Positions 1 through 64,000 of a DNA stretch of 64,000 bases are shown here, piece by piece. Both the position numbers and the translations under genes were made by a program. The notes beneath the pieces were generated by a model, which saw only the letters and a program-made list of their open reading frames with translations, was not told where the DNA came from and ran no database searches. Source of the stretch: an uncultured Blautia sp. Its GTDB lineage: Bacteria; Bacillota; Clostridia; Lachnospirales; Lachnospiraceae. The stretch spans positions 1 to 64,000 of the forward strand of contig NZ_CAKRXI010000001.1 of assembly GCF_934424005.1 (NCBI RefSeq), in the 5' to 3' direction. Numbering within the stretch: position 1 is the first letter of the stretch; the number at the start of each line of letters is the position of its first letter.

Positions 1-77
1 ACCGCCGTATACGGAACCGTACGTACGGTGGTGTGAGAGGTCGGGAAAACTTATTTAATTTTCCCTCCTACTCGATT
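1..77 (+). mobile_element. 3' end of a group II intron (domains V and VI), cut by the window edge
   Basis: Bases 1-32 fold as a textbook domain V: lower stem 1-9 with 24-32 (9 pairs, one G-U), upper stem 10-13 with 18-21, tetraloop GAAC at 14-17, and a two-base bulge CG at 22-23. CGC at 3-5 matches the catalytic triad form known for class C introns. A second hairpin follows (GGGAAAA with TTTTCCC, about 43-66), consistent with domain VI, and the tail TCCTACTCGAT fits an intron 3' end near base 76. The intron body and any reverse transcriptase would lie to the left, outside the window. It ends about 17 bases from the stop codon of the convergent lipoprotein gene. The exact 3' splice point is inferred. 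Confidence 0.75.
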
Positions 78-93
78 ATGTGGTTTATTATGA

Positions 94-639
94 TCAATAA
101 TAATCAACAGCTTCGACAGTTTCACTTCCGGAAGTGAAATCTGTTGTGATGGAGAAATCGTTGAATGAGTAAACACCACCAACTTCGTTGCCATTTGCAT
201 CGTATGCAGGTTCATAATCAACTGGTGTTCCATAGACATTCATAAATTCATTCAGTGTAGAACCAACATAAGATGATGCATCACCGGAAGTTGCACTTGC
301 TGTGGAAGAAGCAGAGTCAGAACTGGTATCTGTGGATGCTGCATCAGAAGCGGTGCTGCTGTCTGTAGAAGCAGTTCCGTCTGTTGTTGTACCATCTGCC
401 GGAGTTGTGGAAGAAGCATCTGTTCCGGCCGGTGCAGGTGTAGTTGTCAGGCTGGCTGCCGGGGTAACAGTAGGTGCTGGTGTAGCGGTAGGTGCCGGTG
501 TGGCAGTAGCCTCGGCTGGTTCTGGAGTTATAGTTACAGCCTGACTGTCAGCCGGATCATCTGCGGTGAAACCGCATCCAGTCATGAGGATCGATGCTGC
601 AGCAATCGCTGATAATAGCATAAGATTTCTTTTTTTCAT
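94..639 (-). CDS. Secreted lipoprotein with Pro/Thr/Ala/Ser-rich linker
   Basis: A 181-residue protein of unknown function. A short basic N-terminus and hydrophobic stretch lead to the lipobox LMTGC at about residues 18-22, so it should be lipid-anchored on the outer face of the membrane. Residues ~35-115 are low-complexity, first rich in Ala/Pro/Thr, then Ser/Thr/Ala/Asp, looking like a flexible spacer. The C-terminal ~65 residues are a small ordered domain (from SYVGSTLNEFMNVYG to the end) that I do not recognise with certainty; it resembles short lipoprotein domains of the SmpA/BamE kind only loosely. It has its own minus-strand promoter at 676-705. Its stop lies right beside the intron end. 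Confidence 0.8.
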   Translation of the reverse strand: MKKRNLMLLSAIAAASILMTGCGFTADDPADSQAVTITPEPAEATATPAPTATPAPTVTPAASLTTTPAPAGTDASSTTPADGTTTDGTASTDSSTASDAASTDTSSDSASSTASATSGDASSYVGSTLNEFMNVYGTPVDYEPAYDANGNEVGGVYSFNDFSITTDFTSGSETVEAVDYY

Positions 640-675
640 GAGTATAATCTCCCTTACTATAATAATCTCTTATGT

Positions 676-705
676 TTATTATGCGTTCTTTTTTGAACTT
701 GTCAA
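676..705 (-). promoter_or_regulatory. Promoter of the lipoprotein gene
   Basis: On the minus strand TTGACA (705-700) is followed after 18 bases by TAATAA (681-676). This is a near-consensus vegetative promoter about 40 bases before the start codon. The rest of the 640-867 gap holds the leader of the divergent regulator gene; nothing else stands out there. Confidence 0.6.
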
Positions 706-867
706 TAGGATATGGGAAAAGTTTAGAATAAAAACACAAATTATATCGATGTTTTTAGTAAAATAGAAAAAGCTGTATGAAAAAGAATGCAGGCAGAATG
801 CAAAGGGAATGCTTGCCAACAGGGTTCATAAATGATACATTAATAGGGAAATGTAGGAGGCAGATAT

Positions 868-1617
868 ATGTTTAAAGAAATCAAAGATGAAAAAGCTTTT
901 GATGGAATATTGAATCAGATTATAGATAATATTCAAAATGGACATCTGAAAGCAGGCGATGCGCTTCCGGCAGAAAGAACGATGGCAGAGACGATGGGAG
1001 TATCCAGGCCGGCGTTACGGGAAGTCTTAAGAGCACTTGAATTGCTTGGAATCATAAAGACCGTGCCCGGTGGTGGAAATTATATAGCAGATGACCTGGA
1101 TTCCTGGCTGATCGGTCCGTTGTCTATACTGTTTAAACTGAATAACGGATATATCCGGCAGACACAGCAGCTTAGGGCTGCACTGGAACGAGAGATGGCA
1201 ATTCTGGCTGCGAGAAAGTGTACACCACTGGATGCGGCAGAACTGTGGAGGATACTTTCGAACATAGATAAAGCGGAAGATGAGAAGATCAGAGGAGAAC
1301 TGGATAAAGAACTGCATACGCAGATTGCAAAGATTGCAAACAATCCGATGATCTACAGTGTGCTTGCCGCAGCGGATCAGCTGACTGAAAATATAATCGC
1401 GGGAACCAGAGATTATATTATGAAGAAAAACCGTCCGGAATTTAAAGTGGATGAACAGCATCGCCTTCTTGTTGAGGCTATTATCAATAACGATGAGAAG
1501 GGTGCCGAGCAGTACATGTCCGAGCATATGGAGATAATCGAAAAATGCATGGATGAGATGCAGAAGAACAGCAACAACAAAAGACCAGCAAATGGAATCG
1601 TAATAGGAGGAGAATGA
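868..1617 (+). CDS. FadR-subfamily GntR transcriptional regulator
   Basis: A 249-residue DNA-binding regulator. The N-terminal winged helix (residues ~5-75) has the GntR signature L(K/R)AGDALPAER and the recognition region VSRPALREVLRALELLG. The C-terminal ~150 residues are an all-helical FCD ligand-binding domain. Such proteins usually sense an organic acid or sugar acid and repress the adjacent catabolic gene. A good ribosome site (AGGAGG) sits before the ATG. The next reading frame, starting one base after the stop, is a fossil malic enzyme (1619-1750), so the original target may have been malate metabolism; that is inference. The C-terminal tail is unusually polar (NSNNKRPANG). Confidence 0.9.
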   Translation: MFKEIKDEKAFDGILNQIIDNIQNGHLKAGDALPAERTMAETMGVSRPALREVLRALELLGIIKTVPGGGNYIADDLDSWLIGPLSILFKLNNGYIRQTQQLRAALEREMAILAARKCTPLDAAELWRILSNIDKAEDEKIRGELDKELHTQIAKIANNPMIYSVLAAADQLTENIIAGTRDYIMKKNRPEFKVDEQHRLLVEAIINNDEKGAEQYMSEHMEIIEKCMDEMQKNSNNKRPANGIVIGGE

Positions 1618-1618
1618 G

Positions 1619-1750
1619 ATGGATTACGCGAAAGAATCCCTGAGGTGACACGGGGAATGGAAAGGCAAGATTGAAGTCGTTACACGAGTACCGGCAGTAG
1701 CCAAAGCAGTTGCAGAAGCAGCAAGAAAGACCGGTGTGGCTCGGAAGTAG
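1619..1750 (+). pseudogene. Remnant of an NAD-type malic enzyme (large internal deletion plus stop)
   Basis: A retained ribosome site (TAGGAGGAGA) precedes ATG at 1619. The frame reads MDYAKESLR, then TGA at 1646-1648, then HGEWKGKIEVVTRVPA, which matches the conserved N-terminus of bacterial malic enzymes. It then jumps directly to VAKAVAEAARKTGVARK and a stop at 1748-1750, which resembles the C-terminal end of the same family. About 340 internal residues are missing, yet the two ends stay in one frame across 44 codons. So the gene was lost by an internal deletion and a nonsense change, leaving its start and end. Family assignment is from memory of malic-enzyme termini. Confidence 0.7.
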
Positions 1751-1822
1751 GATTGTGAGAGTGCGCAGCACGGAACAATCCGTATGTATCATCGTAAAAA
1801 ACAGATAAAAAAGAAAGAAGAC

Positions 1823-2905
1823 ATGAAGATGGGCAACTGGGAAAAAAATATCCGCAAGGTGATTCCGTATACACCGGGCGAACAGCCAAATCAGACGGAT
1901 ATGATCAAATTAAATACAAATGAAAATCCTTATCCGCCGGCACCGGGGGTTACGGAGGTACTTCGGAATACAGATACAGATGCACTGAGACTTTATCCGG
2001 ATCCGGCTGCGAAAGATCTTGTGCATGCCATTGCAGGGGAGTATGGACTTCAGGACGATCAGGTATTTGTCGGCGTGGGATCTGATGATGTACTGGCAAT
2101 GAGTTTCCTTACTTTTTTTAACAGTGAGAAACCAATTCTGTTTCCTGACATCACCTATTCTTTTTATGATGTATGGGCAGATCTGTTCCGCATTCCATAT
2201 GAGAGACCGGCACTGGATGAACACTTTCATATAAAGAAAGAAGATTATTTCAGAGAGAATGGTGGAATTATTTTTCCGAACCCGAATGCTCCGACAGGTG
2301 TTTCTCTTCCACTGAGTGATATTGAAGATATTGTGGAACATAACCAGGATGTGATCGTGATCGTGGATGAGGCATATGTTGATTTTGGTACACAGTCAGC
2401 ATTGCCTCTGATCGAGAAATACGAGAATCTTCTGGTGGTACAGACATTTTCCAAGTCCCGATCCATGGCAGGCATGCGTATCGGATTTGCACTTGCATGC
2501 CCGAAACTGATCAAATATCTGAATGATGTCAAATATTCGTTTAATTCTTATACAATGAATCGTACGTCGATCGCAGCTGGTGTTGCGGCGATAAAGGATC
2601 AGGAGTATTTCCTGGAAACTTGCACTAAGATTATAGAGACGCGGGAATGGACAAAAAAAGAACTCAGGAAACTTGGATTTTACTTTGAAGATTCAAAAGC
2701 AAATTTCATTTTTGCGGCTCATAAAAACTGCCCGGCAGAAAAACTGTTTCAGGCATTGAGAGAGCAGCATATTTACGTGCGCTATTTTCCGGGAGGAAGA
2801 ACCGGTAACCATCTGCGTATTACGATTGGAACAAGGAATGAGATGGAAGTCTTCATTAATTTTGTAGGAGAATATCTAAAAAAGGAGAATTTATGGAAGT
2901 TTTAG
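1823..2905 (+). CDS. hisC: Histidinol-phosphate aminotransferase-like PLP enzyme
   Basis: A class I/II aminotransferase of about 360 residues, the normal HisC length. It carries LNTNENPYPPAPG near the N-terminus, the cofactor-binding aspartate in IVDEAYVDFG, the Schiff-base lysine in VQTFSKSRSMAGMRIGFA, and the late arginine in GNHLRITIGT. HisC converts imidazole-acetol phosphate to histidinol phosphate with glutamate; close relatives act on other phosphorylated or aromatic acids and no other his gene is nearby, so the exact substrate is open. I start at ATG 1823 because the family begins with W(x)nPY(x)PGEQP; the open frame extends to 1784 but those residues are lysine-rich and atypical. Its last codons overlap the next gene by 13 bases. 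Confidence 0.8.
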   Translation: MKMGNWEKNIRKVIPYTPGEQPNQTDMIKLNTNENPYPPAPGVTEVLRNTDTDALRLYPDPAAKDLVHAIAGEYGLQDDQVFVGVGSDDVLAMSFLTFFNSEKPILFPDITYSFYDVWADLFRIPYERPALDEHFHIKKEDYFRENGGIIFPNPNAPTGVSLPLSDIEDIVEHNQDVIVIVDEAYVDFGTQSALPLIEKYENLLVVQTFSKSRSMAGMRIGFALACPKLIKYLNDVKYSFNSYTMNRTSIAAGVAAIKDQEYFLETCTKIIETREWTKKELRKLGFYFEDSKANFIFAAHKNCPAEKLFQALREQHIYVRYFPGGRTGNHLRITIGTRNEMEVFINFVGEYLKKENLWKF

Positions 2906-3393
2906 TACAGTGGTTTACAGATAACTTGTCTCAGCATATTTCCAGAGAACTTATCATTTTTATCATTTCCATGATACCGATTCTGGAACTTAGAGGAGGT
3001 CTGCTGGCGGCATCTCTTTTGAAAGTGTCTGCGGCGAAAGCAATTCCGATCTGCATTATCGGAAATATTATTCCTATACCATTTATATTACTGTTTATTC
3101 GTCAGATTTTTAAAGTTCTGAAGAAAACAAAACTGTTTCATGGCCTGATCGTTAAGATGGAAGATCGTGCCATGGGCAAGAGTGACCAGATCAAACGGTA
3201 TGAATTCTTTGGATTGCTGCTGTTTGTAGGAATTCCTCTTCCGGGTACGGGGGCATGGACAGGATCTCTGATCGCATCCCTTCTTGAAGTGGATATCAAG
3301 AAGTCTTCTATTGCTATTTTCTGTGGGCTGATCATGGCAACCGTGATCATGTATTTAGTATCCTATGGAATCGTAGGAAATCTGATTCATTAA
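2893..3393 (+). CDS. Small membrane protein of the COG2426 family (small multidrug-export-like)
   Basis: A 166-residue integral membrane protein. It has the family-typical core MIPILELRGGLLAA near residue 32, several hydrophobic segments, and the glycine-rich loop GIPLPGTGAWTGS. The family is labelled a putative small multidrug exporter, but transport has not been well shown, so treat the function as unknown. The start ATG lies inside the last codons of the upstream aminotransferase gene, indicating translational coupling. Confidence 0.8.
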   Translation: MEVLVQWFTDNLSQHISRELIIFIISMIPILELRGGLLAASLLKVSAAKAIPICIIGNIIPIPFILLFIRQIFKVLKKTKLFHGLIVKMEDRAMGKSDQIKRYEFFGLLLFVGIPLPGTGAWTGSLIASLLEVDIKKSSIAIFCGLIMATVIMYLVSYGIVGNLIH

Positions 3394-3413
3394 CTTTATT
3401 ACTTATCAGTTTT

Positions 3414-3444
3414 ACCGGTGACACCTTCTGGATGGTGTCTGCTG
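3414..3444 (+). other. Hairpin between the COG2426 gene and rho
   Basis: GACACC at 3420-3425 pairs with GGTGTC at 3434-3439, and flanking ACCGGT/TGCTGGT bases extend the stem. There is no T-run after it, so it is a poor intrinsic terminator. It lies 100 bases before rho, whose leader is a known site of autoregulation in other bacteria; any such role here is a guess. Confidence 0.3.
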
Positions 3445-3535
3445 GTATTCTGATTCATGTCATTTCAGACAAATATTCCGTAAATAATTTTATTATCAAG
3501 TAAACAGGTTTTGAGAAGACAGAGAGGATTTTTTT

Positions 3536-5026
3536 ATGAGAGAAAAATACGAATCATTGTCGCTTGCAACATTAAAAGATCTGGCAAAAGCGAGAGGATT
3601 GAAAGGGATTTCTACATTGAGGAAACCTGAACTGATAGAGCGCATGCTCCAGGAAGATGAAAAAGAGCCCGCCGGCAGAGAGGCAGAAATGAAAAAAACT
3701 GAAATCCTGCAGGAGGAACCGGGCAGACAGGAAAATAGAGTAAGAGAAAACAGAACGTCTTATGAGGCGAATGAGAGAAAAACATATCAGGATAAAAATT
3801 ATCAGGACCGGAACTATCAGGAGCGAAATTATCAGGACAGAAATTATACAGAACGGACGGAATATACACATAAGAATCCGACCGATACGGCACAGCTTGA
3901 CAGTGGAGAAAAAGCAAATGGTATTCTGGAGGTCCTTCCGGACGGATATGGATTTATCCGCTGTGCAAATTATCTTCCGGGTGAAAATGATATTTATGTA
4001 TCACCGTCTCAGATACGCCGGTTCAATCTGAAAACCGGTGATATCCTGAAAGGGAGCATCCGTATTAAAACCCAGGGAGAGAAATTCAGTGCTCTTCTTT
4101 ATGTGGATTCCATCAATGGTTTTCCACCGAGTGAGGGACAGAGACGATATAATTTTGAAGATATGACGCCAATCTTTCCGAATGAGCGTCTGCGTATGGA
4201 AAGACCAGGTGGAACCGTGGCAATGAGAATCATGGATCTTTTAAGTCCGATCGGCAAGGGACAGCGAGGCATGATCGTATCACCACCGAAAGCCGGCAAG
4301 ACAACCCTTCTGAAAGATGTTGCCAAATCGATTCTCAAGAATAATCCGGATATGCATCTGATCATTCTTCTGATCGATGAACGTCCAGAGGAAGTTACGG
4401 ATATTAAAGAAGAGATTCGTGGAAGCAATGTAGAAGTTATTTATTCTACTTTTGATGAACTTCCGGATCATCACAGACGTGTTTCAGAGATGGTCGTAGA
4501 GCGTGCTCGTCGCCTGGTTGAACATAAACAGGATGTAACGATCCTTCTGGATTCGATCACAAGACTTGCGAGAGCGTATAATCTCTGTGTGACACCAAGT
4601 GGCCGGACACTGTCCGGTGGCCTGGATCCGGCAGCACTTCACATGCCGAAGCGATTTTTTGGAGCAGCGCGTAATATGAGAGAAGGCGGAAGCCTGACGA
4701 TCCTTGCCACTGCACTGGTAGACACCGGAAGCAAAATGGACGATGTTATTTATGAAGAATTTAAAGGGACCGGTAATATGGAACTGGTTCTTGACCGTAA
4801 ACTGCAGGAAAAGAGAGTATTTCCGGCAATCGATATCCAGAAATCAGGTACCAGACGAGAGGATCTGCTCCTGACTCCGGATGAACAGGAAGCAGTCTAT
4901 AATATGCGCCGTGCACTGAACAGTCTGAAGGCCGAAGATGCTGTGGAACAGATCCTGAATATGTTTTCCAGAACGAAGAATAATGAGGAATTTGTGCAGA
5001 CGGCAAAAAAACAGAAATTTTTATAA
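3536..5026 (+). CDS. rho: Transcription termination factor Rho with repeat-rich N-terminal insertion
   Basis: Hexameric RNA-dependent ATPase that releases nascent transcripts. Residues 1-40 form the Rho N-terminal SAP-like helical domain ([15 protein letters not shown]). Residues ~125-195 are the cold-shock-like RNA-binding domain ([14 protein letters not shown]). The ATPase core follows, with Walker [11 protein letters not shown] near residue 250 and Walker [15 protein letters not shown]. Between the first two domains is an ~85-residue insertion rich in Glu, Arg, Asn and Tyr; at residues ~82-106 it contains a tandem (D/E)(K/R)NYQ pentapeptide series. Insertions at this place are common in Gram-positive and actinobacterial Rho and can change RNA binding. 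At 496 residues it is longer than the ~420 of E. coli Rho. It stands alone, upstream of rpmE. Confidence 0.97.
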
Positions 5027-5140
5027 ACGACTTGCATTTGAGAAATCAGTGTGTTATAATCAGAAAGCTGCGAAATAAATTAGCAATTTCGTTAAGTTAA
5101 TACGAATAGAAAAATAGAGAAATATAGAGAGGTGAAAATC

Positions 5141-5344
5141 ATGCGCGAAGGAATCCATCCGAACTACTATCAGGCAACTGTAACCTGCAACTGCGGAAAC
5201 ACATTCGTAACAGGATCTACTAAGAAAGATATCCATGTTGAAATCTGTTCCAAATGCCATCCATTCTACACTGGACAGCAGAAAGCAGCTCAGGCTCGTG
5301 GACGTATCGATAAGTTCAACAAGAAATACGGCTTAAACAAATAA
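5141..5344 (+). CDS. rpmE: 50S ribosomal protein L31 (zinc-binding type)
   Basis: A 67-residue ribosomal protein beginning [19 protein letters not shown]. The cysteines at 16, 18 and in [12 protein letters not shown] show the C+ (zinc-holding) form rather than the zinc-independent paralogue. I choose ATG 5141 over the in-frame GTG at 5132 because GAGAGGTG is well placed for it and the family starts at MRxGIHP. A terminator follows directly. Confidence 0.97.
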
Positions 5345-5371
5345 TTCAGACTGAATAATGAAAGAAGAGAC

Positions 5372-5409
5372 AGGTTGAGGTTGGGAAATCTCAACCTTTC
5401 TTTGCTTTT
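5372..5409 (+). terminator. Intrinsic terminator after rpmE
   Basis: AGGTTGAG (5372-5379) pairs with CTCAACCT (5390-5397), a perfect 8-bp stem, followed by a T-rich tract TTTCTTTGCTTTT. Confidence 0.8.
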
Positions 5410-5431
5410 ATCAGTGATAATGGAGTGATAT

Positions 5432-6427
5432 ATGAAATCATCGAATATTGGTGGTCAGGCAGTAATGGAAGGCATCATGATGCGCCACAAGGACAAATAT
5501 GCCATTGCAGTACGCCGTCCGGATAAAGAAATAGAATTAAAGGTAGAAGATTACAAATGTACATTTGGAAAGGCTGCATTTTTGAAATGGCCGATCATCC
5601 GTGGAGTGGTAAGCTTTGTTGACGGACTGGTAGTAGGAACCAAATGTCTGATGTATTCTGCTGAGATTGCAGGCGACGAAGAGGACGAGAAGGAAGCTGC
5701 AAAGAATGCAACGCTGACAGAGGAAGAACTTTCTGCAAAGAAAGCGAAAGAAGCAAAGCAGTTTCAGTGGCTTCTTTACATAACGGTTGCTATTTCCATA
5801 GTTGTTTCTGTTGCGGCTTTTATGCTGCTTCCGTATGCACTGGCAAGCCTTCTGCGCAAGGTCGGTGCTTCAGAAGTAGGGGTAACAGTTGCGGAGGCAT
5901 TTGTGAAACTGGCACTGTTTATGGGATATATGCTGCTGATCTCAAGAATGAAGGATATTCAGCGCACGTTTATGTATCATGGCGCAGAACATAAATGCAT
6001 CAACTGTGTGGAACATGGACTTCCGCTTACTGTGGAAAATGTCCTGGCAAGTTCCAGACAGCACAAAAGATGCGGTACAAGCTTCCTTTTTCTGGTAATG
6101 ATCGTCAGTATATTCCTGCATTTTATTTTTGTACTGGTACCGGGATACTGGGTTCGGCTGTTTGGTCGTCTTCTGATGGTTCCGATCGTGTCAGGTGTTT
6201 CTTTTGAACTTATTCAGTGGGCCGGCAGAACAGACAGCAGACTTGCTGATTTTTTGAGCAAACCGGGACTTGCAATGCAGAAACTGACAACCAAAGAGCC
6301 GACAGCGGATATGGCTGAAGTAGCAATCGCAGCAGTAGAGGCTGTTTTTGACTGGAGAGAATATCTGAAAGAAGAATTCGGCTGGGAGCCGGAAGAAGAA
6401 AATGAGGAAAAAAATGCGGACATATAA
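5432..6427 (+). CDS. DUF1385 (YqhQ-type) membrane protein
   Basis: A 331-residue protein starting SSNIGGQAVMEGIMM, the hallmark of the DUF1385/YqhQ family. A charged region (residues ~85-110, Glu/Lys-rich) precedes several membrane segments at about 113-140, 155-180 and 215-255. A conserved patch YHGAEHKCINCVEHG, with His and Cys, suggests a metal or catalytic site. The biochemical function is not settled. As in many Clostridia it lies just upstream of prmC-prfA, and its end overlaps prmC by 26 bases, so the genes are likely co-translated. Confidence 0.85.
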   Translation: MKSSNIGGQAVMEGIMMRHKDKYAIAVRRPDKEIELKVEDYKCTFGKAAFLKWPIIRGVVSFVDGLVVGTKCLMYSAEIAGDEEDEKEAAKNATLTEEELSAKKAKEAKQFQWLLYITVAISIVVSVAAFMLLPYALASLLRKVGASEVGVTVAEAFVKLALFMGYMLLISRMKDIQRTFMYHGAEHKCINCVEHGLPLTVENVLASSRQHKRCGTSFLFLVMIVSIFLHFIFVLVPGYWVRLFGRLLMVPIVSGVSFELIQWAGRTDSRLADFLSKPGLAMQKLTTKEPTADMAEVAIAAVEAVFDWREYLKEEFGWEPEEENEEKNADI

Positions 6428-7304
6428 AGAAGTTTTGGAAGAGGGAATCCGGCTTCTGGAAACTGCCGCAATCGAAGAAGCCAGGTTAGATGCCTGGCTC
6501 CTTCTGGAGTATACGGCAGATATTACAAGAGCATGGTATTATGCACATATGGATGATGGGCTGGATGCTGAAACAGAAGAACGTTATCGAACGCTGTGCA
6601 CAAAACGTGCTCAGCATATCCCGCTGCAGCATATTACCGGGCGTGCATACTTTATGGGATATGAATTTTGTGTAGATGAACGTGTACTTGTACCGAGACA
6701 GGATACAGAGGTGCTTGTGGAAGAAGCGATTTCTCGCATGAGGAATCTGGAGAAACCGCAGATTCTGGATATGTGTACCGGTTCCGGATGTATTCTTCTG
6801 AGTCTTCTTCTGGAATTGCCACAGGCATTAGGAACAGGTGTGGATGTTTCAGAAGGAGCGCTTTGTGTAGCAAAGGAGAATCAAAAACGTCTCGGACTGG
6901 AACAGAGAGCTGAACTGATACAGAGTGATCTGTTTTCGGCAGATTATTTTCAGAAAAACAGTGGAAATGACCACATGGAATATGATATGCTTATTTCGAA
7001 TCCGCCATATATCCGGACTGAAGATATTGAAGGTCTGATGGACGAAGTGCGCTTTCATGATCCGGTGCTTGCACTGGATGGCAAAGAAAATGGTCTGTAT
7101 TTTTATGAAAAGATCACAGAACAGGCGGGCACATATCTGAAACCCGGCGGATGGCTGATGTACGAGATCGGCTGTGATCAGGGTATGGATGTGGCGGAAA
7201 TTATGAAAAAAAATGGTTTTGAACAGATAGAAATAAAAAAAGACCTTGCCGGGCTGGACAGGGTCGTTACAGGAAGAAAAATGCAGGAGGAACAGAATGT
7301 TTGA
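6402..7304 (+). CDS. prmC: Release-factor glutamine N5-methyltransferase
   Basis: Transfers a methyl group from S-adenosylmethionine to the glutamine of the GGQ motif in release factors. The N-terminal helical domain (residues 1-~85) ends in the family stretch [18 protein letters not shown]. The SAM-binding fold follows with [14 protein letters not shown], and the substrate-glutamine motif NPPY is near residue 200. Its 300 residues are normal. It overlaps prfA, its substrate gene, by 8 bases, a widely conserved arrangement. ATG 6414 is an alternative start four codons later. Confidence 0.95.
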
Positions 7305-8376
7305 TAAATTAGAGGATCTGCTTGTGCGCTTTGAGGAAGTTCTGAATGAGCTTGGTGAGCCGGGAGTAACGGATAATCAGGAACGTTTTCAGAAGCTGAT
7401 GAAAGAGCAGAGTGAACTGCAGCCGATCGTAGATGCCTATAAAGAATATAAAGACAATAAAGAAACGATTCAGGACAGTCTTTCCATGCTGGAAGAAGAA
7501 AAAGATGAAGAAATGCGTGAAATGCTGAAAGAGGAGCTTTCCGATGCAAAGAAGCGCGTGGAAGAACTTGAAAAGGAACTGAAGATCCTTCTTTTACCAA
7601 AAGATCCGAATGACAGCAAAAACGTTATCGTAGAGATCCGTGCAGGTGCAGGCGGTGACGAGGCTGCTCTGTTTGCAGCAGAGATCTATCGTATGTATGT
7701 GAAATATGCAGAATCTCGCAGATGGAAGACAGAGATGATGAGTCTGAATGAGAATGGAATCGGCGGATTCAAAGAAGTTACATTTATGATTCAGGGACAG
7801 GGAGCATATTCCCGCCTGAAATACGAGAGTGGAGTACATCGTGTACAGCGTGTCCCGGAGACAGAATCCGGCGGACGTATCCATACGTCTACCTGTACTG
7901 TGGCAATTATGCCGGAAGCCGAAGAAATTGATTTCCATCTGGATATGAACGACTGTAAGTTTGATGTGTTCCGAGCATCCGGAAACGGTGGACAGTGTGT
8001 CAATACAACAGACTCTGCAGTACGGCTTACACATATCCCGACAGGAATCGTTATTTCCTGCCAGGATGAAAAATCACAGCTCAAGAATAAAGATAAGGCA
8101 TTGAAAGTACTTCGCTCCCGTCTGTATGAGATGGAACTAGCCAAACAGCATGATGCGGAGGCGGAAGCCAGAAGAAGCCAGATCGGAACAGGAGATCGTT
8201 CCGAAAAGATCCGTACTTACAATTTCCCTCAGGGACGTGTGACAGACCATAGGATCAAGCTGACACTTCACCGTCTGGACGCTGTTCTCGGAGGAGATCT
8301 GGATGAAATTCTGGACAGCCTGATAGCAGCAGACCAGGCCGCAAAACTGAGTTCATTAAATGAGGAAGATGCATAA
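7297..8376 (+). CDS. prfA: Peptide chain release factor 1
   Basis: Recognises UAA and UAG and triggers peptide release. 359 residues. It has the N-terminal helical domain, the basic central region [22 protein letters not shown], and the catalytic GGQ in [17 protein letters not shown] near residue 230. I start at MFDKLEDL (7297) with AGGAGG just before it; the longer open frame upstream is prmC sequence in another frame. Confidence 0.96.
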
Positions 8377-8416
8377 ACAAATGTAGAAATGCAGTGAGCA
8401 TAAGGAGGACGTTTTT

Positions 8417-9331
8417 ATGAAAAAGACAGCACTTGTTATTATGGCTGCCGGAATTGGAAGCCGTTTTGGAAAAGGTATTAAACAGCTTGCACCCGTAGGA
8501 CCAAATGGTGAGATCATTATGGACTATTCAATCCATGATGCGCTGGAGGCAGGATTTAATAAAGTTGTATTTATCATCCGTAAGGATCTGGAAGAGGAGT
8601 TTCGCCGTGTGATCGGAGAAAGGATCGAAAAGATCACGGAGGTAGAATATGCATTCCAGGCGCTAGAAGATCTTCCGGCCGGATTTGAGAAACCGGCAGA
8701 CCGTACCAAACCATGGGGAACCGGTCAGGCGGTACTTGCAGCAAAAGCTGTCCTGAATGAGCCTTTTATGGTAATTAATGCGGATGATTATTATGGTAAG
8801 GAAGCGTATGTGAAAGTCCATGATTATCTGATCCAGGAACAGCCGGATGATGGAATCCTCCATATCTGTATGGCTGGTTTCCGTCTTGGAAATACTCTGA
8901 GTGACAATGGAAGTGTTACCAGAGGAGTATGCCATATTGAAGAAGGTGCACTGACAGGTGTTACGGAGACGCATAACATTTTTAAGACAGCAGACGGTGC
9001 GGAAGCACGTAATGATGATAAAGTCGAGAAACTGGATGTGAAGAGCCTTGTTTCCATGAATATGTGGGGGCTGACACCGGTATTTATGGAAACACTGGAA
9101 AAGGGGTTTGTAGATTTTCTTTCTGAGCTCAAAGAGGGAGATATCAAGAAAGAATATCTTCTTCCGGAGATGATTGACCGTCTGATCAAAGAAGGCAAGG
9201 CAAAAGTAGATGTTCTTGAGACAAAAGATACCTGGTTTGGTGTAACATATCAGGAAGATAAAGCAGCTGTTACAGAGGCATTTGCGAATCTTGTAAAATC
9301 AGGAGTATATCCTTCAAATCTTTATAAATAA
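8417..9331 (+). CDS. Sugar-phosphate nucleotidyltransferase-like protein
   Basis: 304 residues with the nucleotidyltransferase signature MAAGIGSRFGKGIKQLAPVG near the N-terminus and the metal-binding INADDYYG at residues ~119-126. Such enzymes join an NTP to a sugar 1-phosphate to make an activated sugar. The sugar cannot be told from sequence. It has a strong ribosome site (AAGGAGG) and lies just upstream of glmM, so a role in cell-envelope precursor supply is plausible but inferred. Confidence 0.8.
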   Translation: MKKTALVIMAAGIGSRFGKGIKQLAPVGPNGEIIMDYSIHDALEAGFNKVVFIIRKDLEEEFRRVIGERIEKITEVEYAFQALEDLPAGFEKPADRTKPWGTGQAVLAAKAVLNEPFMVINADDYYGKEAYVKVHDYLIQEQPDDGILHICMAGFRLGNTLSDNGSVTRGVCHIEEGALTGVTETHNIFKTADGAEARNDDKVEKLDVKSLVSMNMWGLTPVFMETLEKGFVDFLSELKEGDIKKEYLLPEMIDRLIKEGKAKVDVLETKDTWFGVTYQEDKAAVTEAFANLVKSGVYPSNLYK

Positions 9332-9379
9332 TCAATGCAATCAATCGTGTGCAGAAGGGTGCACAGTAAGGAGTTAAAA

Positions 9380-10726
9380 ATGGGTAAATATTTTGGAACA
9401 GATGGTTTTCGTGGAGAAGCAAACATTCAGCTGACAGTAGATCATGCATTTAAAGTGGGCAGATATGTGGGATGGTATTATGGTCGTGATCATAAAGCCA
9501 AAATCGTCATCGGTAAAGATACTAGACGCAGCAGTTATATGTTTGAGTATGCACTGGTTGCCGGTCTGACTGCATCAGGTGCAGATGCATATCTGCTTCA
9601 TGTAACGACTACACCGAGTGTTTCCTATGCAGTACGTACAGAAGATTTTGACTGTGGAATCATGATCTCTGCAAGCCACAACCCATTCTACGATAATGGA
9701 ATCAAACTTCTGAACGGAAACGGACAGAAGATCGAGGCTGAAGTTGAGGCAAGAATCGAAGCATATCTGGATGGCAAGATTGAAGAACTTCCATATGCAA
9801 CAAGAGAAGATATTGGACGTACTGTAGATTTTGCTTCCGGACGTAATCGTTATATCGGATACCTGATTTCCATTCCGTGCCGCGATTTCAAAAATATCAA
9901 AGTTGGTCTGGACTGCTCCAACGGAAGTTCTTCTGCAATCGCAAAGAGTGTTTTTGACGCTCTGCGTGCAAAAACTTATGTCATTAACAATGACCCGGAT
10001 GGAACAAACATCAACAGAGCATGTGGATCCACGCATATTGAAGTACTTCAGAAATATGTGGTGGATAACGGACTGGATATCGGTTTTGCATATGATGGAG
10101 ATGCCGACCGTTGTATTGCAGTAGACCATAAGGGAAATATCATTGATGGAGACAAGATTCTGTATGTTTGCGGTAAATTCCTGAAATCTCAGGGAAAACT
10201 GAATGGAAATACCGTAGTTACAACTGTTATGTCAAATATGGGACTTTACAAGGCATTTGAGGCAGAAGGCATCAACTATGAACAGACGGCAGTTGGTGAT
10301 AAATATGTTGCCGAAAATATGCTTGAGAATAACTACAGTATTGGCGGAGAACAGTCCGGCCATGTTATTTTCAGTCGCTATGCAGCCACCGGTGATGGAA
10401 TCCTGACTTCTCTTATGATCATGGAAGCTTGTGTGGAGCAGAAAGCAACTCTCTGTGATCTTGCAAAAGAAATGAAAGTTTATCCGCAGATTCTCCGCAA
10501 TGTTCGCGTTGCAGACAAGAAGACTGCAAGAGAAAATCCGAAGGTTGTTGAAGCAGTAGAGGCTGCTGCAAGAGTACTCAGCACAGATGGACGTATTCTT
10601 GTAAGAGAAAGTGGTACAGAGCCGCTGATCCGTGTCATGGTAGAGGCAGGAACAGAGGAAATCTGTGCAGAACACGTAAATAACGTTGTTCGTGTAATGG
10701 AAGAAGAAGGACTCGTAGTAGAATAG
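9380..10726 (+). CDS. glmM: Phosphoglucosamine mutase
   Basis: Interconverts glucosamine 6-phosphate and glucosamine 1-phosphate for peptidoglycan precursors. 448 residues, normal length. MGKYFGTDGFRGEAN opens the protein; the phosphoserine loop ISASHNPFYDNGIK lies near residue 100; the metal-binding loop is FAYDGDADRCIAVD; the sugar loop is GGEQSGHV; the phosphate loop is VRESGTEPLIRVM. I start at ATG 9380 with AAGGAG in front; the frame is open back to 9335 but that part is not family sequence. Confidence 0.93.
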   Translation: MGKYFGTDGFRGEANIQLTVDHAFKVGRYVGWYYGRDHKAKIVIGKDTRRSSYMFEYALVAGLTASGADAYLLHVTTTPSVSYAVRTEDFDCGIMISASHNPFYDNGIKLLNGNGQKIEAEVEARIEAYLDGKIEELPYATREDIGRTVDFASGRNRYIGYLISIPCRDFKNIKVGLDCSNGSSSAIAKSVFDALRAKTYVINNDPDGTNINRACGSTHIEVLQKYVVDNGLDIGFAYDGDADRCIAVDHKGNIIDGDKILYVCGKFLKSQGKLNGNTVVTTVMSNMGLYKAFEAEGINYEQTAVGDKYVAENMLENNYSIGGEQSGHVIFSRYAATGDGILTSLMIMEACVEQKATLCDLAKEMKVYPQILRNVRVADKKTARENPKVVEAVEAAARVLSTDGRILVRESGTEPLIRVMVEAGTEEICAEHVNNVVRVMEEEGLVVE

Positions 10727-10733
10727 GATATCA

Positions 10734-11906
10734 ATGAAAAATAAAAGAATCATATGGATGCTGACAGCCGGACTGACATTTGGAATGCTGACCGGCTGTG
10801 GAGGGGAAGAAAAGAAAACTTATGACCAGGCCTGTGCAGATCTTGCACAGGGCAGTTATGATTATGCCCTTCAGGGGTATCAGTCATCGATCACTGCCGG
10901 ATATAAAACAGCAGAGGCATATCGTGGGGCCGGGATCGCAAATATTCATCTTGGAAATTATCAGGATGCCATTGACAGCCTGACCAATGGTCTGAATGAT
11001 GAAAAAGCAGGAAAAGCACTTAAGAAAGATATGCTTGCTTACAGAGCAACCGCAGAATTAAAATCCGGGCTGAATGATGCTGCGATGGCGGATTGTCAGA
11101 CACTGGCAGAAAGCTACAGCATGGATGCAGAGACTTATTATCTGACAGGATGTGTGGCACTGGCAATGGATTCTTATGATGAGGCTTCTTCAAACTTTAC
11201 GGAAGCTTACGGAGAAGATGCCACTTATGATAGAGCAATCCAGATCTATGAGGCATATCTGGAAAAGGATATGGAAGCAGATGGTACACGATATCTTGAG
11301 GCTGCGTTGAAAACAGAACCGAAAAATGCAGAGGATTACTGCAACAGAGGAAAAGTCTATTATTACATGGAAGATTATTCCAATGCGCAGAAGGAACTTA
11401 CGGAGGCTGTGAATCAGAAGAGTACAGAAGGAATGCTTCTTCTGGGAATGGTGTACCGTGCACAGGGAGATACTTCCAATGCCAGAAATATGTATCAGCA
11501 GTATGTGTCAGCGGATGACAGTGATCCGGCCAAAGGCTACAATGGACTGGCACTTTGTGACATGGATGATGGCTCTTATGACAGCGCACTGGAAAATATC
11601 AGCAAAGGCCTGGAAGATGCATCTACAGAAGAAATGCAGGATCTGTTGTTCAATGAGATTGTGGTATATGAGAAAAAACTGGATTTTGCAACTGCACTGA
11701 GCAAAATGCAGGAATATATCAAGATGTTCCCGGATGACGAAAATGCAGCGAAGGAACTGACATTCCTGCAGTCACGTAATGGTGAACTGAGTAATGATAC
11801 AGCTTCTGATACAACGGAGAATACCGATGCAGAGGCGGCTTCTGATGCAGGTGATGCTGCAGATACTTCGGATGGCTCTGATGAATCCGGTGAAGAGGAG
11901 TACTGA
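10734..11906 (+). CDS. TPR-repeat lipoprotein
   Basis: 390 residues, with lipobox GMLTGCGG at residues ~18-24, so predicted to be lipid-anchored outside the cell. The body is a run of helical tetratricopeptide-like repeats (for example GSYDYALQGYQSSITAGY, GNYQDAIDSLTNGL, EDYSNAQKELTEAV, GSYDSALENISKGL). The last ~40 residues are an acidic Asp/Thr/Ser/Ala tail. TPR lipoproteins usually scaffold other envelope proteins; the partner is unknown. It starts 8 bases after glmM and ends 3 bases before hflX, so these likely form one transcript. Confidence 0.88.
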   Translation: MKNKRIIWMLTAGLTFGMLTGCGGEEKKTYDQACADLAQGSYDYALQGYQSSITAGYKTAEAYRGAGIANIHLGNYQDAIDSLTNGLNDEKAGKALKKDMLAYRATAELKSGLNDAAMADCQTLAESYSMDAETYYLTGCVALAMDSYDEASSNFTEAYGEDATYDRAIQIYEAYLEKDMEADGTRYLEAALKTEPKNAEDYCNRGKVYYYMEDYSNAQKELTEAVNQKSTEGMLLLGMVYRAQGDTSNARNMYQQYVSADDSDPAKGYNGLALCDMDDGSYDSALENISKGLEDASTEEMQDLLFNEIVVYEKKLDFATALSKMQEYIKMFPDDENAAKELTFLQSRNGELSNDTASDTTENTDAEAASDAGDAADTSDGSDESGEEEY

Positions 11907-11909
11907 TCT

Positions 11910-13166
11910 ATGCAGTTTTATGATTTCAAGGAAATTGAAGAGCGTGTCATCCTGATCGGTGTACAGACGGAACAGGACGAGGATGTTTCTGCATCGCTTG
12001 ACGAACTGGAAGAACTGGCGGCCACTGCAGGCGCTGTAACTGTTGGGAAAGTAATCCAGAACCGTGAAGCAGTACACCCTGGAACTTATATCGGCAAAGG
12101 CAAGATAGAAGAGGTTGCGGCGCTTCTGGCAGCTTATGATGCCAATGGGGTGATCTGCGATGATGAGCTTTCACCGGCACAGATGAATAATCTGGAGAGA
12201 GAACTGGACTGCAAGGTTATGGATCGAACACTTCTGATCCTGGATATCTTTGCCGGCCGTGCGACCACAAGTGAAGGTAAGATCCAGGTAGAACTGGCGC
12301 AGCTTCGTTACCGGTCGGCGCGTCTGGTTGGACTGCGCGAATCTCTTTCCAGACTTGGCGGTGGTATCGGAACAAGAGGACCGGGTGAGAAAAAACTGGA
12401 AACAGACAGACGTCTGATCCGTACCAGAATATCTGCTCTGAAAGCAGAACTTGTGCAGGTAGAGAAACACCGTGAACTGATCAGAGGCAAGAGAACCAGA
12501 GGAAATCTGAAGACAGCGGCGATCGTAGGCTATACAAATGCAGGAAAATCAACGCTTTTGAATACACTGACAGGAGCCGGCATTCTGGCAGAAGATAAGC
12601 TGTTCGCAACATTGGATCCAACGACGCGTGTATTGGAACTCAAAGATGGGCAGCAGATCCTTCTGACAGATACTGTAGGATTTATCCGCAAGCTGCCACA
12701 TCATCTGGTAGAAGCGTTTAAAAGTACGCTGGAAGAGGCTAAGTATGCAGATTATATCATTCATGTGGTAGATGCTTCCAATCCGCAGGCAGAGATTCAG
12801 ATGCATACGGTGTATGAGACACTCCGGGAGCTGGGAGCGACAGGCAAAAAGATCATTACACTCCTGAATAAGCAGGATCAGGTGCAGGGAGAATCACTTC
12901 GGGATTTTCGGGCAGATTATACAGTCAAATGTTCAGCCCGTACCGGAGAGGGTCTGGAGGAACTCAAAGATGTTCTTGCAAAACTTCTCGCAGAGAGCCA
13001 GATTTATCTGGAAGAGTTATATACTTATAAAGAGGCTGGCAAGATTCAGATCATCCGGGAGTACGGAAGTCTGCTTTCTGAAGAATATCGGGAAGATGGA
13101 ATTTTTGTAAAGGCGAGAGTACCTGCAGAAATCTTTGTTTCAGTAATGCCAAAGGCTCATAAATAA
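11910..13166 (+). CDS. hflX: Ribosome-associated GTPase HflX
   Basis: 418 residues. The N-terminal HflX domain ends in GGGIGTRGPGEKKLETDRR. The G domain follows with G1 GYTNAGKSTLLN, G3 DTVGFIRKLPHHLVEAF and G4 LNKQDQ. HflX binds and splits stalled ribosomes in other bacteria. The palindrome downstream (13190-13235) could end this transcript but is also a pair of NrdR boxes. Confidence 0.94.
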   Translation: MQFYDFKEIEERVILIGVQTEQDEDVSASLDELEELAATAGAVTVGKVIQNREAVHPGTYIGKGKIEEVAALLAAYDANGVICDDELSPAQMNNLERELDCKVMDRTLLILDIFAGRATTSEGKIQVELAQLRYRSARLVGLRESLSRLGGGIGTRGPGEKKLETDRRLIRTRISALKAELVQVEKHRELIRGKRTRGNLKTAAIVGYTNAGKSTLLNTLTGAGILAEDKLFATLDPTTRVLELKDGQQILLTDTVGFIRKLPHHLVEAFKSTLEEAKYADYIIHVVDASNPQAEIQMHTVYETLRELGATGKKIITLLNKQDQVQGESLRDFRADYTVKCSARTGEGLEELKDVLAKLLAESQIYLEELYTYKEAGKIQIIREYGSLLSEEYREDGIFVKARVPAEIFVSVMPKAHK

Positions 13167-13189
13167 AGGAAAAACGGGAATATTGGACA

Positions 13190-13235
13190 ACACCATATAG
13201 TTGTGCATTTACATTATCGGCACAATATATGGTGT
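13190..13235 (+). promoter_or_regulatory. Two NrdR boxes in inverted-repeat form
   Basis: The right box GCACAATATATGGTGT (13220-13235) matches the NrdR consensus acaCwAtATaTwgtgt at 14 of 16 positions. The left one, ACACCATATAGTTGTG (13190-13205), matches well in one half. Their starts are 30 bases apart, the three-helical-turn spacing known for tandem NrdR sites. They sit just upstream of the -35 of the nrdD promoter. The pair also forms a long hairpin followed by TTTTTG and so may double as the hflX terminator. No nrdR gene is in the window. Confidence 0.7.
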
Positions 13236-13244
13236 TTTTGTCTA

Positions 13245-13273
13245 TTGACGTATAGATAAGAGTCTGCTACAAT
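13245..13273 (+). promoter_or_regulatory. Promoter of the first nrdD gene
   Basis: TTGACG (13245-13250), a 17-base spacer, and TACAAT (13268-13273) make a strong vegetative promoter, 10 bases downstream of the NrdR box pair. The leader to the ATG is about 110 bases. Confidence 0.75.
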
Positions 13274-13388
13274 AGGTTCTACATGGTTGCTGTAAAAGGA
13301 GAAAACAGCAATCTGCAGCATGTAATTCACGGTATGGATATGACCGTATATAATACAGGTGCAAGGAGTAGAGGGAGGAATGTATAAC

Positions 13389-15761
13389 ATGTTTCAGGTA
13401 GTAAAACGTGATGGAGAAATTGCTGAGTTTCAGATGGCAAAGATTACATCAGCTATTGATAAAGCATTTGATGCAAAAGAAAAAAACTACAGTAAAGATA
13501 TGATCGACCTTTTGGCCCTTCGTGTTACAGCAGATTTCCAGAATAAGATCCAGGATGGGAAGGTAACCGTAGAGGATATCCAGGACAGTGTGGAGAATGT
13601 TCTGATCCAGGCCGGATACAGTGATGTTGCCAAGGCATATATCCTCTATCGTAAACAGAGGGAAAAGATCCGTAATATGAAATCCACGATTTTGGATTAC
13701 AAAGAGATCGTGGACAGTTATGTGAAGGTTGAGGATTGGCGAGTAAAAGAGAACTCCACTGTCACATATTCGGTAGGTGGTCTGATCTTGAGTAATTCCG
13801 GTGCAGTTACAGCCAATTACTGGTTATCCGAGATTTATGACAATGAGATCGCAGATGCACACAGAAATGCAGATATCCATATTCATGATCTGTCTATGCT
13901 GACCGGTTACTGTGCAGGGTGGTCATTGAAACAGCTTATCAAAGAAGGGCTGGGTGGCATCGAAGGCAAGATTACATCCGCACCGGCAAAGCACCTGAGC
14001 GTCCTTTGCAATCAGATGGTGAATTTCCTTGGAATCATGCAGAATGAATGGGCTGGTGCGCAGGCATTTTCTTCTTTTGATACGTATCTGGCACCTTTTG
14101 TCAAGGTGGACAACCTAAGTTATCCGGAAGTTAAGAAATGTATTGAATCTTTCATTTATGGCGTGAATACACCAAGCCGTTGGGGAACACAGGCACCGTT
14201 TTCCAATATCACACTGGACTGGACGGTTCCGGATGATCTTGCAGAGCTTCCTGCGATCGTTGGCGGCAAAGATATGGATTTCAAATACAAAGACTGCAAA
14301 AAAGAAATGGATATGGTTAATAAGGCTTTTATTGAGACGATGATCGAGGGAGATGCCAATGGACGTGGGTTCCAGTATCCAATCCCGACATATTCTATCA
14401 CTAAAGAGTTCGACTGGTCCGATACAGAGAACAATCGTCTGCTGTTTGAGATGACTTCCAAATATGGAACTCCATATTTTTCAAATTATATCAACAGTGA
14501 TATGAAACCAAGTGATATTCGAAGCATGTGCTGCCGTCTGCGTCTGGATCTTCGTGAACTGCGTAAGAAGAGTGGCGGATTCTTCGGATCCGGTGAAAGT
14601 ACCGGTTCGGTAGGTGTTGTTACGATCAACATGCCACGTATCGCATATCAGTCCAAGACACCGGAAGAATTCTACAGAAGACTGGATCGTCTGATGGATA
14701 TTTCTGCAAGATCACTGCATATCAAGAGAGAGGTTATTACAAAACTTCTGAATGAAGGTCTTTATCCGTATACGAAGAGATATCTTGGAAGCTTTGACAA
14801 TCATTTTTCGACCATTGGTCTTGTAGGCATGAATGAAGCCGGTCTGAATGCGAAATGGCTTGGCTGTGACATGAGCGATCCGCGTACACAGAAATTTACA
14901 AAAGAGGTTCTTACACACATGCGCAACCGTCTTTCTGATTATCAGGAAGAATATCCGGGTGAACTGTTTAATCTGGAGGCGACTCCGGCAGAATCTACGG
15001 CATATCGTCTTGCAAAACATGACCGTAAGCGCTGGCCGGATATCCGTACAGCCGGAAGCAAAGGAGATACTCCGTATTATACCAACAGTTCCCATCTGCC
15101 GGTAGAATACAGCTCAGATATTTTTGATGCACTGGATATTCAGGATGAACTGCAGACTCTTTATACATCTGGTACCGTATTCCATGCATTCCTCGGTGAA
15201 AAACTTCCGGACTGGAAGGCTGCTGCATCTCTGGTACGCAAGATTGCCGAGAACTATAAACTTCCATACTATACGATCTCACCTACTTACTCCGTATGTA
15301 AGGAACATGGATATTTAAGTGGTGAGCACTTTACCTGTCCGAAATGTGGAAAGAAAGCAGAGGTTTACAGTCGAATTACCGGATATTACCGTCCGGTACA
15401 GAACTGGAATGATGGAAAAGCGCAGGAGTACAAGAACCGTACACTGTATGATGTGCTTCACTCCAAACTTAAGAAAGTCCATACCAGTATGGTTACAGTG
15501 ACAGATGATGATGTCAAGATCGAGCCGGTAGAAACACATAAATATCTGTTTACAACCAACACCTGTCCAAACTGCCGCATGGCAAAGAAGATGCTGGAAG
15601 GTGAAGATCTGGAGATCATTGATGCAGAGAAGAATCCGGATATGGCACGTCAGTTTGGCATTATGCAGGCACCGACACTGGTCATTACGGATGGAGAACA
15701 TCTGAAGAAATATGTAAATGCATCCAATATTCAGAAATATGTGGATGAAGAGTTAGATTAA
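13389..15761 (+). CDS. nrdD: Class III (anaerobic) ribonucleotide reductase fused to a glutaredoxin-like domain
   Basis: Reduces ribonucleoside triphosphates to deoxy forms using a glycyl radical. About 790 residues, longer than usual. Residues ~1-90 are an ATP-cone regulatory domain, then the catalytic barrel. A four-cysteine zinc site (Cys in VCKEHG and TCPKCGKK) precedes the glycyl-radical motif SRITGYYRP with Gly near 665. After a short linker, residues ~712-790 form a glutaredoxin/NrdH-like domain with CPNC near 726-729 and a cis-proline QAPTL. This suggests a redoxin-dependent reductase that carries its own electron donor. I start at ATG 13389, correctly spaced from GGGAGG; ATG 13380 is too close to it. 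No nrdG is adjacent. Confidence 0.93.
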   Translation: MFQVVKRDGEIAEFQMAKITSAIDKAFDAKEKNYSKDMIDLLALRVTADFQNKIQDGKVTVEDIQDSVENVLIQAGYSDVAKAYILYRKQREKIRNMKSTILDYKEIVDSYVKVEDWRVKENSTVTYSVGGLILSNSGAVTANYWLSEIYDNEIADAHRNADIHIHDLSMLTGYCAGWSLKQLIKEGLGGIEGKITSAPAKHLSVLCNQMVNFLGIMQNEWAGAQAFSSFDTYLAPFVKVDNLSYPEVKKCIESFIYGVNTPSRWGTQAPFSNITLDWTVPDDLAELPAIVGGKDMDFKYKDCKKEMDMVNKAFIETMIEGDANGRGFQYPIPTYSITKEFDWSDTENNRLLFEMTSKYGTPYFSNYINSDMKPSDIRSMCCRLRLDLRELRKKSGGFFGSGESTGSVGVVTINMPRIAYQSKTPEEFYRRLDRLMDISARSLHIKREVITKLLNEGLYPYTKRYLGSFDNHFSTIGLVGMNEAGLNAKWLGCDMSDPRTQKFTKEVLTHMRNRLSDYQEEYPGELFNLEATPAESTAYRLAKHDRKRWPDIRTAGSKGDTPYYTNSSHLPVEYSSDIFDALDIQDELQTLYTSGTVFHAFLGEKLPDWKAAASLVRKIAENYKLPYYTISPTYSVCKEHGYLSGEHFTCPKCGKKAEVYSRITGYYRPVQNWNDGKAQEYKNRTLYDVLHSKLKKVHTSMVTVTDDDVKIEPVETHKYLFTTNTCPNCRMAKKMLEGEDLEIIDAEKNPDMARQFGIMQAPTLVITDGEHLKKYVNASNIQKYVDEELD

Positions 15762-15795
15762 AAGAATACAGGTGGATAAGTTCTGCTGAAAAGAG

Positions 15796-15857
15796 TCCTG
15801 TGGAAGGGTTTGGTGTACAGAAAGAAAACGTACAGAACATTTCCGCAGGATTTTTTT
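15796..15857 (+). terminator. Intrinsic terminator after nrdD
   Basis: TCCTGTGGAA near 15796 pairs with TTTCCGCAGGA ending at 15850, enclosing a small GTAC/GTAC stem, followed by seven T. Confidence 0.75.
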
Positions 15858-15871
15858 GTCCACTGCAAAGG

Positions 15872-15900
15872 TTTACATTTGAAAGAAACGTGAGTATAAT
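15872..15900 (+). promoter_or_regulatory. Promoter of the ACT-domain gene
   Basis: TTTACA (15872-15877), 17-base spacer, TATAAT (15895-15900). Confidence 0.55.
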
Positions 15901-15962
15901 GGATAAAGTTGGTATAATATGCAAGTTTTAATTTATTTATGCACAGGACGAGGAGAGAGAAA

Positions 15963-16382
15963 ATGATCAAACAGAACATTGTATTTATTGAAAATAAAGC
16001 AGGAAGTCTTCAGAAAGTCACCGAACTTCTGGCAGAAGCAGGGATTGATATTTATGGATTTGCATGCTTTGATGCACCGGAGTTTGCTCTTTTTCGTATG
16101 ATAACAAACCAGGCAGATGAAGCAGAGAAACTTCTGAGTGAGAATGGATATATGAATCGTGTGACAGAGGTCATTGCTGTAGACCTGAAAGATGAAGTGG
16201 GCGGACTGAATACCGTACTGCAGGTCCTTGGCAACTGTAATGTGAATCTGGATTATATTTATACATCCTATCATAGAGAAAACAGCCTTCCGATCATGAT
16301 CCTTCAGACAGATGATGTATTTGTGACAGAGAATGTACTGAGCAATAATGGATTCCGTGTACTGAATTCACTGGAGGACTGA
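15963..16382 (+). CDS. Tandem ACT-domain protein
   Basis: A 139-residue protein made of two ACT folds: residues ~4-65 (IVFIENKAGSLQKVTELLAEAGIDI) and ~70-139 (GGLNTVLQVLGNCNVNLDYIY). ACT domains bind amino acids or other small ligands. With no enzyme attached, it is probably a stand-alone sensor of the kind often placed beside amino-acid transport or aromatic-acid genes. The AzlCD pair follows 7 bases later, so it may respond to branched-chain amino acids; that is inferred from position. The start at 15963 has GAGGAGAG in front. Confidence 0.85.
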   Translation: MIKQNIVFIENKAGSLQKVTELLAEAGIDIYGFACFDAPEFALFRMITNQADEAEKLLSENGYMNRVTEVIAVDLKDEVGGLNTVLQVLGNCNVNLDYIYTSYHRENSLPIMILQTDDVFVTENVLSNNGFRVLNSLED

Positions 16383-16389
16383 TACAGGC

Positions 16390-17115
16390 ATGAATAAAAC
16401 AAGTTTTGGGAAAGGCCTTCAGGATGGAATTCCGATTGGCCTGGGATACTTTGCGGTATCCTTTACCTTTGGGATTATGGCTATTCAGTCAGGTCTGACT
16501 GCATGGCAGGCAGTTCTGATCTCACTGACAAATCTTACCTCGGCAGGACAGTTTGCAGGTATTGGAATCATTGCAGCCGGTGGTTCGCTGTGGGAGATGG
16601 CACTGACGCAGCTGGTCATCAACTTAAGATACTGTCTGATGTCTTTTTCTCTGTCACAGAAACTGGAAAAAGGTGTTTCCAATGGACACAGACTTGCGGT
16701 TGCATTTGGTGTGACAGATGAGATCTTTGGTGTCAGTGCAAGTCAGGAGGGAAGGATCAGTCCGTGGTATAATTATGGTGTAATGTGTGTCGCGATTCCG
16801 GGATGGACACTGGGAACACTGGCAGGAGCTGTTTCCGGAAGTCTGCTTCCGGATTTCCTGGTAAGTGCACTGAGTGTGGCAATCTATGGAATGTTTCTTG
16901 CGGTGATCATTCCACCGGCGAAGAAAAATCGAGCCGTTCTTGGTGTAGTGATCGGAGCGATGGCTGTGAGTACGTTATTTGCGGTGGTTCCGGTACTGAA
17001 TAAAGTTTCTACCGGATTTGTGATCATTATCACGACATTGCTGATAGCAGGGCTGGCAGCACATTTCTGCCCGGTTGAGGAAAAAGAAACAGAGGAAAAG
17101 GAGGCAGCAAACTGA
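16390..17115 (+). CDS. azlC: AzlC family large subunit of a branched-chain amino-acid exporter
   Basis: 241 residues with several membrane segments and the family start GLQDGIPIGLGYFAVSFTFG, then TNLTSAGQFAG and LRYCLMS. AzlC works with the small AzlD protein, encoded next, to export branched-chain amino acids or analogues in B. subtilis and relatives. The C-terminus is a short charged tail (EEKETEEKEAAN). Confidence 0.92.
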   Translation: MNKTSFGKGLQDGIPIGLGYFAVSFTFGIMAIQSGLTAWQAVLISLTNLTSAGQFAGIGIIAAGGSLWEMALTQLVINLRYCLMSFSLSQKLEKGVSNGHRLAVAFGVTDEIFGVSASQEGRISPWYNYGVMCVAIPGWTLGTLAGAVSGSLLPDFLVSALSVAIYGMFLAVIIPPAKKNRAVLGVVIGAMAVSTLFAVVPVLNKVSTGFVIIITTLLIAGLAAHFCPVEEKETEEKEAAN

Positions 17116-17116
17116 T

Positions 17117-17437
17117 ATGAAACCGAATGTATATCTGTATATTCTGGTGATGGCAGGCGTAACATATCTGATTCGTATGCTTCCACTGGTCCTTTTCAAA
17201 AGGGAGATCACCAGTCCGTTTGTAAAATCCTTTCTGTACTATGTGCCATATGCATGTCTTGCTGCTATGACATTTCCGGCAATTCTGACAGCAACGGCAG
17301 GCGGAATCATTTCCGGTGCAGCGGGACTCATTGTAGCACTGATCGTGGCATATCGTGAAAAGAGTCTTCTTACGGTTGCGTTGTTCGCGTGTGCGGCGGT
17401 ATTTATTGTAGAGAGAATAATGGAATTTATAATGTAG
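17117..17437 (+). CDS. azlD: AzlD family small subunit of a branched-chain amino-acid exporter
   Basis: 106 residues, about four membrane segments, with the conserved VTYLIRMLPLVLF near the N-terminus and FVKSFLYYVPYACLAAMTFPA. The start ATG 17117 follows the azlC stop by one base, and the ribosome site AGGAGG lies inside azlC, so the two are translationally coupled. Confidence 0.9.
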   Translation: MKPNVYLYILVMAGVTYLIRMLPLVLFKREITSPFVKSFLYYVPYACLAAMTFPAILTATAGGIISGAAGLIVALIVAYREKSLLTVALFACAAVFIVERIMEFIM

Positions 17438-17443
17438 AAAAAG

Positions 17444-17480
17444 TTCTGGCTTTGCTTTGTGCGGGGCCGGAATTTTTTTT
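17444..17480 (+). terminator. Intrinsic terminator after azlCD
   Basis: TTCTGGC (17444-17450) pairs with GCCGGAA (17466-17472), followed by eight T. Confidence 0.75.
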
Positions 17481-17508
17481 CGAAAATAGTTAGATGAAGC
17501 AAATTTTC

Positions 17509-17556
17509 TTGACAAAACAGATAGCCTAAACTAACATAAGTATAGGCATAACTAAC
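17509..17556 (+). promoter_or_regulatory. Promoter of the ABC exporter operon with ACTAAC-type repeats
   Basis: TTGACA (17509-17514), 17-base spacer, TAACAT (17532-17537). AACTAAC occurs twice, once overlapping the -10 and once just after it, and GCCTA/TAGGC flank the first copy. ACTAAC/GTTAGT words also occur at the dtxR-like and heme-locus promoters (44233-44246, 47410-47430), so a shared metal-dependent regulator is possible but unproven. Confidence 0.45.
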
Positions 17557-17592
17557 CGACGAGGTTGGCAAAGGTATGAAAAGGAGAAACTT

Positions 17593-18291
17593 ATGTTTTT
17601 GGAAATTCGGGATATTAAGAAATCATTTGGCACCGGGGACAGCAAAGTAGATGTTCTAAAAGGGCTGGACCTGGATATTGAAAAAGGGGAATTCTGTGTA
17701 CTTCTGGGGCCATCGGGCTCCGGTAAATCCACCTTGCTGAATATTATCGGTGGAATCGAGAGCGCAGATGGTGGAAGTATTTCTATCGAAGGCGAAAAGC
17801 TGGCTGATATGAAAGAAAAGAAACTTTCTCAGTACAGACGGAAACATCTTGGCTATATCTTTCAGATGTACAACCTGATTCCGAATCTGACTGTGAGGGA
17901 GAATATTGAGGTTGGTGCTTATTTAAGTGACCGGGCACTGGATGTGGATGAGCTTCTGCATACACTTGGTCTTTTTGAGCATCAGAGGAAACTTCCGAAT
18001 CAGCTTTCCGGCGGACAGCAGCAGAGAACTGCGATTGGGCGTGCAATTGTAAAAAATCCGGATATTCTACTCTGTGATGAGCCGACCGGTGCATTGGATT
18101 ACAATACTTCCAAGGAAATTCTGAAATTGATCGAAACAGTGAACCAGAAATACGGAAATACGGTGATCATGGTAACACATAATGATGCAATCAAGGACAT
18201 GGCGGATCGTGTGGTAAAACTTCGAGATGGAATGATCCGTAAAAACTATCAGAACGAGCATAAGATTCCTGCGATGGATCTTGACTGGTAA
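17593..18291 (+). CDS. ABC transporter ATP-binding protein (MacB/LolD-like)
   Basis: 232 residues. Walker [17 protein letters not shown], signature LSGGQQQRTAIGRAI, Walker B ILLCDEPTGALD and the H-loop MVTHND are all present. The family energises FtsX-type permeases that move peptides, lipids or antimicrobials rather than import nutrients. The partner permease begins 12 bases after its stop. No two-component system sits beside it, unlike BceAB-type resistance modules. Confidence 0.93.
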   Translation: MFLEIRDIKKSFGTGDSKVDVLKGLDLDIEKGEFCVLLGPSGSGKSTLLNIIGGIESADGGSISIEGEKLADMKEKKLSQYRRKHLGYIFQMYNLIPNLTVRENIEVGAYLSDRALDVDELLHTLGLFEHQRKLPNQLSGGQQQRTAIGRAIVKNPDILLCDEPTGALDYNTSKEILKLIETVNQKYGNTVIMVTHNDAIKDMADRVVKLRDGMIRKNYQNEHKIPAMDLDW

Positions 18292-18303
18292 GGGGGCGGT
18301 GCT

Positions 18304-20619
18304 ATGAAAAGTCCTCTGAGAAAAAGAATTCCCCGTGAACTGAAAGGGGAGATTGGAAAATATCTGGTTGTATTCATCTTGATGGTTGCGACGATTGGTA
18401 TGGTGTCCGGATTTCTGGTTGCAGATGGGAGCATGATCCAGGCATACGATGAAGGATTTGAAAAATACAATATTGAAGATGGAAATTTTCGTACCGGAGA
18501 GCGTCTGTATCGAGGTCAGCGCGAGGCAATTGAAGAGGAAGGTGTCAAAATCTATGAAAACTATTATATAGAAGATTCTCTTTCAAATGGAAGCACAATG
18601 CGCTTTTTTAAAAACCGTACAGATGTCAATAAGGTCTGCCTGATGGACGGGAAGCTGGCAGAGAAAACGGGTGAGATCGCAATTGACCGTATGTATGCAG
18701 ATAATAATGATCTGAAGATAGGAGATACACTGGATGACGGGACAAAGTCCTGGACGATCACCGGGCTGGTTGCATTATCAGATTACAGCTGTTTGTTTCA
18801 GAATAATAACGATTCTATGTTTGATGCTGTAAAGTTTGGAGTAGGCGTAGTGACGGATGAAGAATTTGATTCTCTGGATCAGGATAAGCTGCAATATAAT
18901 TATGCATGGACCTACAATGAAAAACCGCAGACAGAACTCGAGGAAAAGAATGTTTCGGAAGATCTGATGAAGGCAATGGGAAAAGTTGTCACTTTGGAAA
19001 ATTTTGTGCCACAATATCAGAATCAGGCGATTATATTTACTGGAGATGATATGGGAAGTGACAAGGCAATGATGATCATGCTTCTCTATATCATCATCGT
19101 GATCATGGCCTTTGTATTTGGCATCACGACCAGTAATACGATTGCAAAAGAAGCTGGTGTCATCGGAACACTCCGGGCATCCGGCTATACAAAAAATGAG
19201 CTGATCCGGCATTATATGACTCTTCCGGTGATCGTAACGCTGGTGGGCGCGCTGATCGGTAATATTTTAGGTTATACGGCATTTAAGGATGTATGTGCCG
19301 GTATGTATTATGGAAGCTACAGTCTGCCGACTTATGTGACAATCTGGAATGCAGAAGCTTTTCTTATGACGACAGTAGTTCCGGTAATAATTATGTTTGT
19401 AGTTAACTATGCGGTTCTGCATCATAAGCTGAAGCTGTCGCCGCTTAAATTTCTGCGAAGAGATCTTTCTTCCAGAAAGCAGAGACGTGCGGTTTATCTC
19501 AGTCCGCGAATGAAAATTTTTCACAGATTCCGCCTGCGCGTGATCTTTCAGAATATCAGCAATTATCTTGTCCTTTTTGTGGGGATCATATTTGCAAATC
19601 TGCTTCTGATGTTTGGCCTTCTGCTCCCGTCCGCACTGGATCATTACCAGCTGGAGATCCAGAACAATATGCTGGCAAAATATCAGTATATGCTTTCAAT
19701 GCCGGTAAGTGTGATGGGTGGCAGTAATAAGCTTGAAAGTATGCTGGATATGCTGTTGTTTGCACATGACGCAAAAACAGATAATGAAGACGCAGAAGAA
19801 TTCAGTGCTTACTCACTGAATACACTTCCGACCAAATACAAAAGTGAAGAAGTAACACTCTATGGCGTTCACGATGACAGCAAGTACATTGATGTGGATT
19901 TTTCAGATGGCGTGTATATTTCAAAAGCGTATGCAGATAAATTCCTGCTGAAACCGGGAGATTCGATCACACTCAAAGAAAAATATGAGGATGACGAGTA
20001 TACTTTTAAAATCAGTGGAATTTATGATTATAATGGCAGTCTATGTATTTTCATGCCACAGGAGGAATTGAATCAGACCTTTGATCTGGGTGATGATTAT
20101 TTCAGCGGATATTTCAGCAACACGGAGATCACGGATATTGACAGTAGCTACATAGGTTCAGTGATCGACCTGGATGCACTGACAAAGATTTCCAGACAGC
20201 TGAGTGTTTCTATGGGAAGTATGATGGGGATGGTAAATTTATTTGCAGTTGCAATCTATATGATCCTGATATATCTTCTCTCTAAGATCATAATTGAAAA
20301 AAATGCACAGTCGATTTCGATGACGAAGATTCTTGGTTATACCAATGGTGAGATCAGCAGGCTATACATCTTGTCTACGTCGATCGTGATTGTTTTGTGC
20401 CTTCTGATCAGCCTGCCAATTGAGACTACGATCATGGAAGTTCTGTTCAGGGAAATGATGCTGCAGAGTATCTCCGGATGGATCGCGCTTTGGATTGACC
20501 CGATGATCTATGTACAGATGTTTGTGATCGGGCTTGTGACATATGCAGTGGTTGCACTTCTGGAATACAGAAAAATCCGGAAAGTACCGATGGGTGAGGC
20601 ACTTAAAAATGCGGAGTAA
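18304..20619 (+). CDS. FtsX-like ABC transporter permease
   Basis: 771 residues with two FtsX domains. There is one N-terminal membrane segment (~17-38), a large extracellular domain, three segments around 255-370, a further segment near 415-440, a second extracellular domain (~450-630), and three C-terminal segments ending in VALLEYRKIRKVPMGEALKNAE. That closing motif is usual for the family. It pairs with the ATPase encoded just before it. The substrate is unknown; it differs from MacB in having no TolC link and resembles large Gram-positive exporters. Confidence 0.9.
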   Translation: MKSPLRKRIPRELKGEIGKYLVVFILMVATIGMVSGFLVADGSMIQAYDEGFEKYNIEDGNFRTGERLYRGQREAIEEEGVKIYENYYIEDSLSNGSTMRFFKNRTDVNKVCLMDGKLAEKTGEIAIDRMYADNNDLKIGDTLDDGTKSWTITGLVALSDYSCLFQNNNDSMFDAVKFGVGVVTDEEFDSLDQDKLQYNYAWTYNEKPQTELEEKNVSEDLMKAMGKVVTLENFVPQYQNQAIIFTGDDMGSDKAMMIMLLYIIIVIMAFVFGITTSNTIAKEAGVIGTLRASGYTKNELIRHYMTLPVIVTLVGALIGNILGYTAFKDVCAGMYYGSYSLPTYVTIWNAEAFLMTTVVPVIIMFVVNYAVLHHKLKLSPLKFLRRDLSSRKQRRAVYLSPRMKIFHRFRLRVIFQNISNYLVLFVGIIFANLLLMFGLLLPSALDHYQLEIQNNMLAKYQYMLSMPVSVMGGSNKLESMLDMLLFAHDAKTDNEDAEEFSAYSLNTLPTKYKSEEVTLYGVHDDSKYIDVDFSDGVYISKAYADKFLLKPGDSITLKEKYEDDEYTFKISGIYDYNGSLCIFMPQEELNQTFDLGDDYFSGYFSNTEITDIDSSYIGSVIDLDALTKISRQLSVSMGSMMGMVNLFAVAIYMILIYLLSKIIIEKNAQSISMTKILGYTNGEISRLYILSTSIVIVLCLLISLPIETTIMEVLFREMMLQSISGWIALWIDPMIYVQMFVIGLVTYAVVALLEYRKIRKVPMGEALKNAE

Positions 20620-20641
20620 TAAAAAAAGTTCCCACTTTATA

Positions 20642-20670
20642 TTGTTAACGTGCTAAATAACTGTTATAAT
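20642..20670 (+). promoter_or_regulatory. Promoter of the chorismate mutase/shikimate kinase gene
   Basis: TTGTTA (20642-20647), 17-base spacer, TATAAT (20665-20670), about 80 bases before the start codon. Confidence 0.6.
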
Positions 20671-20752
20671 GAGCAAATAGTGATGCAGTGAACAAAGGGA
20701 ATATAAAGTGTTCACAGCGATAAATTTGTTTATAAGAGAGGGAACGATACAT

Positions 20753-21541
20753 ATGAATCAGTTGGAAGTACTTCGAGAGAGCCTTGGACAGTGTGATGAG
20801 ATTGTGCTGGATGCATTACTTATGCGTAACAGAATCGTAGAAGATATCATGGCTTACAAAGAAGCAAATGATATTCCGATCCTTCAGCCGGAGCAGGAAG
20901 CAAAACAGAGAGAATGGCTGAACCGCAGAATGGAAGGCAGACGCCATAAAGATGAAGTGACTGCTGTTTTTGAAGAAATTACCAGAAACAGTAAGAGAAT
21001 CCAGGCACGTAAACTGTTTGATTACAATATTGTACTGATCGGTTTCATGGGTGCAGGTAAATCTACGATTTCTGATTTCCTGCGGACAGTATTCGCAATG
21101 GAAGTTGTAGAGATGGACCAGATCATTGCCGAGAGAGAGGGAATGTCCATTTCTGATATTTTTGAGACATATGGAGAAGAGTATTTCCGTAATCTGGAGA
21201 CAGAACTTCTTATAGAAATGCAGTCCAAGACCAATGTAGTTATTTCCTGTGGCGGTGGTGTGCCGATGAGAGAACGCAATGTAGTCGAAATGAAGAAGAA
21301 TGGACGTGTTGTACTTCTGACAGCCAAACCGGAGACAATCTTAAGCCGTGTCAAAGATAATCACGACAGACCACTTCTGGAAGGTAACAAGAACGTTGAC
21401 TTTATTGCAGATCTGATGGAAAAACGTCGTGAGAAATACCAGGCAGCAGCTGATATTGTGATTGAGACAGATGGTAAGGATAAACTGGAAATCTGTGAAG
21501 AACTTGTTCAGAGAATCCGTGCACTTGACGCAGAAGAATAG
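20753..21541 (+). CDS. aroK: Bifunctional chorismate mutase / shikimate kinase fusion
   Basis: 262 residues made of two enzymes of the aromatic amino-acid pathway. Residues ~1-88 are an all-helical AroQ-type chorismate mutase (LRESLGQCDEIVLDALLMRN, then VEDIMAYKEAND), which turns chorismate to prephenate. Residues ~92-262 are shikimate kinase, with P-loop GFMGAGKST near residue 97-105, the substrate aspartate in VVEMDQIIAE, SCGGGVPMRERN, and RPLLEG in the lid. The two act three steps apart, so there is no direct channelling between them. ATG 20753 is chosen because MNQLEVLRESL fits the mutase start; the open frame back to 20708 is weakly supported. Confidence 0.9.
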   Translation: MNQLEVLRESLGQCDEIVLDALLMRNRIVEDIMAYKEANDIPILQPEQEAKQREWLNRRMEGRRHKDEVTAVFEEITRNSKRIQARKLFDYNIVLIGFMGAGKSTISDFLRTVFAMEVVEMDQIIAEREGMSISDIFETYGEEYFRNLETELLIEMQSKTNVVISCGGGVPMRERNVVEMKKNGRVVLLTAKPETILSRVKDNHDRPLLEGNKNVDFIADLMEKRREKYQAAADIVIETDGKDKLEICEELVQRIRALDAEE

Positions 21542-21612
21542 GATGAACGAAGTGAACAGCAACATGTCAATAGCATAAAATTATTGTTTTTTTAATGAAC
21601 ATATCGAAAATG

Positions 21613-21641
21613 TCCAGATGCATGCCATCTGGATGTTTTTT
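21613..21641 (+). terminator. Intrinsic terminator after the chorismate mutase/shikimate kinase gene
   Basis: TCCAGATG (21613-21620) pairs with CATCTGGA (21626-21633), followed by a T-run. Confidence 0.8.
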
Positions 21642-21681
21642 TATCACAAAAATTGAAAGATATATCAAAAAACAGTCCATT

Positions 21682-21711
21682 TTGTTTAATATATCCATAT
21701 GGTATTATAAT
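21682..21711 (+). promoter_or_regulatory. Promoter of the sugar ABC importer operon
   Basis: TTGTTT (21682-21687), 18-base spacer, TATAAT (21706-21711). The weak -35 fits an activator-dependent promoter, such as one driven by the AraC-type regulator at 28466. Confidence 0.5.
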
Positions 21712-21771
21712 TTCATCAAAAAGCTATACAAAATAGCTAAAGAGCGAAAACAAAAATGGGAGGTTTCTTTT

Positions 21772-22902
21772 ATGAAGAAAAAATTAGTTTTAGCGATGGC
21801 AGCAACAATGGCAATCACATCTTGTGCAGTTCCGGTACTTGCAGATGATGCAGCAGCTGAAGGCGGAAAGATTGGTATCTCAATGCCAACACAGTCTCTG
21901 GAACGTTGGAACAGAGATGGTTCTTATCTGGAAGAACAGTTCAAAGCAGCTGGCTATGATGTAGAGCTGACATACTCCGATAACGAAACAGACCGTCAGG
22001 TAAATGATATCCAGAACCTGATCTCCGATGGAGTTAACCTCTTGGTAGTTGCAGCTATCGATGGTGAAGCACTTAATACAGTTATGGATGAAGCAGCAGA
22101 TGCAGGAATCCCGGTTATCGCTTATGACCGTCTGATCAAATCCGATGCAGTTTCCTATTACATCTCCTTCGATAACTATACAGTAGGTACTCTGCAGGGC
22201 CAGTACGTAATCGATACTCTGGATCTTGACAATGCAGGCGATAAAACATACAACATCGAGTTCACAGCTGGTGACCCGGCAGATAACAACGCTGGATACT
22301 TCTTCAACGGAGCATATGATACTCTGAAACCATATCTGGATGCAGGTACACTGAACGTAGTATCCGGACAGACAGATTTCGACTCTGTTGCAACAGCACA
22401 GTGGGATACACAGACAGCTCTCGAAAGAATGCAGAACATCCTTGCTTCTTACTATGCAGATGGAACTCAGCTCGATGTAGCTCTTTGCTCCAATGACTCT
22501 ACAGCACTTGGTGTTACACAGGCTATCGAATCTGACTATGCAGGTAAAAACGACGTTCTGATCACAGGACAGGATGGTGACGAAGCTAACCTTGCAAACA
22601 TCGTAGACGGAAAACAGTCCATGACAGTTTACAAAGCAGTTGCAAACGAAGCAGTTGTTACTCTTGACCTTGCAGAAGCAATGCTGAAAGGTGACACAAT
22701 TGATGATTCTCTGATCACAAACTCCAAATGGGATTTCGACTGTGCATATGATACAGAATCCTATGAAACATCTGAAGGACATAAATGCCCATCATTCCTT
22801 CTGGTTCCTACAGTTGTAACAAAAGACAACATGAAAGAAGAACTGGTTGACACAGGATACTATACACAGGACGATGACGGATATCTTCATCCAGCACAGT
22901 AA
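21772..22902 (+). CDS. Sugar ABC transporter substrate-binding protein (XylF/ChvE type)
   Basis: 376 residues. The signal peptide MKKKLVLAMAATMAITSC could end either at the lipobox-like ITSC or at the signal-peptidase I site VLADD. The body is a two-lobed periplasmic-binding fold of the xylose/multiple-monosaccharide group: KIGISMPTQSLERWNRDG, DIQNLISDGVNLLVVAAIDG, VIAYDRLI, ITGQDGDEANL. It delivers an aldose to the permease encoded downstream. Strong ribosome site GGGAGG. The frame is open back to 21595, but that segment spans the promoter. A stable hairpin after the gene likely makes it the most abundant product of the operon. The exact sugar is not readable. Confidence 0.92.
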   Translation: MKKKLVLAMAATMAITSCAVPVLADDAAAEGGKIGISMPTQSLERWNRDGSYLEEQFKAAGYDVELTYSDNETDRQVNDIQNLISDGVNLLVVAAIDGEALNTVMDEAADAGIPVIAYDRLIKSDAVSYYISFDNYTVGTLQGQYVIDTLDLDNAGDKTYNIEFTAGDPADNNAGYFFNGAYDTLKPYLDAGTLNVVSGQTDFDSVATAQWDTQTALERMQNILASYYADGTQLDVALCSNDSTALGVTQAIESDYAGKNDVLITGQDGDEANLANIVDGKQSMTVYKAVANEAVVTLDLAEAMLKGDTIDDSLITNSKWDFDCAYDTESYETSEGHKCPSFLLVPTVVTKDNMKEELVDTGYYTQDDDGYLHPAQ

Positions 22903-22952
22903 GCAGAAAAAATTGCTTAAGTAACCAATAAAACATGTAATTTGAAATTTTA

Positions 22953-22983
22953 GGGCGGGGTGAAGAGCCCCGCCCGATTTTTT
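22953..22983 (+). terminator. Intercistronic terminator between binding protein and ATPase
   Basis: GGGCGGGG (22953-22960) pairs with CCCCGCCC (22968-22975), followed by GATTTTTT. It lies just before the next gene of the same operon, so it probably attenuates downstream expression and gives excess binding protein, as is usual in ABC import operons. Confidence 0.75.
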
Positions 22984-22999
22984 GAAAGGGGGCGCCATT

Positions 23000-24541
23000 T
23001 TGGCAGACAATATTTTAGTAATGGATCACATTACAAAAGAGTTCCCCGGTGTCAAAGCTCTGGACAATGTAAATCTTGAAGTCCAGCGAGGAGAGATTCA
23101 CGCGCTGATCGGTGAAAACGGTGCGGGAAAATCCACACTGATGAACGTTTTAAGTGGTCAGTATCCATATGGAAGTTATACAGGTACAGTTACCTATGAA
23201 GGTGAGGAATGTAAGTTTAAAAACCTGAACGACAGTGAAGCGAAAGGAATCGTTATCATCCATCAGGAACTTGCGCTGATTCCGTTACTTTCTATTGGCG
23301 AGAATATGTTTCTCGGAAACGAGATTAAGAATAAAAGAGGCAGCATTGACTGGGACAGAACATACAGTGAAGCAGAAAAACACATGGCACAGGTTGGACT
23401 CCATGAATCTGCACAGACACTGATCAAAGATATCGGAACAGGTAAACAGCAGCTGGTAGAGATCGCAAAGGCATTCTCCAAGAAGGTTAAACTTCTGATC
23501 TTGGATGAGCCTACTTCATCTCTGAATGATGAAGATGCAAAAATGCTCCTGGATCTTCTGATGGAATTCAAGAAGAACGGACTGACCTCTATCATCATTA
23601 CACATAAACTGAATGAGATCATCTACTGTGCAGACCGCTGTACGATCATCCGAGATGGTACAACGATCGAGACACTGACCAAGGGTGTAGATGATTTAAG
23701 TGAAGACCGTATCATTAAAGGTATGGTTGGCCGTTCTATGGATGACCGTTATCCTACCAGAAAACATAATGTCAGCAAAGAGGTTATGCTGGAAGTAAAA
23801 GACTGGACTGTTCATCATCCACTCTATCCTGAGAAGATCGTAGATAATAAAATCAACTGTAAAGTACATAAAGGTGAAGTTGTCGGTTTCTCAGGACTGC
23901 AGGGTGCAGGACGTACCGAGTTTGCAATGTCTGTATTTGGTAAGAGCTACGGATCCAATATTTCCGGTGAACTTTATATCAAGGGAGAAAAAGTAAATTT
24001 CAAGAATCCACACGATGCGATCCGTCATGGTCTTGCATATGTTACAGAAGATCGTAAGACAAACGGACTGATTCTCGGAGAATCTATTCGATTTAATACA
24101 ACACTTGCAAGACTTTCCAAAGTCTGCGAGAAGGGCGTCATCAATACAGATATGGAAGTTCATCTGGCAGATGAGATGACAAAGGAAATGGGAACCAAGA
24201 CTCCTTCCAATGAGCAGAAAATCGGTAACCTTTCCGGTGGTAACCAGCAGAAAGCTCTGCTTGGTAAGTGGATGTTTACAGAACCGGATATCCTGATTCT
24301 GGATGAACCTACACGAGGTATCGATGTAGGTGCAAAATATGATATCTACTGCCTGATCAATAAGATGGTAGAAGATGGAAAATCAGTCATTATGATTTCT
24401 TCTGAAATGCCGGAACTTCTCGGTATGTGTGACCGAATCTATGTTATGAGTGAAGGCCGTCTGGCTGGTGAATTTACAGCGGAAGAGGCAACTCAGGAAC
24501 GTATCATGGCTTCGATCATGCAGGAACAGAATAAAAAATAA
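23000..24541 (+). CDS. Sugar ABC transporter ATP-binding protein, double-domain (XylG/GguA type)
   Basis: About 513 residues with two fused ABC cassettes. The first has Walker A GENGAGKSTLMNVLSG and the family stretch ITKEFPGVKALDNVNL. The second cassette begins near residue 260 and carries LSGGNQQKALLGKWM, DILILDEPTRGIDVG and a degenerate Walker A (GLQGAGRTEFAMSVFG), as expected for CUT2 ATPases. The start is a rare TTG at 23000, giving (M)ADNILVMDHITKEF, with AAAGGGGG placed before it; the frame is also open from TTG 22982, but that overlaps the ribosome site. Confidence 0.92.
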   Translation: MADNILVMDHITKEFPGVKALDNVNLEVQRGEIHALIGENGAGKSTLMNVLSGQYPYGSYTGTVTYEGEECKFKNLNDSEAKGIVIIHQELALIPLLSIGENMFLGNEIKNKRGSIDWDRTYSEAEKHMAQVGLHESAQTLIKDIGTGKQQLVEIAKAFSKKVKLLILDEPTSSLNDEDAKMLLDLLMEFKKNGLTSIIITHKLNEIIYCADRCTIIRDGTTIETLTKGVDDLSEDRIIKGMVGRSMDDRYPTRKHNVSKEVMLEVKDWTVHHPLYPEKIVDNKINCKVHKGEVVGFSGLQGAGRTEFAMSVFGKSYGSNISGELYIKGEKVNFKNPHDAIRHGLAYVTEDRKTNGLILGESIRFNTTLARLSKVCEKGVINTDMEVHLADEMTKEMGTKTPSNEQKIGNLSGGNQQKALLGKWMFTEPDILILDEPTRGIDVGAKYDIYCLINKMVEDGKSVIMISSEMPELLGMCDRIYVMSEGRLAGEFTAEEATQERIMASIMQEQNKK

Positions 24542-24581
24542 GAAATAGTGACTGAAAAGTTACTGGGAAAGGGGTAAAAAA

Positions 24582-25739
24582 ATGAAATTTAATGTAAAAG
24601 ATTTCTTAAGAAAATATACAATGGTCATTGCACTGGTGATCGTATTTATCCTGTTCTGTGGATTGACAAACGGAAGACTCCTGTATGCACAGAACATGTC
24701 AAACTTAATGCTTCAGAATGGTTATGTTCTCGTTCTTGCCTGTGGTATGTTATTATGTATCCTGACAGGTGGTAACATCGACCTTTCTGTTGGTGCTGTA
24801 ATCTGTCTGGTTGGCGGTCTTGCAGCAGTACTTATCAGCAACAAGGGAATGAACCCATATCTGACCATCATCATCTGCCTGGTTGTTGGACTTCTGGTAG
24901 GTATCTGGCAGGGTTACTGGATCGGTTACAAACGTATCCCTCCATTCATCACAACGCTTGCTGGTATGTTCATCTTCCGTGGATTTGGACGTCTGATTCT
25001 GGACAACAAAACTGTTTCTATCCAGAACAAAGATTTCCTGAAAGTATTTACTTCTTATATTAATATTCCTGGACTGGATGACACTGCAAACTATTCAGCA
25101 TTGATCGTTGGTATTGTTGTTGCTGTATATGTAATCTTCAGTGTAGTTCGTTCCAGAGCAAACAAAGCAAAAAGAGGATATCGTCAGAATACAGCATTTT
25201 CTGATTACAGCAAAGCTGTTATCATCGCAGCAGTTATTCTCTGGTACTGCTACAAACTGTTCCAGTACAAAGGTATCTCCGTAATGTTCATCTGGGTAGT
25301 TGCAATCTGCCTGATCTACAACTTTATTACATCCAAAACAGCATTTGGACGTTATTTCTACGCAATTGGTGGTAATGAGAAAGCTACACAGCTTTCCGGT
25401 ATTGATACAAACAAAGTTTACTTCATTGCATATGTAAACATGGGACTTCTTGCAGGTCTTGCAGGTCTTCTCTGTGCAGCACGTGTAGGTTCTGTAAATG
25501 GTAGCACAGGTACTTCCTTCGAAATGGATGCAATCGGTTCCTGTTTCATCGGTGGTGCTTCTGCATATGGCGGCAGCGGTACTGTAGGCGGTGTTGTAAT
25601 CGGTGCACTTCTCCTTGGTGTTATCAACATGGGTATGTCAATCATGGGTATCGGTGATTCCTGGCAGTACGTAGTAAAAGGTGCCGTACTTCTGATCGCA
25701 GTAGTATTCGATGTATTATCCAACAGAAAGAATGGATGA
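24582..25739 (+). CDS. Sugar ABC transporter permease (XylH/GguB type)
   Basis: 385 residues with about ten membrane segments. Typical CUT2 permease motifs are GGNIDLSVGAVICLVGG near residue 65, IPPFITTLAGMFIFRG, GRYFYAIGGNEKATQLSGI, and the late glycine-rich GGASAYGGSGTVGGVVIGA. It forms the channel for the binding protein and ATPase encoded upstream. The gene starts 40 bases after the ATPase gene with AAAGGGG before its ATG. A terminator follows at 25775. Confidence 0.93.
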   Translation: MKFNVKDFLRKYTMVIALVIVFILFCGLTNGRLLYAQNMSNLMLQNGYVLVLACGMLLCILTGGNIDLSVGAVICLVGGLAAVLISNKGMNPYLTIIICLVVGLLVGIWQGYWIGYKRIPPFITTLAGMFIFRGFGRLILDNKTVSIQNKDFLKVFTSYINIPGLDDTANYSALIVGIVVAVYVIFSVVRSRANKAKRGYRQNTAFSDYSKAVIIAAVILWYCYKLFQYKGISVMFIWVVAICLIYNFITSKTAFGRYFYAIGGNEKATQLSGIDTNKVYFIAYVNMGLLAGLAGLLCAARVGSVNGSTGTSFEMDAIGSCFIGGASAYGGSGTVGGVVIGALLLGVINMGMSIMGIGDSWQYVVKGAVLLIAVVFDVLSNRKNG

Positions 25740-25774
25740 TAGAAGCAGATAACAAATCAATAAAATGAATGACG

Positions 25775-25807
25775 AGGGTCATTGCGTGTGGCGCAATGGC
25801 CCTTTTT
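25775..25807 (+). terminator. Terminator of the sugar importer operon
   Basis: AGGGTCATTGCG pairs with CGCAATGGCCCT (one G-U pair) around a 5-base loop, followed by TTTTT. It separates the importer operon from the sensor operon that follows. Confidence 0.8.
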
Positions 25808-25894
25808 ATAACTGGATATGAAATGGACAACAACACTTTTGCACTATGGAGTGGAATATGTTACACTGATATCTGGTAAAAATAAACAGAAAGA

Positions 25895-26917
25895 ATGAAA
25901 GCTATGAAGAAATTTACACTGACAGTTTTTTGTATCCTGGCAGGCTGCATTTTTTTTCTTTCCGGTATCTGGATTTATTTTCAGAAAAGTCTGGACAGAG
26001 TTGAGCTTGGAGAAGGAGAGCATGCGACAAGCTATCAGAGACATTATCTGATGATCTCCAATGATAAAGATACTGATATGTGGCAATCGGTTTATGAGAG
26101 TGCATCCAAAGCTGCGGAAAGTGAAAATGCATATGTGGAAATGCTCACTCCGGAGCAGATGAACGGATACTCACAGGCAGATTGTCTGAAGATTGGAATC
26201 GCTTCCCAGGTGGATGGAATCATTCTGGAAGCGGATGGAAGCAAAGAAGAACAGCATCTGATCAATGAAGCATTGAAGGAAAAAATCCCTGTAGTAACGG
26301 TTATGACGGATGATACTGCAACAGGCAGGATCAGTTTTGTCGGCTTAAACAGCTATCAGATGGGAAGCGCCTACACAGAGCAGATCAAGGGTCTGCTTAA
26401 GGCGGAGGGAACTACCAGTGTCATGTTTCTTTCAACATCAGCGTCAAAAACACAGGAGAGCAATCTGGTCTATTCACAGGTAAAAAAAGAGCTTGAAGAA
26501 GTGAAAAAAGAGAGACAGTATGTCGATATGACCGAATACTGTGTGGACAGCAGTGCGGATTTTGATACAGAGGAATTTGTCCGTGACATGTTTGTAAATG
26601 AAGAAGAACTGCCTGATATTCTGGTATGTATGGATGAGGTTGTAACAGAATGTGTCTATCAGGCACTGATCGACTACAACCAGGTTGGAAATGTCAAGGT
26701 GATAGGATATTATTATTCTGAAATGATTCTGGATGCAATTGATAAGGGAATTATTTCTTCAGCGATTGCGCTGGATATGGAAGAGATAGGAAGATACAGT
26801 ATCAATGCACTCGACGAATATCTTACTCTGGGGCACAGCAACGGATATTACAGTGTAAATCAGCATGTGATCACAAAGGATAATACAGGGGACTACAGGA
26901 CGGAGGACAAGGGATGA
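25895..26917 (+). CDS. Membrane-anchored sugar-binding sensor protein (XylFII-like)
   Basis: 340 residues. An N-terminal hydrophobic segment (residues ~7-27, FTLTVFCILAGCIFFLSGI) acts as a membrane anchor; LAGC within it looks like a lipobox, but the hydrophobic run continues past the Cys, which favours an uncleaved anchor. The rest is a LacI/RbsB-type two-lobed binding domain facing outside. It overlaps the kinase gene by 4 bases (ATGA). In Clostridium beijerinckii the equivalent XylFII binds xylose and presses on the LytS kinase; the same three-gene order here supports that role, though the ligand is inferred. ATG 25904 is a possible alternative start. Confidence 0.85.
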   Translation: MKAMKKFTLTVFCILAGCIFFLSGIWIYFQKSLDRVELGEGEHATSYQRHYLMISNDKDTDMWQSVYESASKAAESENAYVEMLTPEQMNGYSQADCLKIGIASQVDGIILEADGSKEEQHLINEALKEKIPVVTVMTDDTATGRISFVGLNSYQMGSAYTEQIKGLLKAEGTTSVMFLSTSASKTQESNLVYSQVKKELEEVKKERQYVDMTEYCVDSSADFDTEEFVRDMFVNEEELPDILVCMDEVVTECVYQALIDYNQVGNVKVIGYYYSEMILDAIDKGIISSAIALDMEEIGRYSINALDEYLTLGHSNGYYSVNQHVITKDNTGDYRTEDKG

Positions 26918-28416
26918 AACATGTTAAAGAAATATCTTCCGTTAAAAATTCCATACAGACCCGTCTGAGTGGTGTCATGATTCTGGTGCTTGTGCTTATA
27001 CTTGGAATCAATATTTTTATTTTTAATCAGATCCATACGGCGGTAAAGAGAATCGATGCTGTTTTTTCCAGTAACACAGCTGTAAATGAACTGTCAGAAT
27101 CCCTGGAACAGGTGGAAAATACCGTGTTTGAGTATCTGAATACAAAGAGCACCCAGGCATTGGAGAATTATTACCGCTATGAACAGAATTATAAAAATCT
27201 GATAGAAGAACTGAATGATAAGAATCTGGATAATGAAGTGAAAATGCTGGAAAAAAATATCCGGAGAATGTCAGAAAGCTACCTGGATCTTACGAACGAA
27301 ACCGTTCAGGCAAAGCGAGGCAGAAACGTAGAAAAATACAAAACAGCCTATGAGTCTGAAAGCGAATTATATGAATATATTAATTCCTACATATACAGAC
27401 TGAATAATCTTCGGTTTAAGACGAACTCTGCCAATTACCAGCTGCTTCTTTCGGCTATGAATGTACTGTATAAGCTGTGCATTTTTGTTATGCTTGTGGT
27501 ATATGCACTTGGACTTGCCATGACAACCATTCTTGTGCGCAACATGATTCAGCCGCTGACTGATCTTTCCAATACGGCGCATGAGGTTGCAAAGGGTAAC
27601 TTAAATGTACCTCAGCTTCCGGTAGTTGTTGAAGATGAGGTTGGTGTTGTAACACGAAGCTTTAATCAGATGCTGGAAAGTATCCGGCAGAATATCGAGC
27701 AGCTTAAGGAAAGCATGGAACGTCAGGCACAGATGAAGGAACGGGAGCTTCTTATGGAAACCCATCTGAAGGAGGCTCAGCTGAAATACCTTCAGGCGCA
27801 GATCAATCCGCATTTTTTGTTTAACAGCCTGAATGCCGGTGCGCAGCTGGCAATGATGGGTGATGCGGATAATACAGGTATCTTTCTTGAAAAGATGGCA
27901 GATTTTTTCCGTTACAATGTACGTAAGATGGAAGAAGACGCCATGCTCTGGGAGGAGATTGAAGCAGTAGACAACTACATCTATATCCTGAATGTTCGTT
28001 TTGCAGGTGATATCACTTACATTAAAGATGTAGATGAGAATATTGAAAATATCCGTATCCCGAGTATGATCCTGCAGCCTCTGGTGGAAAATGCAGTACA
28101 GCATGGAATCCATGACTGTATGGAGACAGGATGGATCCGTATGGAAATTCATCTTAAAGATGACAGGTTGGATATTACAGTCAGTGATAATGGAGCAGGA
28201 ATGACAGCAGAAATGATCGATAAGGTTATGTCCGGTCATGCAGATCAAAATGAAGAAAACCGTTATTCTACGGGAATCGCAGTTCGTAACGTAATTGACA
28301 GATTGCAGCTGTATTATAAAGAAGAAAACACCTTTACGATTGAGAGTGATGGACCTGATACAGGAACCAGAGTTCATATTACACTTCCGGTGGATAAAGA
28401 GTATCTGAAACAGTAA
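26914..28416 (+). CDS. LytS/YesM-type sensor histidine kinase
   Basis: 500 residues. A first membrane segment at ~17-37, an extracellular helical sensor region, a second segment at ~185-210, then a HAMP linker (LVRNMIQPLTDLSNTAHEVAKGN). The His_kinase domain has the phospho-accepting His in LQAQINPHFLFNSLNAG near residue 299. The ATPase part has LVENAVQHGI and DNGAGM. It should phosphorylate the AraC-type regulator encoded next and take its signal from the anchored binding protein encoded just before it. Confidence 0.93.
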   Translation: MKHVKEISSVKNSIQTRLSGVMILVLVLILGINIFIFNQIHTAVKRIDAVFSSNTAVNELSESLEQVENTVFEYLNTKSTQALENYYRYEQNYKNLIEELNDKNLDNEVKMLEKNIRRMSESYLDLTNETVQAKRGRNVEKYKTAYESESELYEYINSYIYRLNNLRFKTNSANYQLLLSAMNVLYKLCIFVMLVVYALGLAMTTILVRNMIQPLTDLSNTAHEVAKGNLNVPQLPVVVEDEVGVVTRSFNQMLESIRQNIEQLKESMERQAQMKERELLMETHLKEAQLKYLQAQINPHFLFNSLNAGAQLAMMGDADNTGIFLEKMADFFRYNVRKMEEDAMLWEEIEAVDNYIYILNVRFAGDITYIKDVDENIENIRIPSMILQPLVENAVQHGIHDCMETGWIRMEIHLKDDRLDITVSDNGAGMTAEMIDKVMSGHADQNEENRYSTGIAVRNVIDRLQLYYKEENTFTIESDGPDTGTRVHITLPVDKEYLKQ

Positions 28417-28465
28417 AAATGTGTAAAAATATTTAAAAGTATTGCGGAACAAGGGGAGACAAAAT

Positions 28466-30061
28466 ATGTATAGGATTCTGGTTGCTGATGACGAGGGAAT
28501 CATGCTGGAAGCTTTTAAAAACATCATATCCGGTACGTTTGGAGATTCCTGCATAATAGAAACTGCTAAAACAGGAAGAGCCGTAACAGAGATCGCGGAG
28601 ACTTTTCACCCGGATATCGTGTTTATGGATATTCATATGCCTGGAATCAACGGAATACAGGCAATTCGTGAGATACGAAAGTTTAATACGACGGCGTTGT
28701 TTTATATTGTGTCAGCGTATGACAAATTTGATTACGCAAAGGAAGCCATTGATCTGGGCGTGGAAAAGTATCTGACAAAACCAATCTCAAAGGCAAAGAT
28801 CATTTCGGTTGTAGAAGAAGCAATTGCCAAGGTTAACAAAAAAAGAAATCAGAGGAGTAACCTTCTTAAGATCCAGGAAAAGCTGGAAACGGTCATTCCG
28901 GTAGTGGAGAGCAGCTTTGTCGGAAGTCTTCTTTTTCAGCAGGAGCTGCAGGCAGCAGATTACTATCAGAAGCTTTTGGATATTGAAGAAAACCAAGGAT
29001 TTGTTATGATCCTGCAGTTTGGACAGTCTTATGAAAATGGAAGATTGGTGAGCCCTGTAGGGATGAATGTAAAAGCACAGGATTTCTATTCAGAATTGAG
29101 GGATATTGTAAAATCAGCTTTTTCCTGTGCAGTTGGTTCAATTATGTCAAACAGGATTCCAATCGTAGTACCATGCAAGGTTTCAGATCATCCGTATGAG
29201 GATCGAATAGATATGGTTGAACAGGCAAGAGACCTGATCGGCAGACTGGAGGGCAGAATCGAAGCCAGATTTCGTATCGGACTTGGAAGAATCCGTGAGA
29301 TGCAGGATATGGAGCGTTCTTATCGTGAGGCGCTGCGAGCCCTGAACGGAAGCAAGAGTCGGGTGATACATATTGAAGATCTTTCTCAGAATGGTGTCTA
29401 TGATGAGGCTTTCCCGGTTGAAATGGAAAAAAATATCTTCCGTTATCTTGAAGAAGGGAAAGAAAAGGAATGCGTTCAGGAGATCAATGCGTTTTTTGAC
29501 TGGATGGTGGCACATTATGCAGAGGATATGAATAATATCAGACTCAAAGTACTGGAGTATATCATCTGGGGTGAAAAAAAGGCTTTTGAAGCCGGTGCAG
29601 TCAACTATGGATTCAGCTATCGCAGGGAATATCTTGATTCAGCAATGGCATGTGCCGGTTATGAAGAACTGAGAAAATGGTTTCTTGATAAGATGGTAAA
29701 TGTCTGCAGAATGATCCGCGACCAGAAGGAAGAGCAGTCAAATTCTGCGGCTAAAAAAGCGATGCTGTATATCCAGGAGAATTATAATAAAGACATCTCA
29801 TTGGATGATGTATCTGGCATTGTAAATATCAGTCCTTATTACTTTAGCAAGATTTTTAAAGAAGAGACCGGAGAAAATTTTATTGAATATCTGACGAAGG
29901 TGCGGATTGAAAAGGCTAAGGAATTTTTGGCTCAGCCGGATATCAGTATTAAAGAAGCCGGGATCCGGAGTGGTTATACAGATCCGAACTATTTCAGCAG
30001 GATCTTTAAGAAACAGACAGATATGACACCAAGTGAATACAAAACGAGGTATGGAAAATGA
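28466..30061 (+). CDS. YesN-type response regulator with AraC DNA-binding domain
   Basis: 531 residues. Receiver domain at 1-~120 with the acidic pair in LVADDEG, the phospho-accepting Asp in IVFMDIHMPG near residue 54, and Lys in YLTKPIS. A middle region of unknown fold follows. The C-terminal ~100 residues are two AraC-type helix-turn-helix motifs (ISLDDVSGIVNISPYYFSKI and SIKEAGIRSGYTDPNYFSRI). It likely activates the sugar importer promoter at 21682. ATG 28466 follows AAGGGGAGAC; the frame is open a little further up but begins with non-family residues. Its stop overlaps the next ATG. Confidence 0.94.
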   Translation: MYRILVADDEGIMLEAFKNIISGTFGDSCIIETAKTGRAVTEIAETFHPDIVFMDIHMPGINGIQAIREIRKFNTTALFYIVSAYDKFDYAKEAIDLGVEKYLTKPISKAKIISVVEEAIAKVNKKRNQRSNLLKIQEKLETVIPVVESSFVGSLLFQQELQAADYYQKLLDIEENQGFVMILQFGQSYENGRLVSPVGMNVKAQDFYSELRDIVKSAFSCAVGSIMSNRIPIVVPCKVSDHPYEDRIDMVEQARDLIGRLEGRIEARFRIGLGRIREMQDMERSYREALRALNGSKSRVIHIEDLSQNGVYDEAFPVEMEKNIFRYLEEGKEKECVQEINAFFDWMVAHYAEDMNNIRLKVLEYIIWGEKKAFEAGAVNYGFSYRREYLDSAMACAGYEELRKWFLDKMVNVCRMIRDQKEEQSNSAAKKAMLYIQENYNKDISLDDVSGIVNISPYYFSKIFKEETGENFIEYLTKVRIEKAKEFLAQPDISIKEAGIRSGYTDPNYFSRIFKKQTDMTPSEYKTRYGK

Positions 30062-31116
30062 AAAAAAAGGTAATCGCTTTTCTGGTGGTTGGCGTAATGC
30101 TCGTGTTTATGATGACCGGATGCAGCAGCAAGACTGATGAGACAGAAGCAACACAGGTATCTGAAGAAGATAAGCTGCAGATCGGCCTTAGCTTTGATTC
30201 ATTTGTAATTGAAAGATGGCTTCGTGACCGTGATATGTTTGTATCGACTGCCCAGAGCCTTGGGGCGGAAGTAAATGTACAGGTTGCCGGTGGCGTGATA
30301 GAGGAGCAGATCTCCCAGATTGAGTACTTTATAAAGAAAAAGATGGATGTGATCGTGATCATACCGATCGATGGCGATGCATTGTTCGATGTGGTAAAAG
30401 AAGCCAAAAGCCAGGGAATCTCTGTGATCTGCTACGATCGTATCATACCCAATGCAGATGCTGATCTTTATGTGACGATTAATAATGAGATGGTTGGAAC
30501 ATTGATGGGTGAGGCTCTGAAAAAAGCCTGCCCGGATGGCGGAAATATCTTTGCAATTTATGGATCACCGACAGATAAAAATGTTGAGGAAGTTGAGAAG
30601 GGATTTAAAGATGCATTGGCGGATAGTAAGCTGAATATCGTTTATTCCGGTTATTGTGATAACTGGCTTGCAGAACTGGCGGCAACTCATGTAAACAAGG
30701 GACTGGAAGTGACAGATGATATTGTTGGTGTGATGTGTGGAAATGATGACCTGGCAAGTCAGGCAGTAAAAGTATTGTCTGAGAACCGCCTTGCCGGACA
30801 GGTGGCTGTTGTTGCACAGGATGCAGATCTGGCCGCATGCCAGCGTATCGTAGAAGGAACCCAGACCATGACTGTATATAAACCGATCGAACAGGAAGCT
30901 GCCACAGCTGCCACACTGGCAGTTGCACTGGGAAAAGGGGAAGATATTTCATCCTCAGACTGCGATTATCCTGTGGTAGAGACCATAAATAACGGAAACA
31001 TCGATATTCCATATTATAAGATCACACCAGTGGCCGTGACAAAAGAGAATATGGATGAAGTGATCGTGGATGGAGGGTTCCATACACGGGAAGATGTGTA
31101 CCTGAATGTAAAGTAG
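30058..31116 (+). CDS. Second sugar-binding lipoprotein (XylF/RbsB type)
   Basis: 352 residues with lipobox FMMTGCSSK at ~residues 17-24. The binding domain resembles the 21772 protein: LQIGLSFDSFVIERWLRDRD, VIIPIDGDALFDVV, VICYDRIIPNADADLY, VVAQDADLAACQRI. It overlaps the regulator gene by four bases (ATGA), so it is made with the sensor operon, not with the importer. It may be an alternative binding protein for the permease or part of signal input; the sequence does not tell which. Confidence 0.9.
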   Translation: MKKKVIAFLVVGVMLVFMMTGCSSKTDETEATQVSEEDKLQIGLSFDSFVIERWLRDRDMFVSTAQSLGAEVNVQVAGGVIEEQISQIEYFIKKKMDVIVIIPIDGDALFDVVKEAKSQGISVICYDRIIPNADADLYVTINNEMVGTLMGEALKKACPDGGNIFAIYGSPTDKNVEEVEKGFKDALADSKLNIVYSGYCDNWLAELAATHVNKGLEVTDDIVGVMCGNDDLASQAVKVLSENRLAGQVAVVAQDADLAACQRIVEGTQTMTVYKPIEQEAATAATLAVALGKGEDISSSDCDYPVVETINNGNIDIPYYKITPVAVTKENMDEVIVDGGFHTREDVYLNVK

Positions 31117-31138
31117 AGATATGATAGCGTAGTCGGTT

Positions 31139-31351
31139 TATAAATTAAATATCCCTTCTGATGCTTACAAGCTGTTGTCAAAATCTTGAAGTACTAAGAG
31201 AAGAAAAGCTTACAAAAAACGCTTCCCCAAATGTCAAACTCGCTGACACTCAGACAGTGCCATTTGGGAAAGCAAAGTAATCTTTTATTCTCTAAGTGCT
31301 TCTAAAGATTTCTCCAAGGCTTGTATGATCAGAAGGGATATTTTTTTATAT
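31139..31351. repeat. Palindromic element A (~195-210 bp)
   Basis: The outer 15-base arms (31148-31162 and 31328-31342) are perfect inverse complements, and pairing continues imperfectly on both sides to about 31139 and 31351. Inside, CAAAATCTTGAAGTACTAAG on the left arm matches the right arm imperfectly, and the central stem CCCAAATG/CATTTGGG (31226-31233, 31261-31268) is perfect. The whole element can fold into one long hairpin. It is related to element B. It lies between convergent genes and contains no plausible reading frame. Confidence 0.85.
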
Positions 31352-31360
31352 CTGACATAC

Positions 31361-31500
31361 GTATCATGGGGAAGGGGAAGGAGTGAGCCCGAAGGGCGTT
31401 GGCAGGGGCTAACCGCCAGAGGCGGATAAAATCAGTAGCGAGCAGTGCGAGCGGTTTTTCCCAAGTGCTCCTTTCCTTCGTGTCTTATAATACCAAGAGC
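31361..31500. repeat. Palindromic element C, a different family
   Basis: GTAT at 31361 and ATAC near 31492 bound an imperfect inverted repeat: the GAAGGGGAAGGAG side (31371-31383) pairs with GCTCCTTTCCTTC (31467-31479). Inside are small G+C-rich stems (for example CCGCC/GGCGG near 31413-31425) and the words GCGAGC. It shares no clear sequence with A or B but sits exactly between them. Confidence 0.55.
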
Positions 31501-31504
31501 GTAT

Positions 31505-31715
31505 ATAAAAAACGTATCCTTTCTGATTCTACAGGTCTCGAGAAAATTCGTAGATATACTTTGGAAATAAAATTCTACTTTGTCCCTCAAAATGACACTG
31601 TTTGAGCTTTAGCGAGTTTGGCATTTTGAGGGACGATTTTTGTAGGATTTTCTTTTCTTAGTACTTCCAGATTTTGGAAACAGCCTGTATAAAACAGATA
31701 GGATACGTGATTTTA
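31505..31715. repeat. Palindromic element B, inverted relative of A
   Basis: Outer arms CGTATCCTTTCTG (31513-31525) and CAGATAGGATACG (31695-31707) pair at 12 of 13 positions, and a 13-base perfect central stem joins 31582-31594 with 31622-31634. Core length from arm to arm is 195 bases, the same as A. On the minus strand it reads CAAAATCTGGAAGTACTAAG, almost the left arm of A, and both share the loop words CAAACTCGCT. So A and B are diverged copies in opposite orientation. Confidence 0.85.
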
Positions 31716-31731
31716 CATCTCAGCGCTGGTA

Positions 31732-32781
31732 TTATTCTTTATCCATATATGTTTCATAAATTTCCGGCTTGATTACTTTCTTGATGGATTCGTATACTCC
31801 TTTGGACGCCTCGCGGATTTCTTCGCGTGTTTCATCGGACAGGGTAATGATCTGTGTGCCGCTTGCTTCGATGGTTGCGATTTTATCTGCAATACGTGCA
31901 TCGGACTGTTCTCTTGCGTATTCTGTCGCAAGCTTTGCAGCCTCAGTCATGATATCCTGTTCATTTTCCGGAAGATCCTTAAAGAAATCATCGTTGACGA
32001 TCAGAGAAATTAGATGCGGCAGATGATTAGTTTCGACCACATAATCCTGCTGTTCATACAGATTGTTGGAAACGATAACTTCATATGGATTTTCCTGTGC
32101 ATCGATCGTATGCTGCTGAAGACCAATGTAAACCTCACTGAAACTCATTGGAGTCGGATTTGCACCGAGTGCTTTCCAGAAAGCCAGATGATAACTGTTT
32201 TCCATAGTACGGATCTTCTGACCTTTGAAATCAGCAAAACTGTTGACTGGTTTGTTTGTGCTCATGACACGGAAACCCTGGTCTGCCATACCGAGAAGAT
32301 GATAGCCGCCATCGGTGTAAACATCACTGATCAGGCTGTAGAATTTCGGGTCATCGATCTTTTTACGGCAGTCGTCAAGAGAATCAAAGACACACGGAAG
32401 ATCAAAGACTGCCAGATCACTCATGAAGGAAACCTGAGGTGCAGTATTCTGTACGACAAACGGGATATCTCCATCTGAGCAGGTTTCAAGCAGGTCGCGG
32501 TCACCACCGAGTGTGGAGTTCGCGTATACCTGGATTTTCATTTTGCCGTTACTTAATGATGCAACTTCTTCAGCAAACTTTTCAGCAAAGATCTGAGTTA
32601 CCGTGTCCTCCGGGCTGGCAGTTGCCAGTGGCCAGGAATAACGCTGTACTTCATCTTCAGAAGAAGTACCACATCCTGTAAGGGCAATGCTCAAAGCACC
32701 AGCCACGGTCAGTACCGGGATCATATGGAGGATGTGACGTTTTTTCTTATCTGATGTATCGCATGTAGTAAATTTTTTCAT
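31732..32781 (-). CDS. dctP: TRAP transporter substrate-binding lipoprotein (DctP)
   Basis: 349 residues. A lipobox IALTGCGTSS follows a hydrophobic stretch near residues 20-36. The DctP fold shows KFAEEVASLSNGKMKIQVYANSTLGGDRDL, FADFKGQKIRTMEN with the conserved Arg that binds a carboxylate, and LQQHTIDAQENPYEVI. It captures an organic acid for the DctQM membrane pair encoded upstream in the same operon. ATG 32781 has AGGAGGAG at the right distance; the frame is open to 32805 but begins with an Arg-rich piece overlapping that ribosome site. A quinate/shikimate-type ligand is suggested only by the neighbours. Confidence 0.9.
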   Translation of the reverse strand: MKKFTTCDTSDKKKRHILHMIPVLTVAGALSIALTGCGTSSEDEVQRYSWPLATASPEDTVTQIFAEKFAEEVASLSNGKMKIQVYANSTLGGDRDLLETCSDGDIPFVVQNTAPQVSFMSDLAVFDLPCVFDSLDDCRKKIDDPKFYSLISDVYTDGGYHLLGMADQGFRVMSTNKPVNSFADFKGQKIRTMENSYHLAFWKALGANPTPMSFSEVYIGLQQHTIDAQENPYEVIVSNNLYEQQDYVVETNHLPHLISLIVNDDFFKDLPENEQDIMTEAAKLATEYAREQSDARIADKIATIEASGTQIITLSDETREEIREASKGVYESIKKVIKPEIYETYMDKE

Positions 32782-32791
32782 GTCTCTCCTC

Positions 32792-34081
32792 CTATAAAAT
32801 ACCAATTGAGATCGCCGGGATAAAGGTGATCAGAAGCAGTGCCACCAGGAAAAATGCAATCATTGGCATGGCTTTTTTTGCAATCTGCATAACCGGGACA
32901 TCGGTCAGGGAACTTGCAACGAACAGGTTGACTCCGATTGGTGGAGTTACAAATCCAATCGCAAGGTTTACGACCATGATGACACCAAACTGGATCGGAT
33001 CCATGCCAATTGCCTGTACGATCGGAAGCAGGATCGGTGTCAGGATCAGGATTGCCGGTGTGGTATCCATGACCATTCCTACGATCAGCAGGAAGAGATT
33101 AATGATCAGCAGGATTGCAACCGGGCTGTGGAAGTTGTTCAGTATAAATTCGCTGACGGTCTGCGGTACCTGCATCAGAGTCAGTACTCTGGAGAAGGCA
33201 GTAGAGGCTGCCAGGATGAACAGGATCGGTGTAAAAGTACGGATCGCTTCTACAAGAATCGGCCAGATATCACGGATTTTAATGCTCTTGTATACGAACA
33301 GACTGATGATCAGGGCATAAAATACGGAGATAACAGCAGCTTCTGTCGGGGAAGCAACACCGGTGTAGATACATCCGAGGATGATAACCGGGCTTAACAG
33401 AGCGAAGAAGCTCTCTTTCAGCACTTTCAGAAGTCCTTTGTCGTGAAGCATCTGTACTTCTTTGTGGATCTTTTCTTTGTCTTCACCATAGCGTTTGCAG
33501 TGGTAAATCGCATAGAGCATGAGCAGGGCTCCGATCATGAGTCCTGGAATAATACCGGCAAGGAACAGAGCACTGACAGATGCACCGGATGCCATGCCAT
33601 ACATGATGAATGGAATACTAGGCGGAATGATAACACCGAGTCCACCAGCCACTGCAACGATCGCGGTAGAAAATGTCAGATCATAACCAAGATTGGACAG
33701 GATTGGAATCGTCATACTTCCAACTGCAGCAACCGTTGCCGGAGCAGAGCCGGAGATTGCACCGTAAAAAAGGCAGGTGACGATTACGGCACATGGCATA
33801 CCAGCAGTGAATTTGCCAAGAAAATAGGCAAAAACATCAAACAGCTTTTTGGAAATACCGCCCTTGGCCATGATGATACCGGAAAGGACAAACATTGGAA
33901 CTGCAAGGAGCGGGAAGGAGTCCAGACCGCCAAACATGGCACGGATCAGATATTTGGCACCAACAGTAAAGGAAGGATCAAACACAGACGGAAGAACAGA
34001 TGTGATTCCAAGGGTGATGGATACCGGAACTGCGATGACCAGTAAGGCAACAAAGATAATAAATAAAACTACAACTGGCAT
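32792..34081 (-). CDS. dctM: TRAP transporter large permease (DctM)
   Basis: 429 residues with about twelve membrane segments, including GISKKLFDVFAYFLGKFTAGM, GAISGSAPATVAAVGSM and PSIPFIMYG, all usual in DctM proteins. It couples uptake of an acidic solute to an ion gradient. Its ATG directly follows the dctQ stop, and its ribosome site (GAGGAGGAA) lies within the end of dctQ. Confidence 0.93.
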   Translation of the reverse strand: MPVVVLFIIFVALLVIAVPVSITLGITSVLPSVFDPSFTVGAKYLIRAMFGGLDSFPLLAVPMFVLSGIIMAKGGISKKLFDVFAYFLGKFTAGMPCAVIVTCLFYGAISGSAPATVAAVGSMTIPILSNLGYDLTFSTAIVAVAGGLGVIIPPSIPFIMYGMASGASVSALFLAGIIPGLMIGALLMLYAIYHCKRYGEDKEKIHKEVQMLHDKGLLKVLKESFFALLSPVIILGCIYTGVASPTEAAVISVFYALIISLFVYKSIKIRDIWPILVEAIRTFTPILFILAASTAFSRVLTLMQVPQTVSEFILNNFHSPVAILLIINLFLLIVGMVMDTTPAILILTPILLPIVQAIGMDPIQFGVIMVVNLAIGFVTPPIGVNLFVASSLTDVPVMQIAKKAMPMIAFFLVALLLITFIPAISIGIL

Positions 34082-34708
34082 TTAGTGTTCCTCCTCATTT
34101 GAATTTTTGATCGTGTTGATGCGGTTATCGATTCCTGACTCCAGAGCAGATTCGTTATGGGATTCTGCGTTTGCCTGGATAAAGGATTCCGGAGTATTGC
34201 GTTCCGGATGTGCCGGGTCAAATACATTTTCACCTCTTGCAACGCGGAACTCAATGATCCAGCGCTGCAGGACGCGGAATGCGACCAGCACAAAAGAAAC
34301 CAGAGGTGCGGCCTGTACATAGTACATCGGAATGCCGCATGCCGGTGAAAGCTGTCCGCTGTGAACAGAAGACATCATATAAGAATAAGCAAACGGAATC
34401 ATGTAAATAAAAAAGATCAGCTCGAAGGTGTGATTCACTACTTTGAAGATTGCTTTTCCGCGGCGTGGAAAAATTGCGACAAATTGCTCGATCTTAATAG
34501 AAAGGCATTTTTTGCTGCAGTAGCTTACACTCAAGAATCCACACCAGATGAAGAGATATCTGGTAAGTTCTTCGGACCAGGACAGGGACATTTCAAGAAC
34601 ATATCTGCAGAATACCTGAATCCCCATGATCAGTGTCATGGCAATCAGGAAGATGACCAGGATAAATTCTTCGAGATTCTCGTCCAGCCAGTGAAGTATT
34701 TTTTTCAT
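34082..34708 (-). CDS. dctQ: TRAP transporter small permease (DctQ)
   Basis: 208 residues, four membrane segments in the first ~165 residues, with the DctQ pattern IQVFCRYVLEMSLSWSEELTRYLFIW. The C-terminal ~45 residues are a hydrophilic extension (from EFRVARGENVFDP) longer than in many DctQ proteins. It is the first gene of the dctQMP operon, with AAGGGAGG before its ATG. A terminator separates it from aroD upstream. Confidence 0.9.
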   Translation of the reverse strand: MKKILHWLDENLEEFILVIFLIAMTLIMGIQVFCRYVLEMSLSWSEELTRYLFIWCGFLSVSYCSKKCLSIKIEQFVAIFPRRGKAIFKVVNHTFELIFFIYMIPFAYSYMMSSVHSGQLSPACGIPMYYVQAAPLVSFVLVAFRVLQRWIIEFRVARGENVFDPAHPERNTPESFIQANAESHNESALESGIDNRINTIKNSNEEEH

Positions 34709-34776
34709 GAAGGACCTCCCTTAAAATAAGTATAGATGGTAATGTAACTGTAACAGTTCAACGCTTTGCAGTTGTA

Positions 34777-34819
34777 AAAACACCGATATTTCTATTTTAA
34801 ATAAAAATACCGGTGTTTT
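34777..34819 (-). terminator. Terminator between aroD and dctQMP
   Basis: AAAACACCG (34777-34785) pairs with CGGTGTTTT (34811-34819), with further A/T pairs inside. T-runs lie on both sides, so it can work on either strand; it ends aroD transcription on the minus strand. Confidence 0.75.
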
Positions 34820-34841
34820 CAAGAAGTAAATATATTATATG

Positions 34842-35603
34842 TTACATTGCATTGTGAAGAAGTCCAAGGACTGTATTCAGATCATTTACTCCCATCTGTC
34901 CCGGTGCAGATGCTTTCTTAGCGGCACCGAATGTCATGGAAGAACCAAATACTTCACCGCAGAGACGACTGATTACGCCAGTACCTGCCATAGACATGGT
35001 AATGATCGGTCTGTCAGCATAATTTGTTGCCATTTCCTCTGTTGCAGCCAGAAGAGTCAGGACATCCTTTTTGTTCTGTGGCATAACTGCAATCTTTGGA
35101 ATATCTGCATTCATGTCCTGCATCTTACGGAGGCGATAGATGATGTCTGCTTTAGCAGGAGTTTTGAAGAAGTCATGGTTGGAAGCGATAACCTTAACAC
35201 CTGCTGCATGAGCTCCGTCGATGATCTTTTTAACGATCTCATCACCTGTGAAGATCTCTACGTCAACCAGATCTACATATCCGGTCTGAGCTGCTTTGAT
35301 GTTGAGTTCTGCATAAGCATCCGGCTCGATCGCTTTCTCGCCGCCTTCTTTAGAAGTACGGAATGTCATAAGAAGAGGGATGTTTCCAAGAGCTTCACGA
35401 AGGTCTTGGAGTACGTCTTCAACTTTGGCAAAATCAAAAACACCTTCAAACCAGTCTACACGCCATTCAACAACATCAACCGGGATAGAATCAAAAGTTT
35501 TTGCTTCTTCAATGATGTCTTCTTTTGTAATACCAACGATCGGAACGATGATTTTCGGTGTACCTGCACCGATTTCGATATCACGGATTTTAACTGTATT
35601 CAT
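34842..35603 (-). CDS. aroD: Type I 3-dehydroquinate dehydratase
   Basis: 253 residues. Interconverts 3-dehydroquinate and 3-dehydroshikimate through a lysine Schiff base. Visible are VEWRVDWFEGV (substrate Glu and Arg), MTFRTSKEGGE, the catalytic His in KVIASNHDFFKTP, the Schiff-base Lys in DIPKIAVMPQNK, and SMAGTGVISRL. Type I enzymes serve biosynthesis in some bacteria but are the common form in quinate breakdown; here it lies among transporters and YdiB-like dehydrogenases, not with other biosynthetic aro genes. I start at ATG 35603 (GAAAGGAAACT upstream); the 44 extra N-terminal codons of the open frame are Cys/His-rich and non-family. Confidence 0.93.
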   Translation of the reverse strand: MNTVKIRDIEIGAGTPKIIVPIVGITKEDIIEEAKTFDSIPVDVVEWRVDWFEGVFDFAKVEDVLQDLREALGNIPLLMTFRTSKEGGEKAIEPDAYAELNIKAAQTGYVDLVDVEIFTGDEIVKKIIDGAHAAGVKVIASNHDFFKTPAKADIIYRLRKMQDMNADIPKIAVMPQNKKDVLTLLAATEEMATNYADRPIITMSMAGTGVISRLCGEVFGSSMTFGAAKKASAPGQMGVNDLNTVLGLLHNAM

Positions 35604-35709
35604 GATGAGTTTCCTTTCTATTATATAATGATTACGGTGGGTTCCAAGTCCAGATGCCTTATCGTGCAGGCACGAACAGATATTGGACTTTTCACCCTTG
35701 GTTTTCATT

Positions 35710-36924
35710 TTAGTTCTCAGCTTCTGCGAGTTCAACCATTTTTTTGTAACGGATGTTTACAAACAGACCAAGTACAACACCAACTGCTGTAAGTACGATG
35801 TTCATGATCATAACCTGAGATGGCTGCATTTTGGATGCTGCTGTCAGGATCGTGTAGTTACACAGAGAGGATGCAATCATAACCAGAGCAGTTACAGTAC
35901 CTTTGATCTTAGGGAAGAGCATGTTGCATACAGAGGTAGCAATCTGAAGCAGTCCGCCTGCGCCTGCCCATCCGATGATAAATGCACCTGCGATCATCAG
36001 TGTCTGGTTCTGTCCCGTCAGAACAACAATCAGAGTTGCAAGACAGATAATCGGATAGATTACAATAAAACGAACATCTTTAATCTTTCTGGTGAGGAGT
36101 GCTGTCACAACAAGTGCGATCAGTGTTCCAGCGGAATAATAAGTCTGCATGATAGACGGGTCAGCCCATCCTACATTTTCTTTTGCAAAGTTCTGTGCAC
36201 AGTTCAGCCACAGCTGGAAAGTACCTGTGCATGTGAAACCGATCAGGATCATTGCGATGGATTCGAAGGAGAAGTGAGTGTGTTTCAGGCTGTCGATGAG
36301 TCCTTCTTTTTTACCTGCTGCCATCTGGTCCGCGTCTGGAAGTGGGAAGAGGAATACCAGTACAAAGAGTACCAGGTAGATGATTCCACATCCATAGAAC
36401 AGACGGTTGTAGGAAGTAAGTCCTGCTGCAGTTGTAGCTACAGTTGCTCCAAGTACGAATGGAAGCAGCATCTGAGCGATTGCGATAAAGAATTTGATTC
36501 CCATGGTTGCAACACCAGGTGCTTTGTAGATGATTTCGGAAACTGCAGGGTAGATACCTGTATCCAGGAATGAGTTTGCGATACCACCAAGGACTGCACA
36601 TACATAAGCGATTGTGTAACCACCGCTTGTACCTGCGTTAAATGCAAGAGCAAGACCAATCAGGTAGATTGCATAAGAAGCACTACCGATCGCTGTGGAA
36701 ATGCGACGTCCAAGTTTGTCTGAAAGAGGACCGGCAAATGGAAGGGCAATCAGTCGTCCAAGTCCAAGAGCAGCAGAGATTGCTGTGATCGCCATTGCTT
36801 CTACGCCCCATGCAGTAGCGAGAGCATCCTTAATAACGGCCTGTCCCAGAATAGAACATCCAACGCCGTGGATGAAGTAGTTCAAGTACAAAATTAATGC
36901 ACTTGGCAGGTATTTCTTGTTCAT
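35710..36924 (-). CDS. Major facilitator transporter resembling YdiN/YdiM
   Basis: 404 residues, twelve predicted membrane segments, with the MFS loop PFAGPLSDKLGRRIS after the second segment. The protein type recalls E. coli YdiN and YdiM, carriers encoded next to ydiB and aroD. This supports transport of quinate, shikimate or a related hydroxy-acid, though the substrate is inferred. It is divergent from the LysR regulator and precedes aroD on the same strand with a gap of about 105 bases, so aroD is probably in its transcript. Confidence 0.85.
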   Translation of the reverse strand: MNKKYLPSALILYLNYFIHGVGCSILGQAVIKDALATAWGVEAMAITAISAALGLGRLIALPFAGPLSDKLGRRISTAIGSASYAIYLIGLALAFNAGTSGGYTIAYVCAVLGGIANSFLDTGIYPAVSEIIYKAPGVATMGIKFFIAIAQMLLPFVLGATVATTAAGLTSYNRLFYGCGIIYLVLFVLVFLFPLPDADQMAAGKKEGLIDSLKHTHFSFESIAMILIGFTCTGTFQLWLNCAQNFAKENVGWADPSIMQTYYSAGTLIALVVTALLTRKIKDVRFIVIYPIICLATLIVVLTGQNQTLMIAGAFIIGWAGAGGLLQIATSVCNMLFPKIKGTVTALVMIASSLCNYTILTAASKMQPSQVMIMNIVLTAVGVVLGLFVNIRYKKMVELAEAEN

Positions 36925-36958
36925 GTTATTCTCCTTTTCCTAAAGTAATTGTGCTGTT

Positions 36959-36984
36959 ACTGTTCACGGGTAACTGTGAACAGT
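36959..36984 (-). promoter_or_regulatory. Inverted repeat in the MFS leader (operator candidate)
   Basis: ACTGTTCAC (36959-36967) and GTGAACAGT (36976-36984) are perfect inverse complements around eight bases, 35 bases upstream of the MFS start codon. It could be a regulator site or a leader hairpin. Confidence 0.5.
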
Positions 36985-37063
36985 AGTTTTTCGGTTTTCT
37001 TTTTGTTCTGTCACAAACATCAGAAATGCCGGGTTATATTGTGTTAAAAAAATAACATTTGAT

Positions 37064-37086
37064 TGTATTGTAACAGGAACAATACA
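37064..37086. promoter_or_regulatory. Inverted repeat between divergent MFS and LysR genes (LysR-site candidate)
   Basis: TGTATTGT (37064-37071) and ACAATACA (37079-37086) form a perfect 8-7-8 inverted repeat with the T-N11-A form typical of LysR-type binding sites. It lies near the middle of the 348-base divergent gap (36925-37272), which holds no gene. Confidence 0.55.
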
Positions 37087-37272
37087 TGTAGTCTAATGCT
37101 TTTAAAGCGGAAAACTAATGCATTGAATGCATTGATGTGGTATAATAACTGATAAATTTTAGCGATTTATATAAGGAAGGAAAAATAGGAGAGAGCAGGT
37201 TGCTGTGGATGGTACAAACAGTAACGGGTAATACTGCAGAATAAAGGGTATAGTATACAGGAGGAGAAGGTA

Positions 37273-38211
37273 ATGACACTAAATCAGATTCTGTATTTTC
37301 AGAAAGTGGCAAGACTGGAAAATTATCACCAGGCAGCAGAGGAACTTTATATATCGCAGCCGTCTCTGAGCCGCTCGATGGCAGCATTGGAAAATGAACT
37401 TGGGGTAGCTTTATTTGAAAAAAAAGGCAGGGGAGTGACACTGACCAAGGCAGGGCAGCTTTTTCTGGAGCATGCAGACCGGATCGCAGCAGACTGCGAT
37501 GTGGCAGTGGGTAAAATGCAGGAGCTTTCTGCGGATGGCGGCAAAATTGATATTGGTTATATTTTTCCGCTTGCGGGCCATTATATTCCACATAAGGTAA
37601 GAGAATTTCTGGATAAAGAAGAAAATAAAAACGTAGTTTTTAATTTCTGGCAGAATCATACACCGGCAATTGCTGCGAAAGTGCGTACCGGAGAACTTGA
37701 TATAGGATTTGGCGGCTATCTTAAGAAAGAAGATATGGAGTTTTTTCCGCTCAGTGCACAGGAACTGGTGATCATTACGCCGAAGGATCATCCGCTTGCA
37801 GGAATCCGGGAAGTACCACTTTCAGAGATGAATCATTATCCGGTGATTGGTTATGAGAAAGAATCCTGGATGGGAACATATGCAAAACATTTATACAATA
37901 AATATCAGATTCATCCGAGTATGATCGTAGAATGTCCGGATGAATATTCTATCGTGTCTTTGGTAAGAGAGAACTTTGGAATTGCCCTGATGCCACAGAC
38001 AGATATTCTTTTGGATGCAGATGGTATCAATATCCACAAATTAAAGGGTTTGCAGATCTATCGTCAGGTGTTTATGTTCTGGATGAAAGACCGTTATCGT
38101 CTGCCGGCTGTAGAACGTTTTATCAATTATATGAAGGAGCAGCAGGCAGAAGATGCGAATGATACCGAAAACGTATCAAAAGTTTATCTGAAAGATATTG
38201 TTAATTTTTAA
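37273..38211 (+). CDS. LysR-family transcriptional regulator
   Basis: 312 residues. N-terminal winged helix at 1-60 (LNQILYFQKVARLENYHQAAEELYISQPSLS is the usual LysR opening, here quoted in part: QAAEELYISQPSLSRSMAAL). The rest is a two-lobed effector domain. LysR proteins normally control the divergent gene and bind a pathway intermediate. Its position suggests control of the MFS-aroD transcript, and perhaps of the flavoenzyme and dehydrogenase genes that follow on its own strand. A quinate or dehydroshikimate effector is inferred. Confidence 0.93.
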   Translation: MTLNQILYFQKVARLENYHQAAEELYISQPSLSRSMAALENELGVALFEKKGRGVTLTKAGQLFLEHADRIAADCDVAVGKMQELSADGGKIDIGYIFPLAGHYIPHKVREFLDKEENKNVVFNFWQNHTPAIAAKVRTGELDIGFGGYLKKEDMEFFPLSAQELVIITPKDHPLAGIREVPLSEMNHYPVIGYEKESWMGTYAKHLYNKYQIHPSMIVECPDEYSIVSLVRENFGIALMPQTDILLDADGINIHKLKGLQIYRQVFMFWMKDRYRLPAVERFINYMKEQQAEDANDTENVSKVYLKDIVNF

Positions 38212-38305
38212 TACAAAGAGTTATGATAATTGTGTCACAAACAAAGGATTGCCACTCATGTGAATGTCATATTTTATTACTTATGAATGAATAGGAGATT
38301 ATTTC

Positions 38306-40327
38306 ATGAAGAGTGATTACCCAAAGATTTTTGAACCAATTACGATTAAAAGAACGACTATTAAAAACCGTATTGCAATGACTCCGATGGGAACCAACTA
38401 CGGTGAAACAAGCGGTGAGATGAGTAACCGTCATATGAATTACTACTCACTTCGTGCAAAAGGTGGCACAGGTCTTATCATTCTGGAAAATGCCAATATT
38501 GAGTATCCGGTAGGATCCAACGGTACCAGCCAGATCCGTATCGACCACGACAGTTTTATGCCGCGTTATTATCAGCTTGTAGAAAACCTTCATAAGAATG
38601 GTGCGACTGTAGCAATTCAGGTAAACCATGCTGGAGCATCTGCTTCTTCCGCAAGAACCGGAATGGAAACCGTTTCTTCTTCCAACATCCCTACAAAGGC
38701 AGGCGGAGAAGTTCCGCGTCCGATGACAAAAGAAGAAATCCTTACAACTGTTAAAAAATATGGAGAGGCTGCAAAGCGTGTCCAGGCAATTGGTTTTGAT
38801 GCAATCGAGATCCATTGTGGACATTCTTATCTGATGAGCCAGTTCATCTCCCCTTATTATAATAAGAGAACAGACGAGTTCGGAGGTTCTGTAGAAAACC
38901 GTCTTCGTTTCCCACGTATGGTACTCGAAGAGGTTCGTAAAAATGTAGGACCATGGTTCCCGATCATCGTTCGTATCTCTGCTGAAGAAAGAGTACCGGA
39001 TGGAAACACTCTGGAAGATACACTGGAATATCTGGAATATCTGGATGAGTTCGTAGATATGTATGATGTTTCCTGTGGCCTGAATCCGTCTCTTCAGTAC
39101 CAGATCGACTCCAACTTCCTTCCGGATGGATGGAGATCCTATATGGCAAGAGCCGTAAAAGACAAATTTAAGAAACCGGTCATCAATGCCGGTAACTATC
39201 GTGATCCGAAGATCGTTGAGAAAGTTCTCGAAAGTGGGGATGTGGACATCGTCGGAATGGGACGTGGTCTGATCGCAGAGCCGAATTGGGTTAAGAAAGT
39301 CGAGAACGGAGAGGAAGATATTCTTCGTAAATGTATTTCATGTAATGTTGGATGTGCAGGAAACCGTATCGGCGTAAACCGTCCGATCCGTTGTACCGTC
39401 AACCCGGCTGTACCGGAAGGCGATATTTATAAAGCACTCAAAGTCAACAAAAACTGCAACGTCGTAGTTGTAGGAGGTGGTACTGCAGGTCTGGAAGCTG
39501 CATGTACAGCTGCAGAAGTTGGATGTAATGTTTTTGTTCTGGAGAAAAAAGATCACCTTGGCGGCCTTTCTACATTTATTTCTGATCTTCCGAGCAAGAC
39601 TCGTATGAAAGATTTCCCGAAATATCTGGAAGCACGTGCTGCAAGACTGAAAAATCTTTATGTTTTCCTGAACACAGAGGCAACTGTTGAGAAAGTAAAA
39701 CAGTTTAAACCGGACATTGTTGTAAATGCAACCGGTTCCGTGCCGCTTGTTCCACCGATCAAAGGGCTGAAAGAGAACATTGAGGCCGGAAATGTGGCTA
39801 CGATCTTTGATATGATCAATAACCTGAATGCAGGAAAATACCCGGATGAAGCCTGTCAGGGCAAAAAAGTCGTTGTAGTCGGCGGAGGTTCTGTAGGACT
39901 TGATGTGATTGAATACTTCGCGCCTCGCGGAGCTGAGTGTACGATCATTGATATGCTTCCTCAGATCGGTATGCTTGCAGATCCGATCACCAAATGTTCC
40001 ATGCGTGAGACACACGACAAGTATGGTGTTAAAGAATATGTAAACACAGCACTTCAGGAAGTAAAAGAAAATGCATTCACAGTAAAACTTCCGGATGGTC
40101 AGATCAAGGATATGGAATTCGATCTTGGCTTCAACTGCCTTGGAATGCGTTCCAACAATCCGGTACTTCCGGGACTTGAAGAGGCATTTAAAGATACAGA
40201 AACTTATGTATATACAATTGGTGATTCTGTACGTGCCCGCCGTATTATGGAAGGTACTATGGAAGGTCGTGCGATCCTGAACGTACTTGAATCTCAGGGT
40301 TATCTGCACTTAGAGCCACTTGAATAA
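38306..40327 (+). CDS. FeS-flavin reductase of the old-yellow-enzyme/2,4-dienoyl-CoA reductase family
   Basis: 673 residues in three parts. Residues ~5-330 are an FMN-binding TIM barrel (IKNRIAMTPMGTNYG, the active-site region HCGHSYLMSQFISPYYNKRTDE quoted in part as SYLMSQFISPYYNKR). A [4Fe-4S] motif CISCNVGC with a later Cys in PIRCTVNP spans ~342-365. Residues ~375-670 bind FAD/NAD(P)H with VVVGGGTAGLEAAC and VVVGGGSVGLDVIEYF. Relatives reduce a C=C bond conjugated to a carbonyl. Because the neighbours make 3-dehydroshikimate, itself such an enone, this may be its substrate; that is inference. Relatives also include BaiCD/BaiH bile-acid enzymes and enoate-type reductases. Confidence 0.92.
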   Translation: MKSDYPKIFEPITIKRTTIKNRIAMTPMGTNYGETSGEMSNRHMNYYSLRAKGGTGLIILENANIEYPVGSNGTSQIRIDHDSFMPRYYQLVENLHKNGATVAIQVNHAGASASSARTGMETVSSSNIPTKAGGEVPRPMTKEEILTTVKKYGEAAKRVQAIGFDAIEIHCGHSYLMSQFISPYYNKRTDEFGGSVENRLRFPRMVLEEVRKNVGPWFPIIVRISAEERVPDGNTLEDTLEYLEYLDEFVDMYDVSCGLNPSLQYQIDSNFLPDGWRSYMARAVKDKFKKPVINAGNYRDPKIVEKVLESGDVDIVGMGRGLIAEPNWVKKVENGEEDILRKCISCNVGCAGNRIGVNRPIRCTVNPAVPEGDIYKALKVNKNCNVVVVGGGTAGLEAACTAAEVGCNVFVLEKKDHLGGLSTFISDLPSKTRMKDFPKYLEARAARLKNLYVFLNTEATVEKVKQFKPDIVVNATGSVPLVPPIKGLKENIEAGNVATIFDMINNLNAGKYPDEACQGKKVVVVGGGSVGLDVIEYFAPRGAECTIIDMLPQIGMLADPITKCSMRETHDKYGVKEYVNTALQEVKENAFTVKLPDGQIKDMEFDLGFNCLGMRSNNPVLPGLEEAFKDTETYVYTIGDSVRARRIMEGTMEGRAILNVLESQGYLHLEPLE

Positions 40328-40345
40328 CCAAGGCTTTAAAAGTAC

Positions 40346-40472
40346 AAATGCTGAACCATGCTTGCATGGGGAAGCATTTGAATTTGAAAGCCGCTCAAAC
40401 ATGAGAAAGTAGCGAATCTGCGGATTTCGAATGTTTGCAGACTTGTGAAAATTGCGAAGCAATGGAACAAGT
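40346..40472 (+). other. Three-hairpin leader between the flavoenzyme and dehydrogenase genes
   Basis: The 194-base gap holds three consecutive stems. First, AAATGCT (40346-40352) with AGCATTT (40373-40379), enclosing CCATGC/GCATGG. Second, CAAACAT (40396-40402) with ATGTTTG (40431-40437), with CCGC/GCGG nearby. Third, ACTTGT (40441-40446) with ACAAGT (40467-40472), enclosing ATTGC/GCAAT. None is followed by a T-run, so they look like RNA-processing or leader structures rather than terminators. Confidence 0.55.
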
Positions 40473-40521
40473 CGTGGTTATTAAAATACATACAATTCAT
40501 AAAAGAAAAGAGGAAAAAATC

Positions 40522-41409
40522 ATGCCAAACGTAACAGGACATACAGAATTAGTAGGATTAATGGCTTACCCGATCCGTCATACACAGTCACCAACAACTC
40601 ACAACCTCGCATACGACAAAAACGGTGATGATGTTATCCAGCTTGCATTTGAAGTAGATAATGATTCCCTGAAAGATGCTGTTCAGAGTATCCGTGCGCT
40701 CAAAATGCTTGGATCAAACATCTCTATGCCAAACAAAACAGTTGTTCACAAATATCTGGATGAAGTTGACGAGGCTGCCAAGTTATGTGGCGCGATCAAT
40801 ACGGTTGTAAATATGCGTGACGAAAACGGACAGGTTACAGGAAAGCTCAAAGGCTACAACACTGACGGTATGGGATACTGGCAGGGACTTACCGAAGAAG
40901 GCATTGATTTCAAAGGAATGAAGATGGTTCTGATCGGAACCGGCGGAGCTGCAACTGCAATCGCTGTACGTGGAGCACTTGACGGAATCGCTGAGATCGA
41001 AATCTTCAATATCAAAGACAAATTCTACAGCCGTGGAGAAGAAATCGTAGATCTGATCAATAAGAACACAAACTGTAAGGCTACAATGAACGATCTTGGA
41101 GATCTTGATCTTCTCAAAGAAAAAATGCACGCAGCAGATTTGTTCTGTGATGCAACAGGTGTAGGAATGCACCCACTGGAAGACCTTTCCAATATTCCGG
41201 ATCCTTCTTTCTTTAAGAAAGACCTGATCGTAACAGATACAGTTTATGCACCACGCGAAACAGTTATGATGAAACAGGCCAAAGAAGCAGGCTGCGAAAG
41301 AGTTTACAATGGTATGAGCATGATGCTGTTCCAGGCTCTGATCGCAATCAAACTTTACACTGGAAAAGATACTCCGGTAGATTACATGAAAGAAAAACTT
41401 GGAATCTGA
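40522..41409 (+). CDS. YdiB-like quinate/shikimate dehydrogenase, copy 1
   Basis: 295 residues. Oxidises quinate and/or shikimate to the 3-dehydro acid. The substrate loop reads YPIRHTQSPTTHN, with Thr where AroE has Ser, a change seen in quinate-active enzymes. The catalytic Lys is in MPNKTVVHK (~residue 72) and the paired Asp in GYNTDGMG. The nucleotide fold has GTGGAATA. Where NADP enzymes carry an Asn-Arg-Thr/Ser clamp, this one has FNIKDKFYSRGEE, like the NAD-using YdiB. So NAD-linked quinate/shikimate oxidation is predicted. ATG 40522 is preceded by AAGAGGAAA; the frame open to 40435 crosses the hairpin leader. A terminator follows. Confidence 0.88.
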   Translation: MPNVTGHTELVGLMAYPIRHTQSPTTHNLAYDKNGDDVIQLAFEVDNDSLKDAVQSIRALKMLGSNISMPNKTVVHKYLDEVDEAAKLCGAINTVVNMRDENGQVTGKLKGYNTDGMGYWQGLTEEGIDFKGMKMVLIGTGGAATAIAVRGALDGIAEIEIFNIKDKFYSRGEEIVDLINKNTNCKATMNDLGDLDLLKEKMHAADLFCDATGVGMHPLEDLSNIPDPSFFKKDLIVTDTVYAPRETVMMKQAKEAGCERVYNGMSMMLFQALIAIKLYTGKDTPVDYMKEKLGI

Positions 41410-41425
41410 TCCTACTCCCACCGCG

Positions 41426-41463
41426 CCCCCGAAGAATGATACATGTTCTTCGGGGGATTTTTC
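41426..41463 (+). terminator. Intrinsic terminator after dehydrogenase copy 1
   Basis: CCCCCGAAGAA (41426-41436) pairs perfectly with TTCTTCGGGGG (41446-41456), followed by ATTTTTCT. Confidence 0.9.
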
Positions 41464-41555
41464 TATGCAAATTTACGTAAGGTATTGAAATTCGTCCTGA
41501 AAAATGTGATGATAGCCCTGAAAGAATAAATGTATAGGATATGAGGAGAATTCAT

Positions 41556-42356
41556 ATGATAAAACTTATTGTGACAGATATAGATGGAACACTTGTAAAA
41601 GATGGGACTCTGGATATCAATCCGGAATATATGGATGTGATAAAGATGCTTACAGAAAAGGGGATACATTTTGTGGCATGTTCCGGCAGACAGTACTGCA
41701 GTGAAAGACAGTTGTTTGCACCGGTAAAAGACAGGATCTTTTTTATTTCAGATGGCGGTACTCTGATCCGTACATCTGAGAAAATATTAAAGGTTCATAC
41801 ACTGTCTGCTGAAATCTGGAAAAATATGGCGAGAATGGCAAAGAAAGAAATGCCGGGATGTGATTATTTTATTTCCGGCCCGGATGTCAGTTATGCGGAG
41901 AATGCGAAAACACCAATGTTTCGCTGGTTACATGACTCTTATGGATATGATATAAGAGAAGTGCCTGATTTATTGGAACCTTCCTTTGAAAATGAACAGA
42001 TTATGAAGATTGCTATCTACAATACAGATCATTGTGAAGAAAAATGCGCTCCGGTTTTTACGCCTTACTGGAAAGATAAAGTCAACATGGCATGTGCGGG
42101 AAAGGAATGGATGGACTGTACACCACATGGCGCAGATAAGAAGTCAGCGGTTGCCTTTTTACAGGAGTATCTGGGAATTGCACCAGAAGAGACCTGTACT
42201 TTTGGTGACAATATCAACGATATTGAAATGCTAAAAAATGCCGGATACAGTTATGCAGTTGCAAATGCCAGAGAGGAAGTACAGGCAGCAGCCAAAGCAG
42301 TCTGCCCGTCTTATCTGGAAGACGGTGTGCTACAAGTGTTGAAGAGTTTACTGTAA
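41556..42356 (+). CDS. Cof-type HAD-superfamily phosphatase
   Basis: 266 residues. The catalytic motif IVTDIDGTLV lies at residues ~4-13, the second in FVACSGRQ, and the last in TFGDNINDIEML, with a Cof-type cap between. These enzymes dephosphorylate sugar phosphates or cofactors; the substrate cannot be told. ATG 41556 has GAGGAG at 41543-41548; the frame open to 41541 starts in that ribosome site. It lies within the quinate/shikimate cluster but has its own upstream region, so its link to the pathway is uncertain. Confidence 0.88.
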   Translation: MIKLIVTDIDGTLVKDGTLDINPEYMDVIKMLTEKGIHFVACSGRQYCSERQLFAPVKDRIFFISDGGTLIRTSEKILKVHTLSAEIWKNMARMAKKEMPGCDYFISGPDVSYAENAKTPMFRWLHDSYGYDIREVPDLLEPSFENEQIMKIAIYNTDHCEEKCAPVFTPYWKDKVNMACAGKEWMDCTPHGADKKSAVAFLQEYLGIAPEETCTFGDNINDIEMLKNAGYSYAVANAREEVQAAAKAVCPSYLEDGVLQVLKSLL

Positions 42357-42409
42357 GGTGGTTCAAGGCAAATGCCAAAAATGACAGGAGGTTTTGTGAC
42401 AGTTTGGAG

Positions 42410-42438
42410 TTGATTTTTTATCGGCAATAGCATATGAT
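42410..42438 (+). promoter_or_regulatory. Promoter of the candidate antitoxin RNA
   Basis: TTGATT (42410-42415), 17-base spacer, TATGAT (42433-42438). No open frame follows; the transcript would start near 42445 and stop at the hairpin at 42482-42515. Confidence 0.6.
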
Positions 42439-42444
42439 AATAAC

Positions 42445-42516
42445 AGCTAAGGAATGTGATGAGATTCCATGAAGCAAAAACGAAAGCCCCCAGAGTTGCA
42501 GCTCTGGGGGCTTTCT
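42445..42516 (+). ncRNA. Candidate antitoxin RNA of an Fst/par-like type I system
   Basis: A predicted RNA of about 70 bases, convergent to the small peptide gene. It contains TGTGATGAG (42455-42463) and TTCCATGAAG (42465-42474), each repeated exactly at 42626-42634 and 42641-42650 inside the toxin gene. Because the toxin is read from the other strand, these repeats make the RNA complementary to the toxin mRNA over its start codon (10 bases) and over codons 5-7 (9 bases). Both transcripts end in the same bidirectional hairpin. This is the arrangement of the par/Fst systems of enterococcal plasmids. Transcription itself is not shown. Confidence 0.7.
42482..42515. terminator. Shared bidirectional terminator of the type I toxin-antitoxin locus
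   Basis: GAAAGCCCCCAGAG (42482-42495) pairs perfectly with CTCTGGGGGCTTTC (42502-42515), 14 bp around a 6-base loop. On the minus strand it is followed by GTTTTTGC, on the plus strand by TTGCTCGTT. Confidence 0.88.
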
Positions 42517-42556
42517 TGCTCGTTACGGTGAGCTATTCCGTTTAGGCTGTTGCTGC

Positions 42557-42646
42557 CTATCGTCTGCCGCTCAGCCATTTGCATATGTAGTAGCTAACTA
42601 CGTTTGCTATCACGGAGACAAGAAGTGTGATGAGTATTTCTTCCAT
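42557..42646 (-). CDS. 29-residue hydrophobic peptide, candidate type I toxin
   Basis: An open frame too short for usual gene finding: it begins MEEILITLLVSVIANVV and ends YYICKWLSGRR. An acidic start, one ~18-residue membrane-spanning helix, a Trp, and a basic tail are the usual build of small membrane-acting toxins such as Fst, Ldr or TxpA. A strong Shine-Dalgarno (AAAGGAGG) lies 10 bases before the ATG but is buried in a perfect hairpin (42653-42678). An extended -10 promoter lies upstream at 42690. The direct repeats, convergent RNA and shared terminator support type I control. It could instead be an ordinary small membrane protein, but the gene layout argues against that. Confidence 0.75.
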   Translation of the reverse strand: MEEILITLLVSVIANVVSYYICKWLSGRR

Positions 42647-42652
42647 GAAGTG

Positions 42653-42678
42653 CGAACCTCCTTTCTGCTGGAGGTTCG
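42653..42678 (-). promoter_or_regulatory. Hairpin hiding the toxin ribosome site
   Basis: CGAACCTCC and GGAGGTTCG form a perfect 9-bp stem with an 8-base loop. In the minus-strand mRNA the 3' arm is the Shine-Dalgarno GGAGG itself, so translation would need the stem opened. Sequestered ribosome sites are a defining trait of Fst-type toxin mRNAs. Confidence 0.85.
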
Positions 42679-42689
42679 ACAGCTCTTTT

Positions 42690-42698
42690 ACTATAGCA
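42690..42698 (-). promoter_or_regulatory. Extended -10 promoter of the toxin gene
   Basis: On the minus strand TGCTATAGT gives an extended -10 element (TG-n-TATAGT), about 45 bases before the toxin start. No good -35 is visible. Confidence 0.5.
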
Positions 42699-42746
42699 TG
42701 CTTTAGAACAAAATGGAACATAGAGGAAATAAACAGAAAATAATCT

Positions 42747-42775
42747 TTGCTTTATCACTTTAAATCGTGTATAAT
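42747..42775 (+). promoter_or_regulatory. Promoter of dehydrogenase copy 2
   Basis: TTGCTT (42747-42752), 17-base spacer, TATAAT (42770-42775). It diverges from the toxin promoter. Confidence 0.65.
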
Positions 42776-42838
42776 ATTTTTTATATTCAGGCGAGAGTGA
42801 AATCGTCAAATTTTGATACGCGGAAAGGAAAATGGATT

Positions 42839-43705
42839 ATGTCGAAACATATCACAGGACACACCGGATTATTATGTTTACTTGGAAGCCCGGTCGCACA
42901 CAGTGTTTCCCCGGAAATGCATAATGAAGCATGCGATCAGCTGGGACTGGATTATACATATCTTGCATTTGATGTACCGGAAGATAAAATGCCGGAGGCA
43001 GTACAGGGACTTCGTACGATGGGAGCAAGAGGATGGAATATCACCATGCCAGGCAAGAACATTATGTGTAAGCTTGCAGATAAAGTATCCCCTGCATCTG
43101 AGATTTCAGGAGCATGTAATACCATCGTTAATGACAATGGTGTTCTGACGGCATACACAACAGACGGTGTCGGATTTATGAGAGCTGTCAAAGAAGACGG
43201 CGTTGATATTATCGGAAAGAAGATGACTCTTCTCGGTGCTGGTGGAGCTGCAACTGCAATTCTGGTACAGGCCGCACTGGATGGAGTTGCTGAGATCAAT
43301 GTATTCAACGTAAGAGATAACTTCTTCGCAAGAGCAGAAGAGATCGTTGCAAAACTGAATGAGCGCACAGAGTGCAAAGTAACATTGCATGATTTTTCCG
43401 ATCCGGAGGTCCTGCGTGCATCCATCGCTGATAGTGCAATTCTTGTAAATGGTACTTCAGTAGGTATGGCACCGAATGTAGACAGAACGATCATTACAGA
43501 TACAAGTATGTTCCATAAAGATCTGTTTGTATTCGATGTAATCTATAATCCGCAGGAGACACGTTTGCTTCGTGAAGCAAAAGAAGCAGGATGCAAGACC
43601 GGTAATGGAATGTACATGCTGCTGTACCAGGGAGCTGCTTCCTTTAAACTGTGGACCGGGGAAGAGATGCCGGTTGAAATTATTAAAGAAAAATATTTCT
43701 CTTAG
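42839..43705 (+). CDS. YdiB-like quinate/shikimate dehydrogenase, copy 2
   Basis: 288 residues, paralogue of the 40522 gene. The substrate loop is GSPVAHSVSPEMHN, keeping both Ser residues as in shikimate-specific enzymes. The catalytic Lys is in MPGKNIMCK and the Asp in AYTTDGVGF, where the usual Asn before Thr-Asp is Thr. The nucleotide fold GAGGAATA is followed by FNVRDNFFARAEE, again the YdiB-like, NAD-type pattern. The Ser/Thr difference from copy 1 suggests split preference: copy 1 for quinate and copy 2 for shikimate; that is inferred. It has its own promoter and is followed at once by the structured RNA region. Confidence 0.88.
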   Translation: MSKHITGHTGLLCLLGSPVAHSVSPEMHNEACDQLGLDYTYLAFDVPEDKMPEAVQGLRTMGARGWNITMPGKNIMCKLADKVSPASEISGACNTIVNDNGVLTAYTTDGVGFMRAVKEDGVDIIGKKMTLLGAGGAATAILVQAALDGVAEINVFNVRDNFFARAEEIVAKLNERTECKVTLHDFSDPEVLRASIADSAILVNGTSVGMAPNVDRTIITDTSMFHKDLFVFDVIYNPQETRLLREAKEAGCKTGNGMYMLLYQGAASFKLWTGEEMPVEIIKEKYFS

Positions 43706-43718
43706 GAAGAGAGAATAT

Positions 43719-43977
43719 ACAGCTTGAGAAGCTGTGAAGGGACTTGTCCAGTCCTCTCACACACCCCTCGGAATGAATTCGACGTGACGAATGAAGTGAG
43801 GAAGGATACAAGAGTTCTAAGTAGAATAGGACAGGAATGTACTAACTTTACTTGGAATGGGAAAACGGTAGGTGGGCTCAGGCGGGAAGTAATTGTAGTA
43901 TTGCCTGAGTTACATTGCATAGAATATCATGGGAAACCAGAAGATGGACCCAGATGATAAGTAACTGTTTGAGTTAC
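43719..43977 (+). ncRNA. Candidate structured noncoding RNA
   Basis: The gap between 43706 and 44288 opens with about 260 bases of dense secondary structure and no credible frame. Stems seen: ACAGCT/AGCTGT (43719-43735); a composite stem CTTGT, TCC, CTCAC (43743-43760) with GTGAG, GGA, ACAAG (43796-43812) enclosing ATTCG/CGAAT (43777-43792); CTCAGGC/GCCTGAG (43877-43909); ATCATGGG with CCCAGATGAT (43926-43958); GTAAC/GTTAC (43961-43977). Purine-rich single-stranded stretches (GGGAAAAC, GGGAAACCAGAAGATGG) look conserved. It may belong to a known class such as the raiA motif; I cannot confirm this. A terminator at the start of repeat D1 would end it. Confidence 0.6.
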
Positions 43978-43998
43978 GTTCAACAGAATACCAGTGGA

Positions 43999-44188
43999 AT
44001 GTTAAACCAGCGGGAAATCTTCTCCATACGAGAGAGAAGAGTCCTGCTGTTTTTCTATGCATTTCATATTTGATTAATGAAGAAATCCTTATTCTTTTCC
44101 GCCCAGGGGTTGCAAGGGGATGGCGAAGTCCCCTTGCGGTTTTTTATGATGTCATCATATAATGACGGGTCCAAGGGAAGCTCCCTTG
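43999..44188 (+). repeat. Intergenic direct repeat D, left copy
   Basis: About 190 bases closely similar to 52338-52527 in the same orientation. It holds two hairpins: AGCGGGA...TCTTCTC with GAGAAGA...TCCTGCT, followed by TTTTTC (a terminator), and CAAGGGGA with TCCCCTTG, followed by a T-run. It then carries a TGATGTCATCA palindrome and the word AATGACGGGTCCAAGGG. No reading frame. Confidence 0.85.
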
Positions 44189-44194
44189 AAAATC

Positions 44195-44246
44195 TTGACA
44201 AAGTTCTTTCCCTGTATTTATAATAGATATAGTTAGTCAAAACTAA
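44195..44246 (+). promoter_or_regulatory. Promoter and operator of the DtxR-like gene
   Basis: TTGACA (44195-44200), 18-base spacer, TATAAT (44219-44224). Just after the -10 lies the inverted repeat TTAGT-CAAA-ACTAA (44233-44246), placed to block transcription, so autoregulation is likely. Confidence 0.65.
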
Positions 44247-44288
44247 TAGAGGCTATACATACAGTACTCATGCAAGGAGGCCACGTAT

Positions 44289-45110
44289 ATGCAGAAAATC
44301 ACTCCGCCAACGCGGATCGGTCTTGACATGCTGTCTTCGCGAAGGGAGATAGAAGAAGATCTTCTTGAAGAACTCTGTCGTATTTCGCAGAGAAAAAATT
44401 TGTTGACGATACAGAATATCAGTGAACAACTGAATATTTCGGAAAATGAGCTTACCTATTACATTCGTCAGATGAAACGGCATGGTTATGTGAATCTTTC
44501 TCCGGAGGGGACACAGATCTGGCTTACAGAACTTGGACGGATCACCGGTGCAGAATGTAGTTACCGCCATGAGACATTTATGCAGTTTTTGCAGTTTGTT
44601 GGTGTGGAGAGTGAGACTGCACGGGAAGATGCCTGCCGCATTGAGCATATTGTCAGTGAAGAAACTGTTCGTCAGGTTTGCAATTTTGTAAACTATGGAG
44701 ATACTTTTGAGAGGGTGCTTCGTTATACAGATCTCAGTTACCGTTATACCCCAGGTGAATATTCCTTCCTGATGGGAATCTATTATCTGGAAAAAACTTA
44801 CCCGCGTAGATTTGCACGTGAATACAGTAGTTTTTCTGAAAATATCCGTCTTTTTGTAGAAGAGAATAAGAGCTGGTTTGAGCTGGAACCAACCGGTGGT
44901 GATACGGGACATTTATGGTATCAGGAACAGAAGCAGTGGATTTGTGCAGAAGAACATGATGGCAGACCTGTTTTGCCATCAGATATTTTTGAATTTACGT
45001 TGCAGAAACAGGATCTGATCATAGAAGGAACTGCACTCATTGCTTTTGCACGTGATGGAGAACGTCCGCTGGACTGGGGCATCCGGGAATTAGATGTGCA
45101 TATCTGGTGA
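44289..45110 (+). CDS. DtxR-family metal-dependent regulator with C-terminal extension
   Basis: 273 residues, longer than the ~140 of MntR or ~225 of DtxR. Residues ~20-75 form a winged helix (LLTIQNISEQLNISENELTYYIRQM). Residues ~95-140 match the DtxR dimerisation domain with its metal-binding pattern: RHETFMQFLQFVG, ARED ACRIEHIVSEET, where the Glu, Asp, Cys and His are the usual metal ligands. The remaining ~130 residues are unlike an SH3 domain and are not recognised; they resemble the C-terminal part of the next gene's product only in style. It should repress iron or manganese genes when metal is plentiful. Its promoter carries a TTAGT/ACTAA operator, and a larger ACTAAC palindrome lies before the heme remnant. 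Confidence 0.8.
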   Translation: MQKITPPTRIGLDMLSSRREIEEDLLEELCRISQRKNLLTIQNISEQLNISENELTYYIRQMKRHGYVNLSPEGTQIWLTELGRITGAECSYRHETFMQFLQFVGVESETAREDACRIEHIVSEETVRQVCNFVNYGDTFERVLRYTDLSYRYTPGEYSFLMGIYYLEKTYPRRFAREYSSFSENIRLFVEENKSWFELEPTGGDTGHLWYQEQKQWICAEEHDGRPVLPSDIFEFTLQKQDLIIEGTALIAFARDGERPLDWGIRELDVHIW

Positions 45111-45207
45111 GGTGTATGGAAGGGAAATATTTGGAACAAATATAAATTTTCAAAATGACAAATAGTTGCGTTATATATTGTAACCATAAGGATAAGGGGA
45201 TTTAAAA

Positions 45208-46026
45208 ATGCAAGAATTGCTTCATCCATCTCTTCTTCAGATCACATATCTGACTACGCTGGAAAAAACAGAGAAAAAACGAGGCTGTGTCGGTCAGGTC
45301 GCAGATATCTGTGGTGTAAGTCATGGGCCTGTCAGTCGTTTTTTTAAAGAATGTGTAAGTTATGGATATCTGACTGAACAGTATGAGTTTACAGAAACCG
45401 GAATACGTGCACTGCAAATGTACAAAAGAATTCTTCATGATACTTGTGCTTATCTGACACGACTTGGTATCAGCGGAGAGGAAATGCCTGAAAAACTTCG
45501 TCAGCTTGTGGAAAATGTCGACTATGAACTTCTGATGTCGATTACAAGAAGTGATATTAAAGTAAAAAAAGATACAACCAATATGCAGATCGAAGAGTCG
45601 ACGCCCTGGTTCCTGGAAAATGTTCTGGAGAAGGGAAATTACGAAGTGGAAATTGCACTTCTGCAGGTCAATGGGAATACACGGCCGCTCCTGTCTATGG
45701 CACATCGTGGGTTTGAGCATCTTGCAATGATCCGACATAATAATCGAGGAAGCTGGATTGAACTTACGATTTGCCCGGTGCATGGAATTTCACGGATTGA
45801 CGGAAAAAACATGACAGGATGGCTTTCGTCCTTGAAATATGAGAAACAGGGTCAGCTCTATGAAGTGGACCTCCGCACAGATAAAGTCCGCATTCCTTTA
45901 AGCGCATGCCGGTTTATCAAAAGCAGCCACGGAAACATTAAAGGTATGATCATGATCACCGTCACCTGCAGCGCAGGCAAGGCACATATGCCCGAAAGCA
46001 CCGCATTGTTGACATTCTGGTTGTAA
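45208..46026 (+). CDS. Winged-helix regulator related to the DtxR-like neighbour
   Basis: 272 residues, nearly the same length as the upstream gene. Residues ~8-65 form a winged helix: LLQITYLTTLEKT, then GCVGQVADICGVSHGPVSRF, then KECVSYGYLTE. The DtxR metal-ligand pattern is absent. The C-terminal two thirds are not recognised; the end (GMIMITVTCSAGKAHMPES) is rich in beta-type residues. It probably arose by duplication or shares the extension domain. A ribosome site AAGGGGA precedes the ATG. A terminator follows. Confidence 0.65.
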   Translation: MQELLHPSLLQITYLTTLEKTEKKRGCVGQVADICGVSHGPVSRFFKECVSYGYLTEQYEFTETGIRALQMYKRILHDTCAYLTRLGISGEEMPEKLRQLVENVDYELLMSITRSDIKVKKDTTNMQIEESTPWFLENVLEKGNYEVEIALLQVNGNTRPLLSMAHRGFEHLAMIRHNNRGSWIELTICPVHGISRIDGKNMTGWLSSLKYEKQGQLYEVDLRTDKVRIPLSACRFIKSSHGNIKGMIMITVTCSAGKAHMPESTALLTFWL

Positions 46027-46033
46027 AAGAGCA

Positions 46034-46069
46034 CGGGGACTGACTGGATCAGCCCCTTGTATTTTTTTA
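46034..46069 (+). terminator. Intrinsic terminator after the second regulator
   Basis: CGGGG plus CTGA pair with TCAG plus CCCCTTG, followed by seven T. The rest of the 46027-46308 gap holds a promoter and leader. Confidence 0.75.
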
Positions 46070-46127
46070 TTGAAAAGGTTCAATAGACTTTATATAAATT
46101 TAAGCTCTAAAATAATTGTTAATTTCA

Positions 46128-46156
46128 TTGCAGAGCGTAATGTTCTATGATATAAT
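46128..46156 (+). promoter_or_regulatory. Promoter of the Rpn-like gene
   Basis: TTGCAG (46128-46133), 17-base spacer, TATAAT (46151-46156). A ~145-base leader follows, with an ATTTTCC/GGAAAAT stem. Confidence 0.6.
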
Positions 46157-46308
46157 ACAAAAAACAAAAGATAAATTCTTTCAAATCTAAAATTCTATTT
46201 TCCATAACAGAGAGCGTATCTGTCCTTTCGGAAAATAACACCATTTACCCAGGACAGGAGGATCCGGCGGGGAGGATTCTTCTGGATTACAATTAAAAAG
46301 GAGGATAC

Positions 46309-47193
46309 GTGGAAGCAGTCGGAAAAAATGTGCTCCAGTGGCACCCGCCATTCTGTGCCGACATGCAGGTCGAACTCGAAGAAGAGGCGAAGAATCTGCA
46401 GTTCCAGAGTGAATATGCACTGAGCAAGAAACCAATGTTGATAGACCTGTTGATTGTTAAGAAGGTCGGCACGAAGATACAGAAAAATATCGGCAGGATT
46501 TTTCGTACATATAATATCGTAGAGTACAAGAGTCCGAAAGATTATCTTGCGGTCGATGATTTCTACAAAGTATATGGATATGCCTGCTTTTTCAAGGTAG
46601 ATACAGGAAAACAGAATCAGATACCGCTAGAAGAAATTACAATAACGTTTGTATCGAAGAACTATCCACGAAAGATGATCCGACATCTTAAAAATGTAAA
46701 AAAATATACGATAGAGAAAATAGAAGCGGGAATCTATTATGTACATGGCGATGTGATGGGGATACAGATTATTGTGACGAGCAGGCTTTCACCGGAAAAG
46801 AACCTGTGGCTGTACAGCCTCACGGATGAGCTGAAGGATTCTGAAGTTAAACAGAAACTGCTGAAAGAGTACAAAGGGAAAGAAAAGGACAAGCTTTATT
46901 CTGCGGTGATGCAGGTGATTATTACGGCAAACAAAAAACAATTTAGGGGGCGAGAAAATATGTGTGATGCATTGATGGAGATTGTTAATGAAGCATGTGG
47001 AGAACTGATTGAAGAAAGGCGAGAGGAATGGATGGAAGAAGGAATAAAGAAAGGTCGAGAGGAAGGCTCTAAGTTGGAAAAGATTTCTTTGATTAAAAGA
47101 CTTATAGAAAATATGAAAGTATCGACGGATCAGGCGATGAATATTATTGGCATTCCGGGAGAGGAAAGAGCGATGTATAAGGAGATGCTGTAA
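46309..47193 (+). CDS. Rpn/PD-(D/E)XK nuclease-like protein
   Basis: 294 residues starting at GTG with AAAGGAGG before it. Residues ~40-75 carry a PD-(D/E)XK-type core: the Asp in MLIDLLIVKK, and NIVEYKSP as the E-x-K element. A long charged C-terminal region (WMEEGIKKGREEGSKLEKISL) is a helical tail of the kind found in Rpn-family putative transposases/nucleases, which often form large paralogue families in Lachnospiraceae. The molecular role is unproven; Rpn proteins promote recA-independent recombination in E. coli. A terminator follows. Confidence 0.65.
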   Translation: MEAVGKNVLQWHPPFCADMQVELEEEAKNLQFQSEYALSKKPMLIDLLIVKKVGTKIQKNIGRIFRTYNIVEYKSPKDYLAVDDFYKVYGYACFFKVDTGKQNQIPLEEITITFVSKNYPRKMIRHLKNVKKYTIEKIEAGIYYVHGDVMGIQIIVTSRLSPEKNLWLYSLTDELKDSEVKQKLLKEYKGKEKDKLYSAVMQVIITANKKQFRGRENMCDALMEIVNEACGELIEERREEWMEEGIKKGREEGSKLEKISLIKRLIENMKVSTDQAMNIIGIPGEERAMYKEML

Positions 47194-47281
47194 TGTTGAA
47201 ATGCAAGGGGACTGGCTTTAAGTCCCTTTGCGGTTTAGCCAATATAATTGGCGGGGAATGGGGAAGTACCCCAAAAAGATT

Positions 47282-47315
47282 AAAGGTCGAAATGAAGAAA
47301 TTTCGACCTTTTTTT
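47282..47315 (+). terminator. Intrinsic terminator after the Rpn-like gene
   Basis: AAAGGTCGAAA pairs with TTTCGACCTTT, followed by a run of T. Just before it (47208-47232) AAGGGGACT and AGTCCCTTT form another stem similar to the inner hairpin of repeat D. Confidence 0.85.
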
Positions 47316-47401
47316 GTTGGAAAAATCTGGAAAAGCTTGATTTCACGGGAATTTCACATTTTGAGTTTCGTGCCCGGTGGGAACGGAACGAAGAAAAAAT
47401 G

Positions 47402-47430
47402 TTGACTTTAACTAACTATATATGTTAGTT
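47402..47430 (+). promoter_or_regulatory. Palindromic operator upstream of the heme-locus remnant
   Basis: AACTAAC (47410-47416) and GTTAGTT (47424-47430) are perfect inverse complements around TATATAT. TTGACT at 47402-47407 looks like a -35. The 21-base form fits a DtxR- or Fur-type site, and a DtxR-like gene lies 3 kb upstream. Confidence 0.6.
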
Positions 47431-47497
47431 TCGTAGAAGATGAGTTAGTGTAAGGTAACCGCGGCACGCGGTGGCGAACTACTAAAGGAGGAACAAA

Positions 47498-47756
47498 ATG
47501 AGAAGAAAGAATTTATGGTTACGTGTGTCATCCTGCACGATGGCAGCACTGCTTGCAACAACATCGGTAGCACCGGTATCTGCAGCGGGCAGCACAGACC
47601 GGATTCGGCATAGCAAACACAGAGCTGAAAAAAGGAATCTACACTGTACAGGCATCCCTCAAAAATGCATCTGATACAAGCAAAGATTCCATGGCAGCAA
47701 GCTGCATCGCTGGTGATGCAACTCTTAAGGTAGCTGAGGACGGAACTGCAAACTGA
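47498..47756 (+). pseudogene. Remnant of a secreted NEAT-domain heme-binding protein
   Basis: ATG 47498 has AAAGGAGG and encodes a signal peptide (RRKNLWLRVSSCTMAALLA, then SVAPVSAAG). After a frameshift and loss of sequence near 47590, another frame reads ELKKGIYTVQASLKNAS, then MAASCIAGDATLKVAEDG, and stops at 47754-47756. That second part resembles the start of a NEAT domain, which binds heme on the surface of Gram-positive cells. What is left cannot make a working protein. The promoter-operator region upstream is still well formed. The NEAT call rests on remembered pattern only. Confidence 0.6.
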
Positions 47757-47769
47757 ACTTAAAGAAGGG

Positions 47770-48236
47770 ATGTCGGGAAGTGCGAATTCTGGGACTGCGA
47801 ATTCTGGGACTGGGATTGAACAGGGGAAGAAGCCGGCGATAGAAGTAAGGGATGTCACACAGTACAGAGACAGGGAACTTTCCCGTCTGTCCGGTGGTCA
47901 GAGACAGCGAGTCTGGATCGCGATGGCACTGGCACAGGCACGGAGACACTTTTCCTCGATGAGCCGACGACGTATCTGGATATCCGTTATCAGATTGAGA
48001 TTCTGGAGCTTGTGAAGAAACTGAACCGGGAATATGGGATGACGATCATTATGGTCCTGCATGATATCAATCAGGCAATTTATTTCTCAGACCGGATCAT
48101 TGGACTCTGCGACGGGAAGGTGATCGTGCAGGGCGATCCGAACGAGGTGATTACAGAGGAGAGTATCAAAGCTTTGTATGGAATTGACCTGGAAGTCACC
48201 GAAGTGAACGGACGGAAGTTCGTATTGACGGTGTAG
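47770..48236 (+). pseudogene. Remnant of an iron/heme ABC importer ATPase (FecE/HmuV type)
   Basis: Only the C-terminal half of an ATPase survives: YRDRELSRLSGGQRQRVWIA (signature), then, after a one-base deletion near 47938-47939, TETLFLDEPTTYLDIRYQIE (Walker B), VLHDINQAIYFSDRI (H-loop) and a normal end at 48236. Walker A and the permease genes expected before it are gone. The N-terminal piece is a foreign-looking Gly/Ser/Asn/Thr stretch encoded by a tandem 15-base duplication. The protein type imports ferric siderophores or heme. Confidence 0.8.
47781..47810 (+). repeat. Perfect 15-base tandem duplication at the deletion junction
   Basis: TGCGAATTCTGGGAC occurs twice back to back (47781-47795, 47796-47810), followed by a partial third unit (TGGGATTGAAC). 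It lies where the binding-protein and ATPase remnants are joined. Confidence 0.9.
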
Positions 48237-48242
48237 GAGTTT

Positions 48243-48656
48243 ATGGAGAGTGAATGGATGAAGAGACCTTTAAAGATTATATGGATGGTTCTGGGATTTT
48301 TGTGTCTGGGACTGGGGACTGTGGGGATTGTACTCCCAATACTCCCCACCGTTCCATTCTACATGGCAACCTTGTTCTGCTTCGCGAAAAGTTCGGAGCG
48401 GTTACATAGCTGGTTCATGGGTACCAAGTTGTATAAGAAGCATCTGGACAGCTTCGTAAAAGGACGAGAAATGACCATGGATACGAAACTTCGTATCGTA
48501 GGAACCGTAACTGTAGTCATGGCAATCGGATTTTTGTGCATGAAAAATGTTCCGGTTGGAAGAATCTGTATTGCGATTGTGTGGGTGTGTCATGTATTAT
48601 ATTTCTTTGTAAGAGTAAAAACTGTGAAGATAGTTTCGACAGCAGAGGAAGAATAA
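48243..48656 (+). CDS. DUF454 (YbaN-type) inner-membrane protein
   Basis: 137 residues with the family pattern: first hydrophobic segment at ~12-40 ([24 protein letters not shown]), then [26 protein letters not shown] (quoted here as [17 protein letters not shown]), and two more segments near 85-120. The function is unknown. It starts 6 bases after the ATPase remnant and 14 bases before the CydD-like gene, and the family is often found with heme or iron genes, so it belongs to this locus. ATG 48258 is an alternative start. Confidence 0.85.
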
Positions 48657-48670
48657 TGGAGTAGTTTATT

Positions 48671-50566
48671 ATGATCAAAAAAAGACTTGTGGGGCTTTTA
48701 TCCCATGCAAAAAAATACATTGGATTTCAGGTTTTCTGGCAGTGGCTTGCACTGATCACACAGATAACGGCAGTTTTTTATATTGCAGGACTTCTGGAGA
48801 ATGTGTTGTACGGAACTGCGGATGTGGCAGACATGCAGAAAACGGTCGCGGTGCTGGCGGTCTGTATTATTGTAAGATTTGTCTGTGAGAGACAGGCGGC
48901 AGCAGCTTCCTTTAAGGCGAGCGTCGATGTCAAGAAGATTCTTCGACAGAAAATCTATGAGAAAATGCTTCGTCTCGGACCGGCATACCGGGAACAGGTT
49001 TCGACTTCTGAGGTCATGCAGGTGAGCACAGAGGGCGTTGAGCAGCTGGAAACATATTTCGGACGTTATCTGCCGCAGCTTTTTTACAGTCTGTTGGCAC
49101 CGATGACTCTGTTTTTAGTGCTCTGCCGGGTGAGTATGAAGGCGAGTGTTGTTCTTCTGATTTGTGTGCCATTGATCCCGCTTTCTATCGTGGCAGTGCA
49201 GAAGATTGCAAAAAAGCTTCTTAATAAATACTGGAGTATTTACACGGGGCTGGGCGATTCTTTCCTGGAAAATCTGCAGGGACTGACAACGCTGAAAATA
49301 TATCAGGCGGATGATAAAAAAGCAATTGAGATGGATGAGGAAGCGCAGACATTCCGCCGGATCACGATGAAGGTACTGACGATGCAGTTAAATTCCACAA
49401 GCATGATGGATATTGTGGCGTACGGCGGTGCGGCGGTCGGAATGATCGTGGCTGTTTCCGAGTTTCTCGCGGGACGGATTGGCTTCGCGGGATGTGTGAC
49501 GATCGTGCTGCTGGCATCGGAGTTTTTTATTCCGTTACGACTGCTGGGCTCGTTTTTCCATATTGCAATGAATGGAATGGCGGCGAGCGATAAGATATTT
49601 GCGATTCTGAATCTGCCGGAGCCGGAAGAGGGAAGCGTGGAGCTTGAGGCAGGTTCGGAACTTGCGGTCAGGTTCGAGGATGTTCATTTTTCCTATGAGG
49701 AAGACCGGGAGATCCTGAAAGGGATTTCGCTTGAGATTCTGGCGGGAAGTTTTGTTGCTCTGGATGGCGAGTCCGGTTGCGGTAAGAGTACGATCGCAGG
49801 AATTTTGTCCGGAAAGAACCGAGGATTCAGTGGAAAAGTGACGATTGGTGGCGTTCCGATTGGGGATATCTCAGAGAAATCTCTGATGAAGAATGTGACA
49901 CTGGTTCGGCACAACAGTTACTTATTTAAAGGGACTGTGGAAGAGAATCTTAAGATGGCAAAGCCGGATGCAACAGAGGCGGAGATGCGAACAGTGCTTG
50001 GACGTATGAATCTGATGGCATTCCTGGATACGCAGGATGGTTTGCAGACACAGCTTCAGGAGCAGGCGGGAAAACTGTCCGGCGGTCAGAAGCAGAGGCT
50101 TGGACTTGCGAGAGCACTTTTACATGATTCACCGGTGTATATCTTCGATGAGGCAACGAGCAATATTGATGTCGAGAGCGAAGAGATGATCATGGATGTG
50201 ATCCGGGAGCTTGCGAAGACAAAGACCGTCATTCTGATCTCGCATAGACTGGCGAATGTTGTCGAAGCGGACCGTATTTATATGATGAAAAATGGTGAGT
50301 TTGCAGAGCAGGGTGTGCATGAGGAACTGATGAAACTGGATGGTCACTATGCAGAATTGTTCGAGAGTCAGAGAGTGCTCGAGGAGTATTCCGAGGGCGG
50401 GAATGGAGTGAAGTCCGGGTCGGATGTAAGTGTTGAGAATGGAGATTTCGGGAGTGGAGTTTCCTGGGCTGGAAGTTTGAATGATGATTTGAGAGATGAG
50501 AATTCCGGTCGGAAGAGTTCTGAGACAGATCGTTTGGAGAATGGAAGAAAGGGGGCGGTCGGATGA
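48671..50566 (+). CDS. CydD-like ABC exporter half-transporter
   Basis: 631 residues. Six membrane segments span ~15-310, then an ABC cassette with Walker A DGESGCGKSTIAGIL, signature [17 protein letters not shown] and Walker B VYIFDEATSNID. After the cassette (~575) comes an unusual tail of ~55 residues rich in Gly, Ser, Asn, Asp and Glu, with no predicted fold. CydDC exporters move glutathione, cysteine or bind heme; in Lachnospiraceae such pairs beside heme-import genes may be heme exporters, which is inferred. It overlaps the partner gene by 4 bases. Confidence 0.85.
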   Translation: MIKKRLVGLLSHAKKYIGFQVFWQWLALITQITAVFYIAGLLENVLYGTADVADMQKTVAVLAVCIIVRFVCERQAAAASFKASVDVKKILRQKIYEKMLRLGPAYREQVSTSEVMQVSTEGVEQLETYFGRYLPQLFYSLLAPMTLFLVLCRVSMKASVVLLICVPLIPLSIVAVQKIAKKLLNKYWSIYTGLGDSFLENLQGLTTLKIYQADDKKAIEMDEEAQTFRRITMKVLTMQLNSTSMMDIVAYGGAAVGMIVAVSEFLAGRIGFAGCVTIVLLASEFFIPLRLLGSFFHIAMNGMAASDKIFAILNLPEPEEGSVELEAGSELAVRFEDVHFSYEEDREILKGISLEILAGSFVALDGESGCGKSTIAGILSGKNRGFSGKVTIGGVPIGDISEKSLMKNVTLVRHNSYLFKGTVEENLKMAKPDATEAEMRTVLGRMNLMAFLDTQDGLQTQLQEQAGKLSGGQKQRLGLARALLHDSPVYIFDEATSNIDVESEEMIMDVIRELAKTKTVILISHRLANVVEADRIYMMKNGEFAEQGVHEELMKLDGHYAELFESQRVLEEYSEGGNGVKSGSDVSVENGDFGSGVSWAGSLNDDLRDENSGRKSSETDRLENGRKGAVG

Positions 50567-52326
50567 GTTCAGAAATGAATAGAAACGGGGCTGCGGGTTC
50601 TGTGGCTGGGACTTCGAGGAGAAGTGCGGGGAAGATTATGCTGCAGTTGATCGGTTTGATCAGGCCGCTGCTTCATATCATGCTACTTGCGATCATTCTG
50701 GGAACGGCAGGTTATCTTTGTGCGATTTTCCTGACGATTTTGGCGGGGCAGACGATCCTTCGCGGACTTGCTGACGGAGGAGTTGGAATGACATTGCCGG
50801 TGTCACTTTCGGGAAACTTTTTCCTGGGATCCTTAAGCGTAAAGGGGATTTTTATTCTTATGGCAGTGATCGCGGTTTTGCGGGGCGTATTGCATTATGC
50901 GGAACAGTACTGCAATCACTTTATTGCATTTAAATTGCTTGCAATCATCCGTCATAAAGTTTTTGCTGCACTGCGGAAACTTTGCCCGGCGAAACTGGAG
51001 GGACGTGACAAGGGAAGTCTGATTTCCATTATTACGACAGATATTGAACTTCTGGAAGTTTTTTATGCGCACACGATCTCGCCGATCGCGATTGCTGTGT
51101 TGACTTCACTTGTGATGGTCATTTTTATCGGCGGTTATCACCCGGCAGCAGGCGTGTTCGCACTGGCGGCATATCTGGTTGTGGGTATTGTGATCCCGCT
51201 CTGGAATGGCAGAAGAGGCGGCGACAGCGGTATGCAGTTCCGTACAGGGTTCGGCGAGCTGAACAGCTTTGTGCTGGATTCCCTTCGCGGACTGGATGAG
51301 ACGATTCAGTATCAGCAGGGCGCAAAAAGGGCTGCAGAGATGCAGACGCGCTCAGACGGGCTTGCCGGAATGCAGAAGAAACTGAGTAAGATGGAAGGAA
51401 GCCAGCGTTCTGTGACGAATTTGGTGATCTTGCTTGCTTCTTTCGGAATGTTATTTTTGACTTTGAATCTGTATGAACAGGGAAACCTCGGATATGACGG
51501 CGTATTGACCTGCACGATCGCCATGATGGGCTCCTTCGGACCGGTGGTGGCATTGTCGAGCCTTTCCAATAACCTGAACCAGACACTCGCGAGCGGGGAG
51601 AGAGTGTTGGCGATTCTTGAAGAGAAGCCGCAGGTGGAGGAAGTGTCTGGGGAGTGGAAAAACAAAGAAAAAACATTTTCCGGTGCGGATGCCGAACATG
51701 TGACGTTTGCGTATGAGGATGAGACGATTCTGGATGATTATTCTCTGGAGATTCCGGCGGGTAAGATTCTGGGAATTCACGGAGCGAGCGGCTCCGGTAA
51801 ATCAACATTGTTGAAACTTTTGATGCGATTCTGGGATGTGAATTCCGGTACACTTCATGTAGATGGTGAAGATGTAAGGAAGATTCCGACGAAACATCTC
51901 CGTGATATGGAAAGTTATGTGACACAGGAAACACACCTGTTCCACGATTCTATCGCGAACAATATTGCAATTGGAAAGCTGGGTGCGACCCGTGACGAGA
52001 TCATGGAAGCTGCCCGAAAAGCATCCATACATGATTTCATCATGCGCCTGCCCAAAGGTTACGATACAGAAGTCGGCGAACTTGGAGACACCCTCTCCGG
52101 TGGTGAGAAACAGCGAATCGGAATTGCACGTGCATTTCTCCATGACAGCCCGTTCCTTCTTATGGACGAGCCGACCTCAAATCTCGATTCCCTGAATGAA
52201 GGCATCATCCTTAAATCCCTCAGAGAATCTGCCGAAGAAAAGACCGTGGTTCTTGTGTCACACAGGAAATCGACCATGAACGTGGCGGATGTGGTGTTTG
52301 AGATGAAAGAAGGAAGGATCTCTTGA
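50563..52326 (+). CDS. CydC-like ABC exporter half-transporter
   Basis: 587 residues. Membrane domain at ~25-325 and an ABC cassette with Walker A HGASGSGKSTLLKLLMRFW, signature TLSGGEKQRIGIARAFL, Walker B FLLMDEPTSNLD and the H-loop VSHRKST. It forms a heterodimer with the CydD-like protein encoded just before it. The first ~20 residues are low-complexity (SSEMNRNGAAGSVAGTSRRS), like the tail of its partner, as if the intergenic junction had been enlarged. A repeat D copy follows 11 bases after the stop. Confidence 0.85.
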   Translation: MSSEMNRNGAAGSVAGTSRRSAGKIMLQLIGLIRPLLHIMLLAIILGTAGYLCAIFLTILAGQTILRGLADGGVGMTLPVSLSGNFFLGSLSVKGIFILMAVIAVLRGVLHYAEQYCNHFIAFKLLAIIRHKVFAALRKLCPAKLEGRDKGSLISIITTDIELLEVFYAHTISPIAIAVLTSLVMVIFIGGYHPAAGVFALAAYLVVGIVIPLWNGRRGGDSGMQFRTGFGELNSFVLDSLRGLDETIQYQQGAKRAAEMQTRSDGLAGMQKKLSKMEGSQRSVTNLVILLASFGMLFLTLNLYEQGNLGYDGVLTCTIAMMGSFGPVVALSSLSNNLNQTLASGERVLAILEEKPQVEEVSGEWKNKEKTFSGADAEHVTFAYEDETILDDYSLEIPAGKILGIHGASGSGKSTLLKLLMRFWDVNSGTLHVDGEDVRKIPTKHLRDMESYVTQETHLFHDSIANNIAIGKLGATRDEIMEAARKASIHDFIMRLPKGYDTEVGELGDTLSGGEKQRIGIARAFLHDSPFLLMDEPTSNLDSLNEGIILKSLRESAEEKTVVLVSHRKSTMNVADVVFEMKEGRIS

Positions 52327-52337
52327 GAAGAGAAAAG

Positions 52338-52527
52338 AATGTCAAAATAGCGGGAAATCTTCCCCATACGAGAGAGAAGAGCCCCGCTATTTTTGTGCCC
52401 ATTTTATATTTGAAACACCAAGAATTCCTGTGCTTTTTGCCCAGGGGTTGCAAGGGGATGGCAAGTCCCCTTGTGGTTTTTCTTTGTGATGTCATCACAT
52501 AATGACGGGTCCAAGGGCAGTTTCCTT
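52338..52527 (+). repeat. Intergenic direct repeat D, right copy
   Basis: Same order and orientation as 43999-44188: AGCGGGA/CCCGCT terminator hairpin with TTTTTG, GCCCAGGGGTTGCAAGGGGA, a CAAGGGGA/TCCCCTTG stem, TGATGTCATCA and AATGACGGGTCCAAGGG. Differences are scattered single bases and small gaps. It ends the ABC exporter transcript and lies against the 3' end of the convergent dapF gene. Confidence 0.85.
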
Positions 52528-52531
52528 TGAT

Positions 52532-53389
52532 TTACTTATTAAGGAATCCGACTTCAATCTCCCCATCAAATACGGTTGTAGCAGGGCCGGTCATGTAAAC
52601 GAGATTTTCCTGACGATTCCAGAGAATCTGAAGGTCACCGCCGAGCAGCTTCACGGTAACCGGCTGGTCCTCATCTACCAGTCCATTCAGGGTTGAAGCA
52701 ACAGCAACTGCACATGCACCGGTACCGCAGGCAAGTGTCTCGCCGGAACCACGTTCCCATACGCGCATCTGCAGGGTGTGGCGGTCAATCACTTTTACAA
52801 ATTCCGTATTGATACGGTCCGGGAAAGCGATGTGATTTTCGAATTTTGGTCCGATCTTTTCGATATCCAGATCTTTCAGATCATCCATATATACGATCGC
52901 ATGTGGATTTCCCATAGAAACAGCAGTGATGTGGTAAGTAGTTCCATCAACATTCAGTGGCTCATCGATTACCTGCTCTTTTGTGGAAACCACCGGAATC
53001 TGTCTGGAAGTCAGAATTGGTGCGCCCATGTTAACCTTAACAAGAGCAACTTTTCCATCATCACCCAGAGTCAGGTCCAGATATTTAATACCGCTCTTAG
53101 TAGCAACAGAAATATTCGTTTTATTTACAATGCCGTAATCGTAGGCATATTTTGCCACACAGCGAATTCCGTTTCCGCACATGGCACCCTGAGAGCCGTC
53201 CAGGTTATACATATCCATTTCACAGTCTGCCACATCGGATGGCTTGATCAGAATCAGTCCGTCAGATCCGATTCCGAAGTGACGGTCGCTGACAAATTTT
53301 GCGACAGCAGACGGATTACTTACAGTTTCTTCAAAGCAGTTTACATATACATAATCGTTTCCGATTCCATGCATTTTGGTAAATTTCAT
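52532..53389 (-). CDS. dapF: Diaminopimelate epimerase
   Basis: 285 residues. Converts LL- to meso-diaminopimelate for lysine and peptidoglycan. The two catalytic cysteines are seen in MCGNGIRC (Cys 71) and LACGTGACAVA. KMHGIGNDYVYV opens the protein and HFGIGSDGLILI is typical. The start has GAGGAGGATT. It is monocistronic as far as the window shows; 53390-53635 before it holds only A/T-rich promoter sequence. Confidence 0.96.
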   Translation of the reverse strand: MKFTKMHGIGNDYVYVNCFEETVSNPSAVAKFVSDRHFGIGSDGLILIKPSDVADCEMDMYNLDGSQGAMCGNGIRCVAKYAYDYGIVNKTNISVATKSGIKYLDLTLGDDGKVALVKVNMGAPILTSRQIPVVSTKEQVIDEPLNVDGTTYHITAVSMGNPHAIVYMDDLKDLDIEKIGPKFENHIAFPDRINTEFVKVIDRHTLQMRVWERGSGETLACGTGACAVAVASTLNGLVDEDQPVTVKLLGGDLQILWNRQENLVYMTGPATTVFDGEIEVGFLNK

Positions 53390-53635
53390 AAAAATAAATC
53401 CTCCTCATTCAAATAAATATTCTCCCTGATAAAAGTACTTCCCTTTTTAATCGTATTTGGAAAATTCCAAAACAGATTCTATATTTCGAGGTTTTAGTAT
53501 AACGAAAAAATGTTATAGTTTTGTGAAACCAGAGTAAAAAATTACAATTCAATTACAAATATAACATAAATATGCAGAGACTGTATAGCACAGAAACGTT
53601 AAAATTAAGAAATTAAATTGGTTATGAAGGCAGTC

Positions 53636-54862
53636 TCAGATCAATTTCTGCATCTCCGGGAAAGGCCCGAGGCTTCGTTTCAGAATACCTGTTACCTGTG
53701 CAATCAGGATTCCGTAATTGGTAATCGGTACACCCTGATCCTGGCAGCAGGCGATACGGTACTTCATTTCACGTTCGTTTAACATACAGCCACCACAGTG
53801 AACCACCATTTTATAGGAAGAAACATCATCCGGGAATTCTGTGCCCGAAGTAAATTCAAACACCGGTTTCTTTCTTGTATAATTTCGAATCCATTCAGGC
53901 ATCTTGCATGTTCCGATATCTCCGCACTGGCGATGATGCGTACATCCTTCTGCAATCAGGATGCGGTCACCATCTTCAATAGAAGAAAGAGCAGCAACTC
54001 CTTTCAGCTGAGTATCCAGTTCTCCTTTATATCTTGCAAAAAGAATCGAAAAAGAAGTCAGAGTGATATTTTCCGGCACGTCTTTTGAAACACGTGCAAA
54101 TGCCTGGCTGTCTGTAACGACAAGCTTTGGACAGACACCTTGTGCAAGAAAATGATCCAGGGTACTTTTTAATTCAGTATCCCGAACAACGAGAGAAAGT
54201 GCACCACATTCCAGAATATCGCGGATTGTCTGTTGCTGTGGCAGAATCAGACGGCCTTTTGGGGCAGCTTTATCGATTGGGACAACGAGAATGACCAGGT
54301 CGAGGGGTTCGATCAGATCCTGGATCAGAGGATATTTGTGCGTGTCTTCCGGTTTCAGAGAGGCAATTTTTTCTTTCAGTTCCTGGATGTTCATGCCGTC
54401 GGAAGCACTGACCAGAACTTCTCCGGCGCGGACGGACATGGCAAGATCCTTGATCTTTTCGGTAGAAAGCAGATCAATCTTATTATATACGATCAGATAA
54501 GGGATGCCTTTTTTATGAAAACGGTGAATCAGTTCAAGTTCTTCTTCGCCTTTACCGGTCGTACTGTCAATAACAAGAATTGCGATATCTGTTTTGTTCA
54601 AAACCTGATAACTTTTGCGGACACGGAGTGATCCAAGTTCTCCTTCATCATCAATACCGGGAGTATCAATGACCATGACCGGGCCAAGTGGAAGCAATTC
54701 CATGGTCTTGTAGACGGGATCGGTGGTTGTTCCCATAACGGAAGAAACAATTGCGAGATCCTGTCCGGTTACAGCATTGATAACACTGGATTTACCGGCA
54801 TTCCTTTTTCCGAAAAAACTGATATGTACCCGTTCAGAAGCGGGTGTCTGATTCATTCCCAT
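53636..54862 (-). CDS. hydF: [FeFe]-hydrogenase maturation GTPase HydF
   Basis: 408 residues. The G domain has GKRNAGKSSVINAV, the switch region GTTTDPV, DTPGIDDEGELG and NKID. The C-terminal part has the HydF cluster ligands: Cys-x-His in GCTHHRQCGDIGTC, and about 45 residues later HCGGCM. HydF assembles the di-iron subcluster and delivers it to hydrogenase. HydE, HydG and hydrogenase are not in the window. The start at 54862 has GAAGGAGG. Confidence 0.95.
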   Translation of the reverse strand: MGMNQTPASERVHISFFGKRNAGKSSVINAVTGQDLAIVSSVMGTTTDPVYKTMELLPLGPVMVIDTPGIDDEGELGSLRVRKSYQVLNKTDIAILVIDSTTGKGEEELELIHRFHKKGIPYLIVYNKIDLLSTEKIKDLAMSVRAGEVLVSASDGMNIQELKEKIASLKPEDTHKYPLIQDLIEPLDLVILVVPIDKAAPKGRLILPQQQTIRDILECGALSLVVRDTELKSTLDHFLAQGVCPKLVVTDSQAFARVSKDVPENITLTSFSILFARYKGELDTQLKGVAALSSIEDGDRILIAEGCTHHRQCGDIGTCKMPEWIRNYTRKKPVFEFTSGTEFPDDVSSYKMVVHCGGCMLNEREMKYRIACCQDQGVPITNYGILIAQVTGILKRSLGPFPEMQKLI

Positions 54863-54947
54863 AAAATACCTCCTTCATGATGTCTGCTGGACAGACAGTA
54901 AAAAACGAAAAATTTATTGCTATAAATTGTAAAAGTGGATTGATTCT

Positions 54948-54976
54948 ATTATATGAGATATCATCAGGATATTCAA
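54948..54976 (-). promoter_or_regulatory. Promoter of hydF
   Basis: On the minus strand TTGAAT (54976-54971), 17-base spacer, TATAAT (54953-54948). The 360-base divergent gap 54863-55222 holds this and the promoter at 55126; nothing else is seen. Confidence 0.6.
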
Positions 54977-55125
54977 GCAGACACCATGGGTTTTGCGTTA
55001 ACAGAGCTATAAGAAGTGGACTATTAGAAGATAAAAAAGCCTTTAAAAATAAAAAATTATGCATTCTAACAAGGTAAATTGTGAATGTGTCAAAAATTTT
55101 GTATACTTATAAAAGAAAGTATTGC

Positions 55126-55198
55126 TTGTAATTTTGGGATAGTATGATACAATAAGAAAAATGAATAGGAATTATGCAATTTTATGCATAAATATTCC
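55126..55198 (+). promoter_or_regulatory. Promoter and possible ARG boxes of the amino-acid importer
   Basis: TTGTAA (55126-55131), 16-base spacer, TACAAT (55148-55153). Downstream, TGCATAAATATTCC (55185-55198) matches the ARG-box core TGAATAAATATTCA at 12 of 14 positions, and TGAATAGGAATTAT (55162-55175) is a weaker one, 23 bases away. Repression by an ArgR-type protein would be expected from this position. Confidence 0.45.
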
Positions 55199-55222
55199 TG
55201 GAAAAACGAGGAGGAGAACAAA

Positions 55223-56089
55223 ATGAACTTAAAGAAAATTACAGCACTTATGATTGGCGCAGTTATGGTAGTATCCATGGCAGTTCCGGCAATGGCTGAT
55301 GATAAGGTAGAAACTGTTACAGATGGTAAACTTACAGTAGCAACAAGCCCGGACTTCGCACCATATGAATTCTATTCTATTGATGAGGATGGCAACCCGA
55401 CACTTTCCGGATTTGATATGGATCTGGCTCAGTACATCGCAGACAAGATGGGACTGGAACTGGAAGTAGTTCCGATGGACTTTGATGGTGTATTAAGCGA
55501 ACTTTCTCAGAAGAACGTAGACCTTGGCATGGCTGGCCTTTCTCCAGACCCGGCTCGTGAAGATGCTATGGATTTCTCAGATCTGTACTACAAAGGTGGA
55601 CAGTCTTTCGTAACAGTAAAAGACAAAGCAGACCAGTTCAAGACTCTGGAAGATGCAAACAACAAAGATTACTCTATCGGAGCTCAGACAGGTTCTATCC
55701 AGCTTGATCTTGCAAACGAAAATACTCCGGATGCAGATATCGTATCTCTTCCGAAAGTTACCGACCTGATCACAGAGCTTCTGACAGGTAAGATGGATGG
55801 TGCGTTCATCGAGACAGCTGTAGCAGAAAGCTATCAGAAAAACTATCCGGATCTTCAGATCGTATGTGATGTACCATATGATACAGAAGGATCTGCAATT
55901 GGTGTATGCAAAGGAAATGACGGACTTCTCAAAGCTGTAAATGATGCGATTGCAGATGCTCTTGAAGACGGTTCTATGGACAAATTCATCGCAGATGCTA
56001 CAGAGCTTGCAGCAGGACAGACATATGAAGGAACACTGGATGAGAATGGTGCAGTTCCGGAAGCTGATGATTCTGCAGACGCTGAATAA
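55223..56089 (+). CDS. Amino-acid ABC transporter substrate-binding protein
   Basis: 288 residues. Signal peptide ends in AVPAMADD with no lipobox cysteine, unusual for a Gram-positive importer. The binding fold has LTVATSPDFAPYEFY, LSGFDMDLAQYIADKMGLE, GAQTGSIQLD and LITELLTGKMDGAFIE. The type takes polar or basic amino acids. An acidic tail (ENGAVPEADDSADAE) closes it. The ARG-like boxes hint at arginine. ATG 55223 has GAGGAGGAG; the frame open to 55184 lies over those boxes. Confidence 0.9.
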   Translation: MNLKKITALMIGAVMVVSMAVPAMADDKVETVTDGKLTVATSPDFAPYEFYSIDEDGNPTLSGFDMDLAQYIADKMGLELEVVPMDFDGVLSELSQKNVDLGMAGLSPDPAREDAMDFSDLYYKGGQSFVTVKDKADQFKTLEDANNKDYSIGAQTGSIQLDLANENTPDADIVSLPKVTDLITELLTGKMDGAFIETAVAESYQKNYPDLQIVCDVPYDTEGSAIGVCKGNDGLLKAVNDAIADALEDGSMDKFIADATELAAGQTYEGTLDENGAVPEADDSADAE

Positions 56090-56252
56090 TTAGAAAATAT
56101 TTTAAAAGATATTCTTTGCAACACAAACAAAAAATTACGGATTCCTCCCCAGATATATATGGGGAGGAATTGTTGCTGTTTAAACTTAAGTAATTAAGTT
56201 CAGTATTCAGCATGGATATACAAAAATTAACTATACAATGAAAGGAGTTTAT

Positions 56253-57038
56253 ATGGACAGTTTTATTAAATTATCGAATTTTGGCAAAATTGCCCCATAT
56301 GCACAGCTGTTCAGACAGGGCCTCCTCGTAACGGTACTGTTGTCCCTGTTTACAGTTATGATTGGTTTTGTACTTGCGCTGATCCTTGCTCTGATGCGTA
56401 TGTCAAATATCCGTCCGTTCCGTGCCCTGGCGGTAGACCGTAATGGACATCTGAGAGAGGGAGGACCGCTGGTGTGGCTGTCCAAATTTAATCCCCTTTC
56501 TTTTATCGCAACTGCTTATGTAGAGATTCTTCGTTCCACTCCGGTACTGGTACAGATATTTATCATTTACTATGGTGTATTTGGAATGATCGATCTTCCA
56601 TCTTTCCAGATGTTTGGATTTATTAAGTTTAACCGTTTCTTCCCTGGTGTTGTTGCACTTGGTATGAACTCTGGTGCATATCTCTGTGAGATCATCCGTG
56701 CAGGTATTCAGTCCATTGATCAGGGACAGACAGAAGCAGCGCGTTCACTGGGACTCTCCCAGACTATGAACCTGCGTTACATCATTCTTCCACAGGCACT
56801 CAAGAATATCCTTCCGGCGATCGCGAACGAGTTCGTTGTTATCATTAAGGAATCTGCGATCACTTACACCATCGGTGTACAGGATATCATGTCTGCTGTA
56901 AACGCAGTCAAAGGTGCAACATTTATTATCATCGAGCCACTGCTGGTAGCTACAGCCATTTATTTCTGTCTGTGCTTCCCAACCTCCAAACTGATTGCAT
57001 ATTTCGAAAGGAGAATGAGCCATGGCGACAAGCGATAG
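56253..57038 (+). CDS. Amino-acid ABC transporter permease
   Basis: 261 residues of the His/Glu/Gln/Arg opine family. It shows [40 protein letters not shown] and the EAA loop [28 protein letters not shown] (quoted here as [19 protein letters not shown]). A ~15-residue insert at ~55-75 ([11 protein letters not shown]) lengthens the first loop. ATG 56253 has AAAGGAG at the right place. It overlaps the ATPase gene by 17 bases. Confidence 0.92.
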
Positions 57039-57798
57039 TCTGATTCAGGTAAGAAACCTTAAGAAACATTATCACAGAGGTGCGATCAAAGCACTGGATG
57101 GTGTGACAGCAGATATCAACAAAGGTGATGTAATGGTAGTTATTGGACCATCCGGTTCCGGTAAATCTACGTTTCTTCGCAGTTTGAATCTTCTGGAAGA
57201 GCCAACTGACGGCGAGATTATTTTCAATGGAGTGGATATTACAAAGAAAAAATATATCGATGCTTCTGGCAAGAAAGTAAAGCTGGATATCGACAGTCTC
57301 CGTCAGAAAATGGGAATGGTTTTCCAGCATTTTAACCTGTTTCCGCATATGACGATCCTAGATAATATGACACTGGCACCGATGAAGGTAAAAGGTGTTT
57401 CCAAAGAAGAGGCAGAGAAAAAAGCCCTGGAGCTTTTGGATCGTGTTGGACTTGCAGACCGTGCAGGGGCATATCCGATTCAGCTTTCCGGTGGACAGAA
57501 ACAGCGTGTTGCAATCGTGAGAGCACTTGCAATGGAGCCGGAGGTTATGCTTTTTGACGAGCCGACATCCGCACTTGATCCGGAGATGGTAGGTGAGGTT
57601 CTGGATGTTATGAAAGAACTGGCAAAAGAAGGCATGACCATGGTCGTGGTAACACATGAGATGGGATTTGCAAGAGAAGTTGGAAACAGAGTTCTTTTTA
57701 TGGCAGATGGAAAACTGATCGAAGAAGGCTCTCCGGCAGATATCTTTGAGAATCCGACCAATCCACGTCTGAAAGAATTTTTATCCAAGGTATTATAG
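57022..57798 (+). CDS. Amino-acid ABC transporter ATP-binding protein
   Basis: 258 residues. Walker [17 protein letters not shown], the Q-loop [17 protein letters not shown], signature [16 protein letters not shown], Walker [16 protein letters not shown] and H-loop VVTHEMGFA. This is the GlnQ/ArtP pattern. The segment [17 protein letters not shown] before the Q-loop is a short insertion. It completes the importer with the two upstream genes. Confidence 0.94.
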
Positions 57799-57805
57799 TA
57801 ACTAA

Positions 57806-57834
57806 GGTGACCGGAGGAGTCTGGTCGCCTTTTT
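57806..57834 (+). terminator. Terminator of the amino-acid importer operon
   Basis: GGTGACC (57806-57812) pairs with GGTCGCC (57823-57829, one G-U pair), followed by TTTTT. Confidence 0.75.
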
Positions 57835-57905
57835 GGGTTTTATAAAGCAAAATTCATGGAGTTTGAAGTAGACTTGTCCACTTTGACAGAAAGAAGGTAC
57901 GATAC

Positions 57906-59345
57906 ATGACAGTAGAAAAACAGTCTGCATTGCAGACGATTGAAGACAAAAGAGACCTGATCACCGGCATTGCCGATAAGATCTGGGAGTTTGCGGAGCT
58001 TTCCCTTCAGGAATTTAAATCCGCGGAAACTTACTGCGAAGCACTGGAAAAAGAGGGATTTGAGGTAGAGCGTGGAACCTGCAACATTGAGACTGCTTTT
58101 GCAGCATCTTATGGAAAAGGCCGCCCGTACATCGGAATCCTTGCAGAATATGATGCGCTTTCCGGACTTTCTCAGGAGGCCGGTCTGACAGAGCGTAAAG
58201 AGATCCATGCAGGTGGAAACGGACATGGCTGCGGCCACAATATACTTGGAGCAGGAGCTTTTGCGGCTGCACTTGGAATTAAGGCATATCTGGAACAGAA
58301 TGATGTTTCCGGAACAGTGATCCTTTACGGATGCCCGGGAGAAGAGGGCGGTGCTGCAAAAGCGTTTATGGCGCGTGACGGTCTCTGGAAAAAGCTGGAT
58401 GCGGCACTCACTTGGCATCCGGAAGACGTCAATGAGGTGGCGACAGGTTCTTCAAACTCCTGTATCCAGACGCAGTACAAGTTTACCGGTATCGCTTCTC
58501 ACGCGGCAGGAGCCCCGGAAATGGGCCGTAGTGCGCTTGATGCAGTCGAGCTTATGAATATTGGTGTGCAGTTCTTAAGAGAGCATATGAGCGATAAGGC
58601 GCGTATTCATTATGCAATCACAGATGCCGGCGGATGCAGCCCGAATGTGGTACAGCCTCGTGCAAGCGTTCTTTATATGGTCCGTTCTAACCATGTGGCA
58701 GAGGCAGTGGAGCTTCAGAAACGTGTGGATAAGATCGCAGAGGGTGCTGCTCTGATGACAGAGACGACTTATGAAAAGAAATTCATAGACGGTCTTGCAG
58801 ATACCGTAAGCAACTTTGCACTGGAGAGAGTTCTCTACAAGAATTTTGAAGAACTTGGTGTGCCGGAATATACAGAAGAAGAAAATGCATATGCGGATGC
58901 ACTGGCTGAGACTTATGATTCCAGCGGTGTACCTGGAGTTGCAGCAGAAAATGATGAGACTGCAAGAGAACAGGTAGAGAAGATGCAGAAAGAGTACGGA
59001 CATGCGATGAATGCATTTCTGACACCTCTGTATCAGAAGGATGCCTTTAAGGCTGGCTCCACTGATGTTGGAGATGTAAGCTGGCTGACACCAACCGCAC
59101 AGATCCATGTGGCAGCATGGCCGAATGGATGCCCGGGACACAGTTGGCAAAATGTTTCCTGTGACCGCACAGAGATTGGCCATAAAGCAGCGGTCCACGC
59201 AGGAAAAGTTATTGCAGCAACCGCAATTGACCTGATTGAAGATACATCTCTCTTGGATGAGGCAAGAGCAGAATTTGAAAAGAGAACAAAAGATGGTTTT
59301 GTCTGCCCGATACCGGCAGATGCAGTTCCGGTGATTCCGGATTAA
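57906..59345 (+). CDS. M20-family amidohydrolase (AbgB-like)
   Basis: 479 residues. A metal-dependent hydrolase of the M20D group. The metal-site regions are GILAEYDALSG, GGNGHGCGHNILG and CPGEEGGAAKAFM; the dimerisation lid lies at ~190-310. Relatives cleave p-aminobenzoyl-glutamate or N-acyl amino acids. Following an amino-acid importer, it may act on an imported amidated amino acid, which is inferred. A likely ribosome site AAGAAGG precedes the ATG. Confidence 0.88.
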   Translation: MTVEKQSALQTIEDKRDLITGIADKIWEFAELSLQEFKSAETYCEALEKEGFEVERGTCNIETAFAASYGKGRPYIGILAEYDALSGLSQEAGLTERKEIHAGGNGHGCGHNILGAGAFAAALGIKAYLEQNDVSGTVILYGCPGEEGGAAKAFMARDGLWKKLDAALTWHPEDVNEVATGSSNSCIQTQYKFTGIASHAAGAPEMGRSALDAVELMNIGVQFLREHMSDKARIHYAITDAGGCSPNVVQPRASVLYMVRSNHVAEAVELQKRVDKIAEGAALMTETTYEKKFIDGLADTVSNFALERVLYKNFEELGVPEYTEEENAYADALAETYDSSGVPGVAAENDETAREQVEKMQKEYGHAMNAFLTPLYQKDAFKAGSTDVGDVSWLTPTAQIHVAAWPNGCPGHSWQNVSCDRTEIGHKAAVHAGKVIAATAIDLIEDTSLLDEARAEFEKRTKDGFVCPIPADAVPVIPD

Positions 59346-59350
59346 AGATT

Positions 59351-59394
59351 AAAAAAGAAGCCGCTCCATTCAGGAGTCGGCTTCTTCTTTTTTA
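59351..59394. terminator. Bidirectional terminator between convergent genes
   Basis: AAAGAAGCCG and CGGCTTCTT flank a CTCC/GGAG inner stem, with A-runs before and T-runs after, so it can end transcription from both sides. Its right arm lies inside the last codons of the CBS gene. Confidence 0.8.
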
Positions 59395-59816
59395 CGAAGA
59401 ATGCTTAATTCTTTCATTTCTTTGTAACAGTATTTGATGATTTCTTTACGTGTGATGATTCCGATGAAATATCCCTGATCATCAACTACCGGGACGTAAT
59501 TCTGATTGATCGCACGATCCAGAAGGTCTTCCATATCAGCATCTGCGTGTACCGGTTTATAAGTGGCGCGTCGTGGGATAGCCATGATGGAGACGTTTTC
59601 CATTTCCTTCAGGTCAGTGCTGTTGATATTCAGTCGTCTGATGCCCCATAGAATATCCCCCTCGGAAATCGTGCCGGTATAACGGCCATCCATACTCAGG
59701 AGAGGAATACAGGAGAATTTGCGGTGCTCCATCTTCTCAACAGTCTGGCGAAGTGTCTCGTCCTCAAATATATAGGCTACATCACTTTTGGGTGTCAGGA
59801 AAAATAAAATATTCAC
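59370..59816 (-). CDS. CBS-domain pair protein
   Basis: 148 residues holding two CBS motifs (residues ~8-65, EDETLRQTVEKMEHRKFSCIP, and ~75-135, ADADMEDLLDRAINQNYVPV). Such pairs bind adenine nucleotides and regulate partners. It starts at GTG 59816 with CGAGGT upstream. The partner is unknown. Confidence 0.85.
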   Translation of the reverse strand: MNILFFLTPKSDVAYIFEDETLRQTVEKMEHRKFSCIPLLSMDGRYTGTISEGDILWGIRRLNINSTDLKEMENVSIMAIPRRATYKPVHADADMEDLLDRAINQNYVPVVDDQGYFIGIITRKEIIKYCYKEMKELSILRKKEEADS

Positions 59817-59903
59817 GGTAAGTACCTCGGTCTTTCATATATGTTGCAGCTGTGAACAGCTGATGTATATTTACTGAAACAATTTATGTCAGTTGCTATT
59901 GAT

Positions 59904-59932
59904 ATGATAGTATGAAGGTACCTGTCTGTCAA
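59904..59932 (-). promoter_or_regulatory. Promoter of the CBS gene
   Basis: On the minus strand TTGACA (59932-59927), 17-base spacer, TATCAT (59909-59904). Confidence 0.6.
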
Positions 59933-60024
59933 TAATTCAATTATTAAAATTTGGTGAAATCATACTATAGAAGAAATGTTTAGTAGTAACTTTTACAGCA
60001 GATTTACGTTACTGATCACTTCTT

Positions 60025-61032
60025 TTATAATAAATTTACTCCGGCTTCTTCGGCTGCTTTGGTGATGGATTCCGGCCACAGGGATACGTGGACTTCTCCG
60101 ATATGAGCTTTGCGAAGGAAGAACATACAGATACGGGACTGGCCAATTCCGCCGCCAATAGTGTATGGAAGTTCTTTATTCAGAATCGCCTTCTGGAAAG
60201 GAAGCTCTCTGCGGTCATCGCATCCGGCTTCTGTCAGCTGACGGTCAAGCGCTTCTTCGTCAACACGGATACCCATGGATGAAAGTTCCAGAGCAATGTC
60301 GAGAACCGGATAGTATACGAGGATATCTCCGTTGAGTTCCCAGTCATCGTAGTCCGGGGCACGTCCGTCATGACGTTCTCCGTTGGATAAAGTCTTACCA
60401 ACCTGCATAAGGAATACAGCGCCTTTTTCTTTGACGATCTTGTACTCTCTTTCCTTTGGGGTCAGATCCGGATACATGTCTACCAGTTCCTGGGTGGAAA
60501 CAAAGGCGATTTCTTTTGGCAGGATCTCTTCAATATAATCATACTGTACAGCCATGTATTTCTCTGTTTTACGGAGTACACTGTAGATAGAGCGGACTGT
60601 ATTGATCAGAGTTTCCATGGTACGTTCTTCTTTGGAAATGATCTTTTCCCAGTCCCACTGATCAACATATACAGAATGGATGTTGTCCAGGTCTTCATCG
60701 CGACGGATTGCGACCATATCCGTATAAAGTCCCTCGCCGTGAGCAAAGCCGTATTTCTTCAGTGCATAGCGTTTCCATTTGGCAAGAGAATGTACGATCT
60801 CAGCGTTTTCATCCTGGCCTTTGATATCAAAGCTTACCGGACGTTCTACACCGTTAAGATTGTCGTTCAGACCCGAAGATGGAGATACAAAAATCGGAGC
60901 AGAAACACGGAGAAGATTCAGCTTCTGGGAAAGTGTCTGCTGGAAAAAGTCTTTGACAGTTTTAATTGCAACCTGTGTATCATGCAGATTCAGATCTGAA
61001 TGATACCCGTCAGGAATCTTGATTTGTTCCAT
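60025..61032 (-). CDS. asnA: Aspartate-ammonia ligase
   Basis: 335 residues. Makes asparagine from aspartate, ammonia and ATP. It is an aminoacyl-tRNA-synthetase-like fold with VSAPIFVSPSSGLNDNLNG, VDQWDWEKII, and the late motif YTIGGGIGQSRICMFFL. Ribosome site GGAGG. No T-box is visible in the short leader. Confidence 0.95.
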   Translation of the reverse strand: MEQIKIPDGYHSDLNLHDTQVAIKTVKDFFQQTLSQKLNLLRVSAPIFVSPSSGLNDNLNGVERPVSFDIKGQDENAEIVHSLAKWKRYALKKYGFAHGEGLYTDMVAIRRDEDLDNIHSVYVDQWDWEKIISKEERTMETLINTVRSIYSVLRKTEKYMAVQYDYIEEILPKEIAFVSTQELVDMYPDLTPKEREYKIVKEKGAVFLMQVGKTLSNGERHDGRAPDYDDWELNGDILVYYPVLDIALELSSMGIRVDEEALDRQLTEAGCDDRRELPFQKAILNKELPYTIGGGIGQSRICMFFLRKAHIGEVHVSLWPESITKAAEEAGVNLL

Positions 61033-61059
61033 AATAATCCTCCTAGATTTAATGTAACT

Positions 61060-61127
61060 ATTATAGCAAGAAAAAGTCTGTATTGCAATTTTTTTACCTT
61101 GTAAGATTGCAATAAAAAGGATACAAT
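61060..61127. promoter_or_regulatory. Divergent promoters of asnA and the zinc-ribbon gene
   Basis: Minus strand: TTGCAA (61088-61083), 17-base spacer, TATAAT (61065-61060) for asnA. Plus strand: TTGTAA (61099-61104), 17-base spacer, TACAAT (61122-61127) for the 61189 gene. Confidence 0.65.
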
Positions 61128-61188
61128 AATGAATACAGCAATTTGAAGTGAAATCGGAGAAATGATTTGAACTAAGGGGGTGTTGTCT

Positions 61189-61902
61189 ATGAAATGTCCG
61201 TTATGTGACGGAACGGTTGTAAATGGACGATGTAAAGAGTGTGGTATGCCATACCGCAATGATGAAATCCTGTATCATCTGAATGAGAGCCGGAGTGATC
61301 ACTATCGACATGCATCAGATAAGGCCCGTAAGATCATGCAGACACAGAGCGCCGGAGTCGGATCCCTGGGGAAAGGAAGTGCCGGAAAGGCTGCTGGCAA
61401 TCAGAATAGATCCTCTGGCAGGGAAAAAATCCGGCCTGCAAAAACTAAGAAGCATTCAAAACTTGGGATACTTTGGGTGATTATTATTATTCTTGCAGCA
61501 GTTGCACCACTGGCTGAAGATCTGGGTGGTGTCATAAAAGAAGCAATTCAGTCTGAGGTTGAGAATAGCAGTGAGATACAGACAGATACCGCTGAGACCA
61601 CAGATCCGGATACATATTTTTACAGCTGGGATGATGAGCAGGGATACAAGGATTATTCGATCGGTGCAGGATATGGACCGGCACAGGCTGGCGTTCAGTT
61701 TGAAGCAGGAAAATATGGCGTTTTTACTTCCAGCGCCGAAGTGACACTTACTGTTACCAGAAAGAAAGCAGATAACGAACAATATACACTCAAAGATGGT
61801 GAGGATACACTGTTTCTGACATTTGAAGAAGGTGACACGATTCAGGTAGAATCCGAAGAGAGTGACTTTGACAGTGTTTATCTGATGGAGTGGGAAGATT
61901 AA
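61189..61902 (+). CDS. Zinc-ribbon single-span membrane protein
   Basis: 237 residues. A four-cysteine zinc ribbon opens the protein (MKCPLCDGTVVNGRCKECGM). A basic linker follows, then one membrane segment at ~95-115 (LGILWVIIIILAAVAPLA), then an extracellular domain of ~115 residues with beta-type pattern (EAGKYGVFTSSAEVTLTVTR). Function is unknown. ATG 61189 has AAGGGGG before it. A terminator follows. Confidence 0.8.
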   Translation: MKCPLCDGTVVNGRCKECGMPYRNDEILYHLNESRSDHYRHASDKARKIMQTQSAGVGSLGKGSAGKAAGNQNRSSGREKIRPAKTKKHSKLGILWVIIIILAAVAPLAEDLGGVIKEAIQSEVENSSEIQTDTAETTDPDTYFYSWDDEQGYKDYSIGAGYGPAQAGVQFEAGKYGVFTSSAEVTLTVTRKKADNEQYTLKDGEDTLFLTFEEGDTIQVESEESDFDSVYLMEWED

Positions 61903-61928
61903 AAATATTAGTTTAATAATGGATTTTC

Positions 61929-61974
61929 GGGGGAAGATTTCAGACAATAAAAAATGAAATTCCCCCTTTTATTT
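61929..61974 (+). terminator. Intrinsic terminator after the zinc-ribbon gene
   Basis: GGGGGAA (61929-61935) pairs with TTCCCCC (61960-61966), followed by TTTTATTT. Confidence 0.8.
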
Positions 61975-62021
61975 CACATGATATTGTGTTATACTCTCAT
62001 ATGCAACACAATATATGGGGA
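61974..62021 (+). promoter_or_regulatory. Two NrdR boxes over the second nrdD promoter
   Basis: TCACATGATATTGTGT (61974-61989) and ACACAATATATGGGGA (62006-62021) each match the NrdR consensus at 13 of 16 positions. Their starts are 32 bases apart. A weak promoter (TTGTGT at 61985, ACAATA at about 62008) lies within the boxes, so NrdR binding would block it. Confidence 0.7.
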
Positions 62022-62106
62022 GAATGCGATAGGGGAAGTGTCGTCACTCAGGACGACGCAAACAGTGAAAAACCCTACAAACAGTAGCAAACAGGAGAGA
62101 CAAGGT

Positions 62107-64000
62107 ATGATTTATGTAATTAAGAAAGACGGAACAAGAGAAGAATTTGATCCGCAGAAGATCGTGAAAGCAGTAAACAAATCTGCCGCACGAATCCTTT
62201 ATAAATTTTCACCGGAAGAAAAAGATTTTATCTGTCGTTTTGCACAGGAGCATGCAGATTCTCTTGGAAAAAATGAGATTGAGATCCAGGAGATGCATAA
62301 TATCGTTGAGGGAGCTCTGGAGCGTGTGAATCCGGCAGTTGCCAAGAGCTATCGTGATTATCGTAATTATAAACTTGATTTTATCCACATGATGGACGAC
62401 GTATATACAAAGAGCCAGGCAATCCGTTACATCGGGGACAAGAGCAATGCAAATACCGACAGTGCACTGGTTGCTACGAAACGAAGCCTGATCTTCAATG
62501 AACTGAATAAGGAACTGTATCGTAAGTTTTTTATGAACCGCAACGAGCTGCAGGCATGTAAAGATGGATATATCTATATTCATGACCAGTCAGCACGTCT
62601 GGATACGATGAACTGTTGTCTGTTTGACGTTGGCTCCGTATTAAAAGGCGGATTTGAGATGGGTAATGTCTGGTACAATGAGCCGAAGACACTGGATACT
62701 GCATTTGATGTTATGGGAGATATTATCCTGAGTACTGCGGCACAGCAGTATGGCGGTTTTACTGTACCGGAAGTTGACAAGATCCTTGGACCATATGCTC
62801 AGAAGAGTTATGATAAATATATCAGTGAATTTCTGAAATATGCGGATGAGAACTGGAACGGCAGAGAAGAAAAAGCAATCGAATATGCGTTGGATAAAGT
62901 AAGACGTGATTTTGACCAGGGATGGCAGGGAATTGAGTACAAACTCAATACAGTAGGTTCTTCCCGTGGAGATTATCCGTTCGTTACAGTTACATTGGGA
63001 CTTGGAACCGGACAGTTTGAGAAGATGTGTAATATTTCTCTTCTGGAGGTACACAAAGGTGGTCAGGGTAAGAAGGGCCACAAGAAACCGGTACTGTTCC
63101 CGAAGATCGTATTTCTTTATGATGAAAATCTTCATGGACCTGGAAAACCATGTGAAGATATTTTTGAAGCCGGTGTGGATTGTTCAGCAAAGACGATGTA
63201 TCCGGACTGGTTGTCTCTGACAGGCAAGGGTTATATCGCCAGCATGTATAAACAGTATGGCAAAGTTATCAGCCCAATGGGGTGCCGTGCATTCTTAAGT
63301 CCGTGGTATGAACGCGGCGGTATGTATCCGGCAGATGATAAAGATACACCGGTATTTGTCGGACGTTTCAATATCGGTGCAGTCAGCCTTCATCTTCCAA
63401 TGATTCTGGCGAAAGCAAGAGCCGAGAGCAGAGATTTCTATGAGGTCCTGGATTTCTATCTGCAGATGATCCGTAATCTGCATATCCGTACTTATGAATA
63501 CCTGGGACAGATGCGTGCTTCCACGAACCCACTGGCATACTGCGAAGGCGGTTTCTATGGCGGTCATCTGAAACCAAATGAAAAGATCGGCAAGCTTCTG
63601 AAGCCGATGACAGCTTCTTTTGGTATTACAGCACTGAATGAACTGCAGGAGCTTTATAATGGTAAGTCAATCCGTGAAGACGGACAGTTTGCCCTGGAAG
63701 TTTTGAAATACATCAATGATAAAGTAAACCAGTTTAAGCAGGAAGATGGATATCTGTATGCAATCTACGGTACACCGGCAGAGAGTCTCTGCGGTCTGCA
63801 GGTAGAACAGTTCCGTAAGATGTACGGAATTGTTGAGGGCGTTTCTGACAGACCGTATGTCAGCAACAGCTTCCACTGCCATGTAACAGAGGATGTAACT
63901 CCGATTGAGAAACAAGATCTAGAGGGACGATTCTGGGAACTCTGTAATGGTGGTAAGATCCAGTATGTACGTTATCCGATTGGCTATAATAAAGAAGCCA
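62107..64000 (+). CDS. nrdD: Second class III ribonucleotide reductase, cut by the window edge
   Basis: An open frame from ATG 62107 to the last base, 631 residues without a stop. Residues ~1-90 are an ATP-cone (MIYVIKKDGTREEFDPQKIV). The catalytic region shows IYIHDQSARLDTMNCCLFD, GSSRGDYPFVTVTLGLG, the finger-loop Cys in SPMGCRAFLSPW, and FHCHVTEDVTP. It differs clearly from the 13389 enzyme and belongs to another NrdD subtype. The glycyl-radical end and any nrdG would lie to the right. Ribosome site AGGAGAG. Confidence 0.93.
   Translation, partial: MIYVIKKDGTREEFDPQKIVKAVNKSAARILYKFSPEEKDFICRFAQEHADSLGKNEIEIQEMHNIVEGALERVNPAVAKSYRDYRNYKLDFIHMMDDVYTKSQAIRYIGDKSNANTDSALVATKRSLIFNELNKELYRKFFMNRNELQACKDGYIYIHDQSARLDTMNCCLFDVGSVLKGGFEMGNVWYNEPKTLDTAFDVMGDIILSTAAQQYGGFTVPEVDKILGPYAQKSYDKYISEFLKYADENWNGREEKAIEYALDKVRRDFDQGWQGIEYKLNTVGSSRGDYPFVTVTLGLGTGQFEKMCNISLLEVHKGGQGKKGHKKPVLFPKIVFLYDENLHGPGKPCEDIFEAGVDCSAKTMYPDWLSLTGKGYIASMYKQYGKVISPMGCRAFLSPWYERGGMYPADDKDTPVFVGRFNIGAVSLHLPMILAKARAESRDFYEVLDFYLQMIRNLHIRTYEYLGQMRASTNPLAYCEGGFYGGHLKPNEKIGKLLKPMTASFGITALNELQELYNGKSIREDGQFALEVLKYINDKVNQFKQEDGYLYAIYGTPAESLCGLQVEQFRKMYGIVEGVSDRPYVSNSFHCHVTEDVTPIEKQDLEGRFWELCNGGKIQYVRYPIGYNKEA

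Follow-up and report, generated by a model that had tools for sequence, protein, structure and literature searches.

Does the gap between two shikimate dehydrogenase-like genes of a Blautia chromosome hold a complete type I toxin–antitoxin unit, and, if so, is it a new family or a member of a known one? The window (the whole stretch of 64,000 nucleotides analysed here) carries these two genes at 40522–41409 and 42839–43705, together with a HAD hydrolase gene, and the preliminary description had placed a complete Fst/par-like locus at 42410–42698, adding that it ‘may be a new family’. The elements of the unit are the following.

42698–42690, minus strand: toxin promoter, extended −10 TGCTATAGT (TGC TATAGT), read from the sequence
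42480–42683, minus strand: predicted toxin mRNA of about 204 nt (from ~42683 to ~42480), extended −10 to terminator, folded
42653–42678, minus strand: 5′ hairpin (inverted repeat) pairing the Shine–Dalgarno sequence (GGAGG, 42661–42657)
42557–42646, minus strand: toxin gene, 29 codons, peptide MEEILITLLVSVIANVVSYYICKWLSGRR, from the open reading frame list and its translation
42641–42650, minus strand: DRb target, toxin start codon and codon 2, TTCCATGAAG, from a repeat search
42626–42634, minus strand: DRa target, toxin codons 5–7, TGTGATGAG, from a repeat search
42482–42515, both strands: terminator hairpin common to both RNAs, 14 bp with a loop of 6, from a consensus scan
42410–42438, plus strand: antitoxin promoter TTGATT-17-TATGAT, from a consensus scan and aligned in close relatives
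42445–42516, plus strand: predicted antitoxin RNA of about 72 nt, promoter to terminator, folded
42455–42463, plus strand: repeat DRa in the antitoxin RNA, TGTGATGAG, from a repeat search, with concerted changes in relatives
42465–42474, plus strand: repeat DRb in the antitoxin RNA, TTCCATGAAG, from a repeat search

On the toxin side, the anatomy is as it had been described. The 29-codon gene for a single-span hydrophobic peptide is in the list of open reading frames, and the peptide has a membrane span (judged by eye), then a Trp and a charged C-terminus. The extended −10 lies upstream of it, though with a weak −35. The arms of the leader hairpin are perfect over 9 nt (42653–42661 and 42670–42678) and the Shine–Dalgarno GGAGG lies within the 3′ arm of the mRNA; in the predicted fold of the ~204-nt toxin mRNA its pairing probability is 0.9997. 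This fold gives a pairing of 3 bp only at the position of the 5′-end helix (5′-UH), and the terminator loop of the window contains no U-turn (YUNR).

Two other signs are also present, with qualifications. A convergent promoter with 17-base spacing is present; the number of consensus promoter matches in 42000–43200 (five observed against 3.0 expected) is near chance, so the consensus alone is unremarkable, and it is conservation in close relatives that supports a putative promoter here. No reading frame was said to follow this promoter, but plus-strand open reading frames of 29 and 20 codons do overlap the small RNA; they are presumably due to chance. As for the perfect 14-bp bidirectional terminator, the stem and the T-tract on the toxin side are confirmed, whereas the T-tract in the antitoxin direction is weak: the scan accepted the full stem with its T-tract in the toxin direction only (GTTTTTGC).

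The two repeats, said to occur in both transcripts and to cover the toxin start codon and codons 5–7, are indeed found there. When the antitoxin leader was subjected to dinucleotide shuffling, two words of 9 nt or longer in common with the toxin 5′ region arose 0 times in 20,000, and one or more such words 226 times in 20,000. Duplex prediction, which had been proposed as a check along with folding, agrees: the leader–toxin duplex is at −30.4 kcal/mol, below all 1000 shuffles (mean −15.0, sd 3.0, lowest −27.1), the energies being those of simple duplex folding of 50–60-nt pieces. The longest-word test is less extreme for the window's own pair, which is equalled by 2.7% of swapped pairs.

The repeats vary among units, yet match inside each unit. 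This can be read directly in the alignment of close relatives, where DRa changes on both sides of the unit: it is TGTGATGAG in the window, TGTGACGAG in locus L121, TGTGGTGAG in L120 and AGTTGTAAG in L122. Thirteen loci were aligned, and L135, L001 and L188 were omitted because they are truncated or almost duplicate others. Over the remaining ten, the two sides of a unit agree at 169 of 190 repeat positions, a value equalled by 0 of 20,000 permutations. The match of DRa is 0.94 with its own partner and 0.65 with swapped partners, and that of DRb 0.82 and 0.58, respectively. A search of relatives for conserved or co-varying repeats, also proposed in the preliminary description, thus supports the reading of this clostridial unit as a complete chromosomal locus of the Fst/par-like kind: the layout recurs and the repeats change in concert.

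The same holds in larger sets. Among 112 non-redundant loci, the longest common word averages 11.6 nt within a locus compared with 5.9 nt between loci, and in 96 of them the own pair ranks among the best 5% of swaps. Our first hairpin rule put the terminator in the wrong place in several loci, including L043, L120 and L188; with an improved rule, 185 of the 188 units with full flanks have a hairpin of at least 10 bp, with a median stem of 15 bp, and these were used for the energies. The 185 units include related copies and four units entered with two starts; 181 are distinct within a locus, and there are 182 different peptides. In this set the own duplex is at −38.0 kcal/mol compared with −19.0 kcal/mol for swapped duplexes, and it is below all 30 swaps in 159; some of the 26 units that fail to beat all swaps have misassigned starts or hairpins. 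Start codons and hairpins were assigned automatically, with some errors. In 13 of 188 units (L022, L027, L030, L032, L033 and others) the chosen start is ATA, ATC or ATT, with no better codon near the Shine–Dalgarno sequence; these are either weak start codons or script errors. A subgroup, L151 (genome G337), L153 and L181–L183 (G404), for example LIDTFINLSLSVVAGVISYYICKWLDRQ, is without a self-matching antisense RNA where one is expected, and L151, L153, L182 and L183 (G337, G404) show no self-match whatsoever.

Several genomes carry many units, some of them in head-to-tail arrays of three to six, with a period of ~330–450 bp in several (L155, at 474–2913, which overlaps L049; and L160, L161, L164, L108 and L078). 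Almost all array units open to assignment have their own RNA as best partner. In 13 genomes or loci, each taken by itself, the best partner of a toxin 5′ region is its own RNA in 53 of 54 cases, the one miss being L164@1769, and the computed energies are −37.5 kcal/mol for own and −17.4 kcal/mol for cross duplexes (54 units, 228 cross pairs). This count omits all G404 loci (L181–L183, no self-match); L161@506, L078@1519, L156@9, L155@1325 and L128@2008, which are misassigned, cut or degenerate, although L155@1325 and L128@2008 may be genuine units that lack a self-match; L177 (for which no hairpin was identified) and L108@2433 (hairpin not found, near the end of the locus); L120 and L188 (misplaced hairpin); and L095 (a duplicate of L160). 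With the omitted units included, the means are −34.2 kcal/mol for own (n = 67, duplicates in) and −17.3 kcal/mol for cross duplexes (n = 312). Repeated on the 185-unit set, with less complete genome lists, the test gives 39 of 41, and both misses come from L237 counted with two starts. Type I pairs of Clostridioides difficile are mostly specific in experiments, according to the available extracts of PMC6563280. Pair specificity as such is thus already known; its basis in two short recoded repeats is readable here from the sequences.

How widely is this unit spread? A tblastn search with the window peptide matched 11 phage and 33 plasmid records (E up to 10, many weak), the plasmid matches being in Streptococcus, Ligilactobacillus, Aerococcus, Enterococcus and several gut Clostridia. 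Twelve of these 44 records were examined, and all 12 have a downstream hairpin and, beyond it, a word of 9–13 nt in common with the toxin 5′ region; L009 is a weak case among them, with a chosen hairpin 146 nt away and a match that looks fortuitous. At the DNA level, plasmids gave one short partial match only and phages one near copy (the record of L001, 81%). In genome contigs, 494 stretches fitted the search pattern and 423 relatives were confirmed, with 79 loci kept, and a scan of viral contigs gave 28 loci from 64 stretches. By their labels, the hosts of the genome-scan relatives are chiefly Lachnospiraceae and other Clostridia, and also Veillonella, Phascolarctobacterium, Selenomonadaceae and Anaerococcus; one relative, L056, comes from a bin labelled Paludibacteraceae. 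In sampled genomes, relatives were found in 21 of 64 for the genus of G002 (labelled Blautia wexlerae), with 1–7 copies (E up to 1e-5), in 62 of 200 for its family and in 15 of 398 for its phylum (E up to 1e-3).

Across these relatives, a downstream hairpin of at least 9 bp is present in 119 of 120 loci, and the Trp is invariant among 38 aligned members. Hiding of the Shine–Dalgarno sequence is in mild excess only: its mean pairing is 0.83 compared with 0.77 in shuffled leaders, and it exceeds 0.8 in 122 of 183 units compared with 73 of 183 (mean of ten shuffles). A U-turn (YUNR) is seen in 34 of 185 loops on the toxin side and 25 of 185 on the antitoxin side.

To which family does the unit belong? 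The extracts of PMC7472228 give as the signature of the Fst/Ldr superfamily a Trp between the membrane span and a charged C-terminus, and describe the par layout as convergent RNAs, a common terminator, two repeats and a hidden Shine–Dalgarno sequence. Because the window has both this Trp and this layout, we consider it very probable that it holds a par/Fst-type type I toxin–antitoxin unit, a new member and not a lone new family. The earlier suggestion of a new family is not supported, given the published Trp signature and a match of the toxin mRNA of this clade to Rfam SpF66, a pneumococcal RNA that adjoins an annotated Fst toxin. With the par locus of pAD1 and the Fst subfamily, as far as the extracts describe them, the window shares convergent RNAs, a common terminator, repeats over the toxin start, a Shine–Dalgarno sequence in a 5′ stem-loop and a Trp before a charged tail. 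It differs from them in its peptide, which at the position of the XXXG-type motif reads SVIAN, with N replacing G, and ends in the tail SGRR, in having no U-turn in the terminator loop and in matching no NCBIfam Fst model. The P/D/S/TXXXG motif is ascribed in the same extracts to ‘the majority’ of Fst members and stands outside the defining signature, the loop U-turn is absent from some accepted members, and Fst occurs in commensal Clostridia (PMC7472228). Relatives with the motif exist: L042 reads SVLAG and L043 SVIAG.

Protein models are of little help. The NCBIfam Fst model NF033608 does not match the window's peptide; eight of 38 relatives match it at E up to 10 (best E 1.3e-4), and two of ten relatives scanned again reach 12.3 and 16.4 of 26 bits. 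On whole genomes it is over its cut-off in 0 of 12, with nine of 14 controls matching and one of 14 over the cut-off, so its weak matches are unspecific. Pfam has no family for the window's peptide and none reached E 0.001 for the 38 relatives; weak Pfam matches of the relatives were set aside (DUF2158 in 16 of 38, LydA holin in eight of 38 with best E 0.0016, Ldr_toxin in five of 38 with best E 0.03). A PDB search returned no useful relative, only one chance-level match at E 1.5. The model of C. difficile type I toxins, NF047374, gives 12.5 of 60 bits (E 0.15, below cut-off) with the window's peptide and weakly resembles 17 of 38 relatives at the N-terminus (best E 2.4e-5), and PHROG_738, which has no assigned function, matches 29 of 38 relatives (best E 1.4e-5) and the window's peptide (E 1.1e-4). 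Either these similarities connect toxin families that have been regarded as unrelated, or they reflect hydrophobicity in common. The C. difficile toxins likewise form convergent type I pairs, but they have 50–53 residues and a long overlap with the antitoxin (PMC6563280, in extract).

The RNA gives more. Rfam RF02442 (SpF66) matches the window's toxin mRNA over its full length, with 26.3 bits and E 1.5e-4 in a 321-base search, against a cut-off of 42. Among 12 plasmid and phage loci, L009 (102.9 bits), L007 (93.8) and L004 (65.1), all Streptococcus/Aerococcus members, are over the cut-off and four more match less strongly. In genomes it matches 11 of 12 and is over the cut-off in three of 12, compared with two of 14 and 0 of 14 controls, respectively; its stronger genome matches coincide with toxins found by the peptide profile, and several at E >0.05 do not. 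RF02442 appears to be the strongest tie of the window's clade to known Fst members. Other Rfam matches (ctRNA_pGA1, sar, ctRNA_p42d, His_leader and BTnc005) were set aside, being centred on the terminator hairpin.

From this match, SpF66 itself appears to be a toxin mRNA of the window's clade. In Rfam and in the available extracts of the sRNA papers it is filed as a small RNA and not as a toxin mRNA. F66 (srn502) is described there as a 239-nt RNA of S. pneumoniae TIGR4 that gives a northern signal and whose disruption lowers nasopharyngeal fitness (PMC3395615); the adjoining F67 is annotated as an Fst toxin (PMC12323649), and in D39V two Fst antitoxins are annotated in the F66/F67 region (PMC6212727), again according to extracts. 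For F67, despite its Fst annotation, a trans target is predicted in an extract of an sRNA paper.

Two further sets of Fst units are close in kind. Fst-Sm/srSm of Streptococcus mutans, for which toxicity and neutralisation are reported, has the same layout with RNAs of ~200 and ~70 nt (PMC3543317, in extract), but its peptide has an AP..(A/V)G motif. The Fst-like sequences of Clostridium bolteae and C. asparagiforme come from an in silico search (cited in PMC6563280, in extract); they are likewise in Clostridia and may belong to the same clade. Among the open-licence papers found on type I toxin–antitoxin systems with Lachnospiraceae or Blautia, none describes Fst units there in its title or at the start of its abstract; an earlier mention of the clade is possible.

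The stretch from promoter to promoter (~42400–42720) shares 84–87% identity with the units of L134, L120 and L121; the flanks of these three show no alignment with the window. At the equivalent site of G048 (L243), the first aroE-like gene (93%) and the HAD gene (75%) are followed by a divergent unit, ~14 kb of other genes and the second aroE-like gene (86%); the ~14-kb insert has ORFs that by eye resemble transporter and recombinase genes. At that of G027 (L132), the first gene (90%) is followed, with no HAD gene between, by another unit and then the second gene. The alleles of the window, G048 and G027 each pair best with their own RNA (−32.4, −43.8 and −36.8 kcal/mol, respectively; off-diagonal −22.6 to −29.8 kcal/mol). 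Allele exchange between copies and fast concerted change would both explain the divergent, self-matched alleles that two related species have at one site.

A different function could be served by the same RNA circuit: the antisense-controlled membrane peptide may be no toxin at native levels and act as a regulator or transporter modulator. The chromosomal position among metabolic genes (two shikimate dehydrogenase-like genes and the HAD hydrolase gene) would suit such a role, and the extracts of PMC7472228 call the functions of chromosomal Fst obscure, with some tied to sugar metabolism. We nevertheless hold this to be rather unlikely, as plasmid and phage relatives, tandem arrays and allele-specific antitoxins suit addiction better than a conserved metabolic role, and a unit is present at the G027 site even though the HAD gene is missing there.

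Horizontal transfer could also have left the window with a family member that has decayed or fallen silent. Decayed-looking members do exist, such as L188, without a toxin 5′ leader, and the stretch 529–613 of L122, an antitoxin without a toxin. In the window, however, all elements are intact and the repeats match, and the identity to the L134, L120 and L121 copies does not extend to their flanks; decay is thus improbable. That a terminator, a short open reading frame and two coincidental repeats came together by chance would fit the promoter matches, which are near chance level, but this has to face the 0 of 20,000 shuffles and the covariation in relatives, and we give it practically no weight.

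We thus return to a par/Fst-type toxin–antitoxin unit. Its anatomy, its covariation, its spread and, by computed energies, its pairing specificity are seen in the sequences, and we infer transcription, a translation block, toxicity and an addiction role by analogy. The minus strand would yield the ~204-nt mRNA for a 29-residue membrane peptide, and in the free mRNA the 5′ hairpin is predicted to hide the ribosome site. The plus strand would yield the ~72-nt RNA II ending at the common terminator. If the order is that of pAD1 and S. mutans, the RNAs would first meet at their complementary terminator stem-loops and then at DRa/DRb; this second contact would cover the start codon and codons 5–7 and, as in pAD1, block ribosome entry. 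A drop in RNA II, which would be labile as in pAD1 and S. mutans, would let the peptide be made and damage the membrane. Each copy appears to fit its own RNA, since the two repeats change in concert.

A broader picture seems to us about evenly balanced between right and wrong: gut Firmicutes would hold dispersed and tandem banks of par-like units, up to about ten per genome, that act like incompatibility groups, their repeats recoded in concert so that each unit answers only its own RNA; fixed chromosomal sites, such as the aroE-like gap, would keep a unit while its allele is swapped, and F66 would encode one of these toxins. One locus has in any case led, in one scan, to a large natural data set (423 confirmed relatives) on the evolution of RNA antitoxin specificity, in which two short repeats change together and the remainder of the unit changes little. 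Of most interest are the tandem banks, with their mutually specific pairs. A pneumococcal small RNA for which a colonisation phenotype is reported would, on this evidence, be a toxin mRNA. The units are poorly annotated in Pfam, NCBIfam and the plasmid gene table: none of the 20 plasmid matches listed (of 33) overlaps an annotated gene, in a gene table that is incomplete.

Finally, it should be noted that the orphan antitoxin of L122 (529–613) has its own promoter and terminator. None of the 185 units offers it a strong target (best −31.0 kcal/mol, best in its own genome −27.1, median −18.3), and an anti-addiction role is therefore unsupported. It lies ~900 bp from a full unit, just upstream of a gene that reads like, and is presumably, a uridine phosphorylase gene.
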